Below, in pieces: positions 1 through 64,000 of a stretch of 64,000 nt of DNA; position 1 is the stretch's first letter; every line of letters begins with the position of its first letter. Position numbers and translations under genes: made by a program. The DNA is from Candidatus Stoquefichus sp. SB1 (GTDB taxonomy: Bacteria; Bacillota_I; Bacilli_A; Erysipelotrichales; Coprobacillaceae). The stretch is taken from NCBI RefSeq assembly GCF_001244545.1, contig NZ_LN852695.1, positions 186,001-250,000 of the forward strand, read 5' to 3'. The notes under the pieces are model-generated. The model had not been told where the DNA came from, searched no databases, and saw nothing but the letters and a program-made list of their open reading frames with translations.

Positions 1-1443
1 ATCATCATTAATAGATAATTGATCCATTTGATTCAATTTTTCTACTAACTTGAGATGAGTTTCAAGATTTTTTGAAAATAGTGTATAACCAATAAACTTA
101 TTATCATTGGTTTGTTCTTGATAAATCCTCATTAATATCTCATAGGGAACATATATACAATATTTATTTGTTGTATAATGATTGATTTCACCCTCATTTA
201 AAACACCTTTTATATTTTGATTCATTGTTTTTGTTATCCAATAAGGATTATTTTCATTTTCTATTCGAATATCTATTTCACCATCAAAATAGTTGGTTGA
301 AAGATAATTTCTTTTCATTAATTGATAAACATCATAACTTAATATAATGGCTTCTTTATCTAACAAATGATATTGATATTCTAATTTGTCTGTTATTTTA
401 TTTTCTTCAAAATAAGGTAAAACATCTATTGTCTGATTCCATAAAGTCATTTTTGAATAAATATATGGATAAACTTTATCAGCAGAAATAGAATCTAAAA
501 TTTGATTATCCATAATTTGATTTGTTGCTTGAATATGCTGACCATTACTTTGACTGGTTATATATACTTGATTATCAGATAATGCTAACAAATGATTGGT
601 GCTTGTTTTCTGATAATAATGAATACCTGTTATAACAGAAAATATCATGATAAAAGATGTTGCCATTATCAAAATCATATTTCTTTGTTTTTTCTTAAAA
701 ACATGAAAATATCTTTTGACATAACTGTTTAGAAATTTTAAATCTGATTGAGATTTATGCAGAATCAATTGCTTATGATCCTGATTTAAAGAATGATGAA
801 CACAATTTAAATGTAAATTTTGAATTTGATAAATACTATCAGCATATTCTTTTGCTTTAAGACTATGACTTGCTAAAATAATGCATTTCTTCTGTTCTTT
901 TGCCAACTGCCTGATTAACATAAGAATTTTCTCTTCATTTTGTGAATCCAAATAACTTGTTGGTTCATCTAATATAATCACTTCACTATCTTTGGCTAAT
1001 GCACAAGCTATTGCTAATCGTTGTCTTTCACCACCAGATAAAGTATCAATTGATTGATCTAATGGAACATTTAAATGTACTTGATGAAATAAGTTTTGAA
1101 TATCTCGATCACTAAATTGTTTTTGTACCATTTGAGCATAATGATTAATATTCTCTTTCACATTATAGTAATCAATTAACATAGAATCTTGTAAAACATA
1201 AGAAATGTGATATCTTCTTAAATGAGCCTTTAATTGCTGATTTGATAATGAAATCAAATGATTATCTAAACTATACTGATAATCTTTTTGTTTAACCAAT
1301 AAAGCCAATCTATACAATAATGCTGTCTTTCCAGAACCACTTTCTCCACAAATAAGTGTTACTTCTCCACACTTGGCAACAAATTCTACATTTTCTAATA
1401 TTTTTCTTTGATACGATATATTCAAGTTTTGTATTTTCAGCAT
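1..1443 (-). CDS. ABC transporter ATP-binding/permease fusion, partial (runs off the window)
   Basis: The reading frame is open from an ATG at 1443 to the window edge (481 codons, C-terminus missing). The N-terminal about 215 residues form an ABC ATPase with Walker A GESGSGKT, signature LSGGERQR and Walker B VIILDEPTS. One membrane segment follows near residue 245 and then a large, probably extracytoplasmic region. This is the same layout as the gene just upstream, whose stop overlaps this start (TAATG), so the two are translationally coupled and may form a heterodimer. The FtsX-like membrane end is expected beyond the window. The substrate is unknown; the neighbouring LytTR two-component system suggests peptide export or peptide resistance (inference). 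Confidence 0.85.
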   Translation of the reverse strand, partial: MLKIQNLNISYQRKILENVEFVAKCGEVTLICGESGSGKTALLYRLALLVKQKDYQYSLDNHLISLSNQQLKAHLRRYHISYVLQDSMLIDYYNVKENINHYAQMVQKQFSDRDIQNLFHQVHLNVPLDQSIDTLSGGERQRLAIACALAKDSEVIILDEPTSYLDSQNEEKILMLIRQLAKEQKKCIILASHSLKAKEYADSIYQIQNLHLNCVHHSLNQDHKQLILHKSQSDLKFLNSYVKRYFHVFKKKQRNMILIMATSFIMIFSVITGIHYYQKTSTNHLLALSDNQVYITSQSNGQHIQATNQIMDNQILDSISADKVYPYIYSKMTLWNQTIDVLPYFEENKITDKLEYQYHLLDKEAIILSYDVYQLMKRNYLSTNYFDGEIDIRIENENNPYWITKTMNQNIKGVLNEGEINHYTTNKYCIYVPYEILMRIYQEQTNDNKFIGYTLFSKNLETHLKLVEKLNQMDQLSINDD

Positions 1444-3557
1444 TATTTATCCCTTCTTTTCACTATAAGTGGATAGACCAGTTCTATAATCAAAACAATA
1501 AATATAATCATGAAAAATGAAATAAATGTTAATTGAGTTTTACCATACATTAATTGATTAAGTACGATTGTTTCAATAATCATTCCTATGATACAAATGA
1601 TGCTATATAATAGTGTATACAAAAGATACTTATTCATAAAAATTCTTCTGATATTCTGCTCAGTCAATCCCATATTTCTTAAATATGTTCTCATTTCATT
1701 TTCTTCTGATAACTTCTGTTTCTTATGATGATACTGTGTAATAAGTAACAAAGCTAATAAGCATCCTCCAACAAGTTGAATAATCCTTTGCATACTTTGG
1801 ACTGATTCTTGTAAAGATTTTGAATTAAGATAAATATGTTTAGCATTTAAACCTATCTCATTAACAGCATTCATAACATCACTTAAATAAGTAAGATCAT
1901 CTATTTCCAATACATAACAATTTGGTTTCCATGATGTATATTTTATTTTTTGTGTGACATATTGTTTTTTTTCTTCAGGAACTTCGTTAATAAATGTCTC
2001 CATCTTATCATCAATTAATACAAAATACTTATAATAACTTTCTTCACTACTGTTTTCTTTTCTATATTCTTCTAAAATAGATTGCGAAACAAAATATCTA
2101 TAAATAAATCCTGAATCCTTATCAATATCATAAAGACTATCTGCTTTTGTTATGCCAACAATAGGTAACTGTAATTCGATTTTCTTTGCTCCCACTGTAT
2201 TACCTGCATATTCTTCGCCACTTTCTGTTGTTTGAAACGAAATACCATCCATATCCACTGATGGAATAAATACTGGTATTTGAATTGTCTTATCTATTAA
2301 TTCTTCAACATTGTCTGTTATTTTTTCAGCAAGATATTTTGATAAATAAATTCCTTGTTTATTCTTTTGAGATGCAAATTCAATATTTTCATTTTCAGAA
2401 TCATCAAATGAACTCATAATAATATTAGGAATAACACTTTCATAATCCTTTAAACCTGTATAAAGAAGTTGATCATTATCAAATACTTTTATTTTTTCAT
2501 TTGTTGGTTCTACTTCACTTTCACCAGAAAAGAAACCACCATTTTCATTCAAACCATTAACAATACTTGTATCATATTTCCAATGTATAGCTTTAACATG
2601 ATCAATTGACTTTAACTTTTCAGTTTCTTCTGTTGTGATTGGGTATTCAAAGCCATTATAACTATAATCAAATAATTGTTTATTATTTGATTTATAAACA
2701 ATAACTTGTTTTGAAGAAAGATTATTGATAATACTTTTATGAACAGATATAACTGTATTATTAAATATACAACTCAAACCAACAAAAGAAATAAGTATCA
2801 CATTCATTATAAAACTGAGTTTTTTGTGGCTTATATAATGTTTAAACATCATAAAATAGTTATTATTTGAAAATTGTATTTTTTTAATTTCATTTTTTGA
2901 TATAGTGCTTGTTTCTTTATTTTGAAATATAAGATTTAATTTCAAATTATCAATATTATAAATAGCATCTGAATAATTCTGTAACTTCAAATCATGACTT
3001 GAAATAATAACCGTATGTCCTTTTTGAGCATATTCGTGTAAAAGTTTTGCTATAATTTCACTCATTTCTTCGTTTAATGAAGCTGTTGGTTCATCAATAA
3101 TGAGAACAGGTGTATCTCGTAATAACGCTAAAGAAATGGCAACACGTTTCTTTTCTCCTTCGGATAACTGATGAGGATATTCCTTCATTAAATTATTGAT
3201 TTGTAATAAATTGATTGAATCATATTGATCATATGCAAGATAATTTTTATTATAAAGCTGATAATGAGCTTCTATGGTTAAATCATTAATAAATGAAGGT
3301 AATTGTTCAACCATACAAATATGAGTTTGTTTATACTTTTTCTTCTCATCATCACTTAGCATTGAAATATCAATTTCATCATAAACATATCGTCCTTTAA
3401 AAGAATAATCCAAATTTAAACATTTTAATAAACTTGTCTTTCCACTCCCACTCTCACCTTTGATTAATGTCAATTGATGAGGATAAGCTTGAAAATAACT
3501 ATTTTTAAATATTTCTTTTTTACCAAGTATAAGTTCAAAATCTTTAAGTGTTATCAT
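1443..3557 (-). CDS. ABC transporter ATP-binding/permease fusion (MacB/FtsX-like)
   Basis: 704-residue protein. Residues 1-215 are an ABC ATPase (Walker A GESGSGKT, signature LSEGEKKR, Walker B VLIIDEPTA). A membrane segment lies around 248-268, then about 330 extracytoplasmic residues, then three C-terminal membrane segments (about 605-625, 650-672, 680-700). That is the FtsX/MacB permease topology fused to its own ATPase. The start is supported by GGAG about 8 bases upstream. It is the first gene of an operon with the partial paralogue downstream and diverges from the LytTR/AgrC-like pair. A TATAAT at 3620-3625 (minus strand) has no good -35, so transcription probably needs an activator bound at the repeats at 3658-3686. 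The cargo is not identifiable from sequence. Confidence 0.88.
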   Translation of the reverse strand: MITLKDFELILGKKEIFKNSYFQAYPHQLTLIKGESGSGKTSLLKCLNLDYSFKGRYVYDEIDISMLSDDEKKKYKQTHICMVEQLPSFINDLTIEAHYQLYNKNYLAYDQYDSINLLQINNLMKEYPHQLSEGEKKRVAISLALLRDTPVLIIDEPTASLNEEMSEIIAKLLHEYAQKGHTVIISSHDLKLQNYSDAIYNIDNLKLNLIFQNKETSTISKNEIKKIQFSNNNYFMMFKHYISHKKLSFIMNVILISFVGLSCIFNNTVISVHKSIINNLSSKQVIVYKSNNKQLFDYSYNGFEYPITTEETEKLKSIDHVKAIHWKYDTSIVNGLNENGGFFSGESEVEPTNEKIKVFDNDQLLYTGLKDYESVIPNIIMSSFDDSENENIEFASQKNKQGIYLSKYLAEKITDNVEELIDKTIQIPVFIPSVDMDGISFQTTESGEEYAGNTVGAKKIELQLPIVGITKADSLYDIDKDSGFIYRYFVSQSILEEYRKENSSEESYYKYFVLIDDKMETFINEVPEEKKQYVTQKIKYTSWKPNCYVLEIDDLTYLSDVMNAVNEIGLNAKHIYLNSKSLQESVQSMQRIIQLVGGCLLALLLITQYHHKKQKLSEENEMRTYLRNMGLTEQNIRRIFMNKYLLYTLLYSIICIIGMIIETIVLNQLMYGKTQLTFISFFMIIFIVLIIELVYPLIVKRRDK

Positions 3558-3657
3558 ATGCTTTATCTCCTCTGTATAAATTTAAAGCATTATTCTTATC
3601 ATCCCTTTTTCTTAATTTCATTATACTACATAATTAAATCTTAAACTATATTTTCTG

Positions 3658-3686
3658 GAATTCGTTATGTTTGACCTAGAATTCGT
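3658..3686. promoter_or_regulatory. candidate LytTR-regulator direct repeats
   Basis: Two copies of GAATTCGT start at 3658 and 3679, exactly 21 bp (two helical turns) apart, in the intergenic region between the divergent ABC operon and the LytTR regulator gene. LytTR regulators such as AgrA and ComE bind direct repeats with this spacing. The repeats sit just upstream of where the missing -35 of the ABC promoter would be. Function is inferred from spacing and position only. Confidence 0.45.
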
Positions 3687-3765
3687 CAGCATTTTTAATA
3701 AATTGCATGTTTTTATTCCAATGTTTTTTCATTCTTTATATAATATAAGCATAGGAGGCGATAAT

Positions 3766-4461
3766 ATGTTTCACTTTGCAATAGTCGATAATTCTCAATT
3801 AGATATTGATAAAATGAAAAATTATATAGAACAATATTGTTTAAATTATAGAGATGTAGATTATCACTGTGACGTATATACAAATAGCGAAGATTTTCCA
3901 TTTGATCAATATTATGATGCTATTTTTTTAGATATTAAAATGCCTCATCTTAATGGATTAGAATTTGCCAGTAAAATAAAAAAGAAAAATACTCCAAAAA
4001 TTATCTTTATGACATCAGATGATAATTTTATGAAAGATGTTTTCGATTACCGTCCTTTTAACTTTATTCATAAAAATGATTTTGAAAAAAGTGCTTTTCA
4101 TACTTTAAGATTACTAATTGATGATTTATTAGCTCACACAATCAAAATATCAAATGTTCAGGATTATATTCCTATCAATCATATTACTTATATTGATATA
4201 ATCGATGATATTGTTACTGTTCATGACTATAAAGATCTTAACTATATATACTGGAAGACATTAAAACATTTAGCAGAACAGTTAACAAAATATAACTTTT
4301 TTCTTATTTCTCAATCTACTTTAATTAATATGAATTATATTAAATCTACAAATTTTAAAACAGTTTTGCTTGATAATGGAAAGGAATTTCAAATAGCTTA
4401 TAGAAAGAGAAAAGCTTTTAAAATTAAATATGAGGAGTATAAAAATTATGGGAACATTTGA
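3766..4461 (+). CDS. LytTR-family response regulator (AgrA/ComE type)
   Basis: 231 residues from the ATG at 3766, chosen because AGGAGG lies just upstream; an in-frame start at 3667 exists but has no ribosome site and would span the promoter region. The N-terminus is a receiver domain with the phospho-acceptor in IFLDIKMPHLNG (near residue 60). The C-terminal about 100 residues have the length and beta-rich character of a LytTR DNA-binding domain. The last 14 bases overlap the next gene, a membrane histidine-kinase-like sensor. The likely target is the divergent ABC fusion operon, through the direct repeats at 3658-3686. Confidence 0.85.
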   Translation: MFHFAIVDNSQLDIDKMKNYIEQYCLNYRDVDYHCDVYTNSEDFPFDQYYDAIFLDIKMPHLNGLEFASKIKKKNTPKIIFMTSDDNFMKDVFDYRPFNFIHKNDFEKSAFHTLRLLIDDLLAHTIKISNVQDYIPINHITYIDIIDDIVTVHDYKDLNYIYWKTLKHLAEQLTKYNFFLISQSTLINMNYIKSTNFKTVLLDNGKEFQIAYRKRKAFKIKYEEYKNYGNI

Positions 4462-5674
4462 TATTGTCACTAACTTTATAGAAGCTTTTATTTCATTTTA
4501 TTTTATATATTATCTCTTTCACAAAAGAAAAGGTATTGTACCTTTATTATTATTTGTTTCATTAAAAGCAATCAATACAACTATCCATAATTATTATGCC
4601 CTTCCTGAAATGTCATCAACAGTTACTTCAACAATTATTATTTACTTATACACTTGTTTTCTTAATAAAAATCATGTTATTCAAAATATATTTTTAATAT
4701 TACTTATTAATGTCATTGTCAATATATCAACGACATTGGGAATGCTCATTTCTTTAACTTTTTCTTCTTCACCATTTAAAGAAGAATATGTTTATATTGC
4801 TTTAGTTATTATTGTTAAGACAATTAGTATAATTCTTCTTGTATTAGCTTATTACTTTATCAATAAAACAGAAATATTATCTATCAAAACTAAAAAGCTG
4901 TATTCCGTTTTAACTTCCTTCTTTTTACTGGATGTTTTATATTGTCTTTGTATTGATTATATTTATTATGACGAGGTATTTAATAACTATATGATAAGTA
5001 TTATTATTTTAATTAATGTATTGACTCTCTATCTTTGTTTTATTTTCTTTGAATCTCAGAAGGAACAGAAAGAATTATTAAAATTACAGAAAAGAGAATT
5101 ACAAAGACAAAACAGTGATAAAATCCGTCAAATTAACCAAAACAATGTTTTACATCTGGAAAGATGGAAACATGATATGAAATATGTTTTCTCTTTTTTG
5201 GAAACAAATATCAATGAAAAGAATTATGAACAAAGTCTTGATGCTATTCATTTGTATAGTTCTATCTTAAGTCAATATAATTTATTTCATGATTTAAAGA
5301 ATGATATTCTTAATTCTGTATTAATTGATTATTATGAAAACATCATTAATAATAATATTCATATTGTTATTGGAGAAAACAAAGAAGAAAATCCGATTAA
5401 TGAAGATGATCTTCAATCTATTTTTAATAGTTTTATGAAACAGGCAGTTCTTTACTGTTCATCTACATATCGTAAGGAAATATCAATATTTTCATCCAGT
5501 TCCTTAGAATATTTTTTACTAACGTTACAGTATACTTGTATAAATAATCAAAGTCATTTTAACCAATCAGAAATTCAACAGATTATCCATAGATATCAAG
5601 GTCTATTAAAAATGGATAATGAGAATGAAAACTTTATATTAAGATTAATGATTCCAAAAAGAAATGAAACCTAG
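4448..5674 (+). CDS. AgrC-like sensor protein with a degenerate ATPase domain
   Basis: 408 residues from the ATG at 4448 (GAGGAG upstream inside the regulator gene). About six hydrophobic segments cover residues 1-205, followed by a coiled-coil stretch. A histidine box RWKHDMKYVF lies near residue 240, as in GHKL-type (AgrC/ComD) kinases. The C-terminal region has the length and ending of a GHKL ATPase domain (final strand FILRLMIP), but the DNA part of the N-box reads MKQA and no GxGL glycine box is visible. It may be a kinase-dead sensor or act as a phosphatase. No AgrB/AgrD-like peptide genes were seen nearby. Confidence 0.75.
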   Translation: MGTFDIVTNFIEAFISFYFIYYLFHKRKGIVPLLLFVSLKAINTTIHNYYALPEMSSTVTSTIIIYLYTCFLNKNHVIQNIFLILLINVIVNISTTLGMLISLTFSSSPFKEEYVYIALVIIVKTISIILLVLAYYFINKTEILSIKTKKLYSVLTSFFLLDVLYCLCIDYIYYDEVFNNYMISIIILINVLTLYLCFIFFESQKEQKELLKLQKRELQRQNSDKIRQINQNNVLHLERWKHDMKYVFSFLETNINEKNYEQSLDAIHLYSSILSQYNLFHDLKNDILNSVLIDYYENIINNNIHIVIGENKEENPINEDDLQSIFNSFMKQAVLYCSSTYRKEISIFSSSSLEYFLLTLQYTCINNQSHFNQSEIQQIIHRYQGLLKMDNENENFILRLMIPKRNET

Positions 5675-5689
5675 TCTCATTTCTTTTTT
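5660..5689 (+). terminator. intrinsic terminator after the two-component genes
   Basis: AGAAATGA pairs with TCATTTCT across a short loop and is followed by a T-run. It overlaps the last codons of the sensor gene. Confidence 0.7.
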
Positions 5690-5728
5690 CTACAATAATG
5701 AAAATAAGGATAATCTGTTAAAACCAGA

Positions 5729-7264
5729 TTATCCTTCATATACTGTTATACCATCTTTAATTGTTTTTAATACTTTTATATCTTTGATGTGTTTTTTATC
5801 TATTGTTAATGGATTATCACTTAATATAACCATATCTGCATTTTTACCTACTTTTAATGATCCCTTTTGATTTTCTTCATGGTATTGATAAGCCCCATTT
5901 ATAGTTAAAGCTTTTAGTGCATCAATAGGTTGAATACACTCATTTTGACCTAAAATATCACCATTTTTTGTTTTTCTATTAACAGCAATATGTAAACTTT
6001 CTATCATGTTAGGTTGAATAACCGGCGCATCTGTATGAAGTGTAAAACGTAAATCATGTTCTAATGCTGAATGTAAAGGACTAATATATTGTGCTCTTTG
6101 AACTCCCATATTTTCTTTATGAATATCACCAAAATAGTAAACATGTGATAAGAAGAATGATGGTAACATAGCAAGTTCTTTTACTTGGTTCATCTGTGAA
6201 GGTCTCATCATTTGGGCATGAATAATGACAGGCCTAATATCTTGCTTTTTGACTATTTGATATTGATTCATATAATGTGAAATAGCTTGGTCTCCATTAC
6301 AATGAGCTAATACCTGTATATCTTCATCAATCGCTTTTTTAAGATTATCTTGAATTTGCTGATCTGTTAATGTTGGATATCCGTAACTTCCATCTGTATA
6401 AGGATCTATAACCCATGCTGTTTTATTTTGGGGTGAACCATCTAAAAACATTTTATATCCACCTATTTTAAAATGATCTTTATATTGTTTAACATGTTCT
6501 TTCAATTCTTGCATATATTCAGGAACATCAAATCCTGGATAGCCAACAATATCTAAATAAAAGATCTTATCTTTTAATAAAGCTTTATAAATAGGAAGTA
6601 GTGGTTTGACTAACATTCCATCTTGTACAGTAGTGATACCAAAACGAGCATATTCTTGTTGAGCATGTAAGTAAGCTTTCTTTAACAAATCTAATGAAGG
6701 CATTGGAACTTTTTGAAGGTATAAAGCGAAAGCATTTTCTTCTAAAAAACCTTCTTGATAATTGATTTGTCCTCCTGCTGGACTTTTTGTTGTTTTCTCA
6801 ATACCTAATATTTCTAATGCAAGACTATTCATAATACCACAATGTCCTGTTTGATGTTGAACAACAATAGGATGTTGTTTTGATACTTCATCTAATTCTA
6901 ATTTTGTTATATGTCGTTTTTCAATTAAACGATGTTGATCATATCCTTTACACATAATCCATTGATGATCTTTTATATTATTTTCTTGGATATATTTTTC
7001 TATCTGTTGTTGAACATCCACAATGGATTGACAATTATCTAAAGAAACTTGTAAAAAAGCAGAAGCATAGCCACTGATATGACTATGACTATCAATAAAT
7101 GCTGGAATTAAAGTTTTTCCTTGTAAATCAACAATCTTCATATCTTTCTGATAAATTTTATGATAATTATCGATTGCTATTATCTTACCATTTTCTTCAA
7201 CTAATGAATCACCACTCATATCTTCTAAAGTCACTATTGTTCCATTTGTATATATTTTCTTCAT
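5729..7264 (-). CDS. amidohydrolase family protein (YtcJ-like, Amidohydro_3)
   Basis: 511-residue metal-dependent hydrolase of the YtcJ branch, which includes N-substituted formamide deformylase-like enzymes. Metal ligands are visible: HSH in IDSHSHISG near residue 60, later histidines in LAHCNGDQ and VIIHAQMM, and an aspartate in LHTDAPV near residue 420. Its N-terminal strand (TNGTIVTLED) and C-terminal strand (KVGKNADMVILSDNP) form the usual composite beta-sandwich. It is probably cytoplasmic, as no signal peptide is visible. The natural substrate cannot be told. A palindrome at 5706-5733 overlaps the stop codon and may end transcription. Full length for the family. Confidence 0.85.
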   Translation of the reverse strand: MKKIYTNGTIVTLEDMSGDSLVEENGKIIAIDNYHKIYQKDMKIVDLQGKTLIPAFIDSHSHISGYASAFLQVSLDNCQSIVDVQQQIEKYIQENNIKDHQWIMCKGYDQHRLIEKRHITKLELDEVSKQHPIVVQHQTGHCGIMNSLALEILGIEKTTKSPAGGQINYQEGFLEENAFALYLQKVPMPSLDLLKKAYLHAQQEYARFGITTVQDGMLVKPLLPIYKALLKDKIFYLDIVGYPGFDVPEYMQELKEHVKQYKDHFKIGGYKMFLDGSPQNKTAWVIDPYTDGSYGYPTLTDQQIQDNLKKAIDEDIQVLAHCNGDQAISHYMNQYQIVKKQDIRPVIIHAQMMRPSQMNQVKELAMLPSFFLSHVYYFGDIHKENMGVQRAQYISPLHSALEHDLRFTLHTDAPVIQPNMIESLHIAVNRKTKNGDILGQNECIQPIDALKALTINGAYQYHEENQKGSLKVGKNADMVILSDNPLTIDKKHIKDIKVLKTIKDGITVYEG

Positions 7265-7311
7265 AACTTAGCCTCCTTCATTCATTATCACCCCTGATTA
7301 TGAATTGAATG

Positions 7312-7674
7312 TTAAAAAAGCCAGTCAAAGAGAAAAGATTTTGTTTCAATATCCTCAGTAGATTCACAATAATTAACTTTTAATTCACCACTTAAAGTTT
7401 TTCCCTTACCTTCACCTAAAATAATTTTATAAACTCCTTGTTTAAATGTAGCATGATAATCACTTTGATGGTCTGCTAAAACTTGATCTTTATTATCAAC
7501 ACCTTTAACCCATTGTTTAAAATCTAATAGAAGCTGATCTTTTATTTTATACATTTCTTTAATATCAGACTCCTGATTAGAATTGGCTATTATTTTATAT
7601 TTTGGTTCCTGACTTTTAGCTTGTACACTGACACATAACATTCCTACCAATAAAACAAAAATTATTTTTTTCAT
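7312..7674 (-). CDS. secreted short SpoIIR-like protein
   Basis: 120 residues from the ATG at 7674, picked because GAGGTG lies upstream and because it begins directly with a signal peptide (MKKIIFVLLVGML). The mature part begins YKIIANSNQESDIKE and ends with YKIILGEGKGK ... FDWLF. These match the start (VIANS) and the GEGKG plus WF-type end of SpoIIR, the secreted signal for pro-sigma-E processing in sporulation. SpoIIR is usually over 200 residues, so the middle is much shorter here. It may be a reduced SpoIIR or an unrelated secreted protein that keeps those motifs. Confidence 0.5.
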   Translation of the reverse strand: MKKIIFVLLVGMLCVSVQAKSQEPKYKIIANSNQESDIKEMYKIKDQLLLDFKQWVKGVDNKDQVLADHQSDYHATFKQGVYKIILGEGKGKTLSGELKVNYCESTEDIETKSFLFDWLF

Positions 7675-7736
7675 TTGCTTCACCTCATAAGTGAGTATGA
7701 ACACAATTGGTAAATATATACAATTATTTTTATGAA

Positions 7737-8894
7737 TTAAGATTTTAATTCTTTATGCCAATAACGTGTATACATATATGCACTTATCAAAGCACCAATA
7801 GGAACAGTTAATACTATACCAATTGTTCCAGCAATACCTTGAGCAATTTCAGTTGCTATAAAGTCTGAATTCATTAACTGGTTATATTGAATCTGATAAG
7901 CCAAAAATGTCACAAGAATAGTCATAGAACTTCCTGTAAATGCTAAAATTAAAGTATTACACATTGTCCCAATCATATCTTTACCAATGTGGATGCCAGA
8001 TTGAAAAATTTGATGTTTTGTTATTTCTGGGTTGACTCTCTTTAGTTCATATAATGATGAAGCAATAGACATTCCTACATCCATTACTGCTCCTAAACAT
8101 GAAATTAAAATACCTGCAAATAATATTTCACTAATTTTTAATCCTGTCTGTTGTGATATTAAAATAAGTGCTTCTGCCTGATCAGTATTAAATCCTGACA
8201 CCGAAATAAGATTTCCCATAATTTGAAAACAAATTCCACTTAAGATGACACCAATTGATGAAGCGATTGTTGCAACCCATGTTTTTACTGAATTTCCATT
8301 TAACATAAATAAGGTATATCCAATTGATAATATAATAATCATAATGGTTGTTAATATAGGTGCATAGCCTGCAAAAATCATTGGTAACAATAATCCAATA
8401 ATAGCATAAAAAGTAAATCCTAAACTGATAATTGTTCTTACACCTTTTGATTTTCCAACAATAATCACAAGAACAATTAATAATCCAATAAAACCATAAA
8501 TATAAGGTGTACGATAATAATTATATACAGAAATATATGAATTGGCATCTTTAGGATTATCAACACATGCAATGAATGTTTGTCCTGTATGTAATCTCAC
8601 ATTATGTGTTGAAGATAAATAATTATCTATATAGACTTTATTTCCTTGATGACTTCCTTCTAATATTTCAACATATAAATTTTGAACTCCATAATACCTA
8701 CCTGGATTTTGTTCATCTTCCTGAGTTTGATCTTCAACAACTTCAATAACAGTTGCTTTTGCATAACCTAATGATGATGAATTATATAATGAGACATTAA
8801 TAGAATTTTGATTTTGAAATACATATACAATAACTGTAAAGATAATTGTGATAAAAATAAGGACAATATCGCATTTATTAATCTTTTTAAACAT
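7737..8894 (-). CDS. YibE/F family membrane protein
   Basis: 385 residues from the ATG at 8894 (GGAGAG upstream; the longer frame overlaps the hairpin behind the preceding gene). One N-terminal membrane segment is followed by an extracytoplasmic domain of about 110 residues, then about seven membrane segments from residue 130 on. A conserved motif [14 protein letters not shown] lies near residue 272. This is the YibE/F architecture, a family of unknown biochemical function often found as two adjacent genes in lactic acid bacteria. It may be cotranscribed with the SpoIIR-like gene downstream. Confidence 0.8.
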
Positions 8895-8908
8895 ATTCTC
8901 TCCTATTG

Positions 8909-8942
8909 AATAACCTGTTTCATAAAAATGAAACAGGTTATT
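8909..8942 (-). terminator. perfect 15-bp palindrome between phosphatase and YibE/F genes
   Basis: AATAACCTGTTTCAT pairs with its full complement around a 4-base loop, just after the phosphatase stop codon. There is no long T-run on the minus strand, so it may be a weak terminator or mRNA-stabilising hairpin. Confidence 0.5.
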
Positions 8943-8944
8943 AG

Positions 8945-11338
8945 TTAATTTTCTTTTTGTTTCTTTTGAGTAATATAAACTGTTACTCCCGCTAATGATG
9001 CAATACCTGCCACAGCTAACCATGTCACTAATGAGGTATTATCAGCTGTTTGAACTTGTGTCTTTTGAGGATTCGTGATATTTTGTGGATCTTCTGTTTT
9101 ATGATCAGGATTTTCAGTTTGCGTTAAATCTTGATTATTATCATTAGGTTTTTGATTGTTGTCATTTGGATTGACAACTGTTTTTGTTTTCAGATTTGCT
9201 TTTGCTGATTGTAAGTCTGCTAATGCCTGATCTATCTCTTTTTGATTAATATCTGATTTTGCAATTAACTCTTCTGCTCTTGTTAAAGCTGTTTGTAAGA
9301 CTGCATATGATTCTTCAGTATACTGAGATTTATCTAGTTCTTTAACTTCTTTAATAAGTAATTGTAAATCACTTTTATCTAATGTTTTATGAATTGTAAA
9401 TTCATCTACAACAGACATATCTGATGTTCGATAAGTCACAATTTTTAATTCTCCATCACTTACATTGAGTTTTGTAATATTAGCAACATGTTCCTGATTT
9501 TTAACTGCTATATAATCACCTTGCAATTTATCAGTAAATTCATAATACTTACTACCACTTGCTGAATTAGCAGTAATATATGTAATTCCTGTTGGATCAG
9601 TTACTTCACTTATTGCTTGACCCTTATCATCAAATGATTCCTCTTTCATAGGTGTTAAGCCATCCATTAACATACTTCTTGTATAAACATGGTCATGTCC
9701 CATTAAAACAACATCAATTCCCATTTCTTTAAACATTGGTGCAAGTGTGCTTCTTCTATCTAGGATGTCTGTATCACTTGCATGTGATGCTGATGAATAA
9801 ATAGAGTGATGAAAGACTACAATTTTCCATTGAATATCTTTATTATTTTTTGTTTTTTCAATTGTATTTTGAATAAATTCTTCATGTTCTGCTGTACTTC
9901 TATTATTAGAATTTAAAACAAGCATTAAGGTATTATTATAAACATAATAGTAATCACCTTGAGCATTGCCTTCACCACTATCTCCTAATTGACTCACATT
10001 TGGTAAATTGAAGTGATCATTATATGCTGTTCCTTTATAATCATGATTTCCAACAGCATTAGCAAATGGTGTTGAATACACAACACTTCCTTCATAGTTA
10101 GATAAATAAGCATCATATTGTGATTCATTTTTACCTGCTTCAACATGATCTCCAGCATTTTGGATAAAATGAACATCTTTAAATAAAGGATTTGTTTTGA
10201 CTAAATTCAAAGTATTTTTCCATCCATCTTTATCAGAAGTTAAATCTCCTGATGATCCTAATTGTGGATCTCCTGCAAATAAGAAACTAAATTTATCATT
10301 TGATTTTGTCGTTGTTGAATAAATATCTGACCATTCTCCATGATTTCCTACTCTATAAACATATTCTGTATTAGCTTGTAAATTTTGAAGTGTTGCTTTA
10401 TTAGCATAATAAGATTCTGCTTGAGCTTCAGATGTTTTTGCATTTACAGTTTTGGCTTTTTCAACTGGGAATTCTTTTCCTGTCATATCAGATTTCTTTG
10501 CATACTGAACAGTCCCGCCATCTTTAGCTAATGAAAACCAGTTAAGATTTAATTCAGTAGATGTTCTTCCAACAGATAATGAAATTGCTTTAAGTGCATC
10601 TCTTTGTGGTAAAAGATTTTCATCTGGATTTGTTGATAACTCATTCATTTTAAAATAAGCAGAACTTTGTGCATTTGTTTTATGGAGCTCAATTGCAATA
10701 ATATTTTCACCATCAACTAACATATCACTTATATCTCTAAAATAGAGATCAGCTGTTTGTTTTTCACTATATGTTTTTTGACTACCATATCCTAAATTAT
10801 CTTTATGACTTCCTGAAGCATCACCATTTGTTCGATATCCTTCATCAGGAACATTTAAAGATGTTAATTGCTGACCATTAATATAAACAATAACAGCATC
10901 TTTATAATCAAAATTCAAATGTATTCCTTTAATATCAGAAGCTTTATCAATTTGAAATCTTCCTCTAAAGAAATAAGCTTGAGAATCTTTATTTAACTGA
11001 TATCCAGATGTTGTCTCATCTGTTGAAAACTCACCTTTTGTATACTGCCAGTCATTATCATTATAATAACCATTTAAAGATGCATTATCCCCGTTTTTAT
11101 AAGCACGTGTCCAGCCTGTATATTGTCCCCATTTATCTTTTGCCTGAGTTCCATCTGCTGGATCTGCACCTGTATCTAAATATCTAAAATCTGTATTTGA
11201 ATCCATTACAACAGTTCCTGTATTTGTACTCTTTGCTTGTGTCATGACAATAGGATTTGTAAAATTCAATACAGAAGTTGTAGATGTTACACCCATCGCT
11301 GATAATAATGTTAAAGCAATAATACCATTTTTATTCAT
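8945..11338 (-). CDS. secreted purple-acid-phosphatase-like metallophosphatase, surface-associated
   Basis: 797 residues from the ATG at 11338 (GGAGGG upstream). Signal peptide at residues 1-38. A PAP-type N-terminal fibronectin-like domain precedes the calcineurin-like phosphoesterase domain, whose metal motifs are [31 protein letters not shown] and MGHDHVYTR (residues about 355-550). A FIVAR-type helical module lies near residues 660-725 and a charged linker rich in N, D and Q follows. The C-terminus is a membrane segment with a lysine-rich tail, like a sortase substrate, but the LPXTG position reads VQTADNT. A promoter TTGAAA-17 bp-TATGAT lies at 11369-11397. Probably an extracellular phosphomonoesterase. 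Confidence 0.85.
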
Positions 11339-11368
11339 GAAATTTCCCTCCTTATTCATGTCACCAGT

Positions 11369-11397
11369 ATCATAATGGCATTTCTTGCTCATTTCAA
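11369..11397 (-). promoter_or_regulatory. promoter of the secreted phosphatase gene
   Basis: TTGAAA (11392-11397) and TATGAT (11369-11374) on the minus strand are separated by 17 bp and lie just upstream of the gene's ribosome site. Confidence 0.55.
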
Positions 11398-11477
11398 TAT
11401 ACCTTGCAAACACTTAACAATCTTTTACATTCTCTTTAGATTTCTTGACATAAACTTTATTTAAATTTACATGCAAT

Positions 11478-11549
11478 CAAGAAAAGGAATTATTTTCAAT
11501 AATTCCACCTGACTTATAGTCAGGCTCCAGATTGTTTCTTGCCATCTGG
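11478..11549 (-). ncRNA. three tandem hairpins at the 3' end of the tnpB transcript (candidate omega-RNA end/terminator)
   Basis: On the minus strand, three perfect stems follow one another about 180 bases past the tnpB stop: CCAGAT/ATCTGG (11527-11549), CCTGAC/GTCAGG (11508-11524), and GGAATTATT/AATAATTCC (11486-11506). The last is followed by TTTTCTT. IS200/IS605-type elements make a guide (omega/re) RNA from the 3' end of tnpB, and this structured tail is where it would be. Equally, the last stem may only be a terminator. No other gene is visible between 11400 and 11728. Confidence 0.4.
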
Positions 11550-11728
11550 ATATAACTATATCTCATTTCCCCCTGTCTATCAGATAACGCATTGTCTGTA
11601 AGTACGACGAGAATCTGTTCTATAGTTCTTTTTATACAACAGCCAGTCCATTTCTCTCACTATGACCATGTAATCTTTCTCTGATTCATATCATAAACAT
11701 AATGATGAACTGGTTATTTTTTTATGAC

Positions 11729-13183
11729 TCATTCTGCAATTAGCTGACTGTAGTTTCTCCACCTTGTAAGTTGGGGCTTGTTGATTTGCTGATACTTCCT
11801 TAATGGCAGTCTTTCACTGTATCCCATTCCTCTTCTGGCTATCACATATGATGCTGCCTTATGTATGCTGATTCCTTTCGCTCTGGCATATTTCAGTTTC
11901 CCTATGACACTTGTATACGCCGGATTCACTTCATTGATTCCTATCTTTTCCCTGTATGAGCGACTGTACAGCTTTTCAATGATCTTTCGATATGAGAATT
12001 CACTTAGCATTCTCTGATACTTCTTATTCTGATTGTACACTTCAAAGTCCTTTTTCTTCTTTTCAAAGTTCAGTTCCTCTATAATCAGTGGCTTACCGAC
12101 TTCTTTGCAGTATCCGATAATCTGTTTCACTGTGTTCTCTATAATCCATTTTCTTTGACTTGATGTCTTACTGCTAAGGTCAAAAAGAATATCACGACAG
12201 TATATCAGATTCCCATGTCTGTCTATCTCGCTTAATGATATCCTGTCGTTATTGATATCTATTCCAACTGTTCCTTCTGTGATTTCAAACAGGCATTCCT
12301 CATACTTCACATCAAGTTCTATTGCTGCACTGACAATGAAGTAATCACCTTTATCCTTCAGGGTATAGCACACTGCCTTCCCCTTTGTGGCATGCTTCAG
12401 ATTCAGTACTCTTATCAGTTCTTCCCTGCGATAGGGAAAATCAAGTGAAAAGGCATGTCTTCTCTGATAGGTATCGATATAGGTCATTGTCTTCTTTTCG
12501 TGATCATACTTGAACAGATTGTTGCAGTATTTGCCCTGACTTCTTCCGGTTATCTTCATATACCTGTTTCTATGAAAACGAATCTGCTTCATCCTCTTTT
12601 CAAGCTTTTCTATTTTATGAAGCACCCTTGTCCTTCTGTATCTGAGCTGCTTTAATTTATGTCCTGTTGACCTGATCAGTGGATTCAGTATCTGAACCTC
12701 AAATATATAGAGAAGCATATACTGATTTCTATAGTAGCAGTGAAGAGGATCACAACTGTACCACTTCATACCCCTGCATCTGTAGACAGGCGGAAGCGCT
12801 TCATCATGTGCAATCGCTTTAGAAAGCGCTATAAGAGTAGCCTTGGTCATTTTATACTGTTTAAGAAACTTTGTTTCCTGATCAATCTTCTTTTCAATCT
12901 TCTTTAGCTTCTTCTTTTTCATTGATATAGACTTATGATGCCAGGTCTTCTGTGACTTCAGTATTCCCTTAGCCTCACTGATAGCACTTAAAGGGAAGTA
13001 GTCATTGGTATGATAGATATCCTTCAGATATCTGGAGTTGATGCTATTGTTATTATAGAGTTCTCTATATGACTTATGAAGCATTGACTGATAGAGTGAT
13101 ATATCATTTTGAATAGCGAGAGCAGTATCATTGGATAACTCATGATAATAGACTCTGGTAGATGAAATCGTTATCTTAGGCAT
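11729..13183 (-). CDS. TnpB-family (IS200/IS605 OrfB-like) protein, RuvC site incomplete
   Basis: 484 residues, start supported by AAAGGAG. The N-terminal half is basic and helical (many K/R clusters near residues 85-105 and 180-215). RuvC-I aspartate is in TVGIDINNDRISL (about residue 311) and RuvC-II glutamate in PLIIEELNFEKKK (about 369). The C-terminal segment NPAYTSVIGKLKY ... IHKAASYVIARRG aligns with the RuvC-III region, but the expected D-x-N-A-A aspartate is absent, and there is no CxxC zinc finger. It belongs to the TnpB-related group lacking those motifs. No TnpA partner lies next to it. Base composition is richer in G+C than the neighbours, which fits acquisition. It may be an RNA-guided DNA-binding protein without cleavage. 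Confidence 0.75.
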   Translation of the reverse strand: MPKITISSTRVYYHELSNDTALAIQNDISLYQSMLHKSYRELYNNNSINSRYLKDIYHTNDYFPLSAISEAKGILKSQKTWHHKSISMKKKKLKKIEKKIDQETKFLKQYKMTKATLIALSKAIAHDEALPPVYRCRGMKWYSCDPLHCYYRNQYMLLYIFEVQILNPLIRSTGHKLKQLRYRRTRVLHKIEKLEKRMKQIRFHRNRYMKITGRSQGKYCNNLFKYDHEKKTMTYIDTYQRRHAFSLDFPYRREELIRVLNLKHATKGKAVCYTLKDKGDYFIVSAAIELDVKYEECLFEITEGTVGIDINNDRISLSEIDRHGNLIYCRDILFDLSSKTSSQRKWIIENTVKQIIGYCKEVGKPLIIEELNFEKKKKDFEVYNQNKKYQRMLSEFSYRKIIEKLYSRSYREKIGINEVNPAYTSVIGKLKYARAKGISIHKAASYVIARRGMGYSERLPLRKYQQINKPQLTRWRNYSQLIAE

Positions 13184-13400
13184 AGTTATCTCCTTTCATG
13201 AAAGAAAAGAGGACAAAACAAAAATACATCTAACATGTATATTCATTTTATCCTCGAAGACTTCCGTACCCATATTATAGCACAGAGCAATTCACTATTC
13301 AATGCTTTAAGCAAATATATTGACTGACGCATCCAAATTCTTAATAGATTATGGAAATCTTTCCATAATCTATTTTATAGAAAGTAAAATAGATAAAAAA
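13184..13400. promoter_or_regulatory. tnpB promoter and hairpin in the gap upstream
   Basis: On the minus strand a TTGAAT-17 bp-TATAAT promoter lies about 70-100 bases before tnpB. At 13345-13372 there is a perfect 12-bp palindrome (TAGATTATGGAA with its complement). That palindrome may mark the pre-insertion terminator or the element's left end. No gene is visible here. Confidence 0.4.
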
Positions 13401-13420
13401 AGACTGATTTAAATCAGTCT
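13394..13420 (-). terminator. intrinsic terminator of the lipoprotein gene
   Basis: AGACTGATTTAAATCAGTCT is self-complementary and is followed by seven Ts on the minus strand. Confidence 0.75.
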
Positions 13421-13429
13421 CGTCATTGA

Positions 13430-14392
13430 TTAAAATGTGAAAGTATAAACTTTTCCCATATGTGCCATTCTTATTGTTTTTTCTGCATTTGCAATACTAT
13501 CAGAAACTTCAAATACAAAATAGACTGTTCCACTCTTACCAGCTGCTAATGTTGTAGAACTTGCTGCTGATAAATTACTTTGATCATCTTTTTCATAGAA
13601 CATATTGCTTGGATATTCATTACTATTTTGATCTACCAATACTGCTGAAACAACATTTGATGCAGTTAAATCTTTATCAGAAGTATTTTTAATATTTGTT
13701 TTTAAAATAACAAAACTATTACTATCTGATCTCACTTTATAATAAGTATATAAACCTGTTGGTTTTGCTGGTTCTATCTTCTTTGCTACATCTGTAGACT
13801 CTAAAGTTATCTCACCTGTACCATCAATAGTTACCACATCTTTTAATTTCTTGCTTTCATAATGACTTGCAACATCACTTAATTTAAATGTCATTGCTGC
13901 AACTTGTTCCTTATCTTCATCTTTTGTCTTTAATTGAAATGTAATATCACCATCTAAAAGTTTTGGATCAATTTCAGTATAGAAATGAATTTTACTTGTT
14001 CCTTCACTTGTAAGAGTTGCTCCCTGATGAATCGTTTTTCCATCTTCACTGACAGCAATCGTATATCCAGGATATTCTTTTTCATTAATAGTAAATGAAG
14101 TATCTACAGCAGAGGCAACCTTTAAATCCTCATTCTTTAAATTAGTCATCTGTAATACAACATCTAATAAAGCGTTTGTTGATGTTCTTGGTTTATAATA
14201 ATTATAATATGTTCCAATAACATCAGGTGTAATCTGTTGTGTTTTCCCAATAGTTTCTAGTTGAAAAGAAACCAAATCTTCAAACTTTGTTTCCTTTCCC
14301 CATTCAATTGCTAAATCATTGTTTTTGCTGCTACATGCAACAATACTTACTCCCATTAAAACTGTTAATAAACATTTAATTAACTTTTTCAT
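13430..14392 (-). CDS. lipoprotein with two repeated beta-sandwich regions, unknown function
   Basis: 320 residues with a type II signal peptide ending in a lipobox (VSIVACSS, Cys at residue 20), so it should be anchored to the outer face of the membrane. Two similar halves (about 35-165 and 170-320) each contain a TYYNYYKPR/LYTYYKVRS-like strand followed by an NLKNEDL/NIKNTSDKDL-like strand. This resembles Ig-like, DUF4352/DUF5067-type extracellular domains. No catalytic motif is visible. It has its own promoter (TATAAT near 14420) and terminator, so it is probably monocistronic. Confidence 0.7.
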   Translation of the reverse strand: MKKLIKCLLTVLMGVSIVACSSKNNDLAIEWGKETKFEDLVSFQLETIGKTQQITPDVIGTYYNYYKPRTSTNALLDVVLQMTNLKNEDLKVASAVDTSFTINEKEYPGYTIAVSEDGKTIHQGATLTSEGTSKIHFYTEIDPKLLDGDITFQLKTKDEDKEQVAAMTFKLSDVASHYESKKLKDVVTIDGTGEITLESTDVAKKIEPAKPTGLYTYYKVRSDSNSFVILKTNIKNTSDKDLTASNVVSAVLVDQNSNEYPSNMFYEKDDQSNLSAASSTTLAAGKSGTVYFVFEVSDSIANAEKTIRMAHMGKVYTFTF

Positions 14393-14508
14393 TTTGTTCT
14401 CCTTTCCCTATACTCTTATTATACTTTGAATTTAAGAAAACTCAATTTATTTGTCACAAATTAATAAAATTTGTTGTATTTTTTGCACTATTTTGTGCAT
14501 TTTGTGAC

Positions 14509-14535
14509 AAAAAAGAACAAGTTTATCTTGTCCTT
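14509..14535 (-). terminator. terminator of the lysine operon
   Basis: GGACAAG pairs with CTTGTTC (one G-U) followed by TTTTTT on the minus strand, directly after the lysA stop. Confidence 0.65.
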
Positions 14536-15843
14536 TTAATAATCTTCTTCTACATCATAATAAGTCAAATCATCAAATGTTTGTCTTCTAATCACTAACT
14601 TAGATTTTCCTTGATATGTAAATACAACTGCTGGCTTTGGTAATTGATTATAATTAGATGACATAGAATAATGATATGCTCCTGTTGAAAATTGAGCAAA
14701 AATATCACCTGGTTCAGGTTTAGCAACCATTATTTCTTTCACCACAATATCACCAGACTCACAGATTTTACCTGCCACAGTAACCTTTGTATCTCGAGGT
14801 TCCTCAGCCTTGTTAACAATAACACCTTCATAATCAGCATCATACAAACATGTTCTAATATTATCTGTCATCCCACCATCAATACTGACATATGTACGTA
14901 CTTCAGGTATTTCCTTAATTGTCCCAATTGTATAAAGTGTTATTCCCGCATTACCAACAATATAACGTCCCGGTTCTACTAAGACCATCGGCATTTTCCA
15001 ACCACGAGCATCATAACCTTCTTTGATTGTTTTCATAATTTCAGTAGTAATCACTTCAAAATCTAATGGTTCATCTTTTTTAGTATATGCAATACCATAT
15101 CCACCACCAGCATTAATTTTAGTAACCATAACACCTAATTGATCATATATTTCATATGCAAACCCAACAAAACGTTTCATTGCACTGATATAAGCATAAA
15201 GATCAAAAACCTGTGAACCAATATGACAATGAATTCCTTCAAATTCAATATGATGAGAATCCATAATTTTTTGAATTGCTTCCAAATAAATACCATGTCT
15301 AGCACTAAATCCAAATTTTGTATCTTTATGACCAGTTTGAATAAAGCCATGACCACCGGCTTTAATTTCTGGTACAACTCTAACAGTTGCATAAATTGTT
15401 TTATCTAAACGTGTTGCAATTTTTTCAACCAATTCAATCTCATAAAAATTATCAATCACAAAATGATCAACATCATGTGAAATAGCATATTCTATTTCAG
15501 ATGGTAATTTATTATTTCCGTGGAAATATATCTTATGTGGGTCAAATCCTGCTTTTAAAGCAATTGAAATTTCACCAGCACTTACACAGTCAATACCTAT
15601 GCCATATTCTTTAGCAATCTTATAAATTTCTAAACAGCTAAATGATTTTGATGCAAATAAAGGTAAAACATTTTCATATTTATCTAAAAACTTCGTCTTT
15701 AATTCATTCATCTGATGACGAATATGTCCTTCACTCATAACATAGAGTGGTGTTCCATAGGTCTTTACAAGATCCATAGCATTAACTTCATCTATGTATA
15801 ATGTATTATTTCTAATTTGTGCAAATTCTGTTTGTAAAACCAT
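14536..15843 (-). CDS. lysA: diaminopimelate decarboxylase
   Basis: 435 residues. It performs the last step of lysine synthesis (meso-diaminopimelate to lysine), a PLP fold-type III enzyme of the cytoplasm. The PLP lysine is in LFASKSFSC (about residue 66). HCHIGSQ, NAGGGYGI, EPGRYIVGNAG and the active-site cysteine in KICESGD are all present. It is the last gene of a riboswitch-controlled operon, 12 bases after dapB. Full length. Confidence 0.96.
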   Translation of the reverse strand: MVLQTEFAQIRNNTLYIDEVNAMDLVKTYGTPLYVMSEGHIRHQMNELKTKFLDKYENVLPLFASKSFSCLEIYKIAKEYGIGIDCVSAGEISIALKAGFDPHKIYFHGNNKLPSEIEYAISHDVDHFVIDNFYEIELVEKIATRLDKTIYATVRVVPEIKAGGHGFIQTGHKDTKFGFSARHGIYLEAIQKIMDSHHIEFEGIHCHIGSQVFDLYAYISAMKRFVGFAYEIYDQLGVMVTKINAGGGYGIAYTKKDEPLDFEVITTEIMKTIKEGYDARGWKMPMVLVEPGRYIVGNAGITLYTIGTIKEIPEVRTYVSIDGGMTDNIRTCLYDADYEGVIVNKAEEPRDTKVTVAGKICESGDIVVKEIMVAKPEPGDIFAQFSTGAYHYSMSSNYNQLPKPAVVFTYQGKSKLVIRRQTFDDLTYYDVEEDY

Positions 15844-15855
15844 TCTATTTCCCCT

Positions 15856-16599
15856 TTAATATAAATTTTTTAATGTAAATAAACCATTTTCTTTATCTAC
15901 GATTGCAACACACGCTGAAATAGCACCTTGAACAAAAACCTCTTTAGATAGTGCTGTATGTTTGACTTCAATAATTTCATCATGTCCTGCAAATAAAACT
16001 GTATGTTCCCCAAAAATTGTTCCTGCTCGCACAGATTGAATGCCAATCTCATTCTTTTCTCTTTTGTGATGAACCTGACTGCGATCATAAACTTCTTTTG
16101 TTTCATCAATATCTTCATGAATAACATCATACAAAAGCTTAGCAGTACCAGAAGGAGCATCAATCTTTTGATTATGATGTTTTTCAATAATTTCTATATC
16201 ATATCCTTGATTATAGAATTCCTTAGCAACCTCTTTAACAATCTTTGTTAACATTGATACACCAAATGATGTATTATATGATTGAAAAATTGGAATTTGT
16301 GATGATGCTTCCTCAATACGTAATTTTTGTTGTTCATCATAACCTGTTGTGGCTATAACTAATGCACAATGATGCTTTATTCCAAATTTTAATATATCAT
16401 CTAAATTATTTGGATGAGAAAAATCAATAATAGCATCCACTTGATCATGAACCTCTTGTAATGAAGAATACATGTTTTCTACAATTTTCTCATTAAAGAC
16501 AGGAGAAACAACTCCAATCAAATTCATTTGATCATTGTTTCTCACTGCTTGGGCCACTTTTTGTCCCATTAATCCATATCCATATACAATTACATTCAT
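15856..16599 (-). CDS. dapB: 4-hydroxy-tetrahydrodipicolinate reductase
   Basis: 247 residues from the ATG at 16599, chosen over an in-frame ATG inside the dapA end because AAAAGGGA precedes it and the protein then begins with the expected Rossmann strand (MNVIVYGYGLMG). The catalytic histidine motif is IIEKHHNQKIDAPSGTA (about residues 120-136). It reduces the DapA product with NAD(P)H. Sits one base from dapA, in the lysine operon. Confidence 0.95.
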   Translation of the reverse strand: MNVIVYGYGLMGQKVAQAVRNNDQMNLIGVVSPVFNEKIVENMYSSLQEVHDQVDAIIDFSHPNNLDDILKFGIKHHCALVIATTGYDEQQKLRIEEASSQIPIFQSYNTSFGVSMLTKIVKEVAKEFYNQGYDIEIIEKHHNQKIDAPSGTAKLLYDVIHEDIDETKEVYDRSQVHHKREKNEIGIQSVRAGTIFGEHTVLFAGHDEIIEVKHTALSKEVFVQGAISACVAIVDKENGLFTLKNLY

Positions 16600-16600
16600 T

Positions 16601-17497
16601 TTAATATCCCTTTTCTTCAAATTTTTTCATTGCTTCAAATAACAATTCTTTATTAGCTTCAATTGTTGGAATCAAAGGTCTTCTGACCATTTCTCCACAA
16701 ACTCCTAATTTAGCTAAAGCAACTTTTGGCATAATTGGATTGACATCAACAAATAAATATTTACTTACATCATTCAAATCATATGCCATTGCTCTTGCTA
16801 ATTCCATATCACCCTTTAAAACTGCTTGCGCAAACTTTTCTGTTTCTCTAGGATAAACATTAGATAAAACCGAAATAACGCCTTTACCTCCAGCTGCAAT
16901 AAATGGCAAAATATTATCATCACAACCACTATACATATCAAAATCTAAATCTCTTGTTTTTGATAAAACATCCATTGCATAAGCAATATTATCTGTTGCA
17001 TCTTTCATGGCTTTAATATTTTTATGCTTAGCAAGTTCTACAACTGTATCAACAGTTATATTCATTCCAGTACGTCCAGGAACATTATAGATAATCATTG
17101 GAATATCTACACGATCAGCAATATAAGTATAATGATCAATTAAACCTCTTTGACTTGTTTTATTGTAGTATGGTGTCACCACTAAAATAGCATCAGCACC
17201 AACCTCTTTTGCAAATTCAGCTTTTTTTAAGGCAGTTGCAGTATCATTTGATCCTGCTCCAGCTATAACCTTAATACCAGTTCCTTTAGCCATTTCCATG
17301 ACAATTTTTGTTAATTCGAATTCTTCTTCAATTGTAATTGTAGGTGTTTCTCCAGTTGTTCCATTGACAAGTAAAGCTTGAACACCACCATCAATCATTC
17401 TTTGAACTTGTCTTTTAAAACCTTCAAAATCTAAACTTCCATCTTCATGCATTGGTAATACCAATGCAACCGCACTTCCTTCAAAAATAGATTCCAT
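16601..17497 (-). CDS. dapA: 4-hydroxy-tetrahydrodipicolinate synthase
   Basis: 298 residues. It condenses pyruvate with aspartate semialdehyde, the entry step of the lysine branch. Visible motifs are NGTTGETPT (about 44), the tyrosine in MIIYNVPGRTG (about 134) and the Schiff-base lysine in IKAMKDATDN (about 162). AAGGAGG precedes the start. It lies directly downstream of the ACT-domain gene in the riboswitch operon. Confidence 0.97.
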   Translation of the reverse strand: MESIFEGSAVALVLPMHEDGSLDFEGFKRQVQRMIDGGVQALLVNGTTGETPTITIEEEFELTKIVMEMAKGTGIKVIAGAGSNDTATALKKAEFAKEVGADAILVVTPYYNKTSQRGLIDHYTYIADRVDIPMIIYNVPGRTGMNITVDTVVELAKHKNIKAMKDATDNIAYAMDVLSKTRDLDFDMYSGCDDNILPFIAAGGKGVISVLSNVYPRETEKFAQAVLKGDMELARAMAYDLNDVSKYLFVDVNPIMPKVALAKLGVCGEMVRRPLIPTIEANKELLFEAMKKFEEKGY

Positions 17498-17507
17498 AAT
17501 ATCCTCC

Positions 17508-17975
17508 TTATAATTGATATATATTTTTAATTTTATGAACAGCTAATTCCATAAATTCTTTAGGAATAACAAATGATATTGATATTTCAGATGTTGTTAT
17601 TTGTAATAAAGGGATTTGTTGTTTACCTAATATTTCAAAAATTTGAGCTGCAACACCAACTTCATCTTTCATTTTTTGATCTTCAACCATGACTTTAGCA
17701 ACATTTCTATTTTGATAAACCATTATTCTTGGATGATTTTCTTTAATACTTTCTATCGCTTGATTTAATTTTTCCTGGTCTTTAAGATCACATGTAAAAT
17801 CAATACGCATTTCATCTTCTAACATGACTTGAGAAATCATATCTATATTCACGTTCATTTGTGAAATTTGTTTAAAAATATCACCTATAAAATATGAATT
17901 TTTCTCAACATTTAATAACTTGACATGAATAATTTGATCATTGTAGCCTACCTGTGTATTTGTTGTTTTCTCCAT
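17508..17975 (-). CDS. stand-alone tandem ACT-domain protein (aspartokinase regulatory-like)
   Basis: 155 residues from the ATG at 17975. The longer frame would start inside the riboswitch, so it is rejected. Two ACT domains fill the protein (about 20-80 and 85-155), with strands such as AKVMVEDQKMKDEVGVAAQIFEIL typical of the regulatory end of lysine-sensitive aspartokinase. No amino-acid kinase domain is present. As the first gene of the lysine operon it may sense lysine or related amino acids and modulate an aspartokinase encoded elsewhere (inference). Confidence 0.75.
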   Translation of the reverse strand: MEKTTNTQVGYNDQIIHVKLLNVEKNSYFIGDIFKQISQMNVNIDMISQVMLEDEMRIDFTCDLKDQEKLNQAIESIKENHPRIMVYQNRNVAKVMVEDQKMKDEVGVAAQIFEILGKQQIPLLQITTSEISISFVIPKEFMELAVHKIKNIYQL

Positions 17976-17997
17976 AATAGTCGCCCTCTTTCTATAA

Positions 17998-18210
17998 ACA
18001 AAAAATTGCAATGATACCATTGCAATCAATAAAAGTATATTAACGCAATAGCACACCACTTTAATATCTTAAAGTGACAGTGGCATAGATATTCTCTATA
18101 CCCCCAGGACATAATAACATGCAAATCATTATACCTTCGGCAATCGTTCCTCCTTCTTTTTAGTTGCATCTATTACAAAAGAATTCTTAACTCATGCGCC
18201 TCTATCTTGA
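17998..18210 (-). promoter_or_regulatory. lysine riboswitch (L box) with terminator
   Basis: The minus strand transcript reads AGATAGAGGCGCATGAG near its 5' end, then AGGAGGAACGATTGCCGAAGG, CTGGGGGTAT and GCCACTGTCACTTTAAG. These are conserved blocks of the lysine aptamer in the right order. A perfect terminator stem (ATTGCAATG with CATTGCAAT) and a T-run follow at 17998-18026, then the operon's first ribosome site. Lysine binding should favour the terminator and switch off ACT-dapA-dapB-lysA. Confidence 0.93.
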
Positions 18211-18214
18211 CTTA

Positions 18215-18243
18215 ATACTATCACAACACTTATATGAAAGCAA
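18215..18243 (-). promoter_or_regulatory. promoter of the lysine operon
   Basis: TTGCTT (18238-18243) and TAGTAT (18215-18220), 17 bp apart on the minus strand, directly upstream of the lysine aptamer. Confidence 0.6.
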
Positions 18244-18298
18244 CCTTTATTTTTTAGTGATTTATGATATACTTGTATCCAAGAAATGAGGTTAAGTT

Positions 18299-19372
18299 AT
18301 GAAAATATTTTTTATTTTAATGTTTCTCTTTATTATTATAGCACCTTTTCTCTATTTTCTTTATAAATTTAAATATTTAAAAAAGCTATATAAAAATATA
18401 CTTGGTGTTTGTACTCTCTTTTCACTTATCATTATATGTATGAAAATATTTATTCTTCCTAATAATCCAATCTTTTTTGTATTCACAATGATTGTACAAT
18501 TTTATATATTATCTGTTTTTATAACAGTCATAATATTGGCTTTATATCAATTATTGATGTCTTTTATTCATAAAACTGTTCAAAAAAGAGTAGTCATTTT
18601 GTGTGGGGTTATTGCGGTAGCCATAACAAGTTTTGGATATATGACACATTTTCATAAAGTTGAAAAAAATTATGATATTGTTGTTCATAAAGACACTGAT
18701 TTATCTTCTTTACGTATTGCAGCTATTAGTGATATGCATTTAGGAACTGGAACTTATTTACAAGATGTTAATCATCTTGTAAATAAAATTAATCAACAGT
18801 CTTATGATGCTATCTTTCTTATTGGAGATTTATTTGATGAATCTACACCTACAGAAATGGTGGTAGAAGCCTTAAATTCATTATCTCATATGAAAAGTCA
18901 ATATGGTATTTATGCTGTTAATGGTAATCATGAACATTTTGCAAATATATTAGATCCTTCACTTTATCAAAAAAATAATATTCAACTTTTAAATGAAAAT
19001 TATGTATGTGTTGATGGATTATTTAATATAGTAGGTAGAGAAGATGTTTCGGCTCATCAGGAACAGACAATTGCTCAGATAATTCAAGGTATGGATACAA
19101 GCTTGCCAACATTTGTCTTAGACCATAATCCTAAAAGATATCAGGAAATGATGAATTATGCTGATTTACAAATATCAGGACATACACATGCTGGACAAGC
19201 ATTTCCATTAACATTATTGACAGCACCCTTATATGATAATGTATATGGTCTTTTACAAAAAAATGATTTTTCTTTGATTGTAACTAGTGGTTATGGTTCT
19301 TGGGGATTCCCTGTCAGACTTCTCACTCATTGTGAATATTTGGATATAAAGATAACGTTTACAAAAAAGTAA
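18299..19372 (+). CDS. YkuE/YaeI-like membrane-anchored metallophosphoesterase
   Basis: 357 residues. Four hydrophobic segments (about 1-22, 32-52, 60-85, 98-118) are followed by a calcineurin-like phosphoesterase domain with motifs ISDMHLGTG, LIGDLFDE, VNGNHEH and SGHTHAGQ (residues about 143-300). This is the layout of the B. subtilis YkuE group, which act on lipids or phosphodiesters at the membrane; substrate unproven here. GAGG precedes the ATG. Divergent from the lysine riboswitch. Confidence 0.82.
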   Translation: MKIFFILMFLFIIIAPFLYFLYKFKYLKKLYKNILGVCTLFSLIIICMKIFILPNNPIFFVFTMIVQFYILSVFITVIILALYQLLMSFIHKTVQKRVVILCGVIAVAITSFGYMTHFHKVEKNYDIVVHKDTDLSSLRIAAISDMHLGTGTYLQDVNHLVNKINQQSYDAIFLIGDLFDESTPTEMVVEALNSLSHMKSQYGIYAVNGNHEHFANILDPSLYQKNNIQLLNENYVCVDGLFNIVGREDVSAHQEQTIAQIIQGMDTSLPTFVLDHNPKRYQEMMNYADLQISGHTHAGQAFPLTLLTAPLYDNVYGLLQKNDFSLIVTSGYGSWGFPVRLLTHCEYLDIKITFTKK

Positions 19373-19431
19373 TATTTATTATGGACATTTATCGACAAAT
19401 AATATATCATATGAAAAGCGAGGTAAGGTAT

Positions 19432-20100
19432 ATGGTTATAGAATTAGATAGTCAATATGAAAACAGAAAAGAAATTATTGAAGATATTGTAAAATCTATG
19501 ATTGAGAAACATCATATTCAAGTCTCTGAGTCATCATTTGATAACTTAATCATTCATTTATCTTTATGTGTTTCTAGGGAATTAAATGGAACTTATATTC
19601 CTACAAGTGAAAGTCAGATTAATCATTTAAAAGAACATGAGTATTATCCGGCTTCACAAGAAATTATTGAATCTCTTGAAAAGAAATTCAACATTACAAT
19701 TGATGAAAATCAAATAAGTTATACAACAATGTATTTAGCAAATATTAACTTGTTAGATATTGATTTTAACTGTGAGTTTGATTTATGTGATGATGAAATG
19801 GAAGATGTTATTAATGAAACAATTAAATGTATTAAAGAAGAATTAAATTATGATTTAAGAAAGAAAACTGAATTCTATACAGGGATGACACTTCATTTCT
19901 ATCCTGCATTAGATCGTCTTCAAAATGATCAACAGTTAACTAACAATCCATTAAAAGATCAAATTCAGTCACAACATCAAACTGAGTACAAATGTGCACA
20001 AATCTTTAATTCAATTGTTGAGCAACATTATCATAAATCATTTAATGAACATGAATTAGCCTATATTGCTCTTCATTTTGGAACAGCATTTAAAAAATAA
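19432..20100 (+). CDS. PRD-domain protein without a DNA-binding domain
   Basis: 222 residues from the ATG at 19432, preceded by GAGG and AAGG; the ATGs at 19381 and 19411 have no ribosome site. Two PTS-regulation domains are visible: one around residues 5-105 and one at 115-222, with the diagnostic histidines in GMTLHFYPALDRL and the final LAYIALHFGTAF. There is no helix-turn-helix, RNA-binding or EII domain, unlike LicT or LevR. It may sense PTS phosphorylation and act through a partner. It lies 60 bases behind the YkuE-like gene and ends in a terminator. Confidence 0.75.
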   Translation: MVIELDSQYENRKEIIEDIVKSMIEKHHIQVSESSFDNLIIHLSLCVSRELNGTYIPTSESQINHLKEHEYYPASQEIIESLEKKFNITIDENQISYTTMYLANINLLDIDFNCEFDLCDDEMEDVINETIKCIKEELNYDLRKKTEFYTGMTLHFYPALDRLQNDQQLTNNPLKDQIQSQHQTEYKCAQIFNSIVEQHYHKSFNEHELAYIALHFGTAFKK

Positions 20101-20128
20101 TGTGAAAATTAATTCACATTATTTTTTT
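20096..20128. terminator. terminator shared by convergent genes
   Basis: AATAATGTGAA pairs with TTCACATTATT, followed by a T-run on the plus strand. It separates the PRD gene from the convergent minus-strand gene. Confidence 0.7.
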
Positions 20129-21341
20129 CTAATTGTATAAAGTATTGATCTTGATTAAATGGAACTTCTATCGTTTGATAATGTTTCGTTCCTATCAATC
20201 CTAAGCTATTATCTTGAATAGTATGAGTATTATCTAATATTATTGAAAAACTTTGTTTTGTAAATTCTATATCCGAAAGATAGTTTGTCATATAATGAAA
20301 TTTTCCTTTATCTGATTGAATATTTGTCTTGGCATTTTGATAATTATAACTAACTGTTACTGTTTTGTTTGCTGGAACTTCTATCTCTGTATAAAATTTA
20401 CAGAAATATTCATCAAATAATAATGCCTGTAGATCAAACTCATTAAGTGTTTGATCTTTTTGATATAATTTATCCATTCGACAAAAATAACTCAAATAAA
20501 AGGCTTCTCGATTCCATTGATTTTGACCACCCATTGTTTCTTTTGATATATAATCATCTAAACATTGTTTTATTGCATCTTGAAATGTCATTTCTGTTTC
20601 TTTCACTTGTGCTGTAACACCTTTATCAACTTTACTACAACTTTCATCACTATACCCTGTCAATTTCATTCCTTTGATTTTCTCATAAGAAATAATGACA
20701 GGTGTTATGGCATGAGCATCATTGTCCATATAGATTATCTTTCTATTATCTTGATTCTCAATATAAAAATCATATGTCTTTAAATAATTGTCATATTCAA
20801 TTTCTAAATATCTGATTGGTCCATCATCAGGATATTCTCTATTAACAAATTGATAAACATAAACCTTTTCCTGAAGTTTCTTAGCAAATTCTTGGGATAT
20901 TGTTTTGGTTTCTGATGATTCAATACCCTTTATGAAATCCTGACTTGTACTTTTTTCATCAAATGCAAATAAACCACTTAATTGTATCTGATAGTTAATA
21001 CTTTGTTGATTCAACTGAATATCCATTGATTCTCCTGTTAGCCCACTTTCTCTAAGACAAGGATAAGACAAATGAATTGTTTGATTTTTAGATGTTTTAT
21101 TTGTAATATGATATTGGTCTTGAATCTGCATGATATTTTGTACACTAATGCTTGTTTCTCTTTCACATATTATCAAGGAGGAATCAGTACTTTGTAATGG
21201 CATAATAGTCCCTAAATAAGCCGACATTAGATAATCATAATGAGAAGTAAACAAAATATTCTGTATAACGATTCCTAAAATAGTAAATATAACCAGAACA
21301 ACAAAGAAAGTATTTCTAACATAATGATGTTTTTTCTTCAT
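20109..21341 (-). CDS. hypothetical membrane-anchored extracytoplasmic protein
   Basis: 410 residues with a basic N-terminus and one membrane segment (about 11-31). The rest is a long, presumably extracytoplasmic, beta-rich region without a family motif I recognise. It contains few cysteines, and its C-terminal part (SVSYNYQNAK ... IILDNTHTI) resembles repeated immunoglobulin-like strands. AAGGAG precedes the start. It has its own 5' region and ends against the convergent PRD gene. Confidence 0.6.
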   Translation of the reverse strand: MKKKHHYVRNTFFVVLVIFTILGIVIQNILFTSHYDYLMSAYLGTIMPLQSTDSSLIICERETSISVQNIMQIQDQYHITNKTSKNQTIHLSYPCLRESGLTGESMDIQLNQQSINYQIQLSGLFAFDEKSTSQDFIKGIESSETKTISQEFAKKLQEKVYVYQFVNREYPDDGPIRYLEIEYDNYLKTYDFYIENQDNRKIIYMDNDAHAITPVIISYEKIKGMKLTGYSDESCSKVDKGVTAQVKETEMTFQDAIKQCLDDYISKETMGGQNQWNREAFYLSYFCRMDKLYQKDQTLNEFDLQALLFDEYFCKFYTEIEVPANKTVTVSYNYQNAKTNIQSDKGKFHYMTNYLSDIEFTKQSFSIILDNTHTIQDNSLGLIGTKHYQTIEVPFNQDQYFIQLEKNNVN

Positions 21342-21452
21342 AGAAATTCTCCTTTTTTTAAAGCATATCTTCTCTCTTTATTGTATCATAAATATTTTCT
21401 TCTTTTATGAAAAACTTATCTATCATATATAAATGATTACATGTCAACAACT

Positions 21453-21478
21453 AAAAAATAGCCCAATAAAAGGCTATT
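21453..21478 (-). terminator. terminator after mnmE and the small membrane gene
   Basis: AATAGCC pairs with GGCTATT on the minus strand, followed by TTTTTT. Confidence 0.7.
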
Positions 21479-21479
21479 A

Positions 21480-21701
21480 TTATTTATTCTTTAAAATCAA
21501 ATGCAAAGCATATAAAACAACACATTCAAATAAACATGAAAACATAATAATCATAAAAATATAACTGATTAAAGATAATGTGGCATTCCCACGATTAAAA
21601 GCTGTTATTCCAAGAAAAAGAACTAAACTTATTATTCCTAAAGTTCTTAAATATTTAAAGAATCTATAAAACCTTTGTGATAAAACACTATATTTATTCA
21701 T
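21480..21701 (-). CDS. small two-helix membrane protein
   Basis: 73 residues with two hydrophobic segments (about 18-35 and 43-68) and a basic N-terminus. It starts one base after the mnmE stop and is clearly cotranscribed with it. No known family recognised. Confidence 0.5.
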   Translation of the reverse strand: MNKYSVLSQRFYRFFKYLRTLGIISLVLFLGITAFNRGNATLSLISYIFMIIMFSCLFECVVLYALHLILKNK

Positions 21702-21702
21702 C

Positions 21703-23037
21703 TTATTTACCTATACAAAAGCGTTTGAATAATTCATCTAATAAATCTTCTTTTGCCCTTTCTCCTAATATTTCTTTTAGATTTTCCCAGCTATCATACA
21801 AATCAGTCACAATTAAATCTGTTGGTATTTGATTTTTCATTGCTTCAATTGCATTGTTTAATGACTGGTTAGCTTTTTCTAATAGTTGAATTTGCCTTGC
21901 ATTTGCAAGTATATCTTCTTGTCCTGAAGTTATTTTACCCATTTCAAACATTGTTTTGATTTCATCAATTAATGGTTCTATCTCATTATCTCTTGCACTA
22001 ATAGCAATTCCTTCTATTGATTGATGAATGCCTTGGTCTTTTTTATTTATGACAATAATTCTATTGGTATCTTGAGATAACTCTATTAATTCATAATCTT
22101 CTTTTGTCAGTTCTGATGATCCATCAAGAACCAATAATACCAAATCAGCTTTATGAATTAATTCTTTAGATTTTGTTACACCAATATTTTCAACAATATC
22201 TTCTGTTTCATGAATACCCGCCGTATCAATCATATTTAAAACAATATTATCTAAACGTATTGTTCCTTCTACAACATCTCTTGTTGTTCCTGCAATATCA
22301 GTAACAATAGCCTTATCTTCATTTAATAAAGCATTTAATAAACTTGATTTTCCAACATTAGGTTTACCAATAATAACTGTTGAAATACCATCTTTTAATA
22401 AATGTACATTTTGAGATGATTCAATAATACGATTCATCTTTTTTTGTAATGTTTCACTTTTAGGAAGCAATGTGTCTGCTGTTAATTCTTCAATATCATC
22501 ATATTCTGGATAATCAATATTGACTTCTATTTGGGTAATAATTTGAATTAAATCTTCCCTTAAATCTTCTATAAAATGACTAATATGTCCTTGAATACCT
22601 TTTAATGCTAATTCAGTTGCATAATCATTTTTAGCTGTAATTAAATCACTAATAGCTTCAGCCTGAGATAAATCTATGCGACCATTTAAGAATGCACGTT
22701 TTGAAAACTCACCATGTTCAGCCATTCTTGCACCCTTTTTTAAACAGAGATTTAAAACTTTTTGAGTGATAAAAACACCACCATGACAATTGATTTCAAC
22801 CATCTCTTCACCAGTAAAAGTCTTTTGACCACGATAAATATTAACCAAGACTTCATCTATCTTTTTTTGATTATCTTTAATATATCCATATGTAATTGTA
22901 TGACTATCCTTGTCCATGATTTTTCCTGTAAAAAAACTTTGCACAAATGCAATACAATCTTTACCACTCAAACGTATAATAGAAATAGCAGCTTCTAATC
23001 TTGATGTTGCAATCGCAACAATGATATCATCATTCAT
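21703..23037 (-). CDS. mnmE: tRNA uridine-5-carboxymethylaminomethyl modification GTPase
   Basis: 444 residues from the ATG at 23037 (AGGTGAG upstream), with N-terminus MNDDIIVAIATS. An N-terminal tetrahydrofolate-binding domain (1-115) precedes a helical domain. An inserted G domain carries GKPNVGKSSLLN, the G2 threonines in GTTRDVV, DTAG and NKKD (about 218-340). The C-terminus has the catalytic CIGK motif. With MnmG it modifies wobble uridine 34 of several tRNAs. In many Firmicutes it sits directly next to jag; here about 9 kb separates them. Confidence 0.96.
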   Translation of the reverse strand: MNDDIIVAIATSRLEAAISIIRLSGKDCIAFVQSFFTGKIMDKDSHTITYGYIKDNQKKIDEVLVNIYRGQKTFTGEEMVEINCHGGVFITQKVLNLCLKKGARMAEHGEFSKRAFLNGRIDLSQAEAISDLITAKNDYATELALKGIQGHISHFIEDLREDLIQIITQIEVNIDYPEYDDIEELTADTLLPKSETLQKKMNRIIESSQNVHLLKDGISTVIIGKPNVGKSSLLNALLNEDKAIVTDIAGTTRDVVEGTIRLDNIVLNMIDTAGIHETEDIVENIGVTKSKELIHKADLVLLVLDGSSELTKEDYELIELSQDTNRIIVINKKDQGIHQSIEGIAISARDNEIEPLIDEIKTMFEMGKITSGQEDILANARQIQLLEKANQSLNNAIEAMKNQIPTDLIVTDLYDSWENLKEILGERAKEDLLDELFKRFCIGK

Positions 23038-23116
23038 TTTCTCACCTACTCCTATAATAGTATAACAACATCTTATCAAAATATCTATGAGAAAAGTATC
23101 ATTTCCATAAATAGTC

Positions 23117-23147
23117 TAAAAACCCCTATTATCATAAATAGAGGTTT
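23117..23147 (-). terminator. terminator after the sulfatase gene
   Basis: AAACCTCTATT pairs with AATAGGGGTTT (one G-U) and is followed by Ts on the minus strand. Confidence 0.65.
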
Positions 23148-23187
23148 AAATCATTTCGACATTACACCAAATATTGTTACAAATCTC

Positions 23188-24672
23188 TTATCTTAGGTCA
23201 CGACCTTGTGGTACAAAATCTCCTGTTTCCATATAATAATAAAGAATACGTTCTTTGAATTTTAAGATAATATCATGATACTTGGGATTATCAATTTGAT
23301 TATGTAATTCTAATGGATCTTGATTTAAATCATACAATTCATCCTTTTCATACAATCTCATTGTATACTTGATATTTCCCATTCTACACATTAATGCTTT
23401 GGTATGTTCTGGTCCTTCACTTGATTGAGTACTTAATCTTGGCCAATATGGTGAAGTAGGTCCATGACCTTTCTCCATCGCTTGAACTTCTCCATGAATA
23501 CGACCACCTTCACAAAAGACTGCATCTTTATGTTGTTCATCTCCAGCTAAAACATGAACCAAAGATTTCCCAAACTGTGTATATGATAATTGAATATTAC
23601 ACATGTCTGCAATTGTTGCTGGTAAATCTAATAATTCTGCTAATGCTTTTGTTTTTCTTGGTTTAACTTTCAAATTTTGTGCAGGTTTAATTAAGAGAGG
23701 AATATTACTAATTGGATTTTCAAAACAATTTTGTACTTTTTCTGTTATATTGTAATCTCCTGTATAATCACCATGATCACTAAAGACAATAATATTTGTA
23801 TCATCATATAGATGATGTTCTTTTAATTTATCACAAATCATACCAAACTGATGATCAAAACGAGATACCATTGCTAAATAAGTTGCTCTTAACTCAGTAA
23901 ATCTTTCTTCACTCCAATTTTGAAGATTTTGTTTAGATTCAATACTATATAACATACTTGCACGATCTTGAAGTGTCGCAATTGATGGTCTTCTTTGTGG
24001 AACCAGACTTCTATCAATCATCGAATACCAAGGATCTTCACAGGCATATGGTGGGTGTGGGAAAGAAATTGTACAATAGAGAAAGAAAGGTTTGCTTTGA
24101 GGCTCTTTGCTTTTTCTATCAATATAATCTAATGCACTTTCAATACAATTCCAATCTTGTTTTCCATATCCTTCACTATCTTTTAATTTTCCAATATAAA
24201 AGGAATAGAAATTATCATCCTGTATCTCTTCTTCTGTGATTTCCTTTTGATAACCCATTGGTAAAAAAGGACTCTTAGGATTATCACGATTGTTTTCAAA
24301 AGATATACCATCATAATATTCATCACAATAAGGTGTTTTGACTTTATCACCTGGAATGACATCATTTCTTCCAATCCAAATGACTTCATATCCATTATCT
24401 TTCATTTCTTTGAGAATATTTGGTTCATCTTCATGTCTTTGAAGATAATGCATTGTTCTGTGTCCTGTTGTATGAGGATAAAGTCCTGTTAAAAAACTAC
24501 AACGTGAGGGAACACAAACAGGGTTTTGACAATAAGCATTTTCAAATGAAATACCTTCTTCTAATAAATTATCTAAATGAGGTGTCACTGCAGCATCATT
24601 CCCCATGTGATGCAATGAATCATTTCTCATTTGATCTGCTACAAATAAAACAATATTTGGTTTTTTACTCAT
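23188..24672 (-). CDS. sulfatase of the formylglycine type (Cys-type)
   Basis: 494 residues of the alkaline-phosphatase/sulfatase fold. The sulfatase signature C-x-P-S-R is in PVCVPSRCSFLTG (about residues 51-63); its first cysteine is the one oxidised to formylglycine. Metal ligands are in FVADQMRND near the start and FSDHGDYTGD about residue 300. No signal peptide is visible, so it is probably cytoplasmic. It follows the PTS EIIC gene by 10 bases, and an anaerobic maturase gene lies nearby. It probably desulfates a sugar brought in by the PTS. Confidence 0.9.
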   Translation of the reverse strand: MSKKPNIVLFVADQMRNDSLHHMGNDAAVTPHLDNLLEEGISFENAYCQNPVCVPSRCSFLTGLYPHTTGHRTMHYLQRHEDEPNILKEMKDNGYEVIWIGRNDVIPGDKVKTPYCDEYYDGISFENNRDNPKSPFLPMGYQKEITEEEIQDDNFYSFYIGKLKDSEGYGKQDWNCIESALDYIDRKSKEPQSKPFFLYCTISFPHPPYACEDPWYSMIDRSLVPQRRPSIATLQDRASMLYSIESKQNLQNWSEERFTELRATYLAMVSRFDHQFGMICDKLKEHHLYDDTNIIVFSDHGDYTGDYNITEKVQNCFENPISNIPLLIKPAQNLKVKPRKTKALAELLDLPATIADMCNIQLSYTQFGKSLVHVLAGDEQHKDAVFCEGGRIHGEVQAMEKGHGPTSPYWPRLSTQSSEGPEHTKALMCRMGNIKYTMRLYEKDELYDLNQDPLELHNQIDNPKYHDIILKFKERILYYYMETGDFVPQGRDLR

Positions 24673-24682
24673 ATCAATTCTC

Positions 24683-25972
24683 CTATTCTTCTGCTTTTAT
24701 AGCGTCTTCCTCTAAACAAGCCTGTTTATCTGCAACTTTAAAGAATGGATAATATATTGCAAATGTTAAAACTAAGCTAAAGACTTGATAAACTGCTACA
24801 CGCCATCCACCTTGAATAAATCCACTAATGATAGGAGGCATTGTCCAAGGAATTTGATACCCAATCAAGACTGGCAATACACCAATAACCGTTAATCCAT
24901 AAGCTATGATTTGGGTAATTAATGGTGCTAAAACAAATGGAATAATTAATGTTGTATTCAATACTAATGGTGTACCAAAAGTTACTGGTTCATTAATATA
25001 GAAAATATTAGCTGGTAAAGCCAATTTTCCTAAAGCTTTAAATCTTTCTGATTTAGCAATAAAGATCATTAGCACACATAATGAAATCGTCATTCCAGCA
25101 CCACCAAATTGATACGTATTTTTAAAAGCTGTTGTATAAATATATTGTGGTGTTCCGCCTGCTTGATAAACTGCTAAGTTTTCTAATGCTAAGGGTAAGA
25201 GTAATGGGTTGCTGATAGAATTGATAATATTTCCACCATGTAAACCAAAGAACCATAAAACATGTAATGCTAATGTGAAAATAATCATTCCAGCAAAGCT
25301 TCCACCAACCATTTGTAATGGTGTTGCTACAAAAGTATAAATCAAACTATGTAAACTTCCATAAGATGTTAAACTAAATAAATAAGCAATAACTAAGAAA
25401 ATTGTTCCTACTAAAAACATTGGAATTAATGAACTAAAAGATTCAGTAACCATTGGTGGAACACCTTCTGGCATTTTAATTGTTAAACCTTTTTTATTAA
25501 AGAAAATAAACAATAAAGATGAAACACAACCAACAATCATTGCAACGAAGAGACCTCTTGCCCCTAACCAGTCAAATCCCAGTGCAGTCACAACGACATC
25601 TTGATTAGTTGTAATTTGTAATAATGGTGTCACAATAATAAATGAAACCAAAGCCGTTAATCCACCTGCAAATCCATTATACCCTTCTTCTTTGGTAAAA
25701 GCATATCCCAAAGCAACAACAGTATATAAAGAAATTAAATCAATTGTTAATTTTGACGGTAAAGCTAGCCATGTTGCTAACCCCGTTTCTGCTAACCAAT
25801 CTGTCCAAGCAGTGACTGGGAAACTTGATACCAATGTGAACATTGAACCAAAAATAGTTAATGGTAATATAATCATGAAACTTTTGTTAATAGCTTTGAG
25901 GTATCTATTATTTCCAAGTTTAATACCAATTGGCATAAGCTTAGACTCTAAGATGTCCATAAATTTTTGCAT
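24683..25972 (-). CDS. PTS system EIIC component, lactose/cellobiose (Lac) family
   Basis: 429 residues from the ATG at 25972. It has about ten hydrophobic segments and the Lac-family motif region FYINEPVTFGTPLVLN (about 325-340) preceded by HVLWFFGLHGGNI. The EIIC subunit forms the sugar channel; EIIA and EIIB are not encoded nearby, so they must come from elsewhere. It is the first gene of the sulfatase operon and diverges from the RpiR regulator. The palindrome at 26029-26042 sits just after its TATAAT, where a repressor would block transcription. Confidence 0.88.
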   Translation of the reverse strand: MQKFMDILESKLMPIGIKLGNNRYLKAINKSFMIILPLTIFGSMFTLVSSFPVTAWTDWLAETGLATWLALPSKLTIDLISLYTVVALGYAFTKEEGYNGFAGGLTALVSFIIVTPLLQITTNQDVVVTALGFDWLGARGLFVAMIVGCVSSLLFIFFNKKGLTIKMPEGVPPMVTESFSSLIPMFLVGTIFLVIAYLFSLTSYGSLHSLIYTFVATPLQMVGGSFAGMIIFTLALHVLWFFGLHGGNIINSISNPLLLPLALENLAVYQAGGTPQYIYTTAFKNTYQFGGAGMTISLCVLMIFIAKSERFKALGKLALPANIFYINEPVTFGTPLVLNTTLIIPFVLAPLITQIIAYGLTVIGVLPVLIGYQIPWTMPPIISGFIQGGWRVAVYQVFSLVLTFAIYYPFFKVADKQACLEEDAIKAEE

Positions 25973-26028
25973 TTTTTCCTTTTCCTCCCTCTCGATGATT
26001 TTTACTTTCAGCTGTATACAGTTAATAA

Positions 26029-26042
26029 TGAAACTTGTTTCA
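26029..26042. promoter_or_regulatory. candidate RpiR operator, copy 1
   Basis: TGAAACTTGTTTCA is a 14-base palindrome, present twice and only in the divergent region. This copy overlaps the predicted start point of the EIIC/sulfatase promoter (minus-strand TATAAT at about 26048), consistent with repression. Confidence 0.5.
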
Positions 26043-26115
26043 CTTATATTATACATATTTTAAAACTATTTTCAATAATATTTTAAAAATAGTTTTATTA
26101 TTTTATAAAAATATT

Positions 26116-26129
26116 TGAAACTTGTTTCA
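26116..26129. promoter_or_regulatory. candidate RpiR operator, copy 2
   Basis: An identical palindrome lies immediately upstream of the regulator's own -35 (TTGACA at 26132-26137, TATGAT 17 bp on), suggesting autoregulation. Confidence 0.5.
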
Positions 26130-26192
26130 TTTTGACATTATTTTCATATTCTTGTATGATATATATATGATGCATATAATTGGAGGTATCAT

Positions 26193-26978
26193 ATGAACCC
26201 TTTTGAACGTTTAGATTTTTATAAAAATAATTATACAAAAAGTGAACAACTTATATATGATTGGATTAAAAAAAATCCTTCAACTGTCGTTATAGACAGT
26301 ATTGATGCTTTAGCTTTAGAAACATCAACATCTAAAGCTGCTATTATCAGATTTAGCAAAAAGATTGGTTATTCTGGTTTTGCAGAATTCAAGTTTGAAC
26401 TTTCTCGTTATATCATATCTGGAAGTCGTGAAAATGAAAATGAGAGTATGGATATTGCTCGTTCTATTACATCTTTATATGCTGGTTATATTAAACAAAT
26501 TAATGATTACATAGATTTAAAGAATATCAGAAAGATTGCAAAATTAATATCAAATGCAAAGCGTGTTAAAATTATTGGTAAGAATAGAACAGGTTTTTCA
26601 GCATTACAATTTCGTTATCGTTTAACAAAGATAGGTTTTGATGCTGAAGCATTAACTGATCCTATCTTGATTGAACAGATTCAAGAAAGTTTAACAAAAG
26701 GTGATGTTGCGATTATCTTTACAACTCGTGCTGCTGATCCAAAATATTATGAATTTATTAAGACAGTTTCAAAAAATGGTGTAACAACTGTTGTGATTAC
26801 ATGTACAGAAACAAAACTCATCAAACAAGCAAATTATCATGTATTATTACCTTCTATTGAAAATGCCTCAACGTCATCTTTCTTAGATAATCAAACAATT
26901 CTCTTTGTTTTTATAGAAATCTTATTAGCTGAATTGGCTTATATTGTAAATGGAAATTATAATCATAATAAAAAATAA
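26193..26978 (+). CDS. RpiR/MurR-family transcriptional regulator
   Basis: 261 residues. The N-terminal HTH_6 domain (about 1-78; ALETSTSKAAIIRFSKKIGYSGFAEF type) is followed by a SIS sugar-phosphate-binding domain (about 100-240; KIIGKNRTG, IIFTTRAADP, VVITCTE). Such regulators respond to phosphorylated sugars. It is divergent from the EIIC-sulfatase operon, which is its likely target. GGAGG precedes the start and a terminator follows at 26994. Confidence 0.9.
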   Translation: MNPFERLDFYKNNYTKSEQLIYDWIKKNPSTVVIDSIDALALETSTSKAAIIRFSKKIGYSGFAEFKFELSRYIISGSRENENESMDIARSITSLYAGYIKQINDYIDLKNIRKIAKLISNAKRVKIIGKNRTGFSALQFRYRLTKIGFDAEALTDPILIEQIQESLTKGDVAIIFTTRAADPKYYEFIKTVSKNGVTTVVITCTETKLIKQANYHVLLPSIENASTSSFLDNQTILFVFIEILLAELAYIVNGNYNHNKK

Positions 26979-26993
26979 AAGAAATAAAAGTTC

Positions 26994-27027
26994 AAAGGAA
27001 AGACTTTTTTATATCTTTCCTTTTGTT
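26994..27027. terminator. terminator between convergent rpiR and anSME genes
   Basis: AAAGGAAAGA pairs with TCTTTCCTTT, followed by a T-rich stretch on the plus strand. Confidence 0.65.
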
Positions 27028-27032
27028 TATCC

Positions 27033-28115
27033 TTATTTCAATTTTCCTTGTCCTATATTATAAAATATTTGATAAGTTTCTTTTAAAAATGCTTGATAAC
27101 CACAATAATCATCATCAAAATAAACAATATTCATTCTTTTACATTGACCATGACAGATATTCTTAAATTGACATGTTTGACATAATTTTGAATATCTTTT
27201 TTCTTGTTGTAAAAATTTTTGTGCATTTACTGATTGTTTTAATTTTAAAAGAGAATCATTTTTAATATTTCCTAAACTATATTGATCTAGTGCATAAAAA
27301 TCACATGGATACACAGTTCCATCGCCTTCTATAATAAATTGTAACTGACATTGTCCTAACATACCACAAGTTCTTGGATAATGGCCTTGAAAAATCATTA
27401 ATAAATCTTCAAATAAAGAGATAGAAACATATTTTCCTTGTTTTAAATCTTCATACCATAATGGAAAGATTTGATGATAAAATTGATAAAAGTCTTGTGG
27501 TCTTAAATAATATTGATCTGTAGAATTATCTAATTCAGGTAAACAGGGAATGAATTGAATATATTGAAAATTTTGTTGTTTATAAAACTCATATATTTCT
27601 TTAGCATAAGGAATCATTTGTCGTGTTATTACTGTTAATATATTATAGTCTATTTTTTTCTTTTTCATTTGTTGAATATGTTGAAAGACTTTATGAAATG
27701 TAGGTTCTTTCCCTTTGACTCTCATTTGATTATGAATATATTCATTTCCATCTAATGAGATTCCAACTAAAAAATGATTTTCTTTAAAAAAATCTAACCA
27801 CTCTTCATCTAAAATCAATCCATTTGTTTGAATAGCATAATGAATAATATGGTCTTTTTTATTTTTATGAACATAATCTACAAAATATTGAAAATATTCA
27901 AGTCCAGCCACTGTTGGTTCTCCACCTTGAAAAGCAAAAGTGATGTCTTTTGCATCATTTAATGCTTTATCTATAAGTATTTCAACAGTATCTTTTGACA
28001 TAATCCCTTTGGAATAGTTTTCTCTTTGTTTTGAAACATCACTATAAAAACAATATAAACAATTCATATTACACAAAGATGATGCTGGTTTAATTAAGTA
28101 TGAACTGCTCTTCAT
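27033..28115 (-). CDS. anaerobic sulfatase-maturating enzyme (radical SAM/SPASM)
   Basis: 360 residues from the ATG at 28115 (AGGTGA upstream). The radical SAM cluster motif CNMNCLYC starts at residue 15, and AFQGGEPT (about 62) is the SAM-binding GGE. C-terminal SPASM cysteines are in RTCGMLGQCQLQF, YPCDFYALDQ and CQTCQFKNICHGQC (about 255-330). Such enzymes convert the active-site cysteine or serine of sulfatases to formylglycine without oxygen. The nearby Cys-type sulfatase is the obvious client. Confidence 0.93.
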   Translation of the reverse strand: MKSSSYLIKPASSLCNMNCLYCFYSDVSKQRENYSKGIMSKDTVEILIDKALNDAKDITFAFQGGEPTVAGLEYFQYFVDYVHKNKKDHIIHYAIQTNGLILDEEWLDFFKENHFLVGISLDGNEYIHNQMRVKGKEPTFHKVFQHIQQMKKKKIDYNILTVITRQMIPYAKEIYEFYKQQNFQYIQFIPCLPELDNSTDQYYLRPQDFYQFYHQIFPLWYEDLKQGKYVSISLFEDLLMIFQGHYPRTCGMLGQCQLQFIIEGDGTVYPCDFYALDQYSLGNIKNDSLLKLKQSVNAQKFLQQEKRYSKLCQTCQFKNICHGQCKRMNIVYFDDDYCGYQAFLKETYQIFYNIGQGKLK

Positions 28116-28167
28116 TCTATCACCTACTTTAAACATAGTATAACAATATAATGAAAATTAATCTATG

Positions 28168-28197
28168 CAAAAAGGAATGATTTCACTCATTCCTTTC
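28168..28197 (-). terminator. terminator after the DUF302-fusion gene pair
   Basis: AAAGGAATGA pairs with TCATTCCTTT, followed by TTTTT on the minus strand. Confidence 0.65.
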
Positions 28198-28200
28198 TTT

Positions 28201-28437
28201 CTAGCAATATGATGGTAAATACATTTGAGGATTATCTTTATATTTATTAGCTTCTTCCTCTGTAAGAAAAACTGTCATATGAATTTGTCTTGAAGCAATT
28301 CTATGAGGTCCTGCACACCCTGCATAACCTTCAATGCTAAATTCATAATCATCTTCATGACCTTCAATATCCATAACCTTACCAGACATAACATATCCAT
28401 TCATTAAGAAATAAACAATTGTACCTTCTTTTAACAT
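28201..28437 (-). CDS. small protein of unknown function downstream of the serine-hydrolase-like gene
   Basis: 78 residues from the ATG at 28437; its ribosome site AGAAGG lies in the last codons of the upstream gene. Upstream in-frame GTG/ATG codons are possible but worse placed. The sequence starts with short strands (EGTIVYFLMNGYVMSGKV), suggesting a small beta-barrel. Translationally coupled to the preceding gene. No family recognised. Confidence 0.55.
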   Translation of the reverse strand: MLKEGTIVYFLMNGYVMSGKVMDIEGHEDDYEFSIEGYAGCAGPHRIASRQIHMTVFLTEEEANKYKDNPQMYLPSYC

Positions 28438-28441
28438 ATTT

Positions 28442-29941
28442 TTACCTTCTTTCATAAACACTTGCTCCTACATGAACAATTTCTTCTAATAATTTTTGCA
28501 TTTTTATAATAATTGGATGATTCTCTAAACCATAATGTTCAGCCATTTTTCTTGTTTTTTCAAAAGCTAACCATGTACTTCCTTGTTCATCTTGCCAAAC
28601 AGCTATTTTTAATGGCAATTGTAAGGCAATACTTTGATCTATCAACATTAGATTTGTACCTACTTTTGGTGCTCCAAAAACCAATACTGACGTTTCTCTT
28701 AAATTCATACCAACATCTTGGGCATTCTTAGCATGATCGAATTTTGCAAAGAGTGGAATATTTCTTCTTTGTAATTCTTTTTCTAATTTTAAAATGGTTT
28801 CTTGAACAGATAATTGTCCTTCTATTAAATATAACTGATTATCATCATAATTTGTAGATAATAAATCTCCGAATGCTCCTGCTATTTTTCTACCTAAGTT
28901 TGTAAAATCAACATTTTCTTTATTGGCTAATAAAGTGACACAAACAAGTTCATGAGAATCAGTAAAACGACTTAAAAATGCTGAATATCCTGGAACTCCT
29001 CCTTTAATATCCATGAGTCCACGATGTTTATAAAATTGCCATCCAGCAACTGCTGGCACTTCCTGTCCATTAGGTAAATTCCAAGGTTTATAGATTTTGT
29101 TTCGATTTTCAATATCATGAATTAAAACCCCACCTGCTAATCCAATATCCCAAAAAGATATGTCTTGAGCACTTGCCCATATATCATTATACCCTTTTGT
29201 AACTTGTGGAATTATTTCTATACCAGATTCATCATAACTTCTTGAATATTCTGTTGGATCAATATACTCTCCATTTGTTTTAAACATTTGATGAATATAA
29301 TCACTTTTAGAAACATCTTCATGTTTAAATTGAGAAAGATTTTCATAAAATCCTGTATGTCTTAAATTTAAGAATTGAATCTGTTTTTCAGTAATAAATT
29401 CATGATAACTTTGTTGACTTATTCTTTCTATGATTTCACTTAAGAATAAGAAATTGATAGGATTCATTTCAACATCTTCACCTGGTAAAAAATGAAGTGG
29501 TTCTTCTTTTAATGCATCAATAACATCATGAAATAGTATTTTATCTTCATAATGAGGTAATCCACTTGCATGATGTAATAAATCAATAATGCGGATATCT
29601 TTCCACATATCTGGAATTTCACTCAGATAATATTGAATTGATTTATCTAAATCAATCTTTCCTTCTTCATATAATTGCATAATAGCAACAGCACAAAATG
29701 CTTGTGAAATAGGACCAACTGGAAACATTGTATTGACACTTGCTAATCTTTTTTCTTTAACATCAGATAATCCATATCCAACAACTCTTGGAATATAAGG
29801 AGCCTGAACAATTGCAAGTGTTAAACCTGGTATTTCTTCTTCTTTCATAAAATCAATTATCATTTGATCAACACTATTGTCTAAATAACTAACATCATAA
29901 CTTCCACGCAATTTCATTTCTTTATGTTCTTTTGTATTCAT
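28442..29941 (-). CDS. beta-lactamase-fold protein lacking catalytic residues, fused to DUF302
   Basis: 499 residues. Residues 1-360 align with class C beta-lactamase/serine-hydrolase proteins (FPVGPISQAFCAVAIMQL, LLHHASGLPHY, GGVPGYSAFLSRF). The S-x-x-K nucleophile motif reads P-I-S-Q, the Y-x-N motif reads M-N-P, and the H-x-G before GGVPG is replaced, so the hydrolase site appears lost. Residues about 375-499 are a DUF302 domain (FDHAKNAQDVGMNL, FGAPKVGTNLML, WQDEQGSTWLAF). The Rrf2 regulator gene ends one base upstream. It is probably a ligand-binding or redox-related protein, not a resistance enzyme. Confidence 0.8.
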   Translation of the reverse strand: MNTKEHKEMKLRGSYDVSYLDNSVDQMIIDFMKEEEIPGLTLAIVQAPYIPRVVGYGLSDVKEKRLASVNTMFPVGPISQAFCAVAIMQLYEEGKIDLDKSIQYYLSEIPDMWKDIRIIDLLHHASGLPHYEDKILFHDVIDALKEEPLHFLPGEDVEMNPINFLFLSEIIERISQQSYHEFITEKQIQFLNLRHTGFYENLSQFKHEDVSKSDYIHQMFKTNGEYIDPTEYSRSYDESGIEIIPQVTKGYNDIWASAQDISFWDIGLAGGVLIHDIENRNKIYKPWNLPNGQEVPAVAGWQFYKHRGLMDIKGGVPGYSAFLSRFTDSHELVCVTLLANKENVDFTNLGRKIAGAFGDLLSTNYDDNQLYLIEGQLSVQETILKLEKELQRRNIPLFAKFDHAKNAQDVGMNLRETSVLVFGAPKVGTNLMLIDQSIALQLPLKIAVWQDEQGSTWLAFEKTRKMAEHYGLENHPIIIKMQKLLEEIVHVGASVYERR

Positions 29942-29942
29942 A

Positions 29943-30374
29943 TTATTTTTCCTTTGTATTAGAGATATTTTCTAAATCAATCAGAATATCTCTAATTGTT
30001 ATAGTTGCTAAATAATCCTGACAAACATTTTCTAAATCATTACAAAGATCATCAACAACATGTGACATACCACTACTGATCATACATTCATTATGAATGT
30101 CTCCACTTCGCCATGATGTCTGACAAATATTAATTTGTAAAGCATCATAAATTTGTTTCAATGTGATGGTTTCTTTACCAACTTGAAAGAAATAACCACC
30201 ATTTAATCCTTCTTTTGTTTCTATAATACCTGCTTTTTTTAATGGAGCTAAAACTTTTCTTATTCTTACAGGATTTACACAAACATTTTTAGCAATTTCT
30301 TCACTTGACATTTGCTTTGCTTCCTTTCGCAAATAAGCCAGTACATGAATAGCTATTATAAACTCACTTGGCAT
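29943..30374 (-). CDS. Rrf2-family transcriptional regulator
   Basis: 143 residues. A winged helix occupies the N-terminal about 80 residues (MSSEEIAKNVCVNPVRIRKVLAPLKKAGII, then GGYF), as in Rrf2 proteins. Two downstream cysteines (NICQTSW, NECMISS) could hold a cofactor or respond to redox. It shares a transcript with the DUF302 fusion, so it probably controls that gene in response to redox, nitrosative or iron-sulfur status (inference). GAGGTGATAGG precedes the start. Confidence 0.85.
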   Translation of the reverse strand: MPSEFIIAIHVLAYLRKEAKQMSSEEIAKNVCVNPVRIRKVLAPLKKAGIIETKEGLNGGYFFQVGKETITLKQIYDALQINICQTSWRSGDIHNECMISSGMSHVVDDLCNDLENVCQDYLATITIRDILIDLENISNTKEK

Positions 30375-30461
30375 CCTATCACCTCTTAACTGTAACTTTT
30401 TTTATTACATTTATATCATAAACTCATTTTCCCATTTTATCAATCAATATGCACTTATATA

Positions 30462-30490
30462 AGAAAAGGACAAAATCAATTTGTCCTTTC
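30462..30490 (-). terminator. terminator of Rpn copy 1
   Basis: GGACAAA/TTTGTCC stem with T-run on the minus strand. The same hairpin follows the second Rpn copy at 52535. Confidence 0.7.
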
Positions 30491-31464
30491 TCATTATGAA
30501 GTGAATATGTCTATGTATGTAGAACGTTCCTCTTTGGGAATATCTAAGAAATCTAATGCCTCTTCTAGTGTATAACCATTTTTAGCTATGAGTTTCTTTA
30601 TTGATTCAATCAGTCCTTGCTGCCTACCAATGGTCTTTCCTCTTGCTTCTCCAATGGCTTCTCCTTCAAGCAATCCCTTTCTTCTAATCTCTTCCCATAT
30701 TTCACACATCTCTTGTTTCCCTCCTTCGTTTTCCTTATAATAGCTGACTCTCTTCCTTAGAAACTCATAGTGCATCTCACTTGAATCAGTACAGAACATA
30801 TCATGCATTAATCTCCCTAGTGCTGTATCCTCCTGAATGCTTGCATTCACATAGATAATCTCTCTTCCTTCTTCAAACATCTGATTGTTTTCATCAATTC
30901 TACAATGACTATGATAGATTGGCAATCCATATCCCAATACATCTGTCTCGGTTATAAAGATAATGATCACATTGGGAAGCTTATCCCATTGTTCATTGGG
31001 AAACGATGTATTCGCATCTATCAGACTTCCATGAAACCTCGCTCTTTTAGGATGTGCTCCTTTGGTATCTCTCTGTACTTCAATGTTGATATAGTCATCA
31101 CCATCCCTGACAAGTACATCAATGCTGATAGATCTACCCAGAATATTATTGATATCATACTGAGCATGACATTCAATGATATCAACACTCCTTTCAAGGA
31201 TAATTTCAAGAAACTGTCTGACGACATCCTCATCCTTAAAGACAATCCTCATGAAGTCATCATCCATCAGTCTCAGTCTGGCAATAGAATCAAGATAATC
31301 GGTATTGCCTTCATGAACAAATAAAGTCATTCAATAAATCCCTCCTTATATTGATATAAGGAATCTAATAACAATATAGCACAATAATTGCTTAAAGTAA
31401 ATATTTATTCAAAAGATCCCTATACTTATATATACACAAAAAAAGTTCATTTTTCTTTTTTTAA
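30463..31464 (-). repeat. long inverted repeat, copy 1 (Rpn unit)
   Basis: About 1 kb including roughly 130 bases of upstream DNA, the gene and its terminator is closely similar to 51548-52562 on the opposite strand. The upstream parts match almost base for base. Confidence 0.85.
30494..31330 (-). CDS. Rpn-family recombination-promoting nuclease/putative transposase (PD-(D/E)XK), copy 1
   Basis: 278 residues. The N-terminal about 215 residues are a PD-(D/E)XK nuclease domain of the Rpn/PDDEXK_2 family, with core ISIDVLVRDGDDYINIEVQRD (aspartate and the ExQ pair near residues 73-87). The C-terminal tail has the glycine-spaced GEAIGEARGKTIGRQQG repeat typical of the family, then a short helical end (EEALDFLDIPKEE). 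Escherichia coli Rpn proteins are DNA endonucleases that promote RecA-independent recombination. A close inverted copy lies 20 kb away on the other side of the origin. Confidence 0.85.
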   Translation of the reverse strand: MTLFVHEGNTDYLDSIARLRLMDDDFMRIVFKDEDVVRQFLEIILERSVDIIECHAQYDINNILGRSISIDVLVRDGDDYINIEVQRDTKGAHPKRARFHGSLIDANTSFPNEQWDKLPNVIIIFITETDVLGYGLPIYHSHCRIDENNQMFEEGREIIYVNASIQEDTALGRLMHDMFCTDSSEMHYEFLRKRVSYYKENEGGKQEMCEIWEEIRRKGLLEGEAIGEARGKTIGRQQGLIESIKKLIAKNGYTLEEALDFLDIPKEERSTYIDIFTS

Positions 31465-31591
31465 ATCAAAGAAAATTAAATTTTTTACTAAACAATTATT
31501 GAGTGAAACATGACTAACATATTTACATCATTATGATCTTCTTAATATTTTTCTAGGATATTATAATATTGATTATATATTACTTTTCATT

Positions 31592-31780
31592 TATACTTAA
31601 ATATGACCATAATATAGTATTTATAATTCTATTTTGTGTTTACTAAAAATTTACTTTTTTAGCTATTGGTTATCACCTTTTCACTTTTTTAATGATAGCT
31701 TGAACAACTTCATTATAAACAGAAAGGTGATACCTTTGTATAACTTTTTATCTTCCACCTGCATAGCAGGTGTTTTTTTC
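31592..31780 (+). ncRNA. candidate small transcript with sequestered ribosome site and terminator
   Basis: The 500-base gap 31331-31845 has no ordinary gene. On the plus strand a promoter-like TTGATT-17 bp-TATACT (31569-31597) is followed by an 11-bp stem pairing TATCACCTTT (31671) with AAAGGTGATA (31723), which hides a strong ribosome site. A perfect terminator CACCTGC/GCAGGTG plus TTTTTTT follows at 31756-31780. This could be a short regulatory RNA or the mRNA of a small toxin. Confidence 0.35.
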
Positions 31781-31831
31781 ATATACTCTGTTCTCAACTT
31801 GCTCAAGTTTATTAAATCAAAAAAAGAATAG
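31736..31831 (+). CDS. possible small hydrophobic peptide (type I toxin-like)
   Basis: 31 codons from a TTG at 31736, with AAAGGTGA five bases upstream. One membrane segment (CIAGVFFIYSVLNLL) and a lysine-rich end (KFIKSKKE) give the size and shape of Fst-type toxins. The ribosome site is buried in an upstream hairpin, as in type I toxin mRNAs. Against it: the start is TTG and a terminator-like hairpin lies inside the frame. Confidence 0.3.
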   Translation: MYNFLSSTCIAGVFFIYSVLNLLKFIKSKKE

Positions 31832-31845
31832 CTCACACTATTCTT
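31819..31845 (-). terminator. terminator of the rpmH-rnpA-yidC-jag operon
   Basis: AGAATAG pairs with CTATTCT and is followed by a long T-run on the minus strand. Confidence 0.7.
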
Positions 31846-32445
31846 TTATTCTACATATGAAATTGTAATAAATCTATTTTTTCCTTCGCCTTGGCTTTCT
31901 GTTTTTAAATGACCCATTTCAGAAATCACTTGATGAATTACTTTTCTTTCATCAGCAGGTAATGGATCAAGTTTAACTGCTACTTTACTTCTTAAAACTT
32001 GTTTTCCAAGACGTTTTGCCATAGATGACACTTTCTTATATCGATTTTCTTTATATCCATTTATATCAATACTAATTTCAATTCTTTTCTTAAATTGATT
32101 CTGTACAGCATTTTTAGCAATAAAATTTAATGCTCTTAAAATAACACCATTTTTACCAATCAAAATAGAATTATTATCTGTATTAATATTACAATAAATA
32201 CGTTCATTTTGAATATAAGATACTGTTTCTACAGTAAACTCCATATCTGATAAAATTTTTCTTATGTAATTTTCTAAAAAATCTTGAACCATACTCTCAG
32301 TATAACATTCAATAATCACTTTTTTAGAAAATAAGCCTCTTTTTTCTTCAATAATTTCATAATTCAGCTGATCTGGAGTTATTCCTAAATCTTGACATGC
32401 AAGTTGGACAACTTCATCTACAGTTTTTCCTTCATATGTTTTCAT
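31846..32445 (-). CDS. jag: Jag/KhpB RNA-binding protein (SpoIIIJ-associated)
   Basis: 199 residues. A Jag N-terminal domain (1-50, TYEGKTVDEVVQLACQDLG) precedes a KH domain with LIGKNGVILRALNFI (about 110-125) and a C-terminal R3H domain (about 145-199). It binds RNA and in streptococci influences cell elongation together with KhpA. It follows yidC in the conserved origin-proximal operon. Confidence 0.94.
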   Translation of the reverse strand: MKTYEGKTVDEVVQLACQDLGITPDQLNYEIIEEKRGLFSKKVIIECYTESMVQDFLENYIRKILSDMEFTVETVSYIQNERIYCNINTDNNSILIGKNGVILRALNFIAKNAVQNQFKKRIEISIDINGYKENRYKKVSSMAKRLGKQVLRSKVAVKLDPLPADERKVIHQVISEMGHLKTESQGEGKNRFITISYVE

Positions 32446-32459
32446 TGTTTTGTCCGTCC

Positions 32460-33320
32460 TTATTTTTCTCTTTTCTTTTCAATGTGATAAATTTGGATAT
32501 AAATAGTTCTTATAATTGTAACGATACTTGTTGTAATCCAATATAAAGACATAGCTGTTGGCATTGATAATGCAAACCAAACAATCATAACAGTCATAAC
32601 AATATTCATTGTTTTCATTGATTGTTGTTGTTTAGATACTTTATAACGAGGATTTCTTTTTAACATGATATTATTGATTTCAATTGCTAAATATTGTGTA
32701 ATACCAACAATTGCAACAATAACAATATATTGCCAATGACCACTTGTGATTTGAGACATTGGTGTTAATCCTAATGATAATCCAAAGAGTGTTGAATCAT
32801 ATAAAAGTTCAATTCTTTGAACACCTTGCCACATTGCTAACATAATTGGAAGAGTTAAGAAAGTTGTAAATGAACTCATCATACTAACATCATGCTTTTT
32901 ATATAATGCCTGAATTTCAGCAGATTGTCTCATTTGTGAAGCCTGATCTTTTCTTCCAGCATATTTTCTTTGAATCTTTTCCATTTCTGGTTGAAGCATT
33001 TGCATCTTTTGTGTAGAAACAGTAGATTTAATCATAATAGGTAAGATTAACAAGTTGATGAAAATTGTCATACCGACAACTCCCCAGGCAACATTACCTA
33101 ATGTATCACTAATAAATAAGATTCCCTTAGCAATTGGTATTGTTAAGATAAAATCAAAAAATCCAGCATCCAAACTCCATGGAGTTGAAGCATTAATTGC
33201 ACGATCAGCTAATAAATGTCCATTTGAATCTAAGTTTTGACCACAACCTGTCAATACAAATACAAAGGCCAATAATGCAAATACCTTTAAAAATTTCTTT
33301 GTACGTTGATCTAAATACAT
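32460..33320 (-). CDS. yidC: membrane protein insertase YidC/SpoIIIJ
   Basis: 286 residues. A lipoprotein signal peptide (LTGCGQ, Cys about 26) and about five hydrophobic segments from residue 55 on match the Gram-positive YidC1 layout. The TM1-TM2 cytoplasmic loop has the usual charged PEMEKIQRKYAGRKDQ region. It inserts proteins into the cytoplasmic membrane. Two bases separate it from rnpA and 14 from jag. Confidence 0.95.
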   Translation of the reverse strand: MYLDQRTKKFLKVFALLAFVFVLTGCGQNLDSNGHLLADRAINASTPWSLDAGFFDFILTIPIAKGILFISDTLGNVAWGVVGMTIFINLLILPIMIKSTVSTQKMQMLQPEMEKIQRKYAGRKDQASQMRQSAEIQALYKKHDVSMMSSFTTFLTLPIMLAMWQGVQRIELLYDSTLFGLSLGLTPMSQITSGHWQYIVIVAIVGITQYLAIEINNIMLKRNPRYKVSKQQQSMKTMNIVMTVMIVWFALSMPTAMSLYWITTSIVTIIRTIYIQIYHIEKKREK

Positions 33321-33322
33321 GT

Positions 33323-33658
33323 TTATTTTTCCATCCTTTTATTTATTTTGTCATAGAGAAATTTTAAATCTTTCATATTATCCTGATATGAACTTGTTAA
33401 AAATTTATTTCTTACTATCACAATAAAATCCCTTTTTTGATCTTTATCAAAAATTTCTTGAACCATCATTCTGACTTGCCTTTTCACTTTATTACGCTTA
33501 ACAGCATGACCTAATTTTTTACTTACAGAGATACCTACTCTCATATGATAATCATTTTTCATATAATAGACAACATATTTTCCATTAGCAACAGAATTTC
33601 TTTTATGAATAATTGTCTGAAAGTCCTCATTTTTCTTAATTCGATATTCTTTTTTCAT
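33323..33658 (-). CDS. rnpA: ribonuclease P protein component
   Basis: 111 residues, with N-terminus MKKEYRIKKNEDFQ and the RNA-binding motif GHAVKRNKVKRQVR (about residues 50-64). It helps the RNase P RNA trim tRNA 5' ends. No ribosome site is visible before the ATG: the upstream bases are the T-run and A-run of a small hairpin at 33672-33692. Translation may rely on low structure or coupling. Confidence 0.94.
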   Translation of the reverse strand: MKKEYRIKKNEDFQTIIHKRNSVANGKYVVYYMKNDYHMRVGISVSKKLGHAVKRNKVKRQVRMMVQEIFDKDQKRDFIVIVRNKFLTSSYQDNMKDLKFLYDKINKRMEK

Positions 33659-33671
33659 ATTTTTTTAGAAA

Positions 33672-33692
33672 AAAAACCACATAAAGTGGAAT
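33672..33692 (-). terminator. small attenuator-like hairpin between rpmH and rnpA
   Basis: CCAC pairs with GTGG, followed by eight Ts on the minus strand, immediately before rnpA. It would reduce rnpA transcription relative to rpmH. Confidence 0.45.
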
Positions 33693-33697
33693 TTTTG

Positions 33698-33832
33698 TTA
33701 GGCAGATAATACTTTTCTTCCTCTTTGACGGCGACGAGCAAGTACTTTTTTTCCGCCTACTGTTGCCATTCTAGCTCTAAAACCATGAGTTTTTGCTCTT
33801 TTTCTCTTATTTGGTTGATATGTTCTTTTCAT
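33698..33832 (-). CDS. rpmH: 50S ribosomal protein L34
   Basis: 44-residue, highly basic protein beginning [19 protein letters not shown] and ending [12 protein letters not shown], the universal L34 pattern. GGAGGTG lies upstream. A promoter TTGACT-17 bp-TATAAT lies at 33888-33916. It is the first gene of the rpmH-rnpA-yidC-jag operon, divergent from dnaA across the origin. Confidence 0.97.
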
Positions 33833-33887
33833 TCATTACACCTCCAAAATTTCTAATTTTTTTATACACAGTAACATATGCCCCATT

Positions 33888-33916
33888 ATTATATGGGTTT
33901 TACCCTTATAAGTCAA
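33888..33916 (-). promoter_or_regulatory. rpmH operon promoter
   Basis: TTGACT (33911-33916) and TATAAT (33888-33893) on the minus strand, 17 bp apart. Confidence 0.65.
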
Positions 33917-34019
33917 TGAAAATAATGAAAATTCTTTGATACAATACGTATTTTTAGGAAAAAAAACAGGCATAAATTCAGTCAATTTACATATATTATG
34001 AATAGAGGAAATAAACTTT

Positions 34020-34346
34020 TCACACTTTATTCACGTTGTGAAAGAAGTTATTCACAATTGTGCATAATTCCTCTTAACGCCTTATCCAGCTTAATTCTTG
34101 ATTGTGAATGAGTTTAAGCATAACTTGTGAATATAGAAATCTCAAAAAAAATATTCACAATTATTCACAGTGCATAATTATTTGTGCACATTTTTACTTT
34201 ACACAAATTTGTGTATAACCAAAAAAATACCGATTTATCAATACTTTTTACTGTGCATAACTATGTGAATAAGTTGTGCATGGCTTTTTTGCTCTTCATT
34301 TTATTCACAATTTCATCTATAATATGAACTGAAAGAAGGTGAATAT
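34020..34346. other. oriC, dnaA-upstream DnaA-box cluster
   Basis: This intergenic region holds many DnaA boxes of the form TTATNCACA. On the plus strand TTATTCACA occurs at 34048, 34161 and 34301, with a near match at 34027. On the minus strand boxes occur at 34059, 34210, 34252 and 34264. The last plus-strand box lies in the -35/-10 spacer of the dnaA promoter (TATAAT at 34318-34323), consistent with autoregulation. Together with the cluster behind dnaA this makes a bipartite origin like that of B. subtilis. Confidence 0.85.
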
Positions 34347-35690
34347 GTGAATAATCTTAATATAGATTGGCAAAAGACGCTCAATATATTCAAAAGTAAG
34401 CTAGATGAATTTCATATTGATAAGATTAGTTTTGATTCTTTCTTCACAACTTTGCAGGTCAGAGATATTGTTGATAATGATGTCACTATGACTATTGATA
34501 CTCAATGGAGTTTAGATTTTGTATCTACTTATATTGATAATTTAGAAGAAATCTACAACACAATTACGAATGGACATTATCATTTAACCCTTGTGACTGA
34601 AGAAGATTATAATAAAGCAACATCTCAAAAAAATGTTTTATTAAACTTTGAAGATAATCTTAACCCTGATTTAACATTTGAAAACTTTGTTGTTGGTAAC
34701 AGTAATAGAATTGCTCAAAATGCCTCATTAGCTGTAGCAATGAAACCAGGTATTTCTTATAGTCCTTTATTTATTCACAGTAATTCAGGACTGGGGAAAA
34801 CACATTTATTAAATGCAATTGGTAATTACGCTAAAAAACGTGAGCCTTCAACAAAAGTCCTTTTTACAACAAGTGAAAACTTTGTGAATGAATATATCCA
34901 ATCACTATCAAACCATACCATTGAAGAATTTAATTATAAATTTAGACATATTGATATCCTTTTAATAGATGATATTCAATTTATGGCTACAAAAGAATCA
35001 TCTAGTGAAATCTTTTTTAATATATTTAATAGCTTAATTAGTAATAAAAAACAGATTGTCATTACTTCTGATAAACCACCTCGTGATCTAAGAGGTATGG
35101 AAAGTCGTCTAGTCAGTCGATTCTCTTCTGGTTTAACAGTCAGTATTGACACACCTGAATTTGAAACATCAAAAGCCATCTTAAGAAAAAAAATTGAAAT
35201 AGAAAATGTTGATTATCCTATTGCTGAAGAAGTTCTTGATTTTATAGCTTCACACTTTAATACCGATGTTAGAGAATTAGAAGGAAGTTTAAAACGTTTA
35301 TTATTTTATAAACTGATTTGTGGCAAAAAATCTGATACAATAGATTTAAACTTTGCATTAGAAGCATTTAGTGATACATATACTCAACCTGCTCAAAAGA
35401 AGGAATTAACAGTATCTAATATCAAAAAATGTGTTGCTGATTATTACAATCTCACAGTTACCCAAATTAATTCTAAATCTCGTACTTCTAGTATTATTGT
35501 TGCAAGACATATTGCAATGTACTTAGTTAGAGACTTAATTGATGATATTTCTTTTATTCAAATTGGTCATGAATTTGGAGGAAGAGATCATTCAACTGTA
35601 ATGAAAGCTTGTAGTAAAGTTCAAAAGAAATTAGAGAAAGATATGAATTATCGTCAAGCTATTGATGACATCAAAAAGAAGCTTGTGTAA
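34347..35690 (+). CDS. dnaA: chromosomal replication initiator DnaA
   Basis: 447 residues with a GTG start (AAGAAGGTG upstream; the ATG two bases earlier leads straight to a stop). Domain I at 1-85, then the AAA+ domain with Walker A SNSGLGKTHLL (about 142) and Walker B LLIDDIQFM (about 206). Domain IV ends with the DnaA-box reader motif FGGRDHSTVMKA (about 412-423). It opens the origin and represses its own promoter through boxes upstream. Confidence 0.98.
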   Translation: MNNLNIDWQKTLNIFKSKLDEFHIDKISFDSFFTTLQVRDIVDNDVTMTIDTQWSLDFVSTYIDNLEEIYNTITNGHYHLTLVTEEDYNKATSQKNVLLNFEDNLNPDLTFENFVVGNSNRIAQNASLAVAMKPGISYSPLFIHSNSGLGKTHLLNAIGNYAKKREPSTKVLFTTSENFVNEYIQSLSNHTIEEFNYKFRHIDILLIDDIQFMATKESSSEIFFNIFNSLISNKKQIVITSDKPPRDLRGMESRLVSRFSSGLTVSIDTPEFETSKAILRKKIEIENVDYPIAEEVLDFIASHFNTDVRELEGSLKRLLFYKLICGKKSDTIDLNFALEAFSDTYTQPAQKKELTVSNIKKCVADYYNLTVTQINSKSRTSSIIVARHIAMYLVRDLIDDISFIQIGHEFGGRDHSTVMKACSKVQKKLEKDMNYRQAIDDIKKKLV

Positions 35691-35838
35691 AAGTTATGCA
35701 CAGTTATCCACAATTTATTCACCCTCTATTTCTTAAAAAAGAATGATAAAAACACGATTTTTTAAACTTATGCTTATTGTGCACAGTATTATTATTATGA
35801 TATTATTTAAATAATAATAAAAATAAAGGAGAAAAAAG
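35691..35838. other. oriC, dnaA-dnaN region with DnaA boxes and candidate unwinding element
   Basis: TTATGCACA (35694) and TTATCCACA (35704, perfect consensus) lie just behind dnaA. A further TGTGCACAG at about 35778 is followed immediately by an AT-only stretch of TTA and TAA triplets (35787-35826). That resembles a DNA-unwinding element with DnaA-trio-like repeats. Confidence 0.7.
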
Positions 35839-36942
35839 ATGAATTTCAAGATTAAAAGATTAGAGTTACTTAATGCTTTAGCAAAAGTATCCAGAGCTGT
35901 TTCAATGAAAAGTCCTTTACCTGTTTTAACAGGAATTAAATTTGATCTCAAAGAAGATGAATTAATATTAACTGGTAGTGATAGTGATATTACAATTCAA
36001 ACAACGATTAAAGAAAATATTGAAATTCTTGAAAAAGGTTCTGTTGTTTTATCTTCTCGATATATATTAGAGATTATTAAAAAAATTGATTCTGATCAGG
36101 TTCATATATATATAGTAGATGGAACTTTAACAAGAATAGAAGGAGCAAGTTCACGTTTTGATTTAAATGGTACATCTTATATTGATTATCCTAGAATTGA
36201 TTTAAATAAATCTGGAGTCAATTTACAGATGAAATCAACAGATATTAAAGAAGCAATTGAACAAACATCTTTTGCTACAAGTGAAAAAGAAACAAGACCT
36301 GTTTTAACAGGAGTTAATTTTAAAGCAAAAGATCATGTTTTAGAATGTATTGCAACTGATAGTTATCGTTTAGCAAAACGTATATTAAATATTGAGTCTG
36401 ACGTTTCTTTTAATATTATTATTCCTAAGAAAAGTTTAATTGAAATTAGTCGTATTATTGAAAAAGATGAATTAATTGATATGTATGTTTCTGATCGTAA
36501 AGTCTTATTTATATTTGATTCAGTATTAATTCAAACAAGATTAATTGATGGAACATATCCAGATACAAGTCGTTTAATTCCAAATAGTTTTGATTATTCT
36601 ATGACTATTGATAGTGTAAGTTTACTTAATTCTATTGATAGAGCTTCATTATTATCAAATGAGCAATCAAATATTATTAAATTAACAATGAATGAAGATC
36701 AAGTGATGTTATCTTCTTATTCACAGGAAATAGGGTCAGTAGAAGAAAATTTATCAAAAGCTTTTTATAAGGGAACACCACTAAGTATCTCTTTTAGTGC
36801 AAAATATTTAAATGATGCAATTAAAAGTATTAATGGTGATAAGGTCAAAGTCTTATTTACAGGTGAAATGAAACCATTTATTATTAAAGATTTTGAAAAA
36901 GAAGATATCATTCAATTGGTTTTACCAGTTAGAACTTATTAA
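35839..36942 (+). CDS. dnaN: DNA polymerase III beta subunit (sliding clamp)
   Basis: 367 residues with the three-domain clamp pattern: KSPLPVLTGIKFDL in domain 1, ETRPVLTGVNFKA in domain 2, and the C-terminal QLVLPVRTY. AAAGGAG precedes the start. It encircles DNA and tethers the replicase. Its transcript ends at a terminator at 36941-36969. It is not followed by yaaA as in most relatives. Confidence 0.98.
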   Translation: MNFKIKRLELLNALAKVSRAVSMKSPLPVLTGIKFDLKEDELILTGSDSDITIQTTIKENIEILEKGSVVLSSRYILEIIKKIDSDQVHIYIVDGTLTRIEGASSRFDLNGTSYIDYPRIDLNKSGVNLQMKSTDIKEAIEQTSFATSEKETRPVLTGVNFKAKDHVLECIATDSYRLAKRILNIESDVSFNIIIPKKSLIEISRIIEKDELIDMYVSDRKVLFIFDSVLIQTRLIDGTYPDTSRLIPNSFDYSMTIDSVSLLNSIDRASLLSNEQSNIIKLTMNEDQVMLSSYSQEIGSVEENLSKAFYKGTPLSISFSAKYLNDAIKSINGDKVKVLFTGEMKPFIIKDFEKEDIIQLVLPVRTY

Positions 36943-36969
36943 AAAGTATGATTTTGTCATACTTTTTTC
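36941..36969 (+). terminator. dnaN terminator
   Basis: AAAAAGTATGA pairs with TCATACTTTTT and is followed by Ts. Confidence 0.7.
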
Positions 36970-36990
36970 TTTTTTGTCGATTATGTATTC

Positions 36991-37018
36991 TTGATAAAGA
37001 AATTGAATATGATATAAT
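36991..37018 (+). promoter_or_regulatory. promoter of the c-di-GMP riboswitch transcript
   Basis: TTGATA (36991) and TATAAT (37013-37018), 16 bp apart, directly before the aptamer. Confidence 0.6.
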
Positions 37019-37029
37019 AGTCTAGTATA

Positions 37030-37133
37030 AATATTTGGCAAAGCTATCGAAAGGTAGTGACGCAAAGCTAAAGGGCCTTTTTATTGGCAGCCAGTTGCAT
37101 TTTGGTAATAGGTTGCTTTGCACCTATTTTTTA
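37030..37133 (+). promoter_or_regulatory. c-di-GMP-I (GEMM) riboswitch with terminator
   Basis: The leader reads TTGGCAAAGC, CTATCGAAAGGTAG (GAAA tetraloop hairpin), GACGCAAAGC, GGGCC and GGCAGCCAGTTGC in order, the conserved core of the class I c-di-GMP aptamer. A stem AATAGGT/ACCTATT followed by TTTTTT (37107-37133) is the expression platform. The gene behind it makes c-di-GMP, so this is probably a feedback loop. Whether the ligand turns it on or off cannot be read directly. Confidence 0.9.
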
Positions 37134-37154
37134 TTTTGAGAAAGGAATGGAAAG

Positions 37155-39413
37155 ATGAAGAAAACAAAATCATTAATGAAAATATTAATAGCAGCACTTC
37201 TTATGATTTTTACGTTTTGTTCATTCTATGACTTTATTCAACAAACAAATATATTAAATACTCAAACAACATTAGATCATTTAAAAGATGTTGGTAAAGA
37301 AACAGCCAATAATTATAATCAGAGATTTATAACAATGTCTCAGATTTTAAATAGTACTTGTAAATTAATAGAAACAAATGCTTCAAATGAAAAAGATATT
37401 GGTCAAATATTAGATAATGTTCAACAAAATCATACAATGTTTCAAAGATTATGGTTTGTAGATAAAAATAAACGTTTGCATAATTATAAAGAACATCTTG
37501 AAATGGATGCTGTTAATAGTTATGTTGATCTCATGTTAAAAGGACAATCTGGAATAACTGATCCTTTTGAGTCACCATTTAATCACAAAATGGTTGTTGT
37601 TGTTTATAATCCAATCTATAAACAACAAGAAGTTATTGGTGGTGCTATTGGTATTGTTGAAATTAATGATGTAAATCATGATTTTATTTATAATGATATT
37701 TTTGATAATGAGGCTTATGTTTTTGCAACTGCTTCTGATGGGAAAATAATATCTAAAATTAATAATAAGAATACACTTTATTATGGTGATAATTATTTTG
37801 ATTTTTTAAAAAATGATGTTTTATATTTAGATGGAAATTATAATAATGTTATTGATCATATAAAAAATAATAAATCAGGATATATTACTTATCGTTTTCA
37901 TGAAAATTATGAACGTTTGGTTTATTATACACCTGTTAAAATTAATAATTGGTATGTTTTTACTGTTATCTCTAGAGATATAGTGACACAAAAGAATGAA
38001 AAGACTAATCAAATTACTTTCTATTTAATTGTAAAAATGATTATTTTATTTATTATTTTAATGATATTGATTATTATCTATTTTAGAAAGATTAACAAAA
38101 TTAATAGAGATATTAATAGAAAATTAGCTGCAAGTAATCGTAAAATTGAAGTTATTTTAAAACAGACAAATGATCGTATTTTTGAATACAGTATTGATAA
38201 AGATAGTCTAACTTTAGATGCTTGGAATGATTATCCTAAAATTATGTTAAATAGTTTTTTGAGTAATTTGCATAATTATAATTTTGTTTCTAAAGAACAT
38301 GAAAAATTATTAATAGAGAAATTCCATGAAGTTATTGAGAATAAAGATAAGATTGTTTTTGATGCTAAATTCCCATATATCAGTAAAGATGAACAAACAT
38401 GGTTCCATGTTTCTATTATCTATGTTGAAGAAAATCATAAGTTAATTGGGACATTAAAAAATAGTACAAAAGAAATGGAAGAGTATAATATTCTTCTTCA
38501 AGATCAAATGTTTAAAAATTCAATATATTCAAATGCTATGTGTATGTTTGCAGTGAATTTAAAGAGTCGAAAGGTTGTTATTTATCAAGTTGATAGTTTA
38601 TATCATAATGTAATTAATGTTGAATATAATGATGAATTTATTTCAAATGTGATTTCTAAAGTTCATCCAGCTGATAAAGAAAGAGCAAGACGTTTCTTTA
38701 ATTGTGATCGTATTCAAAGTCTTTATCATCATCATGATGGTATTAATCGTATAGAGTATCGTAGTTTTAATGAAGAAATGAATAAATATGTATGGATTCG
38801 TTATAGAATTCAATTTGAAAGACAAAGTAGCAACAATGAGTTATTAATGATTGCTTATGCAAATAATATTAATGAAGAGAAATTAAGACAGTTAGAATAT
38901 GAATTTAAAGCTCAAAGAGATGGGTTAACAGGGTTATATAATCGTCAAAGATTTAATCAATTGGTTGATAATTATTTGCAAGAAAATAATTCTTTGGTTT
39001 GTTATAATGCTTATATGATTGTTGATTTAGATAATTTTAAAAAGATTAATGATAATTTAGGTCATAGTCAAGGGGATCAGGTCATTCAAAATGTTGCTCA
39101 AATATTAGAAAATATTTGTAGTGAAAATGGTTATATTGGACGTTTTGGTGGCGATGAGTTTGTGATTTTCTTATATGATCAGGAGTCATATGCTGAAATT
39201 GAAAACAAGGCAAGAAAGATTTTAAATGAAATTGAAAATATTGAAATTGATAAAAAGTTTGAACTTTCTGCATCCATTGGTATTGCTTTTGTTAAAAATG
39301 AAAAGAATCATATGCAGTTATTTGATAAATGTGATCAGGCGTTATATGTATGCAAAAATAGTGGTAAGAATAGATTCTTTGTATTTATAGATAATGAGGA
39401 TACTAACTTTTAA
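37155..39413 (+). CDS. membrane-bound diguanylate cyclase (Cache/PAS/GGDEF)
   Basis: 752 residues. An N-terminal membrane segment (about 7-27), an extracytoplasmic Cache-like sensor (about 30-275), a second membrane segment (about 288-312), PAS-like cytoplasmic regions (about 330-570) and a C-terminal GGDEF domain. The last starts at DGLTGLYNRQRF and has an intact RFGGDEF active site (about 666). No EAL or HD-GYP domain. The inhibitory RxxD five residues before GGDEF is replaced by SENG, so product inhibition at the I-site should be absent. Expression is under the c-di-GMP riboswitch just upstream. AAAGGAATGG precedes the start. Confidence 0.9.
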   Translation: MKKTKSLMKILIAALLMIFTFCSFYDFIQQTNILNTQTTLDHLKDVGKETANNYNQRFITMSQILNSTCKLIETNASNEKDIGQILDNVQQNHTMFQRLWFVDKNKRLHNYKEHLEMDAVNSYVDLMLKGQSGITDPFESPFNHKMVVVVYNPIYKQQEVIGGAIGIVEINDVNHDFIYNDIFDNEAYVFATASDGKIISKINNKNTLYYGDNYFDFLKNDVLYLDGNYNNVIDHIKNNKSGYITYRFHENYERLVYYTPVKINNWYVFTVISRDIVTQKNEKTNQITFYLIVKMIILFIILMILIIIYFRKINKINRDINRKLAASNRKIEVILKQTNDRIFEYSIDKDSLTLDAWNDYPKIMLNSFLSNLHNYNFVSKEHEKLLIEKFHEVIENKDKIVFDAKFPYISKDEQTWFHVSIIYVEENHKLIGTLKNSTKEMEEYNILLQDQMFKNSIYSNAMCMFAVNLKSRKVVIYQVDSLYHNVINVEYNDEFISNVISKVHPADKERARRFFNCDRIQSLYHHHDGINRIEYRSFNEEMNKYVWIRYRIQFERQSSNNELLMIAYANNINEEKLRQLEYEFKAQRDGLTGLYNRQRFNQLVDNYLQENNSLVCYNAYMIVDLDNFKKINDNLGHSQGDQVIQNVAQILENICSENGYIGRFGGDEFVIFLYDQESYAEIENKARKILNEIENIEIDKKFELSASIGIAFVKNEKNHMQLFDKCDQALYVCKNSGKNRFFVFIDNEDTNF

Positions 39414-39425
39414 AGTTAGTATTTT
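39400..39425 (+). terminator. terminator of the diguanylate cyclase gene
   Basis: ATACTAACTTT pairs with AAAGTTAGTAT followed by TTTTC. Confidence 0.65.
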
Positions 39426-39466
39426 CATTATCTTAATGAATAAGCTATAATAAAGATGGTGAGATT

Positions 39467-40138
39467 ATGAAAAAAATATTATTAGTTGAAGATGATATGG
39501 ATATTATCAGTCATTTAACTTTATTTTTAGAAAGTGAAGGTTTTGTTATTAAAAATACAGATAGCCAAACACAGGCAATGAAGATGATTTATAATCAGAA
39601 TTTTGATTTGATTTTATTGGATTTATCATTAAAAGAAGGCCATGGTTTTTCTTTATATCATGAGATTAAAGACTATCAGGATATTCCTATTATCTTTTTA
39701 ACTGCCAGCAATGATGAATATAGCGTTGTAACAGGATTAAATTTAGGTGCTGATGATTATATTGCGAAACCTTTTCGTCCAAGAATTCTTTTATCAAGAA
39801 TTCAAAGTGTATTAAGAAGATATCAAAAACAGGATATTATCTATCAGTATTTAGATATCAAATTAAATACATTAAGTGGTCAGGTTTATAAAAAAGATAA
39901 AGAAATTATTTTATCAGCTTTAGAATATAAATTATGTCTTATTTTCTTTTCTCATCCTCATCAATTACTCACAAGAGAATTTCTATTAGATGAACTTTGG
40001 AATATTACCGGAGAAGATGTGAGTGATAACACATTATCTGTTTATATTAAAAGATTACGTTATAAAATAGAAGATGATCCTAAAAATCCTCAGATTATTA
40101 AAACCATGCGAGGATTAGGATATAAATTAGGAGAATAA
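39467..40138 (+). CDS. OmpR-family response regulator
   Basis: 223 residues. Receiver domain with the phospho-aspartate in LILLDLSLKEGHG (about 53), the conserved threonine in FLTASND and lysine in IAKPFRP. A winged helix of the Trans_reg_C type follows (about 130-223, ending IIKTMRGLGYKLGE). A TATAAT lies at about 39446. It is one base from the kinase gene. Its candidate target is the ABC operon downstream, through the repeats at 41054-41080. Confidence 0.92.
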   Translation: MKKILLVEDDMDIISHLTLFLESEGFVIKNTDSQTQAMKMIYNQNFDLILLDLSLKEGHGFSLYHEIKDYQDIPIIFLTASNDEYSVVTGLNLGADDYIAKPFRPRILLSRIQSVLRRYQKQDIIYQYLDIKLNTLSGQVYKKDKEIILSALEYKLCLIFFSHPHQLLTREFLLDELWNITGEDVSDNTLSVYIKRLRYKIEDDPKNPQIIKTMRGLGYKLGE

Positions 40139-40139
40139 G

Positions 40140-41030
40140 ATGGTTGAAGTATGTCTCATTATGATTATTTTGATACTGGGATGGACATTGTATCAGAAAA
40201 ATCAAAATATAAAGAAAATATCAAAGCAAGTTAATGATGTTTTATTTCAGCAAAAAGATTTATATATTCAAAATTTTAAAGAAGGATCATTATCTATTTT
40301 AGAAAGTGAAATTGTTAAATTAGTGAATCGATTGTATGAACAAAATCATTTATTAGCTGAAGATAAAATATTATTAAAACAATCTTTAGAAGATATTTCT
40401 CATCAAATGAAAACACCATTAACATCATTAAATTTAATCCAAGAAAGATTAAAATATGCAGATGAAAAAGAATTAAAACATCTTTTAAAACAGCAACAAC
40501 AATTATTAGATAAAATTGAATGGTTAGTTGCTTCTTTATTAAAAATAGCCCAATTAGATGTTGGAACAATTCAATTTCAAAAAGAAGAAATACATATTGA
40601 TGAATTGATTGAACATTTAATCAAACCATTTGAAATTCCTATTGATCTAAAAAATATTCAAATACATATTGATTCACAATGCGAACAATTAAATCATTTA
40701 GATTATCATTGGACCTTAGAAGCACTGCTTAATATTTTTAAGAATTGTGTAGAACATTTACCAGATGAAGGTATAATTAAAGTTATTATACAAAATAATC
40801 CATTGTATGATGAAATTATTATTCAAGATAATGGTGAAGGAATTTCAAAAGATGATTTACCTCATCTCTTTGAAAGATTTTATAAAGGTGAAAATGCTAC
40901 ACAACAAAGTGTTGGAATTGGTTTAGCGTTATCACGTATGATTGTTGAAAAACAAAATGGAACAATTACAGCAGAAAATACATACCCAGGTGTTAAGTTT
41001 ACGATACACTTTTACCATGAAGTTGTCTAA
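40140..41030 (+). CDS. histidine kinase with a short N-terminal membrane anchor
   Basis: 296 residues. One N-terminal hydrophobic segment (about 3-18) and no sizeable extracytoplasmic domain. The H-box is DISHQMKTPLTSL (about 83-95), the N-box NIFKNCVEH (about 201), and the glycine boxes DNGEGIS and GIGLALS are present, so it should be active. The GGAG before its start lies in the regulator stop region. Without an external sensor it may take its signal from the neighbouring transporter (inference). Confidence 0.9.
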   Translation: MVEVCLIMIILILGWTLYQKNQNIKKISKQVNDVLFQQKDLYIQNFKEGSLSILESEIVKLVNRLYEQNHLLAEDKILLKQSLEDISHQMKTPLTSLNLIQERLKYADEKELKHLLKQQQQLLDKIEWLVASLLKIAQLDVGTIQFQKEEIHIDELIEHLIKPFEIPIDLKNIQIHIDSQCEQLNHLDYHWTLEALLNIFKNCVEHLPDEGIIKVIIQNNPLYDEIIIQDNGEGISKDDLPHLFERFYKGENATQQSVGIGLALSRMIVEKQNGTITAENTYPGVKFTIHFYHEVV

Positions 41031-41053
41031 ACTTTTTTTCTTAGTGACAATTC

Positions 41054-41080
41054 TGTCACTTTGTTGTCATAAGCATGTCA
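41054..41080 (+). promoter_or_regulatory. triple TGTCA direct repeat, candidate OmpR-type operator
   Basis: TGTCA occurs at 41054, 41065 and 41076, each 11 bp apart, ending 11 bases before a perfect TATAAT (41092-41097). The spacing of about one helical turn suits OmpR-family dimers, and a normal -35 is missing, which fits activation by the response regulator. Confidence 0.5.
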
Positions 41081-41118
41081 TTATGAAATGATATAATATG
41101 GGTGAATGGGAGGTTATT

Positions 41119-41802
41119 ATGAAAATATTAGAAGTGAAGAATTTATCAAAAATATATGGAAAAGGTGAAAGTGAAGTTATGGCTTTGAATAATGTTTCTT
41201 TTTCTGTTGATAAAGGGGAATTTATTGCTATTGTGGGATCTTCAGGTTCAGGAAAAAGTACTTTACTTCATTTAATTGGGGGTGTTGATCGACCAACAAA
41301 TGGCGAAGTGATTGTCAATGGGATTCATGTCTATCAACAAAATGAAGAAGAATTAGCCATTTTTAGAAGAAGAGAAGTTGGACTTATTTATCAGTTTTAT
41401 AATCTTATTCCAGTATTAACAGTTGAAGAAAATATGACATTACCAGTCTTATTAGATAATCAGTCAGTGAATCAAGGAAGATTAAATGAACTATTAAAGA
41501 TATTAGATTTAGAGAAGAGAAAAGATCATCTGCCAAAACAATTATCAGGAGGACAACAACAGCGTGTTTCTATTGGAAGAGCTTTAATGAATGCACCATC
41601 TGTTGTTTTAGCTGATGAACCAACAGGAAATCTTGATTCAAAGAATAGTAAAGAAATTGTTGATTTATTGAAATTAACACAGAAAAAGTATAAGCAAACA
41701 TTAATTATGATAACGCATGATGAAAGAATAGCAATGCAAGCAGATAGGATTATTGTTATTGAAGATGGTCAAATCAAAAAAGATGAGGTCTTAAAGAAAT
41801 GA
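41119..41802 (+). CDS. ABC transporter ATP-binding protein (MacB/LolD type)
   Basis: 227 residues from the ATG at 41119, preceded by GGGAGG; the in-frame ATG at 41098 overlaps the -10 region. Walker A is GSSGSGKST, the signature is LSGGQQQR and Walker B VVLADEPTGNLDS. It is the LolD-like ATPase of FtsX-type transporters. It overlaps the permease gene by 4 bases. Confidence 0.93.
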   Translation: MKILEVKNLSKIYGKGESEVMALNNVSFSVDKGEFIAIVGSSGSGKSTLLHLIGGVDRPTNGEVIVNGIHVYQQNEEELAIFRRREVGLIYQFYNLIPVLTVEENMTLPVLLDNQSVNQGRLNELLKILDLEKRKDHLPKQLSGGQQQRVSIGRALMNAPSVVLADEPTGNLDSKNSKEIVDLLKLTQKKYKQTLIMITHDERIAMQADRIIVIEDGQIKKDEVLKK

Positions 41803-44252
41803 AAATCATGAATCAGTTAACTTTTAGATATCTCAAAGAAAATAAAAAAAGAACGATTTTAACAATTCTTTGCATTACTGTATCAGTTATCATGATTTGT
41901 TGTGTAGGTATTGCTTTTTATTCAGGAAAACAGTTTTATAAAGAATATATTGAAAAAACTGTTGGTGATTATCACTATCTGATTGTTAGTCAAAATCCGG
42001 AATTAATTAAAAAAGTTGCCCAAGATAAGACAATATCAGAATATTATTTTTCTCATACTGAACCTTACTATCGTGATGATCAATTAACTGATCAAAGTTT
42101 TCTTAATTTAAAAAGAGGAGACGAACTCTATTTTCAAAAAGAGGATTATGGAAATTTATTAGTAAGTGGCAGATTACCACAAAATACAGAGGAAATTGTC
42201 ATTTCACAAAATTATTTAAAATTAAATCAATTAAATGTATCAATTGGGGATTCTATTGATTTATATAGTAATGAAAGTCATACAAATGATCATTTTCAGA
42301 TTGTTGGTTTGATAAATGATTATAACAGTCAAAATCATTATAAAAATTCATTTAATGCTATCTCTTATATTGATTTTCGTAATGCTCAAACATATTATAC
42401 GCTTTATATAAAAGATAAGGAGCTTTCTAAACAAATCTTTGATCATGCAAAAAATTTATCTGATAATAATAGTGGAGACCTTCGTTATAATTCTTCGTAT
42501 CTTGCTATTCAGGATATTTTTGAAGATCATTCAAGCTCAATGTTTCTAGGAATTTATAATATTGTTGGTGTCTTATTAGCAGTGATTGTTATTATTTCAT
42601 TATTTATTATTTATCAGGCATTTAATTTATCAACAAATGATCGTATTCAATATCTTGGTATGTTATCAAGTGTTGGAGCAACGCCAAAACAGAAAAAACG
42701 TTCTGTATATTTTGAAGGATTAATATTATCATGTATTTCTATTCCATTAGGAATTATTCTTAGTTTTTTAGGATTATGGATTACATTTCATTTTATTAAC
42801 CTCTTAGAAACAGTCAAGGTGTTAAATATTGCTATCTATCCACAAATATCAGGTTTTTATTTATTTCTAGTCATTATTATTTCACTCATTACTATTTTTA
42901 TTTCACTTTATTTACCAGCAAGAAAAATATCTAAAATATCAGTCATAGATGCTTTAAAGAAAAATGATGAAATAACTGTTAAACCTAAAAAATTAAAGAC
43001 TGGATTGTTGGCACGTCGTTTTTTGAATGTTTCTCAACAACTTGCTATTAAAAATTATAAACGTCAAGGTAGACGTTCAAGAGTAATTGTCATGTCATTA
43101 GTCATTTCAATGGTTTCGTTTATTTCAATGTACAGTTTTAGTCGTATTTTTCTAGAACAAGTCAATCAATCCAATGTCTATAATCAATACGATATTCAAA
43201 TGAATATGGGATATGATAAAGATTCACTTCAAAAAACTATTGATATATTAAACCAAAATCAAAAAGTTGATGATTATTATTATATAACATCTCTTAATAT
43301 TACAGCTAATATTGATTCAAGTTATTTAGACATTCCTATAGAAAGTGATAAAAATGCTTATATTCAACTGATTGGTTTAAGTGAAAATAAGCGTCAACAA
43401 TTATGTGATGATAATCATATAACATATCAAAAAAATTTGGTTCTTGCATATGATGGAAAATATAAATGTTTTGAATCAGAGCAGGAATATATTCAAAGAT
43501 ATAAGAAGATGGATAAAAACTTTTTCAAATCTATGCAAATGACTGATAATGAATTTAATGAGCGAGGTGATATTATTGGAGAAAAAGTCATTCCATTACA
43601 ATTATTTGATCAAGTTGTTAGCATCCAAAAAGATCAATTTCAAAATGGTTATGGATTTGGTAATTTAGATAGTACTCTTTATTTCATTGTTCCAATAGAA
43701 TATATTACAAATGTAGATGTTGATTATAGCCATACCATTACTTATAATATTTTTTCTTCTGAGCATCAGGAATTAACCAAAGAATTAGAATCATTAAATT
43801 ATACTGTCTATGATTATGCTCAAAATGTCTTAGAAAATAGACAAATTTTCTTAATTATTCAAATCTTTGTTTATGGTTTTGTATGTATTATGATTTTATT
43901 TACAATGTTAAATATTATCAATATGATGAGTGCAAGTATTGATAAAAGAAAAAAAGAATTAGGAATGATGTTAAGTGTTGGAATGAGTCCAAATGGAATA
44001 ACAAAAATGTTGTTTTATGAAAGTTTTATTTATGGATTGAAAACATTATTATATGGTTTACCTATTTGTATTGGAATTGAATGGTTATTTTATGATCAAG
44101 TGAAAATAAGTAATATGATTTTTGTACCATCATTTTTAGCTTATATCATTTCGTTTGTTGTGATTATATTCGTGATGTTAGTGACATTTAGAGTTGGCTT
44201 AAATCAGTTTAAAAAACAAAATATTATTGAAACATTAAAAGATGATATGTAA
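41799..44252 (+). CDS. FtsX-family ABC permease
   Basis: 817 residues with two FtsX domains. An N-terminal membrane segment (about 18-40) and extracytoplasmic region precede a first FtsX core (about 245-370). A second membrane segment (about 425-445) and second extracytoplasmic region (about 445-685) precede the last three segments (about 690-810). This is an eight-segment permease, unlike the ten-segment BceB type. It pairs with the preceding ATPase and the upstream two-component system, so a role in export of, or defence against, membrane-active peptides is likely but unproven. Confidence 0.88.
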   Translation: MKIMNQLTFRYLKENKKRTILTILCITVSVIMICCVGIAFYSGKQFYKEYIEKTVGDYHYLIVSQNPELIKKVAQDKTISEYYFSHTEPYYRDDQLTDQSFLNLKRGDELYFQKEDYGNLLVSGRLPQNTEEIVISQNYLKLNQLNVSIGDSIDLYSNESHTNDHFQIVGLINDYNSQNHYKNSFNAISYIDFRNAQTYYTLYIKDKELSKQIFDHAKNLSDNNSGDLRYNSSYLAIQDIFEDHSSSMFLGIYNIVGVLLAVIVIISLFIIYQAFNLSTNDRIQYLGMLSSVGATPKQKKRSVYFEGLILSCISIPLGIILSFLGLWITFHFINLLETVKVLNIAIYPQISGFYLFLVIIISLITIFISLYLPARKISKISVIDALKKNDEITVKPKKLKTGLLARRFLNVSQQLAIKNYKRQGRRSRVIVMSLVISMVSFISMYSFSRIFLEQVNQSNVYNQYDIQMNMGYDKDSLQKTIDILNQNQKVDDYYYITSLNITANIDSSYLDIPIESDKNAYIQLIGLSENKRQQLCDDNHITYQKNLVLAYDGKYKCFESEQEYIQRYKKMDKNFFKSMQMTDNEFNERGDIIGEKVIPLQLFDQVVSIQKDQFQNGYGFGNLDSTLYFIVPIEYITNVDVDYSHTITYNIFSSEHQELTKELESLNYTVYDYAQNVLENRQIFLIIQIFVYGFVCIMILFTMLNIINMMSASIDKRKKELGMMLSVGMSPNGITKMLFYESFIYGLKTLLYGLPICIGIEWLFYDQVKISNMIFVPSFLAYIISFVVIIFVMLVTFRVGLNQFKKQNIIETLKDDM

Positions 44253-44280
44253 GTAGAAAATACTTACACATCTTTTTTTT
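44238..44280 (+). terminator. terminator of the ABC operon
   Basis: Long hairpin GATG..GTAAGTA with TACTTAC..CATC ending in eight Ts, overlapping the permease stop. Confidence 0.7.
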
Positions 44281-44430
44281 CGCCTTATTTTTCGTTTTAA
44301 GAGACTTTTGTATAAAAATGAATTTTATATCTTTTTTAATAAATATTGAATATACGCCATAAAATCTACCATTTTAGATGATTTTATGATATAATAGGAA
44401 CAGTTTGGAAAGAATCGGGTGAATTATTTT

Positions 44431-44635
44431 ATGAGAGAAATTAAAATAGATACTGAGTATATTACATTAGGTAAATTTTTAAAATATGTAAATGCTGTTG
44501 ATTCAGGAGCAGTGGCTAAATTAGTTATTTTAGATGGACAGGTTATTGTTAATGATGAAGTAGAAGTCAGAAGAGGAAAAAAGTTACGAGATGGTGATGT
44601 TGTCTCTTTTGATGGAATAAAATATATTGTAAAAA

Positions 44636-44646
<11 letters not shown>
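44431..44646 (+). CDS. yaaA: S4-domain protein YaaA (RlbA)
   Basis: 71 residues from the ATG at 44431 (GGGTGA eight bases upstream). The whole protein is an S4 RNA-binding fold (FLKYVNAVDSGAVAKLVILDG then VEVRRGKKLRDGD). Usually directly behind dnaN; here it is about 7.5 kb away. It overlaps recF by 11 bases, so the yaaA-recF-gyrB-gyrA order is otherwise kept. Confidence 0.9.
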
Positions 44647-47654
<3,008 letters not shown>

Positions 47655-47668
47655 TAAAGGAGAAAACA

Positions 47669-50125
47669 ATGGAAGAACGTGGAATTAAAAAAAGACCTTT
47701 AACATCTGAAATGAAACAATCATTCATTAACTATGCAATGTCAGTTATTGTCCAAAGAGCATTACCTGATGTCAGAGATGGACTCAAACCAGTTCAACGT
47801 CGTATTGTACATGGAATGAATGAGTTAGGATGTTATAGTGATAAACCTTATAAGAAATCAGCCCGTATTGTCGGAGAAGTCATGGGGAAATATCATCCAC
47901 ATGGAGACTCTTCAATTTATGATGCATTGGTTCGTATGGCACAGGATTTCTCATATCGTTATATGATTGTTGATGGACATGGTAACTTTGGTTCAATTGA
48001 TGGTGATGGTGCTGCCGCAGCTCGTTATACTGAAGCCAGAATGTCTAAAATTTCAATGGAACTGGTTAAAGATATTAATAAAGATACAGTTAATTTTGTT
48101 CCTAACTATGATGGTGAAGAAACAGAACCAGAAGTCTTACCAGCGAGATATCCTAACTTATTGGTTAATGGAACAACAGGTATTGCAGTAGGGATGGCAA
48201 CGAATATTCCTCCTCATAATTTAGGTGAAATTATTGATGCTATTTTAGCTGTTTCACATAATCCTGATATTACTATCATGGAATTAATGGAAGATTATAT
48301 CCAGGGACCAGATTTTCCAACAGGAGCTTATATTTTAGGAAAATCAGCTATTAAAAAAGCTTATGAAACAGGTAATGGTTTAATTGTTATGCGTGCCAAA
48401 ACGGATATTATTGATATTCATGGTGGTAAAAAGGCTATTATTGTTACTGAAATTCCTTATATGGTTAATAAAGCTCGTTTAATTGAGAAAATGGCAGAAC
48501 ATGTTAAAGAAAAACGTATTGAGGGAATTACTGAAATTCGTGATGAATCTAACCGAGAAGGAATTAGAATTGTTATTGAGTTACGTAAGGATATACAACC
48601 AGAAGTTATTTTAAATCAATTATTTAAATTAACTTCGTTACAAACAACTTTTGGTGTGAATTCAATTGCTTTAGTAAATAATGAACCACAAACATTAACT
48701 TTAAAACAAATGATTACATACTATCTAGAACATCAAGAAGAAGTTATTAAAAGAAGAACTGCTTTTGATTTAAAGAAAGCTGAAGATCGTGCTCATATAT
48801 TAGATGGATTAAAACGAGCATTAGATCAAATAGATGCTATTATTGAATTAATTCGTACATCTAGAACAACAGAAGTTATTCAACAAAGATTAATGGATGA
48901 ATTTGATATGTCTGAAAGACAGGCAAAAGCTATTCGTGAAATGCAACTACAAAGATTAGCTGGTTTGGAAAGAGAAAAAATTGAAAATGAATTAAATGAA
49001 TTATTAGCACTTATTGCTGATTTAAAAGATATTCTTGAAAATAGAGAGCGTATTTTATCTATTATTGAAGAAGAATTATTACAAATTAAAGATAAATTTG
49101 CTGATAAACGAAGAACTGAAATTATTCAGGGAACATTTGATTTAGAAGATGAAGATTTAATTCCAGTTGAAGATGTTATTATTTCTTTAACAACAAATGG
49201 TTATGTTAAACGTACACCTGTTGATACTTATAAGACTCAAAATAGAGGCGGTAGAGGTATTAAAGGTATGGGAACAAATGAAGATGATATTGTTGATTCA
49301 TTAATTCATATGAGTACCCATGATGATTTATTATTCTTTACTAACTTTGGTAAAGTTTATCGTATTAAAGGATATAATGTTCCTGAGTTTGGAAGAACAG
49401 CAAAGGGATTACCAGTTGTTAATTTATTAAATCTAGAAAAAGATGAATATGTTAAATCTATGATTTCTATTCATAAGGATGATATAGAAGATGATAAAGA
49501 TTTATATTTATTCTTTGTAACATTAAATGGATTAGTGAAGAAAACACCAATTGATGAATTTAAAAATATTCGTCAATCTGGTAAGATTGCAATTAATTTA
49601 AGAGATGGAGATCAGTTAGTTGCTGTGAAATTAACAACAGATCATGATGAAATATTAGTTGCTGCTTCAAATGGTAAATTAATTCGATTTAAAGAAAGTG
49701 ATGTTCGACCAATGGGAAGAACTGCTTCTGGAGTTAGAGGTATCAATGTTGATGGTGGACATGTCGTTGGTATGACAACAAATGGAGAAGGTCAATTTAT
49801 TATGGCTATCAGTGAGAATGGTTATGGTAAGATGTCTCCAATTGGTGACTATCGTGAATCTCATCGTGGTGGTAAAGGTGTTAAAACAATTAATACAACT
49901 GAAAAGACAGGACAACTTGTCGCATTAAGAGCTGTAAATGGTGATGAAGATTTATTAATTATTACAAGTGAAGGTATTGTTATTAGATTACCAATGGAAC
50001 AAGTCAAAATGGCTGGTAGAAATACACAAGGTGTGAGATTAATTAAAGTTTCTGAAGGTGCAACAGTTTCTAGTGTTGAAGTTGTAGAAAAAGCCGAGGA
50101 AGAAGAACCTGATGTAGAAGAATAA
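47669..50125 (+). CDS. gyrA: DNA gyrase subunit A
   Basis: 818 residues. The catalytic tyrosine is in [11 protein letters not shown] (about 123). The quinolone-determining region reads [13 protein letters not shown] with serine and aspartate at the usual resistance positions, so it is wild-type there. The gyrase-specific box reads [10 protein letters not shown] (about 525), one residue from the consensus. The C-terminal pinwheel follows. Ends at a terminator at 50127. Confidence 0.99.
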
Positions 50126-50126
50126 G

Positions 50127-50154
50127 AAAAGATGTGATTTATTCACATCTTTTT
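50127..50154. terminator. terminator after gyrA, shared with the convergent gene
   Basis: AAAAGATGTGA pairs with TCACATCTTTT. It also overlaps the stop codon of the minus-strand gene. Confidence 0.7.
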
Positions 50155-50696
50155 GCTTGCCCTATGAACTCATGACTTTGATTGTTAATTCTTATTTCTT
50201 CAGGAGCAGAACCACCAACATCAAGAACAGAAATACCATATGAGTAAGGATAAAACTCAGTATTATAGGTTGTTGTTTCATAAGCACCTAGTGGATAAAA
50301 TTCTATGATTTCATCTTCAAAATTATAACCAAATGCAAAAACAGTATAATCATCTTGATTAGATATCACTTTATAATATATATTTTTATCTTTTACACCC
50401 ATTGTTTTTGTATACAAAATTTCATAATAATTTCCTAATGTACTTTTAAAAAGATAAAAATAGATTTGATCTTTATATTGAGCAAGAACACCTATATATT
50501 TTCTTACAGTTATTGATTGATGAATTGTTATTTCCTCTTTATTTTCAATATGGTTAATCTGAGCTATAGTATCACTATAGCTTTGTTCTGTATTTAAATA
50601 ATATTCTTGAGGAGAATTTTGTTTTATATAATAACCTGCTAATATTAAAATCAAAGATATAACGAGTCCTAATATAATGATTATTTTCTTTTTCAT
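50139..50696 (-). CDS. hypothetical membrane-anchored protein
   Basis: 185 residues from the ATG at 50696 (GAGGTGGG upstream). One N-terminal membrane segment (about 4-24), then an extracytoplasmic domain of about 155 residues rich in tyrosine and beta strands. The C-terminal SVLDVGGSAPEEIRI may form an exposed strand. No family recognised. Convergent with gyrA. Confidence 0.6.
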   Translation of the reverse strand: MKKKIIIILGLVISLILILAGYYIKQNSPQEYYLNTEQSYSDTIAQINHIENKEEITIHQSITVRKYIGVLAQYKDQIYFYLFKSTLGNYYEILYTKTMGVKDKNIYYKVISNQDDYTVFAFGYNFEDEIIEFYPLGAYETTTYNTEFYPYSYGISVLDVGGSAPEEIRINNQSHEFIGQAKRCE

Positions 50697-50791
50697 GTTT
50701 CCCACCTCTTATTTTATTTTATCATAAAAGAAAACATAAATTGACAAATTTAGCAATCTTTCATACAATAAGTTTAAAGTAGGTGAAAAAA

Positions 50792-51406
50792 ATGGCAAAA
50801 GATAAGAAAATACATATAAATCAAACGTTTAAAAATATCATCATTATTATCGTGATTGCAGTTGTTTTCTTTTTCGTTGGAAAAGTTTGGCCAAGTGGTG
50901 AAGATCCAACTGTTATGACAAGTGATTTATTATCACAACAAATTCAAAGTATTAGTGAACTTGCTACTGTAGAATATAATTATACAAATATGGGAAAATT
51001 TGAAAATCAAGCAACTTTTTATGGATGGAAAGTTCCATTTACAACCAAAAGTTTTATTATTTCATATGATGGAAAAATAAAAGCTGGTATTGATATGAGT
51101 GTTGTAGAAGTTAAAATAAGTGGTAAGACAATTCATGTTAAGGTTCCACAAGCTAAAATACTATCACATGAAATAGATGAAAAGAGTATTGAAGTTTTTG
51201 ATGAAACAAAAAATATTTTTAATCAAATAAGTATTACTGATTATAATCAATTTGCAATTGATCAAAAGGATAAAATGGAATCAAATGTTAAAGAAAAAGG
51301 ATTACTAAAAGAAGCTCAAGAAAAAGCTCAATCAACAATAGAAACATTTGTAAAATCTTTAGATTTAAAAGATGAATATAAAATAGAAATAACTGAGCTT
51401 CAGTAA
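50792..51406 (+). CDS. DUF4230-type membrane-anchored protein
   Basis: 204 residues from the ATG at 50792 (AGGTGA upstream). One membrane segment (about 17-36) followed by an extracytoplasmic region containing ELATVEYNYTNM and FIISYDGKIKAGIDMS, the pattern of DUF4230 proteins. The C-terminal part is helical and charged. Function of the family is unknown. Has its own terminator at 51507. Confidence 0.7.
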   Translation: MAKDKKIHINQTFKNIIIIIVIAVVFFFVGKVWPSGEDPTVMTSDLLSQQIQSISELATVEYNYTNMGKFENQATFYGWKVPFTTKSFIISYDGKIKAGIDMSVVEVKISGKTIHVKVPQAKILSHEIDEKSIEVFDETKNIFNQISITDYNQFAIDQKDKMESNVKEKGLLKEAQEKAQSTIETFVKSLDLKDEYKIEITELQ

Positions 51407-51506
51407 AGTCTTTGAAAACAAACTCTATGCTTATGTGTTTTCTCAATATATTTATTCATATCTAATTTTTATTCAAAAAATAAAATTGATTTAAAATAAG
51501 TATAAG

Positions 51507-51545
51507 AAAAAACTAATTTTCAAAATATGAAAGTTAGTTTTTTTA
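51507..51545 (+). terminator. terminator after the DUF4230 gene
   Basis: AACTAA...TTAGTT stem followed by seven Ts. Confidence 0.55.
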
Positions 51546-51680
51546 CTTTAAAAAAGAAAAATGAACTTTTTTTGTGTATATATAAGTATAGGGATCTTTT
51601 GAATAAATATTTACTTTAAGCAATTATTATGGTATATTGTTATTAGATTCCTTATATCAATATAAGGAGGGATTTATTAA

Positions 51681-52529
51681 ATGACTTTATTTGTTCATGA
51701 AGGCAATACTGATTATCTTGATTCTATTGCCAGACTGAGACTGATGGATGATGACTTCATGAGGATTGTCTTTAAGGATGAGGATGTTGTCAGACAGTTT
51801 CTTGAAATTATCCTTGATAGGAAAGTTGATATCATTGAATGTCATGCTCAGTATGATATCAATAATATTCTGGGTAGATCTATCAGTATTGATGTACTTG
51901 TCAGGGATGGTGATGACTATATCAACATTGAAGTGCAGAGAGATACCAAAGGAGCACATCCTAAAAGAGCGAGGTTTCATGGAAGCCTGATAGATGCGAA
52001 TACATCATTTCCCAATGAACAATGGGATAAGCTACCCAATGTCATCATTATCTTTATAACAGAGACAGATGTATTGGGATATGGATTGCCAATCTATCAT
52101 ATTTGTTCAATAATTTCTGAAAATACTCAATGGTTTAAAGAAGGAAGGGAGATTATCTATGTGAATGCAAGCATTCAGGAGGATACAGCACTAGGGAGAT
52201 TAATGCATGATATGTTCTGTACTGATCCAAAAGATATTCATTATGAGTTTCTAAGAAAGAGAGTAAGATATTACAAAGAAAATGAAGGAGGGAAAAGAAA
52301 GATGTGTGAGATATGGGAAGAAATCAAAAATAAAGGAAAACTTGAGGGCTTACGTGAAGGCGAATCCATTGGAAAGCAAGCTGGATTGGCTGAAGGAGAG
52401 ATAATAGGAATCCTAAAATCAATTCGCAAACTTATAGCTAAGAATGGTTACACATTAGAAGAAGCACTAGATTTCTTAGATATCCCTAAAGATGAACAAT
52501 CTAAGTACATAGAAAAATTCACTTCATAA
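51681..52529 (+). CDS. Rpn-family recombination-promoting nuclease/putative transposase (PD-(D/E)XK), copy 2
   Basis: 282 residues, almost identical to copy 1 over residues 1-140, including the nuclease core ISIDVLVRDGDDYINIEVQRD. A patch after LPIYH differs strongly (ICSIISENTQWFK against SHCRIDENNQMFE), and so does the glycine-spaced tail, before identity returns at KLIAKNGYTLEEALDFLDIP. Such patchy divergence suggests recombination with other family members. Same ribosome site AAGGAGG and leader as copy 1. Confidence 0.85.
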   Translation: MTLFVHEGNTDYLDSIARLRLMDDDFMRIVFKDEDVVRQFLEIILDRKVDIIECHAQYDINNILGRSISIDVLVRDGDDYINIEVQRDTKGAHPKRARFHGSLIDANTSFPNEQWDKLPNVIIIFITETDVLGYGLPIYHICSIISENTQWFKEGREIIYVNASIQEDTALGRLMHDMFCTDPKDIHYEFLRKRVRYYKENEGGKRKMCEIWEEIKNKGKLEGLREGESIGKQAGLAEGEIIGILKSIRKLIAKNGYTLEEALDFLDIPKDEQSKYIEKFTS

Positions 52530-52534
52530 TAAAA

Positions 52535-52562
52535 TTGGACAAATTAATTTTGTCCTTTTTTT
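52535..52562 (+). terminator. terminator of Rpn copy 2
   Basis: GGACAAA/TTTGTCC stem followed by seven Ts; matches the hairpin behind copy 1. Confidence 0.7.
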
Positions 52563-52634
52563 AATATGTTATTGAAATTCATTTGATATATAGTATAATA
52601 TTAGCAATTTGGGGATTTTTTTAGGAGGTTAGTT

Positions 52635-53981
52635 ATGAATTCAATGAAAAACGGGAAGAAACTTGCATTTAAGATGGTTATTGCCTTGGTATGTGGTTTA
52701 TTAGCAGGATTTGGATGTATCATGTTAAGAGAAAATTTATTAGCAAGTGGTCAAAGTGGTGTATGGACAACGATAAATAATATCTTTTTTCAAGACATTA
52801 CTGCTGAAGGTGCAACTCAGGCTATAGGTATCTTCTATATTATTGGACAACTCTTTGTTAATTCTTTACAGTTAATTATTGTACCAATGGTTTTTGTTTC
52901 AATTGTCTTAGCAATCTGTGTTATTACTGATACAAAGAAATTAGGAAGAATATCATCAAAAACAATATTAACATTTTTTATTACAACAGTTTGTGCACTT
53001 ATCTTTGCAGGGGCAATTGGATCTTTTGTTTATAGTACAGGTGCATTTAATGCGGTTGATGCTACAAATATAACAGTTCAACAAGGAACAGTAGGAACGA
53101 ATCCTTTAAGCATTATTTTATCTATTGTCCCTAATAATCTTATTTCTGCATTTTCTAATAATGGTGGTGTTTTGGCTATCGTTTTCTTAGCAGTTGCAAT
53201 TGGACTTGCTATGAATCAGTTAAAGGAAAAAACAAAGACACTCAAAAAGTTATTGATTGAATTAAGTGATATTATTTCTGTTTGTTTATCTTTCATTATT
53301 AATAAATTTGCACCTATTGCTATCTTTTGTTTATTAACAAGAACTTTTGCAGCTTATGGTATAGATTATTTAATGCCAGCATTAGCCTATGTTGTGACGG
53401 TTCTTATTGCATTAATTATCTATTTAGTGGTTGCTTATCCAATATATTTGCTAACTATGGCTAAAATGAATCCAAAACCTTTTATGAAGAAAATTGCGAA
53501 AGTTGCATTATTTGGTTTTTCAACATCATCTAGTGCTGCTACACTTCCATTAAATAAACAAACAACAGTAGAAGAAATGGGTGTGAGTGAGCAGATTGCA
53601 TCATTTACATTACCGCTTGGTATGACGATTAATATGGATGGTACAGCTATCATGCAAGTGATTGCAGCAATATTTGTTGCAGCAAGTTCTGGTTATGATG
53701 TGACATTTACATCAATGGCTGTTATTGCTGTATTGGCTTTAATTGCTTCTATTGGAACACCTGCTGCACCAGGTGCTGGAGCCGTTATCTTATTTACAAT
53801 TCTAACAGGAATGGGTTATACAAATGATGCAGCATTACTTGCCTATTCACTAATTCTTGCGATTAATCGTCCAATTGAGATGTTAGTGACTTCATTAAAT
53901 GTTGTTGGTGATTCATCAACGTCTATCATAGTTGCTAAAAAAGAAAAAATGCTAGATGAAAATATATATAATCAAGATTAA
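52635..53981 (+). CDS. dicarboxylate/amino acid:cation symporter (DAACS family)
   Basis: 448 residues with about eight membrane segments and the family's hairpin-loop motifs: FSTSSSAATLPLN (HP1, about 295) and LGMTINMDGTAIMQ (TM7 sodium/substrate site, about 325), then ASIGTPAAPGAG (HP2). It imports acidic or neutral amino acids or C4-dicarboxylates with sodium or protons. AGGAGG precedes the start. It is the last clear host gene before the mobile element. Confidence 0.93.
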   Translation: MNSMKNGKKLAFKMVIALVCGLLAGFGCIMLRENLLASGQSGVWTTINNIFFQDITAEGATQAIGIFYIIGQLFVNSLQLIIVPMVFVSIVLAICVITDTKKLGRISSKTILTFFITTVCALIFAGAIGSFVYSTGAFNAVDATNITVQQGTVGTNPLSIILSIVPNNLISAFSNNGGVLAIVFLAVAIGLAMNQLKEKTKTLKKLLIELSDIISVCLSFIINKFAPIAIFCLLTRTFAAYGIDYLMPALAYVVTVLIALIIYLVVAYPIYLLTMAKMNPKPFMKKIAKVALFGFSTSSSAATLPLNKQTTVEEMGVSEQIASFTLPLGMTINMDGTAIMQVIAAIFVAASSGYDVTFTSMAVIAVLALIASIGTPAAPGAGAVILFTILTGMGYTNDAALLAYSLILAINRPIEMLVTSLNVVGDSSTSIIVAKKEKMLDENIYNQD

Positions 53982-54022
53982 CTTTTTCAATAAAATTATT
54001 GGTGAATTTAGATTATCTCTTT

Positions 54023-54099
54023 AGAAGTTCTTATATGTCGGTATAGCCCGTATTTTCGGGCTTTCCCGGCATTTTAGATATGGGGAGAAGTTCTTATAT
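54023..54099. repeat. direct repeat AGAAGTTCTTATAT near the element end
   Basis: The 14-base sequence occurs at 54023 and 54086. Between them is a hairpin AGCCCG/CGGGCT plus TTT (about 54045-54063), a plausible terminator for the integrase gene. The repeats could be binding sites for Xis or Int in the end of the element. Confidence 0.4.
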
Positions 54100-54132
54100 A
54101 CCCTCATAACCTTTTAGGTTTTCCCTCTCAAT

Positions 54133-54154
54133 GGTAGTAAAAAAGTAGTAAATT
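54133..54154. promoter_or_regulatory. DR2-like integrase arm-binding repeats
   Basis: GGTAGTAAAAA and AGTAGTAAATT lie back to back, 11 bp apart, right behind int. The second matches the core of the Tn916 DR2 arm site bound by the Int N-terminal domain. They mark the int-proximal end of the element, whose junction with host DNA must lie between 53982 and here. Confidence 0.6.
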
Positions 54155-54163
54155 GCTCTGCGG

Positions 54164-55360
54164 CTATGCTGCAATCAGCCTTTCCATTTCAGCCTTTGCG
54201 GAAGCGAAAGTTGCGTGTGCGTAATAATTCAGTGTCATGGTGATATTGGAGTGTCCCATAATATACTGTAACGCTTTCGGGTTCATGCCCGCATTGGCTA
54301 AGTTGGTGCAGAACGTATGACGCAGGGTGTGAGGTGTCATTACTTTGGGTAAGGCTTCCTCATGGCACTTGTTGTACTTCTTCGCAAGCCCCCGGAACAT
54401 ATTATCATAGCTTGTCGCCGTTTTCGGGCAACCGTCCCGGTTGAGGAAAAGGAAATTGCTGTAACCGTCAATCGTGATCGGCTTCGATCCCTTGCGGTTC
54501 TCCAACACGCGCCCCAACGCTTCATATACTTTTTCACTCATTGGAATTTGTCTGATACCGCTTTCTGTTTTGGGCTTCTCTATGTAGTAGCCTGTTTCCG
54601 CGCTCCGTAAAAGCTGGTGGTCTACATTGATTATCCTGTTTTCAAAATCAAGGTCGGTTTCAGTTAGTCCGCAGAGTTCGGAAACCCTAAGCCCTGTCCC
54701 CAGCAGTATGATAACCTCGTCACGGTATTTCTGATAGACGCTATCACCTTGCATAAAGGATAAAAGGCTTTCTTCCTGTTCCGCTGTGAGAGGTACTTTC
54801 GGCTCTGTGTCGTCCTCAATCACGGTGTTTAGCTGGAAGTCAAAGGGGTTCTTCCTTATACAGTCGTCCTGTATCGCTGTGTAAAAAGCAGCTTTCAAAG
54901 AACGCTTGTCATTGCTTATGGTCTTATAGGATATTCCCTTTTCTTTCATGCGCAACGCCCATTCTTTCGCGTCGGACAGTTTCACACTGTCAATGGGGCA
55001 GGAACCAAGTTTATCCGCTTCCAGCAGCTTCATCAGCCGTTCGCGCCCCTTTGTGGTGTTATGCCTTACGTTCCCCCGGTGGCGGTTCTGCTTTGCGTAA
55101 AGCTCGCAGACGGTCATTTTCTTTCCGATTGTGTCTATCCCGTCGTCAAGGTCTTTCCGTATCTCTTTTTCTTTTTCTCTAAGGGATATGTCGTCACGCT
55201 TCCCGGCTGGGGTCTTGTCCGTAGGTACTAACTTCCACGCATAGACAAATTGCACTTTACCAAAAGTATCGGTATATTTATAAGCATATCTCCCGTCTTT
55301 TCTCTGGCTCTCTCCCGAACGCAAAATGCGGTTTTTATTATCACGTCTTTTCTCCGACAT
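54164..55360 (-). CDS. int: Tn916-family tyrosine integrase
   Basis: 398 residues from the ATG at 55360 (AAAGGAG upstream), the same start as Tn916 Int (MSEKRRDN). An arm-binding domain (GESQRKDGRYAYKYTD) comes first, then a core-binding domain (about 90-180). The catalytic domain shows GTGLRVSEL (Arg), HTLRHTFCTN (His-x-x-Arg), the later histidine in MGHSNITM and the tyrosine in TLNYYAHATF. It integrates and excises the element with Xis. Confidence 0.97.
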   Translation of the reverse strand: MSEKRRDNKNRILRSGESQRKDGRYAYKYTDTFGKVQFVYAWKLVPTDKTPAGKRDDISLREKEKEIRKDLDDGIDTIGKKMTVCELYAKQNRHRGNVRHNTTKGRERLMKLLEADKLGSCPIDSVKLSDAKEWALRMKEKGISYKTISNDKRSLKAAFYTAIQDDCIRKNPFDFQLNTVIEDDTEPKVPLTAEQEESLLSFMQGDSVYQKYRDEVIILLGTGLRVSELCGLTETDLDFENRIINVDHQLLRSAETGYYIEKPKTESGIRQIPMSEKVYEALGRVLENRKGSKPITIDGYSNFLFLNRDGCPKTATSYDNMFRGLAKKYNKCHEEALPKVMTPHTLRHTFCTNLANAGMNPKALQYIMGHSNITMTLNYYAHATFASAKAEMERLIAA

Positions 55361-55449
55361 TGTTTTTGCTCCTTTCCGTGTCGGAAAGAGCCTTGATATG
55401 CTTATATTTATTATAGCACATTCAAGGCTCTTTTTCACTATCTTTTTCG

Positions 55450-55653
55450 CTAAATTGCGTCCAGTGTGTCGATGATTTTTTCAAACTGTTTCCTCTTGAT
55501 CTGAATACGATTCCCGTTCAAGATCACCCAGCCCGCCGTAGGGTTTTCCTCCGCAAGTTTCCGCAGTTTGTTCTCTCCAATGCGGAAATATTTTGACGCT
55601 TCCTCAATCGTAAGCGTGTACTTTTCCCAAATAGGCACATCAGCATTGTTCAT
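55450..55653 (-). CDS. xis: Tn916-type excisionase
   Basis: 67 residues from the ATG at 55653 (GGGGG upstream), the same length as Tn916 Xis and nearly the same sequence pattern ([19 protein letters not shown] ... [14 protein letters not shown]). A winged-helix protein that directs Int toward excision. Lies 90 bases before int. Confidence 0.96.
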
Positions 55654-56103
55654 TCTATAAATCCCCCTTTCAAAAATGGGTAAAAGGTTAATAGTGAAAA
55701 GGGGCTGTGATCGGACGGTTATTAGCATAACCTCATGGGAATTTCACCCCGGCATGGTTCTCATGCAGCCCTACCCATTGCCTGCGACGCTCTTAACGCT
55801 CGGACTGTGGCTGTAAGGAAGTATCATTGTATATTCTGCGTGTCGTTGCCCGCAAACCGCTACACTTGCTTTCCGGCGCGGTGTTGGTCGCTCGGCTGTC
55901 CGGGCGGTGATAACCTCGCCCGGATAGCGTCATGGCGCACCCGCCGTATGGCTCGACGCAAAAGGAACGTATCCGATTTGCCCTATGCTGCGCCGCCGTT
56001 ATCTTGCGCCGCTTTCTTTTTCAAGGTTCAAAATGGCTGTGCTACCCGCGTCAACAGCGGAACGGAAAAGGGGGTGAGAGAAAGCGTCCCGCCGCCGTTG
56101 CGG
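55654..56103. other. gene-free GC-rich stretch of the element
   Basis: About 450 bases between the Orf8-like gene and xis. Long open frames occur on both strands, but they have no ribosome site and their predicted protein has no coherent pattern. The corresponding region of Tn916-like elements also lacks a conserved gene, so I see only regulatory or spacer DNA. Confidence 0.5.
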
Positions 56104-56364
56104 TTATTCCTCTGTCCTAAAGGTGAGGACAGCCATCATCAGTTTTGCTTGCAGCCGTTCCCGAATGTCGTGGTCTACGCCGAAATAGACGTTCCCGCGC
56201 TCGTCGTACAGCTTCCGCATGGAGAGGCGGGCTATGTAGCCGCTAAAATGCTGCAAGACAATCTTCATGGCGTCCGGGTCACCCTTTGTCGCTGCCACAA
56301 TGACAGGATAGGGAACAAGGGCATTTTCCGGGTAGCCGGGTTCGTTACCATTCGTCCCATTCAT
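56104..56364 (-). CDS. Tn916 Orf8-like helix-turn-helix protein
   Basis: 86 residues from an ATG at 56364, with GGAGG inside the end of the upstream gene (they overlap by 20 bases). The central AATKGDPDAMKIVLQHFSGYIARLS and the end RERLQAKLMMAVLTF match the Orf8 family of Tn916. In Tn916, Orf7 and Orf8 drive transcription of xis-int and transfer genes; the same is inferred here. Confidence 0.85.
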   Translation of the reverse strand: MNGTNGNEPGYPENALVPYPVIVAATKGDPDAMKIVLQHFSGYIARLSMRKLYDERGNVYFGVDHDIRERLQAKLMMAVLTFRTEE

Positions 56365-56785
56365 CAGCATTTTCCTCCAGATATTTTCTTAATTTCTCAA
56401 AAGAGCTTGTCCGCCTGTACTGTATCGTGCTTCTCGATGTATTGAACAACTTCGCAATCTCGGTGTCGTTCATTCCCTCGAAATAGTACAGGAGTACGGC
56501 TTTGCGCTTTTCTTCCGGCAAAGTACGGATTGCTTCAAGAAGCAGCTTCGGCGTGATTTTCTTCCCGGCTTTCTCAAAGACGGTTTCGGCGGTTTCCCGT
56601 TTGAAATATTCATCAAAGGTATGAAGCTGCCGCGCTTCGTCTAAGGGCAAATCGGAAAAGGTGACTTCCCTTGCCTTATGCCTGTGCAGCTCCCTGTGAG
56701 CGTCACACGCTTCATTGTGCAGCACCGTATTACAAAACTTCTGAAAAGCACATTGTTTGTAAAACTCCCTGCTATTAGGTTCCAC
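56345..56785 (-). CDS. Tn916 Orf7-like sigma-70 family regulator
   Basis: 146 residues from a GTG at 56785, with AAAGGAGGTGA upstream. The C-terminal region (RTLPEEKRKAVLLYYFEGMNDTEIAKLF, then RSTIQYRRTSSFEKL) is a sigma region 4 helix-turn-helix. It is the Orf7-like activator of the element. The upstream in-frame ATG would add an unlikely 41 residues. Confidence 0.88.
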   Translation of the reverse strand: MEPNSREFYKQCAFQKFCNTVLHNEACDAHRELHRHKAREVTFSDLPLDEARQLHTFDEYFKRETAETVFEKAGKKITPKLLLEAIRTLPEEKRKAVLLYYFEGMNDTEIAKLFNTSRSTIQYRRTSSFEKLRKYLEENADEWDEW

Positions 56786-56960
56786 ATTCTCACCTCCTTT
56801 CTCGTTGGAAAGTTGGTGGTGCTTCCCCCTTTTCGCGGGGCAATACGGCGTTTTTGAAAAACGCCGAAGATTTTTTGAAATTTTTTCAAAAAATTTTTTG
56901 AGCAGCAAAATACGCCTGTCCGAAAAGCCCGGACAGGCGTATAGGTATTGTAAGCAGTAT

Positions 56961-57071
56961 TTAGATGATTAGACAGTTCATAGTCAAGGGTAGAGAGGTT
57001 CCCGGCGGTGGTCGGGCTTTTTTTGATATGTCAATGACCGTCGGATTTTGTCGATAGGGTATGTGCTTCAT
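56961..57071 (-). CDS. small element-encoded protein, unknown function
   Basis: 36 codons starting MKHIPYRQNPTVIDISKKAR, with a strong ribosome site (AAAGGAGGT) seven bases upstream of the ATG at 57071. It sits between the cargo terminator and the sigma-like gene. Short, basic, proline-rich centre. The ribosome site is the main evidence. Confidence 0.45.
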   Translation of the reverse strand: MKHIPYRQNPTVIDISKKARPPPGTSLPLTMNCLII

Positions 57072-57247
57072 GGCGGCTACCTCCTTTAGCCGCCGCTTTT
57101 AACAGTGATACCGCGTCATTTCATTAGAAGATAAAAAGAAACGGCGGCTTTGATTTTTCAAAGCTGCTGCGGAAATCAAAGAACGACAAGCAACATTTCT
57201 GATTTTGCTCCAATATGGTTATTAGGGGCACAAATTAAAATCAAAAA

Positions 57248-57297
57248 AGAGCCGATAACAGCAGTATTTCAAACTGCATATTATCGGCTCTGCGTCT
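57248..57297 (-). terminator. strong terminator behind the methyltransferase cargo
   Basis: AGAGCCGATAA pairs with TTATCGGCTCT around an inner stem GCAGT/ACTGC, followed by TTTTTTG on the minus strand. It closes the cargo operon. A second copy of part of the sequence (CTGGCTCTTTT) follows at 57309. Confidence 0.8.
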
Positions 57298-57321
57298 GTG
57301 CGTCTGGCTCTTTTAATTAAA

Positions 57322-58311
57322 TTATTTCTGTTGTTTTTTGGCTTTATTATATGTATTAGCTAACTGTCCACAAGCTGCTTTAATCTCTCTACCATGAGAA
57401 ACTCTCATGGTAACTTCAAGTCCTGTTTGCTCTAATTGATGTTTGAACGCAACCATTTCTTGTTTTTGTGGTGCTCTAATTTTTGAATTACTCGTCGGGT
57501 TGTATTGCAGCACGTTAATCATAACATTTTTGCCCTTAAACCATTTTGCAAGTTGCCTTATATCTGAGGAACGGTCATTTATACCTGGTAAAAGCAAATA
57601 CGCAAATACCACTTTTCGATTATGCCTTTGAGAATAGGACAATGCTTGCTTAACAACATCTTCAATAGCGTACATGTGCATATGAGGAATGATACAGTTT
57701 CTCGCAGCCTGTGTTGCTGCATGTAAAGATATTGTCAACTGAATTTTTAGATGTTCTTCGCGCAATTTTTTTAATTGATTAACTGGACCAACTGTTGATA
57801 CGGTAATGCCGTCGGTTGGAAAGTTAAGTCCATTTCTATCTCGAAGAATATGGATTGCTGCAATCAAGTTGTCGTAATTGAATAAAGGTTCTCCCATTCC
57901 CATAAAAACGATACGATTTACTTTTTGACGTATCAATACAACCTGCTGCACAATTTCAGACGGTGTTAGATTACGAACAAAACCATTGCGTCCGGACTCA
58001 CAAAAAATACAGCCAACAGAACAACCAACTTGCGTACTTACGCAAACAGTCCCACCATCTCGCCGTTTAATAAAAACCGTTTCAATATACCTGTTATCTT
58101 TCAATTCATAAACATACTTTTCAGTATCGCTACTTTTATAGACTTTTTTTGTTGATATTGATAGATTTTCTTTGTGAAATGGCTGTTTATACAATTCCGT
58201 ATATAAGGCTCTTGCTTTATCCTCTCCAATTACTTCCGACATTTCTTTGTAAGTAAATCCGTATGGGTCATTCAATATTTCCGTAGGTGTACTTTTAGGT
58301 AAGTGTTTCAT
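57322..58311 (-). CDS. RlmN/Cfr-family radical SAM rRNA adenine methyltransferase (mobile cargo)
   Basis: 329 residues. The cluster motif is GCSVGCIFC (CxxxCxxC, about 97-104). The two catalytic cysteines of RlmN and Cfr are both present: one in TVCVSTQ just before the cluster and one in KAACGQL near residue 315. MGMGEPLFNYDN and LTISLHAA are further family motifs. Substrate should be A2503 of 23S rRNA. The usual CATG after the cluster reads CESG, so it is divergent from housekeeping RlmN; it is also not standard Cfr. AAGGAAGG precedes the start. It is AT-richer than the surrounding element, and its operon has an attenuator leader, which points to an inducible resistance role (inference). Confidence 0.85.
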   Translation of the reverse strand: MKHLPKSTPTEILNDPYGFTYKEMSEVIGEDKARALYTELYKQPFHKENLSISTKKVYKSSDTEKYVYELKDNRYIETVFIKRRDGGTVCVSTQVGCSVGCIFCESGRNGFVRNLTPSEIVQQVVLIRQKVNRIVFMGMGEPLFNYDNLIAAIHILRDRNGLNFPTDGITVSTVGPVNQLKKLREEHLKIQLTISLHAATQAARNCIIPHMHMYAIEDVVKQALSYSQRHNRKVVFAYLLLPGINDRSSDIRQLAKWFKGKNVMINVLQYNPTSNSKIRAPQKQEMVAFKHQLEQTGLEVTMRVSHGREIKAACGQLANTYNKAKKQQK

Positions 58312-58334
58312 TTAAATATCCTTCCTTTTCAAAA

Positions 58335-58514
58335 TTAAAAAGTTTGTTTTTCAGAGTTTTTGATTATGATTTCTAGTTTTTCAACATCAACGATATGCGT
58401 TAATTTACATTTAGGGCAGAAAAGAGGAAAATTTCTTAATACCGTATTATAAAATACTTGAACCCTCGTCTTTCCGTTACAAATTGGACATTTTATCCAA
58501 TATTTTTCAAGCAT
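58335..58514 (-). CDS. cysteine-rich KTR protein
   Basis: 59 residues from the ATG at 58514 (AAAAGGAG upstream; a longer frame begins inside the terminator). Two CxxC pairs (CPICNGKTR and FCPKC) make a zinc-ribbon, and the KTR motif is diagnostic of the Cys_rich_KTR family, common beside resistance genes in Tn916-like elements. It lies between the attenuator and the methyltransferase, 23 bases from the latter. Function unknown. Confidence 0.85.
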   Translation of the reverse strand: MLEKYWIKCPICNGKTRVQVFYNTVLRNFPLFCPKCKLTHIVDVEKLEIIIKNSEKQTF

Positions 58515-58533
58515 AATATTTCTCCTTTTGCAC

Positions 58534-58575
58534 AAAAAAATGCAGGTCAATTCTCAACATGAGCATTGACCTGCA
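58534..58575 (-). terminator. attenuator terminator upstream of the KTR-methyltransferase genes
   Basis: TGCAGGTCAA pairs perfectly with TTGACCTGCA and is followed by seven Ts on the minus strand, 20 bases before the KTR ribosome site. Confidence 0.88.
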
Positions 58576-58770
58576 TTTATACATATAATACTACAACAAA
58601 ATTAAGGCATAGTTTTTATACTATGTCTATACGTCGTTAGTTTTGTTGTATAGCATACGCAAAATAAGCATGACAAAAAAGCCCATATTGAAAATGGGAA
58701 AAATCTTTTTTGATTTCAATGCTTATCGAATACGCATGCTATGTAACATAAACATTCCCCCCTTTTATAT
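58576..58770 (-). promoter_or_regulatory. leader region with alternative hairpins (transcription attenuator)
   Basis: The leader-peptide coding sequence (58720-58741) can pair with 58651-58670 (TGCTTAT...GTATGCTA). The adjacent segment 58641-58653 can pair with 58591-58602 (TACAACAAAA/TTTTGTTGTA), just ahead of the terminator. The pairings overlap, so ribosome position on the leader would decide which forms. This is the layout of ribosome-mediated attenuators of tet(M), erm and cfr-type genes. Confidence 0.65.
58723..58749 (-). CDS. leader peptide of the methyltransferase operon
   Basis: An eight-codon frame, MLHSMRIR then TAA. The ATG at 58749 has GGGGGG eight bases upstream (58757-58762). 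A stalled ribosome here would mask the left arm of the first hairpin. An in-frame ATG at 58755 is too close to the ribosome site. Confidence 0.7.
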   Translation of the reverse strand: MLHSMRIR

Positions 58771-58773
58771 AAT

Positions 58774-58801
58774 ATTATATACAAAAGCAGCTTGTTGTCA
58801 A
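58774..58801 (-). promoter_or_regulatory. consensus promoter of the methyltransferase operon
   Basis: TTGACA (58796-58801) and TATAAT (58774-58779) on the minus strand are both perfect consensus hexamers, 16 bp apart. The constant strong promoter fits control by attenuation rather than initiation. Confidence 0.8.
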
Positions 58802-58897
58802 CATATATATATATGAATTATTTTGGCTAACTGATAGAACTATGTAGACATATCCAAGAAGAAAGGGGAACAGTAAAATGTAAGAGGGTGAATAACT

Positions 58898-59251
58898 ATG
58901 GCAAAAAGACCAGTACCAAAATACGACTTCAAGGCTTTTGGGGCAGCGATAAAGGCAGCGCGTGAAGGACGCAAGGAAAGCCGCAAGAAAGTAGGCGACG
59001 AAATGTTTATCTCGCCGCGCTACCTTGCGAACATTGAGAACAAGGGGCAGCACCCAAGTTTACAGATATTCTTTGAGCTGATACAGCGTTACCATATATC
59101 CGTAGACCAATTCCTGTTAGACACGCCCGCTGCAAAGGACACAAAGCGGCGGCAGCTTGACGCGCTCCTTGACGGTATGAGCGATACAGGCATACGGATT
59201 GTGACCGCAACGGCAAAAGAGATTTCCGAAGTCGAAAAAGAGGGCGAATAG
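58898..59251 (+). CDS. Tn916 Orf9-like XRE-family repressor
   Basis: 117 residues. The helix-turn-helix region is RKKVGDEMFISPRYLANIENKGQ (about 29-51), and the whole protein follows the Orf9 pattern of Tn916 (YDFKAFGAAIKAAREGR). In Tn916 Orf9 represses the Orf7/Orf8 activators. It is divergent from the methyltransferase promoter, as orf9 is near tet(M) in Tn916. GAGGGTGA precedes the start. Confidence 0.88.
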   Translation: MAKRPVPKYDFKAFGAAIKAAREGRKESRKKVGDEMFISPRYLANIENKGQHPSLQIFFELIQRYHISVDQFLLDTPAAKDTKRRQLDALLDGMSDTGIRIVTATAKEISEVEKEGE

Positions 59252-59286
59252 GAATGTCCGGCTTAAAACTGAACAGGATTTAGAGA

Positions 59287-59322
59287 GCGTTGTAATCTTT
59301 TTTGAGATTGCAGCGTTTTTCT
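59287..59322 (+). terminator. terminator after the Orf9-like gene
   Basis: CGTTG.AATCT pairs with AGATT.CAGCG around a T-rich loop and is followed by TTTTTC. Confidence 0.65.
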
Positions 59323-59394
59323 TTTGCGGAAGTTTGGCAAAATCGCTTTTTCTCCGTAGTAGGGGATAAGAGCCTAAAGGATAAAAACATTCGT

Positions 59395-59470
59395 AGCAAG
59401 CATAGGAAGCGGGTACCCACTTCCGTATTTTCCCCCTCCCGCGCTGCGGCGCGTCGGTTGAAAATTGCTT
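59395..59470. other. candidate origin of transfer (oriT)
   Basis: The region just before the MobC-like and relaxase genes has the inverted repeats GGAAG.GGGTACCC.CTTCC (59405-59424) and CGCGC/GCGCG (59440-59453), separated by an AT-rich then C-rich stretch. Relaxase nick sites usually lie beside such repeats and beside the mobC gene. No nick site can be assigned. Confidence 0.4.
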
Positions 59471-59519
59471 GTTGGGAAGTGTCCCAAACCCTCGGAACGG
59501 AAAGGAAAGGAGCGAATAC

Positions 59520-59849
59520 ATGGACGGACGCAAAAGGACGGTACAAATCAAATTCAGAGTGACGGAAGCGGAACGGGATTTAATACTGGAAAAAATGAAG
59601 CTCGTACCCACCCGGAACATGGCGGCGTATCTGCGGAAGATTGCCATTGACGGATATATCATTCAGATAGACCACGCCGACATAAAGGCTATGACCGCAG
59701 AGATACAAAAAATCGGTGTCAACGTCAACCAGATAGCACGCCGCGTAAACGCGACGGGGAACGCATACCAAGAGGACATAGAGGAAATAAAGGGGGTGCT
59801 TGCGGAGATATGGCGGTTACAAAGATTAAGCCTATTAAAAGCACTCTAA
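59520..59849 (+). CDS. MobC-like relaxosome accessory protein
   Basis: 109 residues from the ATG at 59520 (AGGAG upstream). A ribbon-helix-helix-like N-terminus (KRTVQIKFRVTEAERDLI) and the MobC motif GVNVNQIARRVNATG (about 64-78) are clear. It helps the relaxase bind oriT. It overlaps the relaxase gene by 40 bases. Confidence 0.88.
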   Translation: MDGRKRTVQIKFRVTEAERDLILEKMKLVPTRNMAAYLRKIAIDGYIIQIDHADIKAMTAEIQKIGVNVNQIARRVNATGNAYQEDIEEIKGVLAEIWRLQRLSLLKAL

Positions 59850-61162
59850 GCAAAGCCCTTGACTATATCGAAAACCCGGACAAGACGGACGGAAAAATGC
59901 TTGTGTCCTCTTTCGGCTGCTCCTATGAAACGGCAGATATTGAGTTTGAATATACATTGTCCCAAGCACTCCAAAAGGGGAACAATTTAGCCTTTCATCT
60001 GATACAGTCCTTTGAGCCGGGGGAAGTGGATTATCAGAAAGCCCATGAAATCGGAAAGCAGCTTGCCGACGCGGTAACAAAGGGGCAACATGAGTATGTT
60101 GTGACGACGCACATTGACAAGGGGCATATCCATAACCACATTATTTTCTGCGCGGTGAACTTCGTAGACCACCACAAATACAATTCCAACAAAAGGAGCT
60201 ATTACGGTATACGGAACATGAGCGACAAGCTGTGCCGGGACAATGGGCTTTCCGTGGTCGTCCCCGGCAAGGGCAGCAAGGGAAAGAGCTATGCAGAATA
60301 TCAAGCGGAGAAAACGGGGACAAGCTGGAAAGGCAAGCTAAAGATCGCCGTGGACGCGCTCATTCCCCAAGTTTCCAGCTTTGAGGAACTATTGCAGCGG
60401 TTACAGGCGGCAGGATATGAGATCAAGCCCGGAAAATATATCTCATGCCGCGCACCGGGGCAGGAACGGTTTACCCGTCTGAAAACCCTCGGCACGGACT
60501 ATACGGAGGAAGCCATAAAAGAACGGATAGCGGGCAAGCGTACCCGTGCCGCCAAAGCTCCAAAGGCAGAGCGCAAGGGCGTTAATCTTCTCATTGATAT
60601 TGAGCACAGTATCAAAGCACAACAAAGCCGAGGCTATGAACAGTGGGCGAAAATCCACAATCTGAAACAGGCGGCAAAGACTATGAATTTCCTTACGGAA
60701 AATAAGATTGAGCAGTACGCCGATCTGCTCACCCGGATAGAGGAAATCACCACGGCAAGCGAACAGGCAGGGGACAGCCTAAAGGAAGTGGAAAAGCGTC
60801 TATCAGATATGGCATTGCTCATTAAGAATGTCACTACCTACCAAAAGACAAAGCCCCTCTATGAAGCCTACCGCAAAGCCCGGAACAAAGAGAAGTACCG
60901 GGCAGAGCATGAACGGGGTATTATCCTCCATGAAGCGGCGGCAAAGGCACTAAAGGCGGCGCAGATCGGCGGCAAGCTCCCCAGCGTCCCCGTCCTCCAA
61001 GCGGAATATGAAAAGCTGCAAGGACAGAAAGAAAGCCTTTATGCCGATTATGGCAAGCTGAAAAAACAGGTGCAGGAATATGATGTTATCAAACGGAACA
61101 TAGACAGTATTTTACAGACAGAGAAGCAGCCGGAGCGGGAAAGGCAGACAGAGCGCGGATAA
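59810..61162 (+). CDS. relaxase/mobilization nuclease (MobA/VirD2 type)
   Basis: 450 residues. The N-terminal relaxase domain has the metal-binding histidine triad in THIDKGHIHNHIIF (about 103-116) and KYNSNKRSYYGIRN after it. The catalytic tyrosine is probably in the N-terminal segment. The C-terminal half (about 270-450) is a long charged helical region. It nicks oriT and leads the DNA strand into the recipient. Strong terminator follows. Confidence 0.92.
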   Translation: MAVTKIKPIKSTLSKALDYIENPDKTDGKMLVSSFGCSYETADIEFEYTLSQALQKGNNLAFHLIQSFEPGEVDYQKAHEIGKQLADAVTKGQHEYVVTTHIDKGHIHNHIIFCAVNFVDHHKYNSNKRSYYGIRNMSDKLCRDNGLSVVVPGKGSKGKSYAEYQAEKTGTSWKGKLKIAVDALIPQVSSFEELLQRLQAAGYEIKPGKYISCRAPGQERFTRLKTLGTDYTEEAIKERIAGKRTRAAKAPKAERKGVNLLIDIEHSIKAQQSRGYEQWAKIHNLKQAAKTMNFLTENKIEQYADLLTRIEEITTASEQAGDSLKEVEKRLSDMALLIKNVTTYQKTKPLYEAYRKARNKEKYRAEHERGIILHEAAAKALKAAQIGGKLPSVPVLQAEYEKLQGQKESLYADYGKLKKQVQEYDVIKRNIDSILQTEKQPERERQTERG

Positions 61163-61176
61163 GGACACAAAAAAAT

Positions 61177-61222
61177 AGCCGGGACGCGGTAGCTGTCAGA
61201 TAGCCACCGCGCCCCGGTTTTC
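61177..61222. terminator. strong hairpin terminator after the relaxase
   Basis: GCCGGG.CGCGGT.GCT pairs with AGC.ACCGCG.CCCGG, followed by TTTTCT. It separates the relaxase from the convergent minus-strand operon. Confidence 0.75.
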
Positions 61223-61344
61223 TCATGGGTGCAGAGATTGGATTGTTACGCAATAGAACCGCATTTCCGGGGGTAAAGGTATAAATCCCTTGCCGTCTTA
61301 TTTCCCCGCCCGGAAAGCCGCATAAATCAAGGCTTATTTTGCCC

Positions 61345-61710
61345 CTATCGCGTCACATTCGCCCGCATTTTCCTCATACGCTCGGCGGTCTGTCTGCGGG
61401 TGATACGCTTCCGGCAGTCCGGGCAGTAGACAGCCCGGTTAGAGCTAGAAACAAAGGGCGCACCGCACACGCTACACCGCCTCATATCCTCCGTATGGCA
61501 AAGCTCGGCGTACAGCTCCTTATCTGCGGGCAGTACCGCAATGCGGAACCATTTACAGAGCAGGGAATAGGAAATGAGCTGCGGGCATACGCACTCGTCC
61601 CCGTCGTCAAGCAAGATACAGTTCCCATTATCGCAGTTACAGCACGTCCGGCGCACAAGGGTATTGACTTTCCGGCTTTGGGGCGGCGTAAGCCGCTTAA
61701 TGTCGCTCAT
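61345..61710 (-). CDS. cysteine-rich VLP-type protein of conjugative transposons
   Basis: 121 residues with about twelve cysteines in pairs: CCNCDNGNC, CVCPQL, and CSVCGAPF with CPDCRKR near the end, making at least one zinc ribbon. This matches the cysteine-rich VLP family common in Tn1549-like elements. It overlaps the next upstream gene at ATGA. Function unknown. Confidence 0.75.
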   Translation of the reverse strand: MSDIKRLTPPQSRKVNTLVRRTCCNCDNGNCILLDDGDECVCPQLISYSLLCKWFRIAVLPADKELYAELCHTEDMRRCSVCGAPFVSSSNRAVYCPDCRKRITRRQTAERMRKMRANVTR

Positions 61711-61928
61711 ACCTCGTCGGCGGGGTAAAGGGCAAGCCCCGCAAACTCCGCTTCGGTCATGCGCCCCACTTTGGCAAGGGTACGGGCGGCAAAGTCCCGC
61801 ATTTCCCCCTCCATAAAGGGCAGCGCGGCGTTCATAGCCACTACAAGCCCCTCCTTGCTGCCTGTCATGTAGATACTCAAAAGGTTGGTTTCCTCAACCG
61901 TGAAATTGTTATATTTGTTCATGCTCAT
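61707..61928 (-). CDS. transposon-transfer assisting protein family
   Basis: 73 residues with FTVEETNLLSIY and ALPFMEGEMRDFAARTL, the pattern of the small transfer-assisting proteins annotated in Tn1549-type elements. TTGGAGGT lies upstream, and both ends overlap neighbouring genes by 4 bases, so it is part of a tight operon. Confidence 0.75.
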   Translation of the reverse strand: MSMNKYNNFTVEETNLLSIYMTGSKEGLVVAMNAALPFMEGEMRDFAARTLAKVGRMTEAEFAGLALYPADEV

Positions 61929-62878
61929 ACCTCCAATCCGTGATCTTTCTTTTTTGCCGCCGCCTTTTTCGAGACGGTTCTCTTTTTATCCTGTGCAAGC
62001 TGCGCCCGGACAGAGGGGCGGGGCTTCCTTACCTCCTTGTCCCGGTTCTCGTCCTTACCGATCAGTGCGTATGTACCGTAGCTGTTCTTGATCTGTGAGA
62101 AAGCAAGGGTCTTATAGGGCAGCATGGAGAAAAGGCGTTCCGTGTCCTTTGTGGACGCAAGCCGTTCAAAGGACGGGGACAGCTCCACCATGAAATGAGA
62201 TTTATCCGGGCTGTTGGGGGCAGACAGCTTTTTCATGTCTGCCACAATGCGCCGCGCTTCATGCTCGATCATACCCTCATGCAATGCGGCGATATGTTCC
62301 TTTAAGTCCCCCGGTGTCAGCTTATCCCGGCTGTGCTTTTCTTCCCGTAACAGGGATTGCAGGGCTTCCGGGTCTTTCGGCTGTACTTCAAAATATTCAA
62401 ACTTCCCAAGCTGGGGGTCGGGATAGCCATTAAAATGTTGCTCGGCTGGCTGCTCCCTCGTCCCATGCTCATAAACAAGCGTCACCGTCCCAGCGTCAAC
62501 AGTATTGTCTTTGACGCGCTCATAGTGTTTTTCATAGTCCAGCTCATAGAGATTGCCCGTGATCTTCCCGTCCTGTACCCCGGTCAGCTCCACGGCGTAA
62601 GCAAGGATAGGGTCGCGGGTCTGCTCCTTGTAGAAACGCCATGTATTATGCGGGGCGGTGTCGCTGATGAAAACGTCACGCTCCCGAAAGCAGTATGTCC
62701 CGGACGGGCGGGAAAGCCACAAGAGCGTTTTGTCAGCGGGGTTTTGGCTTGCCGCCTTTTCCGCAATGATCTTTTTGTCAATGTCAAAATCACTCTGATA
62801 AAATCCCGTGTTCTGCTTCATAATGGCTTCAAGGGAAGCGAACACGTCCACATTCTCAAATTTATTCAATTTCCCCAT
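61925..62878 (-). CDS. conjugative-element protein of unknown function
   Basis: 317 residues, mostly alpha/beta with no signal peptide or membrane segment. It ends in a basic tail (RPSVRAQLAQDKKRTVSKKAAAKKK) that is also seen in the next protein. AAAGGAG precedes the start. I recognise it only as a protein common to Tn1549-like elements; no catalytic motif is apparent. Confidence 0.7.
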   Translation of the reverse strand: MGKLNKFENVDVFASLEAIMKQNTGFYQSDFDIDKKIIAEKAASQNPADKTLLWLSRPSGTYCFRERDVFISDTAPHNTWRFYKEQTRDPILAYAVELTGVQDGKITGNLYELDYEKHYERVKDNTVDAGTVTLVYEHGTREQPAEQHFNGYPDPQLGKFEYFEVQPKDPEALQSLLREEKHSRDKLTPGDLKEHIAALHEGMIEHEARRIVADMKKLSAPNSPDKSHFMVELSPSFERLASTKDTERLFSMLPYKTLAFSQIKNSYGTYALIGKDENRDKEVRKPRPSVRAQLAQDKKRTVSKKAAAKKKDHGLEV

Positions 62879-62880
62879 AA

Positions 62881-64000
62881 TCAGCTCCTTTCCAAGTCCT
62901 GCGACTTGCTTCTTGCCTGTTTCCTCTGCGCTGCCCGTTCCTTGTCGGCTTTGAGCTGCGCCCGAATAGAGGGCTTCTTTTCGGTCTTTTTCCCCGGTTT
63001 CGTTTCCTTTCCCTGTTCCTTTTCCGCTTTCAGCGCGGCGGCATACTCGGCAAGGGAGATCTGTTCGCCGTTTCTTGCCTTTGCTTCCAGCTCGTCAGCG
63101 GTAGGGGTATTGTTGATGATACCGTCAAAATGGTTGTCGTTCTGCTCGATAGCGTCCTCGACGTGCTTTAGGGTGTCTGCCTTTTCCGGCTGCTCGGCGG
63201 CAACTGCAAACGCCTGTGTCCCGTTCCCCATAATGAGATATTTTCCGTCCTCCGACGTATGGTGAAGTCCATACCCGGCTTCCCTCATTTGTTCGGCGGT
63301 CATATCGGTTACAGAAAAGCTCCCCCGTGGCGTTCTGATCTGCTCCCCGGTCATGCGGGTGTCGGGGGTAAGCTGCGGTGTCTGCTCCTGTAAAAACTCC
63401 GGCACTTCCTTATAGCCGAAACTGTCAACGTAATGCGCGGTGTCCTCCCCGTTGTGATGAAGCACCACTATATCCGATACGGAAAGGCTGTGTCCCTTAA
63501 AATCTTTGGGGTGGTCGATATTGAAACGGGTATAAATATCTTCAAGGGAAGTCCTCGGCGTAAGCTCGGCGGTGTAGATCAGATTATAATTTGCCGCTTC
63601 CACGGAAAGCCCAGCCGCCTGCAGACGGTCGTAAGGCTCAAAATGATAGTCCCGCATACCGTCCCCGTCCTTTAACTGGTAAATGGAAAAGGTGTCTTTG
63701 TCCGGCTCTTTCCCGGTGGCGGTCGGCTCCGGCGTTCCCTGTCCCGGCTCGGCGGCGGGCTGTGCTTCCTGTGCCTTTGCATAAAGCTCTTTTACGTCGC
63801 CCTGTGTCAGTTCCCCGGTTTCCAGCTTCCCCAAAAGCTCCCGGCACTTTTCCGGGGTTCCCGTGTAGAGAATATCCCCCAGCTTTGCCATGCCGTTATC
63901 CTGCGCGACATACTCCTGCAAAATGTAGCTGTTTTCCGGGCTGTCACTGTACGGGTTCTGCCGCACCTTGTAAAAGGTTTCCGGCGTGACGGCGTTCCCC
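62881..64000 (-). CDS. large conjugative-element protein (YodL/DUF4316-like), partial
   Basis: The frame is open through the window edge (373 codons seen), so the start lies beyond. Sequences such as YILQEYVAQDNGMAKLGDIL and ISLAEYAAALKAEKEQG match the YodL/DUF4316-containing proteins of Tn1549-type elements. The basic C-terminus (KKPSIRAQLKADKERAAQRKQ) repeats the tail motif of the downstream gene. A GTG at 63966 could be used, but the homologous-looking sequence continues past it. Function unknown. Confidence 0.65.
   Translation of the reverse strand, partial: GNAVTPETFYKVRQNPYSDSPENSYILQEYVAQDNGMAKLGDILYTGTPEKCRELLGKLETGELTQGDVKELYAKAQEAQPAAEPGQGTPEPTATGKEPDKDTFSIYQLKDGDGMRDYHFEPYDRLQAAGLSVEAANYNLIYTAELTPRTSLEDIYTRFNIDHPKDFKGHSLSVSDIVVLHHNGEDTAHYVDSFGYKEVPEFLQEQTPQLTPDTRMTGEQIRTPRGSFSVTDMTAEQMREAGYGLHHTSEDGKYLIMGNGTQAFAVAAEQPEKADTLKHVEDAIEQNDNHFDGIINNTPTADELEAKARNGEQISLAEYAAALKAEKEQGKETKPGKKTEKKPSIRAQLKADKERAAQRKQARSKSQDLERS

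Follow-up and report, generated by a model that had tools for sequence, protein, structure and literature searches.

The window analyzed here is a 64,000-nucleotide stretch of the Candidatus Stoquefichus sp. SB1 genome (contig NZ_LN852695.1). Within it lies an operon of three tightly packed minus-strand genes, which encode an Rrf2 regulator, a 499-residue fusion protein, and a small protein (Table 1). The fusion gene starts 1 bp past the end of the regulator gene, and the small gene follows 4 bp past the end of the fusion. An earlier reading, made from the sequence alone, had placed these genes correctly, and the small coupled gene that it proposed downstream of the fusion is borne out by the 4-bp gap and by orthologs in the same place in two related operons (genomes G028 and G268). 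The most likely start of this gene is the ATG at 28437, which follows GAAGG, rather than the GTG at 28461. Its product returned no match in Pfam and NCBIfam searches and carries one invariant cysteine, C41; a relative in Hungatella (G424, locus L171) has the operator described below upstream of it.

Table 1. Features of the operon and their coordinates in the window
Feature	Position	Strand	Evidence or remark
Operator TGTAATAAAAAAAGTTACA	30391..30409	-	17 bp ahead of the Rrf2 start codon; exact TGTAAY-N7-RTTACA
HypR-like Rrf2 regulator, 143 aa, C32/C97/C118	29943..30374	-	Pfam Rrf2 E 4e-23; NCBIfam HypR 93 bits
Pseudo-beta-lactamase-DUF302 fusion, 499 aa, no signal peptide	28442..29941	-	Pfam, AlphaFold model, fold match
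S12/class C beta-lactamase domain, residues 24-345	28907..29872	-	PF00144 E 6.6e-33; Z 33-35
Former SxxK motif, now P-I-S-Q, residues 77-80	29702..29713	-	Ser77/Lys80 in 0/84 homologs
Former YxN motif, now M-N-P, residues 159-161	29459..29467	-	Tyr159 in 0/84 homologs
Former K/H-x-G motif, now I-K-G, residues 312-314	29000..29008	-	His/Lys312 in 0/84; Lys313 in 76/84
DUF302, Pfam match residues 401-460, folded unit 367-499, invariant H403	28562..28741	-	PF03625 E 6.8e-17
Small cysteine protein, 78 aa, start ATG 28437, invariant C41	28201..28437	-	Orthologs in G028 and G268 operons

A PD-(D/E)XK transposase-family gene (30494-31330) lies immediately upstream of the operon, and a near-identical, oppositely oriented copy (51681-52529) occurs at a distance of 21 kb. 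The region directly downstream (23188-28136) holds a sulfatase-family gene, an EIIC-type PTS permease assigned by eye, an RpiR-type regulator, and a radical SAM enzyme resembling anaerobic sulfatase maturases; by appearance, these look like a sulfated-sugar cluster.

Domains and catalytic site of the fusion protein

Pfam assigns residues 24 to 345 of the fusion to the beta-lactamase family (PF00144, E 6.6e-33) and residues 401 to 460 to DUF302 (PF03625, E 6.8e-17; 61.5 bits against a gathering cut-off of 23). An AlphaFold model of the fusion, built with 46 homologs, reached a pLDDT of 90.9 and a pTM of 0.90. In a fold search, residues 13 to 361 of this model matched human LACTB (Z 35.5) and AmpC (Z 33.7), so that the fold motifs of an S12 protein are indeed kept, as the sequence-only reading had held. 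The DUF302 attachment that it described is confirmed both by Pfam and by structure, as the C-terminal 133 residues modeled alone (pLDDT 95) matched three solved DUF302 structures (Z 19.8 for 7tj1, then 17.6 and 14.9). Past these three entries, the top score in that search was only 8.4 (KA1 domains, Bet v 1-like proteins, and RnlA), a likeness that we take as a common arrangement.

DUF302 structures have been solved since 2004. The DUF302 literature that we examined names such genes, and we found no proven function in it. The domain studied here resembles known DUF302 proteins (PF03625; 1q9u, 1j3m, and the CrcB-linked 7tj1) in fold and sequence but differs in its fusion to a dead S12 domain and in its HypR-type operator. 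No description of a pseudo-beta-lactamase-DUF302 fusion was found in the literature searched, in line with the earlier suggestion that the system is undescribed. In a tree built on 133 columns, solo DUF302 genes from other Bacilli (L116 and L119) did not group with the fusions, and they have no neighbors in common with them. A Parabacteroides distasonis plasmid (L127:2069-4366) carries DUF302 at the C terminus of a protein annotated as a beta-galactosidase, and this DUF302 is 59% identical to that of Bacteroides fusions.

The catalytic motifs of the S12 fold are replaced in the fusion: SxxK by P77-I-S-Q80, YxN by M159-N-P161, and K/HxG by I312-K-G314. Alignment with the FmtA-like protein 4gdn pairs SNTK with PISQ and YSN with MNP. 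A homolog scan of species genomes yielded 126 relatives, of which 80 were retrieved; the alignment comprised 84 proteins and drew on about ten phyla (Bacillota, Bacteroidota, Synergistota, Chlamydiota, Planctomycetota, Verrucomicrobiota, Lentisphaerota, Acidobacteriota, Thermodesulfobacteriota, and Pseudomonadota). Ser77, Lys80, Tyr159, and His/Lys312 each occur in 0/84 of these proteins. The substitutions listed by the sequence-only reading are confirmed. Twelve residues elsewhere are invariant in 84/84 (Q46, A47, P48, Y49, R52, W301, F303, G308, R325, F326, L332, and C334), although conservation of QAPY was partly favored by design, through the scan patterns [LM]AIVQAPY and AF[TC]AVA[IV]M. 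The invariant residues outside QAPY were not part of these patterns, and three plasmid homologs recovered by a pattern-free tblastn also carry QAPY. Because no homolog keeps the catalytic residues while these twelve are invariant, the loss, as judged from the alignment, is family-wide and old, beyond chance or local decay. An intact set of SxxK, YxN, and KTG elsewhere in the protein was sought in the 84-homolog alignment and the fold match, and none was found. Since its defining residues were checked and are absent, we do not class the fusion as a beta-lactamase.

Other positions around the old site are well conserved. S/T79 (Ser or Thr) is present in 82/84 homologs and Lys313 in 76/84, and positions 160 and 161 are Ser in 82/84 and Ala in 80/84, which gives a family norm of [Q/L]-S-A-T-N. 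The M-N-P sequence is peculiar to the window protein, and position 160 is N in the window protein and V in G028. Since M-N-P departs from the family norm, the old site appears to be drifting in the window lineage while the invariant residues hold. Judging by the strand order of the fold, those invariant residues would lie at the sheet end that is remote from the former active site. The wide conservation of S/T79 and K313 near the old site raises the question as to whether the S12 domain has remained a hydrolase that works through another active site, in which S/T79, S160, or C334 would be the nucleophile, K313 the base, and an oxidized or acylated metabolite the substrate. We consider this unlikely, given that S/T79 is the noncatalytic third residue of its motif, that S160 is replaced in both the window protein and G028, and that DUF302 alone stands for the fusion in the G268 operon.

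A hydrophobic N-terminal leader is absent from family members in Bacillota, Synergistota, Desulfovibrionaceae, and Oxalobacter and from some in Legionella, and it is found in almost all remaining members. With the leader absent here and present there, a cytosolic location would be expected for the fusion in the window organism and a periplasmic one in most other Gram-negative carriers. The S12 fold is what one would see in a cell wall or beta-lactam sensor of penicillin-binding protein descent, but the Bacillota members have no signal peptide or membrane anchor, the acylable serine is gone, and no wall genes appear in the regulon described below; such a sensor is highly improbable. Compared with class C beta-lactamases and S12 hydrolases (AmpC, LACTB, and FmtA-like proteins), the family shares the fold (Z 33 to 35 over ~310 residues) but lacks all three catalytic motifs, carries DUF302, and is predicted to be cytosolic in Bacillota. 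The family represents a widespread repurposing of the beta-lactamase fold.

The HypR-like regulator, its operator, and its regulon

The first gene of the operon encodes an Rrf2 domain (82.4 bits against a Pfam cut-off of 30), and its best NCBIfam model is HypR (NF041852). We refer to the protein as HypR-like and not as HypR, because its score of 93.3 bits is under the curated equivalog cut-off of 180. C32, C97, and C118 are present in 18/18 close orthologs, which bears out the cysteine-containing Rrf2 gene of the earlier reading; C84 and C111 occur only in the window and G028 among the close orthologs compared. Through the model alignment (residues 1-134 to 1-136), C32 and C97 correspond to Cys33 and Cys99 of Staphylococcus aureus HypR, which senses HOCl and HOSCN via a Cys33-Cys99' disulfide and controls hypR-merA, in which merA encodes an HOSCN reductase (PMC10715087).

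Across 392 genomes of the window's phylum, regulator matches beyond 1e-30 were found in four. The nearest relatives of the regulator are those of G028, G268, and G338. An ortholog of the regulator (43 to 50% identity) was present in each of the 12 Clostridia genomes tested, and in 6 of the 12 it adjoins an RclA/MerA-like gene. The window operon and the S. aureus hypR-merA operon have related Rrf2 regulators with both switch cysteines; an adjoining RclA/MerA-like reductase, as in S. aureus, is seen for the orthologs in G338 and these six Clostridia. Unlike the S. aureus regulator, however, the window regulator misses the HypR equivalog cut-off, and it heads the fusion and the small gene instead of merA.

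The sequence-only reading had proposed a redox- or metal-related system. The redox part is supported, given the HypR-like regulator and the linked thiol-redox and inorganic sulfur genes; the metal part, with iron and nitric oxide, is not. A metal, iron, NO, or fluoride role would have the regulator be an Fe-S sensor of the IscR/NsrR type or DUF302 serve fluoride export, as a CrcB-DUF302 arrangement would, and the nearest solved DUF302 structure (7tj1) is annotated as part of a CrcB fluoride transporter. The IscR and NsrR models give the regulator 36 and 18 bits, respectively, against 93 for HypR, and crcB and metal genes are absent among the linked or regulon genes, which makes this role very unlikely.

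The site TGTAAT-N7-GTTACA (30391-30409) sits just ahead of the regulator's ribosome-binding site. The window genome (3.59 Mb) contains three exact TGTAAY-N7-RTTACA sites, one of which is that of the window operon. An equivalent site precedes the orthologous operons in G028, where the three-gene arrangement is the same, and in G268, where the order is hypR, a single-domain DUF302 gene, the small gene, trxA, and trxB. It also precedes the rclA-hypR operon of G338, in which an RclA/MerA-like reductase comes before the regulator. In the window genome, the rclA-like gene lies in a separate rclA-trxA-ccdA-like cluster that has no site. In G028, the one relative that shares the three-gene operon, the sole rclA/merA-like gene found (L146, G028:C2) has an interrupting stop codon.

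With up to one mismatch allowed, the site lies within 250 bp upstream of the fusion gene in 12 of 18 Bacillota and Synergistota members, against 0.06 expected from shuffles and 7 of 220 other ORFs in the same loci. In the window, G028, and L007, which have no proximal site at the fusion, it precedes the first gene of the operon; L017 and L019 have none, and L012 has only a weak one. In other phyla, the site was ahead of the fusion at 0 of 67 loci. Most Clostridia sites are tandem pairs 26 to 28 bp apart, like those ahead of hypR or rclA (27 bp), and the fusion there usually has no adjacent Rrf2 gene. A divergent Rrf2 group of the same class (L095, L098, L100, and L103) has sites with identical half-sites at a 36- to 42-bp spacing, often repeated ahead of neighbors such as macrodomain-like and flavoprotein genes. 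Since this group uses the same half-site, the site alone cannot name the regulator.

Exact sites in five genomes numbered 28, against 8 for a reversed-pattern control. By inspection, 18 of the 28 precede thiol-redox or NADPH genes, the fusion, or a relative of the small protein; the other 10 are about the number predicted by the control. Genes with an upstream site include the fusion, hypR, rhodanese, rhodanese-rclA, trxA-trxB, lactonase-gnd, rpiA, msrAB, and the small-protein relative. These genes reduce thiols and methionine and supply NADPH. Membership of the fusion in a HypR-type thiol-oxidant regulon in Bacillota is well supported, and the operators connect DUF302 with the oxidant regulon that commensal gut bacteria possess (Hungatella, Blautia, Clostridium, and relatives). 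The result is a predicted HypR-like thiol-oxidant regulon that would cover NADPH supply, RclA, thioredoxin, rhodanese, and MsrAB in anaerobes exposed to neutrophil oxidants when the gut is inflamed. Relative to the rclABCR reactive-chlorine system, a Clostridia RclA-like reductase has the regulator and the site in common with the fusion, but the regulator is of the Rrf2 type and not an AraC-type RclR, and the fusion is no known rcl gene.

Gene neighborhoods and proposed function

In Proteobacteria, a thiosulfate dehydrogenase gene is often the neighbor of the fusion. It lies directly downstream, mostly at 11 to 15 bp, in Alphaproteobacteria, Rhodanobacteraceae, and an Acidobacterium; 11 of 11 tested products match NF052225, 10 of them above its cut-off. 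Clustering of gene neighbors over all loci returned mainly ORFs antisense to the fusion itself, and the thiosulfate dehydrogenase family was the only broadly conserved neighbor. At single loci in other phyla, the fusion adjoins genes for DsrE, rhodanese, an exported thioredoxin (L026), or rubrerythrin. Elsewhere, trxA-trxB lies downstream (L006), isochorismatase-type hydrolases lie near the fusion (L030 and L044), and RclC, a further parallel to rclABCR, is encoded ~3 kb away on a Novosphingobium plasmid (L004). At many fusion loci in other phyla, no redox-related neighbor was seen. The sulfur-gene neighborhood is shared with the DUF302 genes noted in sox clusters of sulfur oxidizers (PMC5037610).

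The thioredoxin neighbors (trxA/trxB in L006 and G268 and the exported protein in L026), together with the invariant C334, would also fit a redox-responsive partner protein that binds no small ligand, with C334 or the DUF302 surface docking thioredoxin or clients as a chaperone or disulfide-exchange platform. C334 is, however, the single invariant cysteine, the secondary structure of the model puts it in a core strand, and Proteobacteria pair the fusion with thiosulfate dehydrogenase, not thioredoxin. We assign this possibility a low probability.

Taken together, we favor, with moderate confidence, a reading in which the three genes form an oxidant-induced operon and the fusion serves thiol-oxidant defense and is not a classical serine hydrolase. 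At rest, the HypR-like repressor would occupy the operator. Thiol oxidants (HOCl, HOSCN, and related reactive sulfur species) would drive a C32-C97 disulfide across opposing subunits, a switch that we infer for the window regulator, and the repressor would leave the DNA. The fusion would then be made in the cytosol, in relatives alongside RclA/MerA, thioredoxin and its reductase, rhodanese, MsrAB, and NADPH-supplying enzymes.

Because a lone DUF302 takes the fusion's position in the operon of G268, it suggests itself as the working part. The dead S12 domain would then be a scaffold or a binding half, and its conserved residues would have relocated to the sheet edge, away from the old active site. 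The fusion probably acts on oxidized sulfur species, and the case that the family as a whole handles oxidized sulfur or thiol species is moderately good. As to the actual chemistry, we would only tentatively suggest that S12 and DUF302 jointly bind or convert a small oxidized-sulfur species, for which an oxidized thiol, an S-sulfonate, or a thiosulfate- or thiocyanate-like adduct are candidates. A broader and more doubtful possibility is that the beta-lactamase fold and DUF302 together make up a new enzyme or binder for reactive sulfur or chlorine species, cytosolic under a HypR-type switch in gut anaerobes and periplasmic beside thiosulfate dehydrogenase in Proteobacteria; if so, DUF302 would have its first known function. 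These associations provide a first testable lead on the function of a widespread, undescribed fusion family.

Two further genes on the minus strand of the window drew our attention. A 484-residue protein (11729-13183) matches RNA-guided TnpB only weakly and in part (43.7 bits against a cut-off of 100) and is possibly a divergent TnpB-like protein. An RlmN/Cfr-type radical SAM rRNA methyltransferase (57322-58311) scores 270 bits with the RlmN model, slightly short of its 290-bit cut-off, and well under the Cfr cut-offs; its gene lies inside an apparently integrated element with a tyrosine recombinase at 54164-55438.
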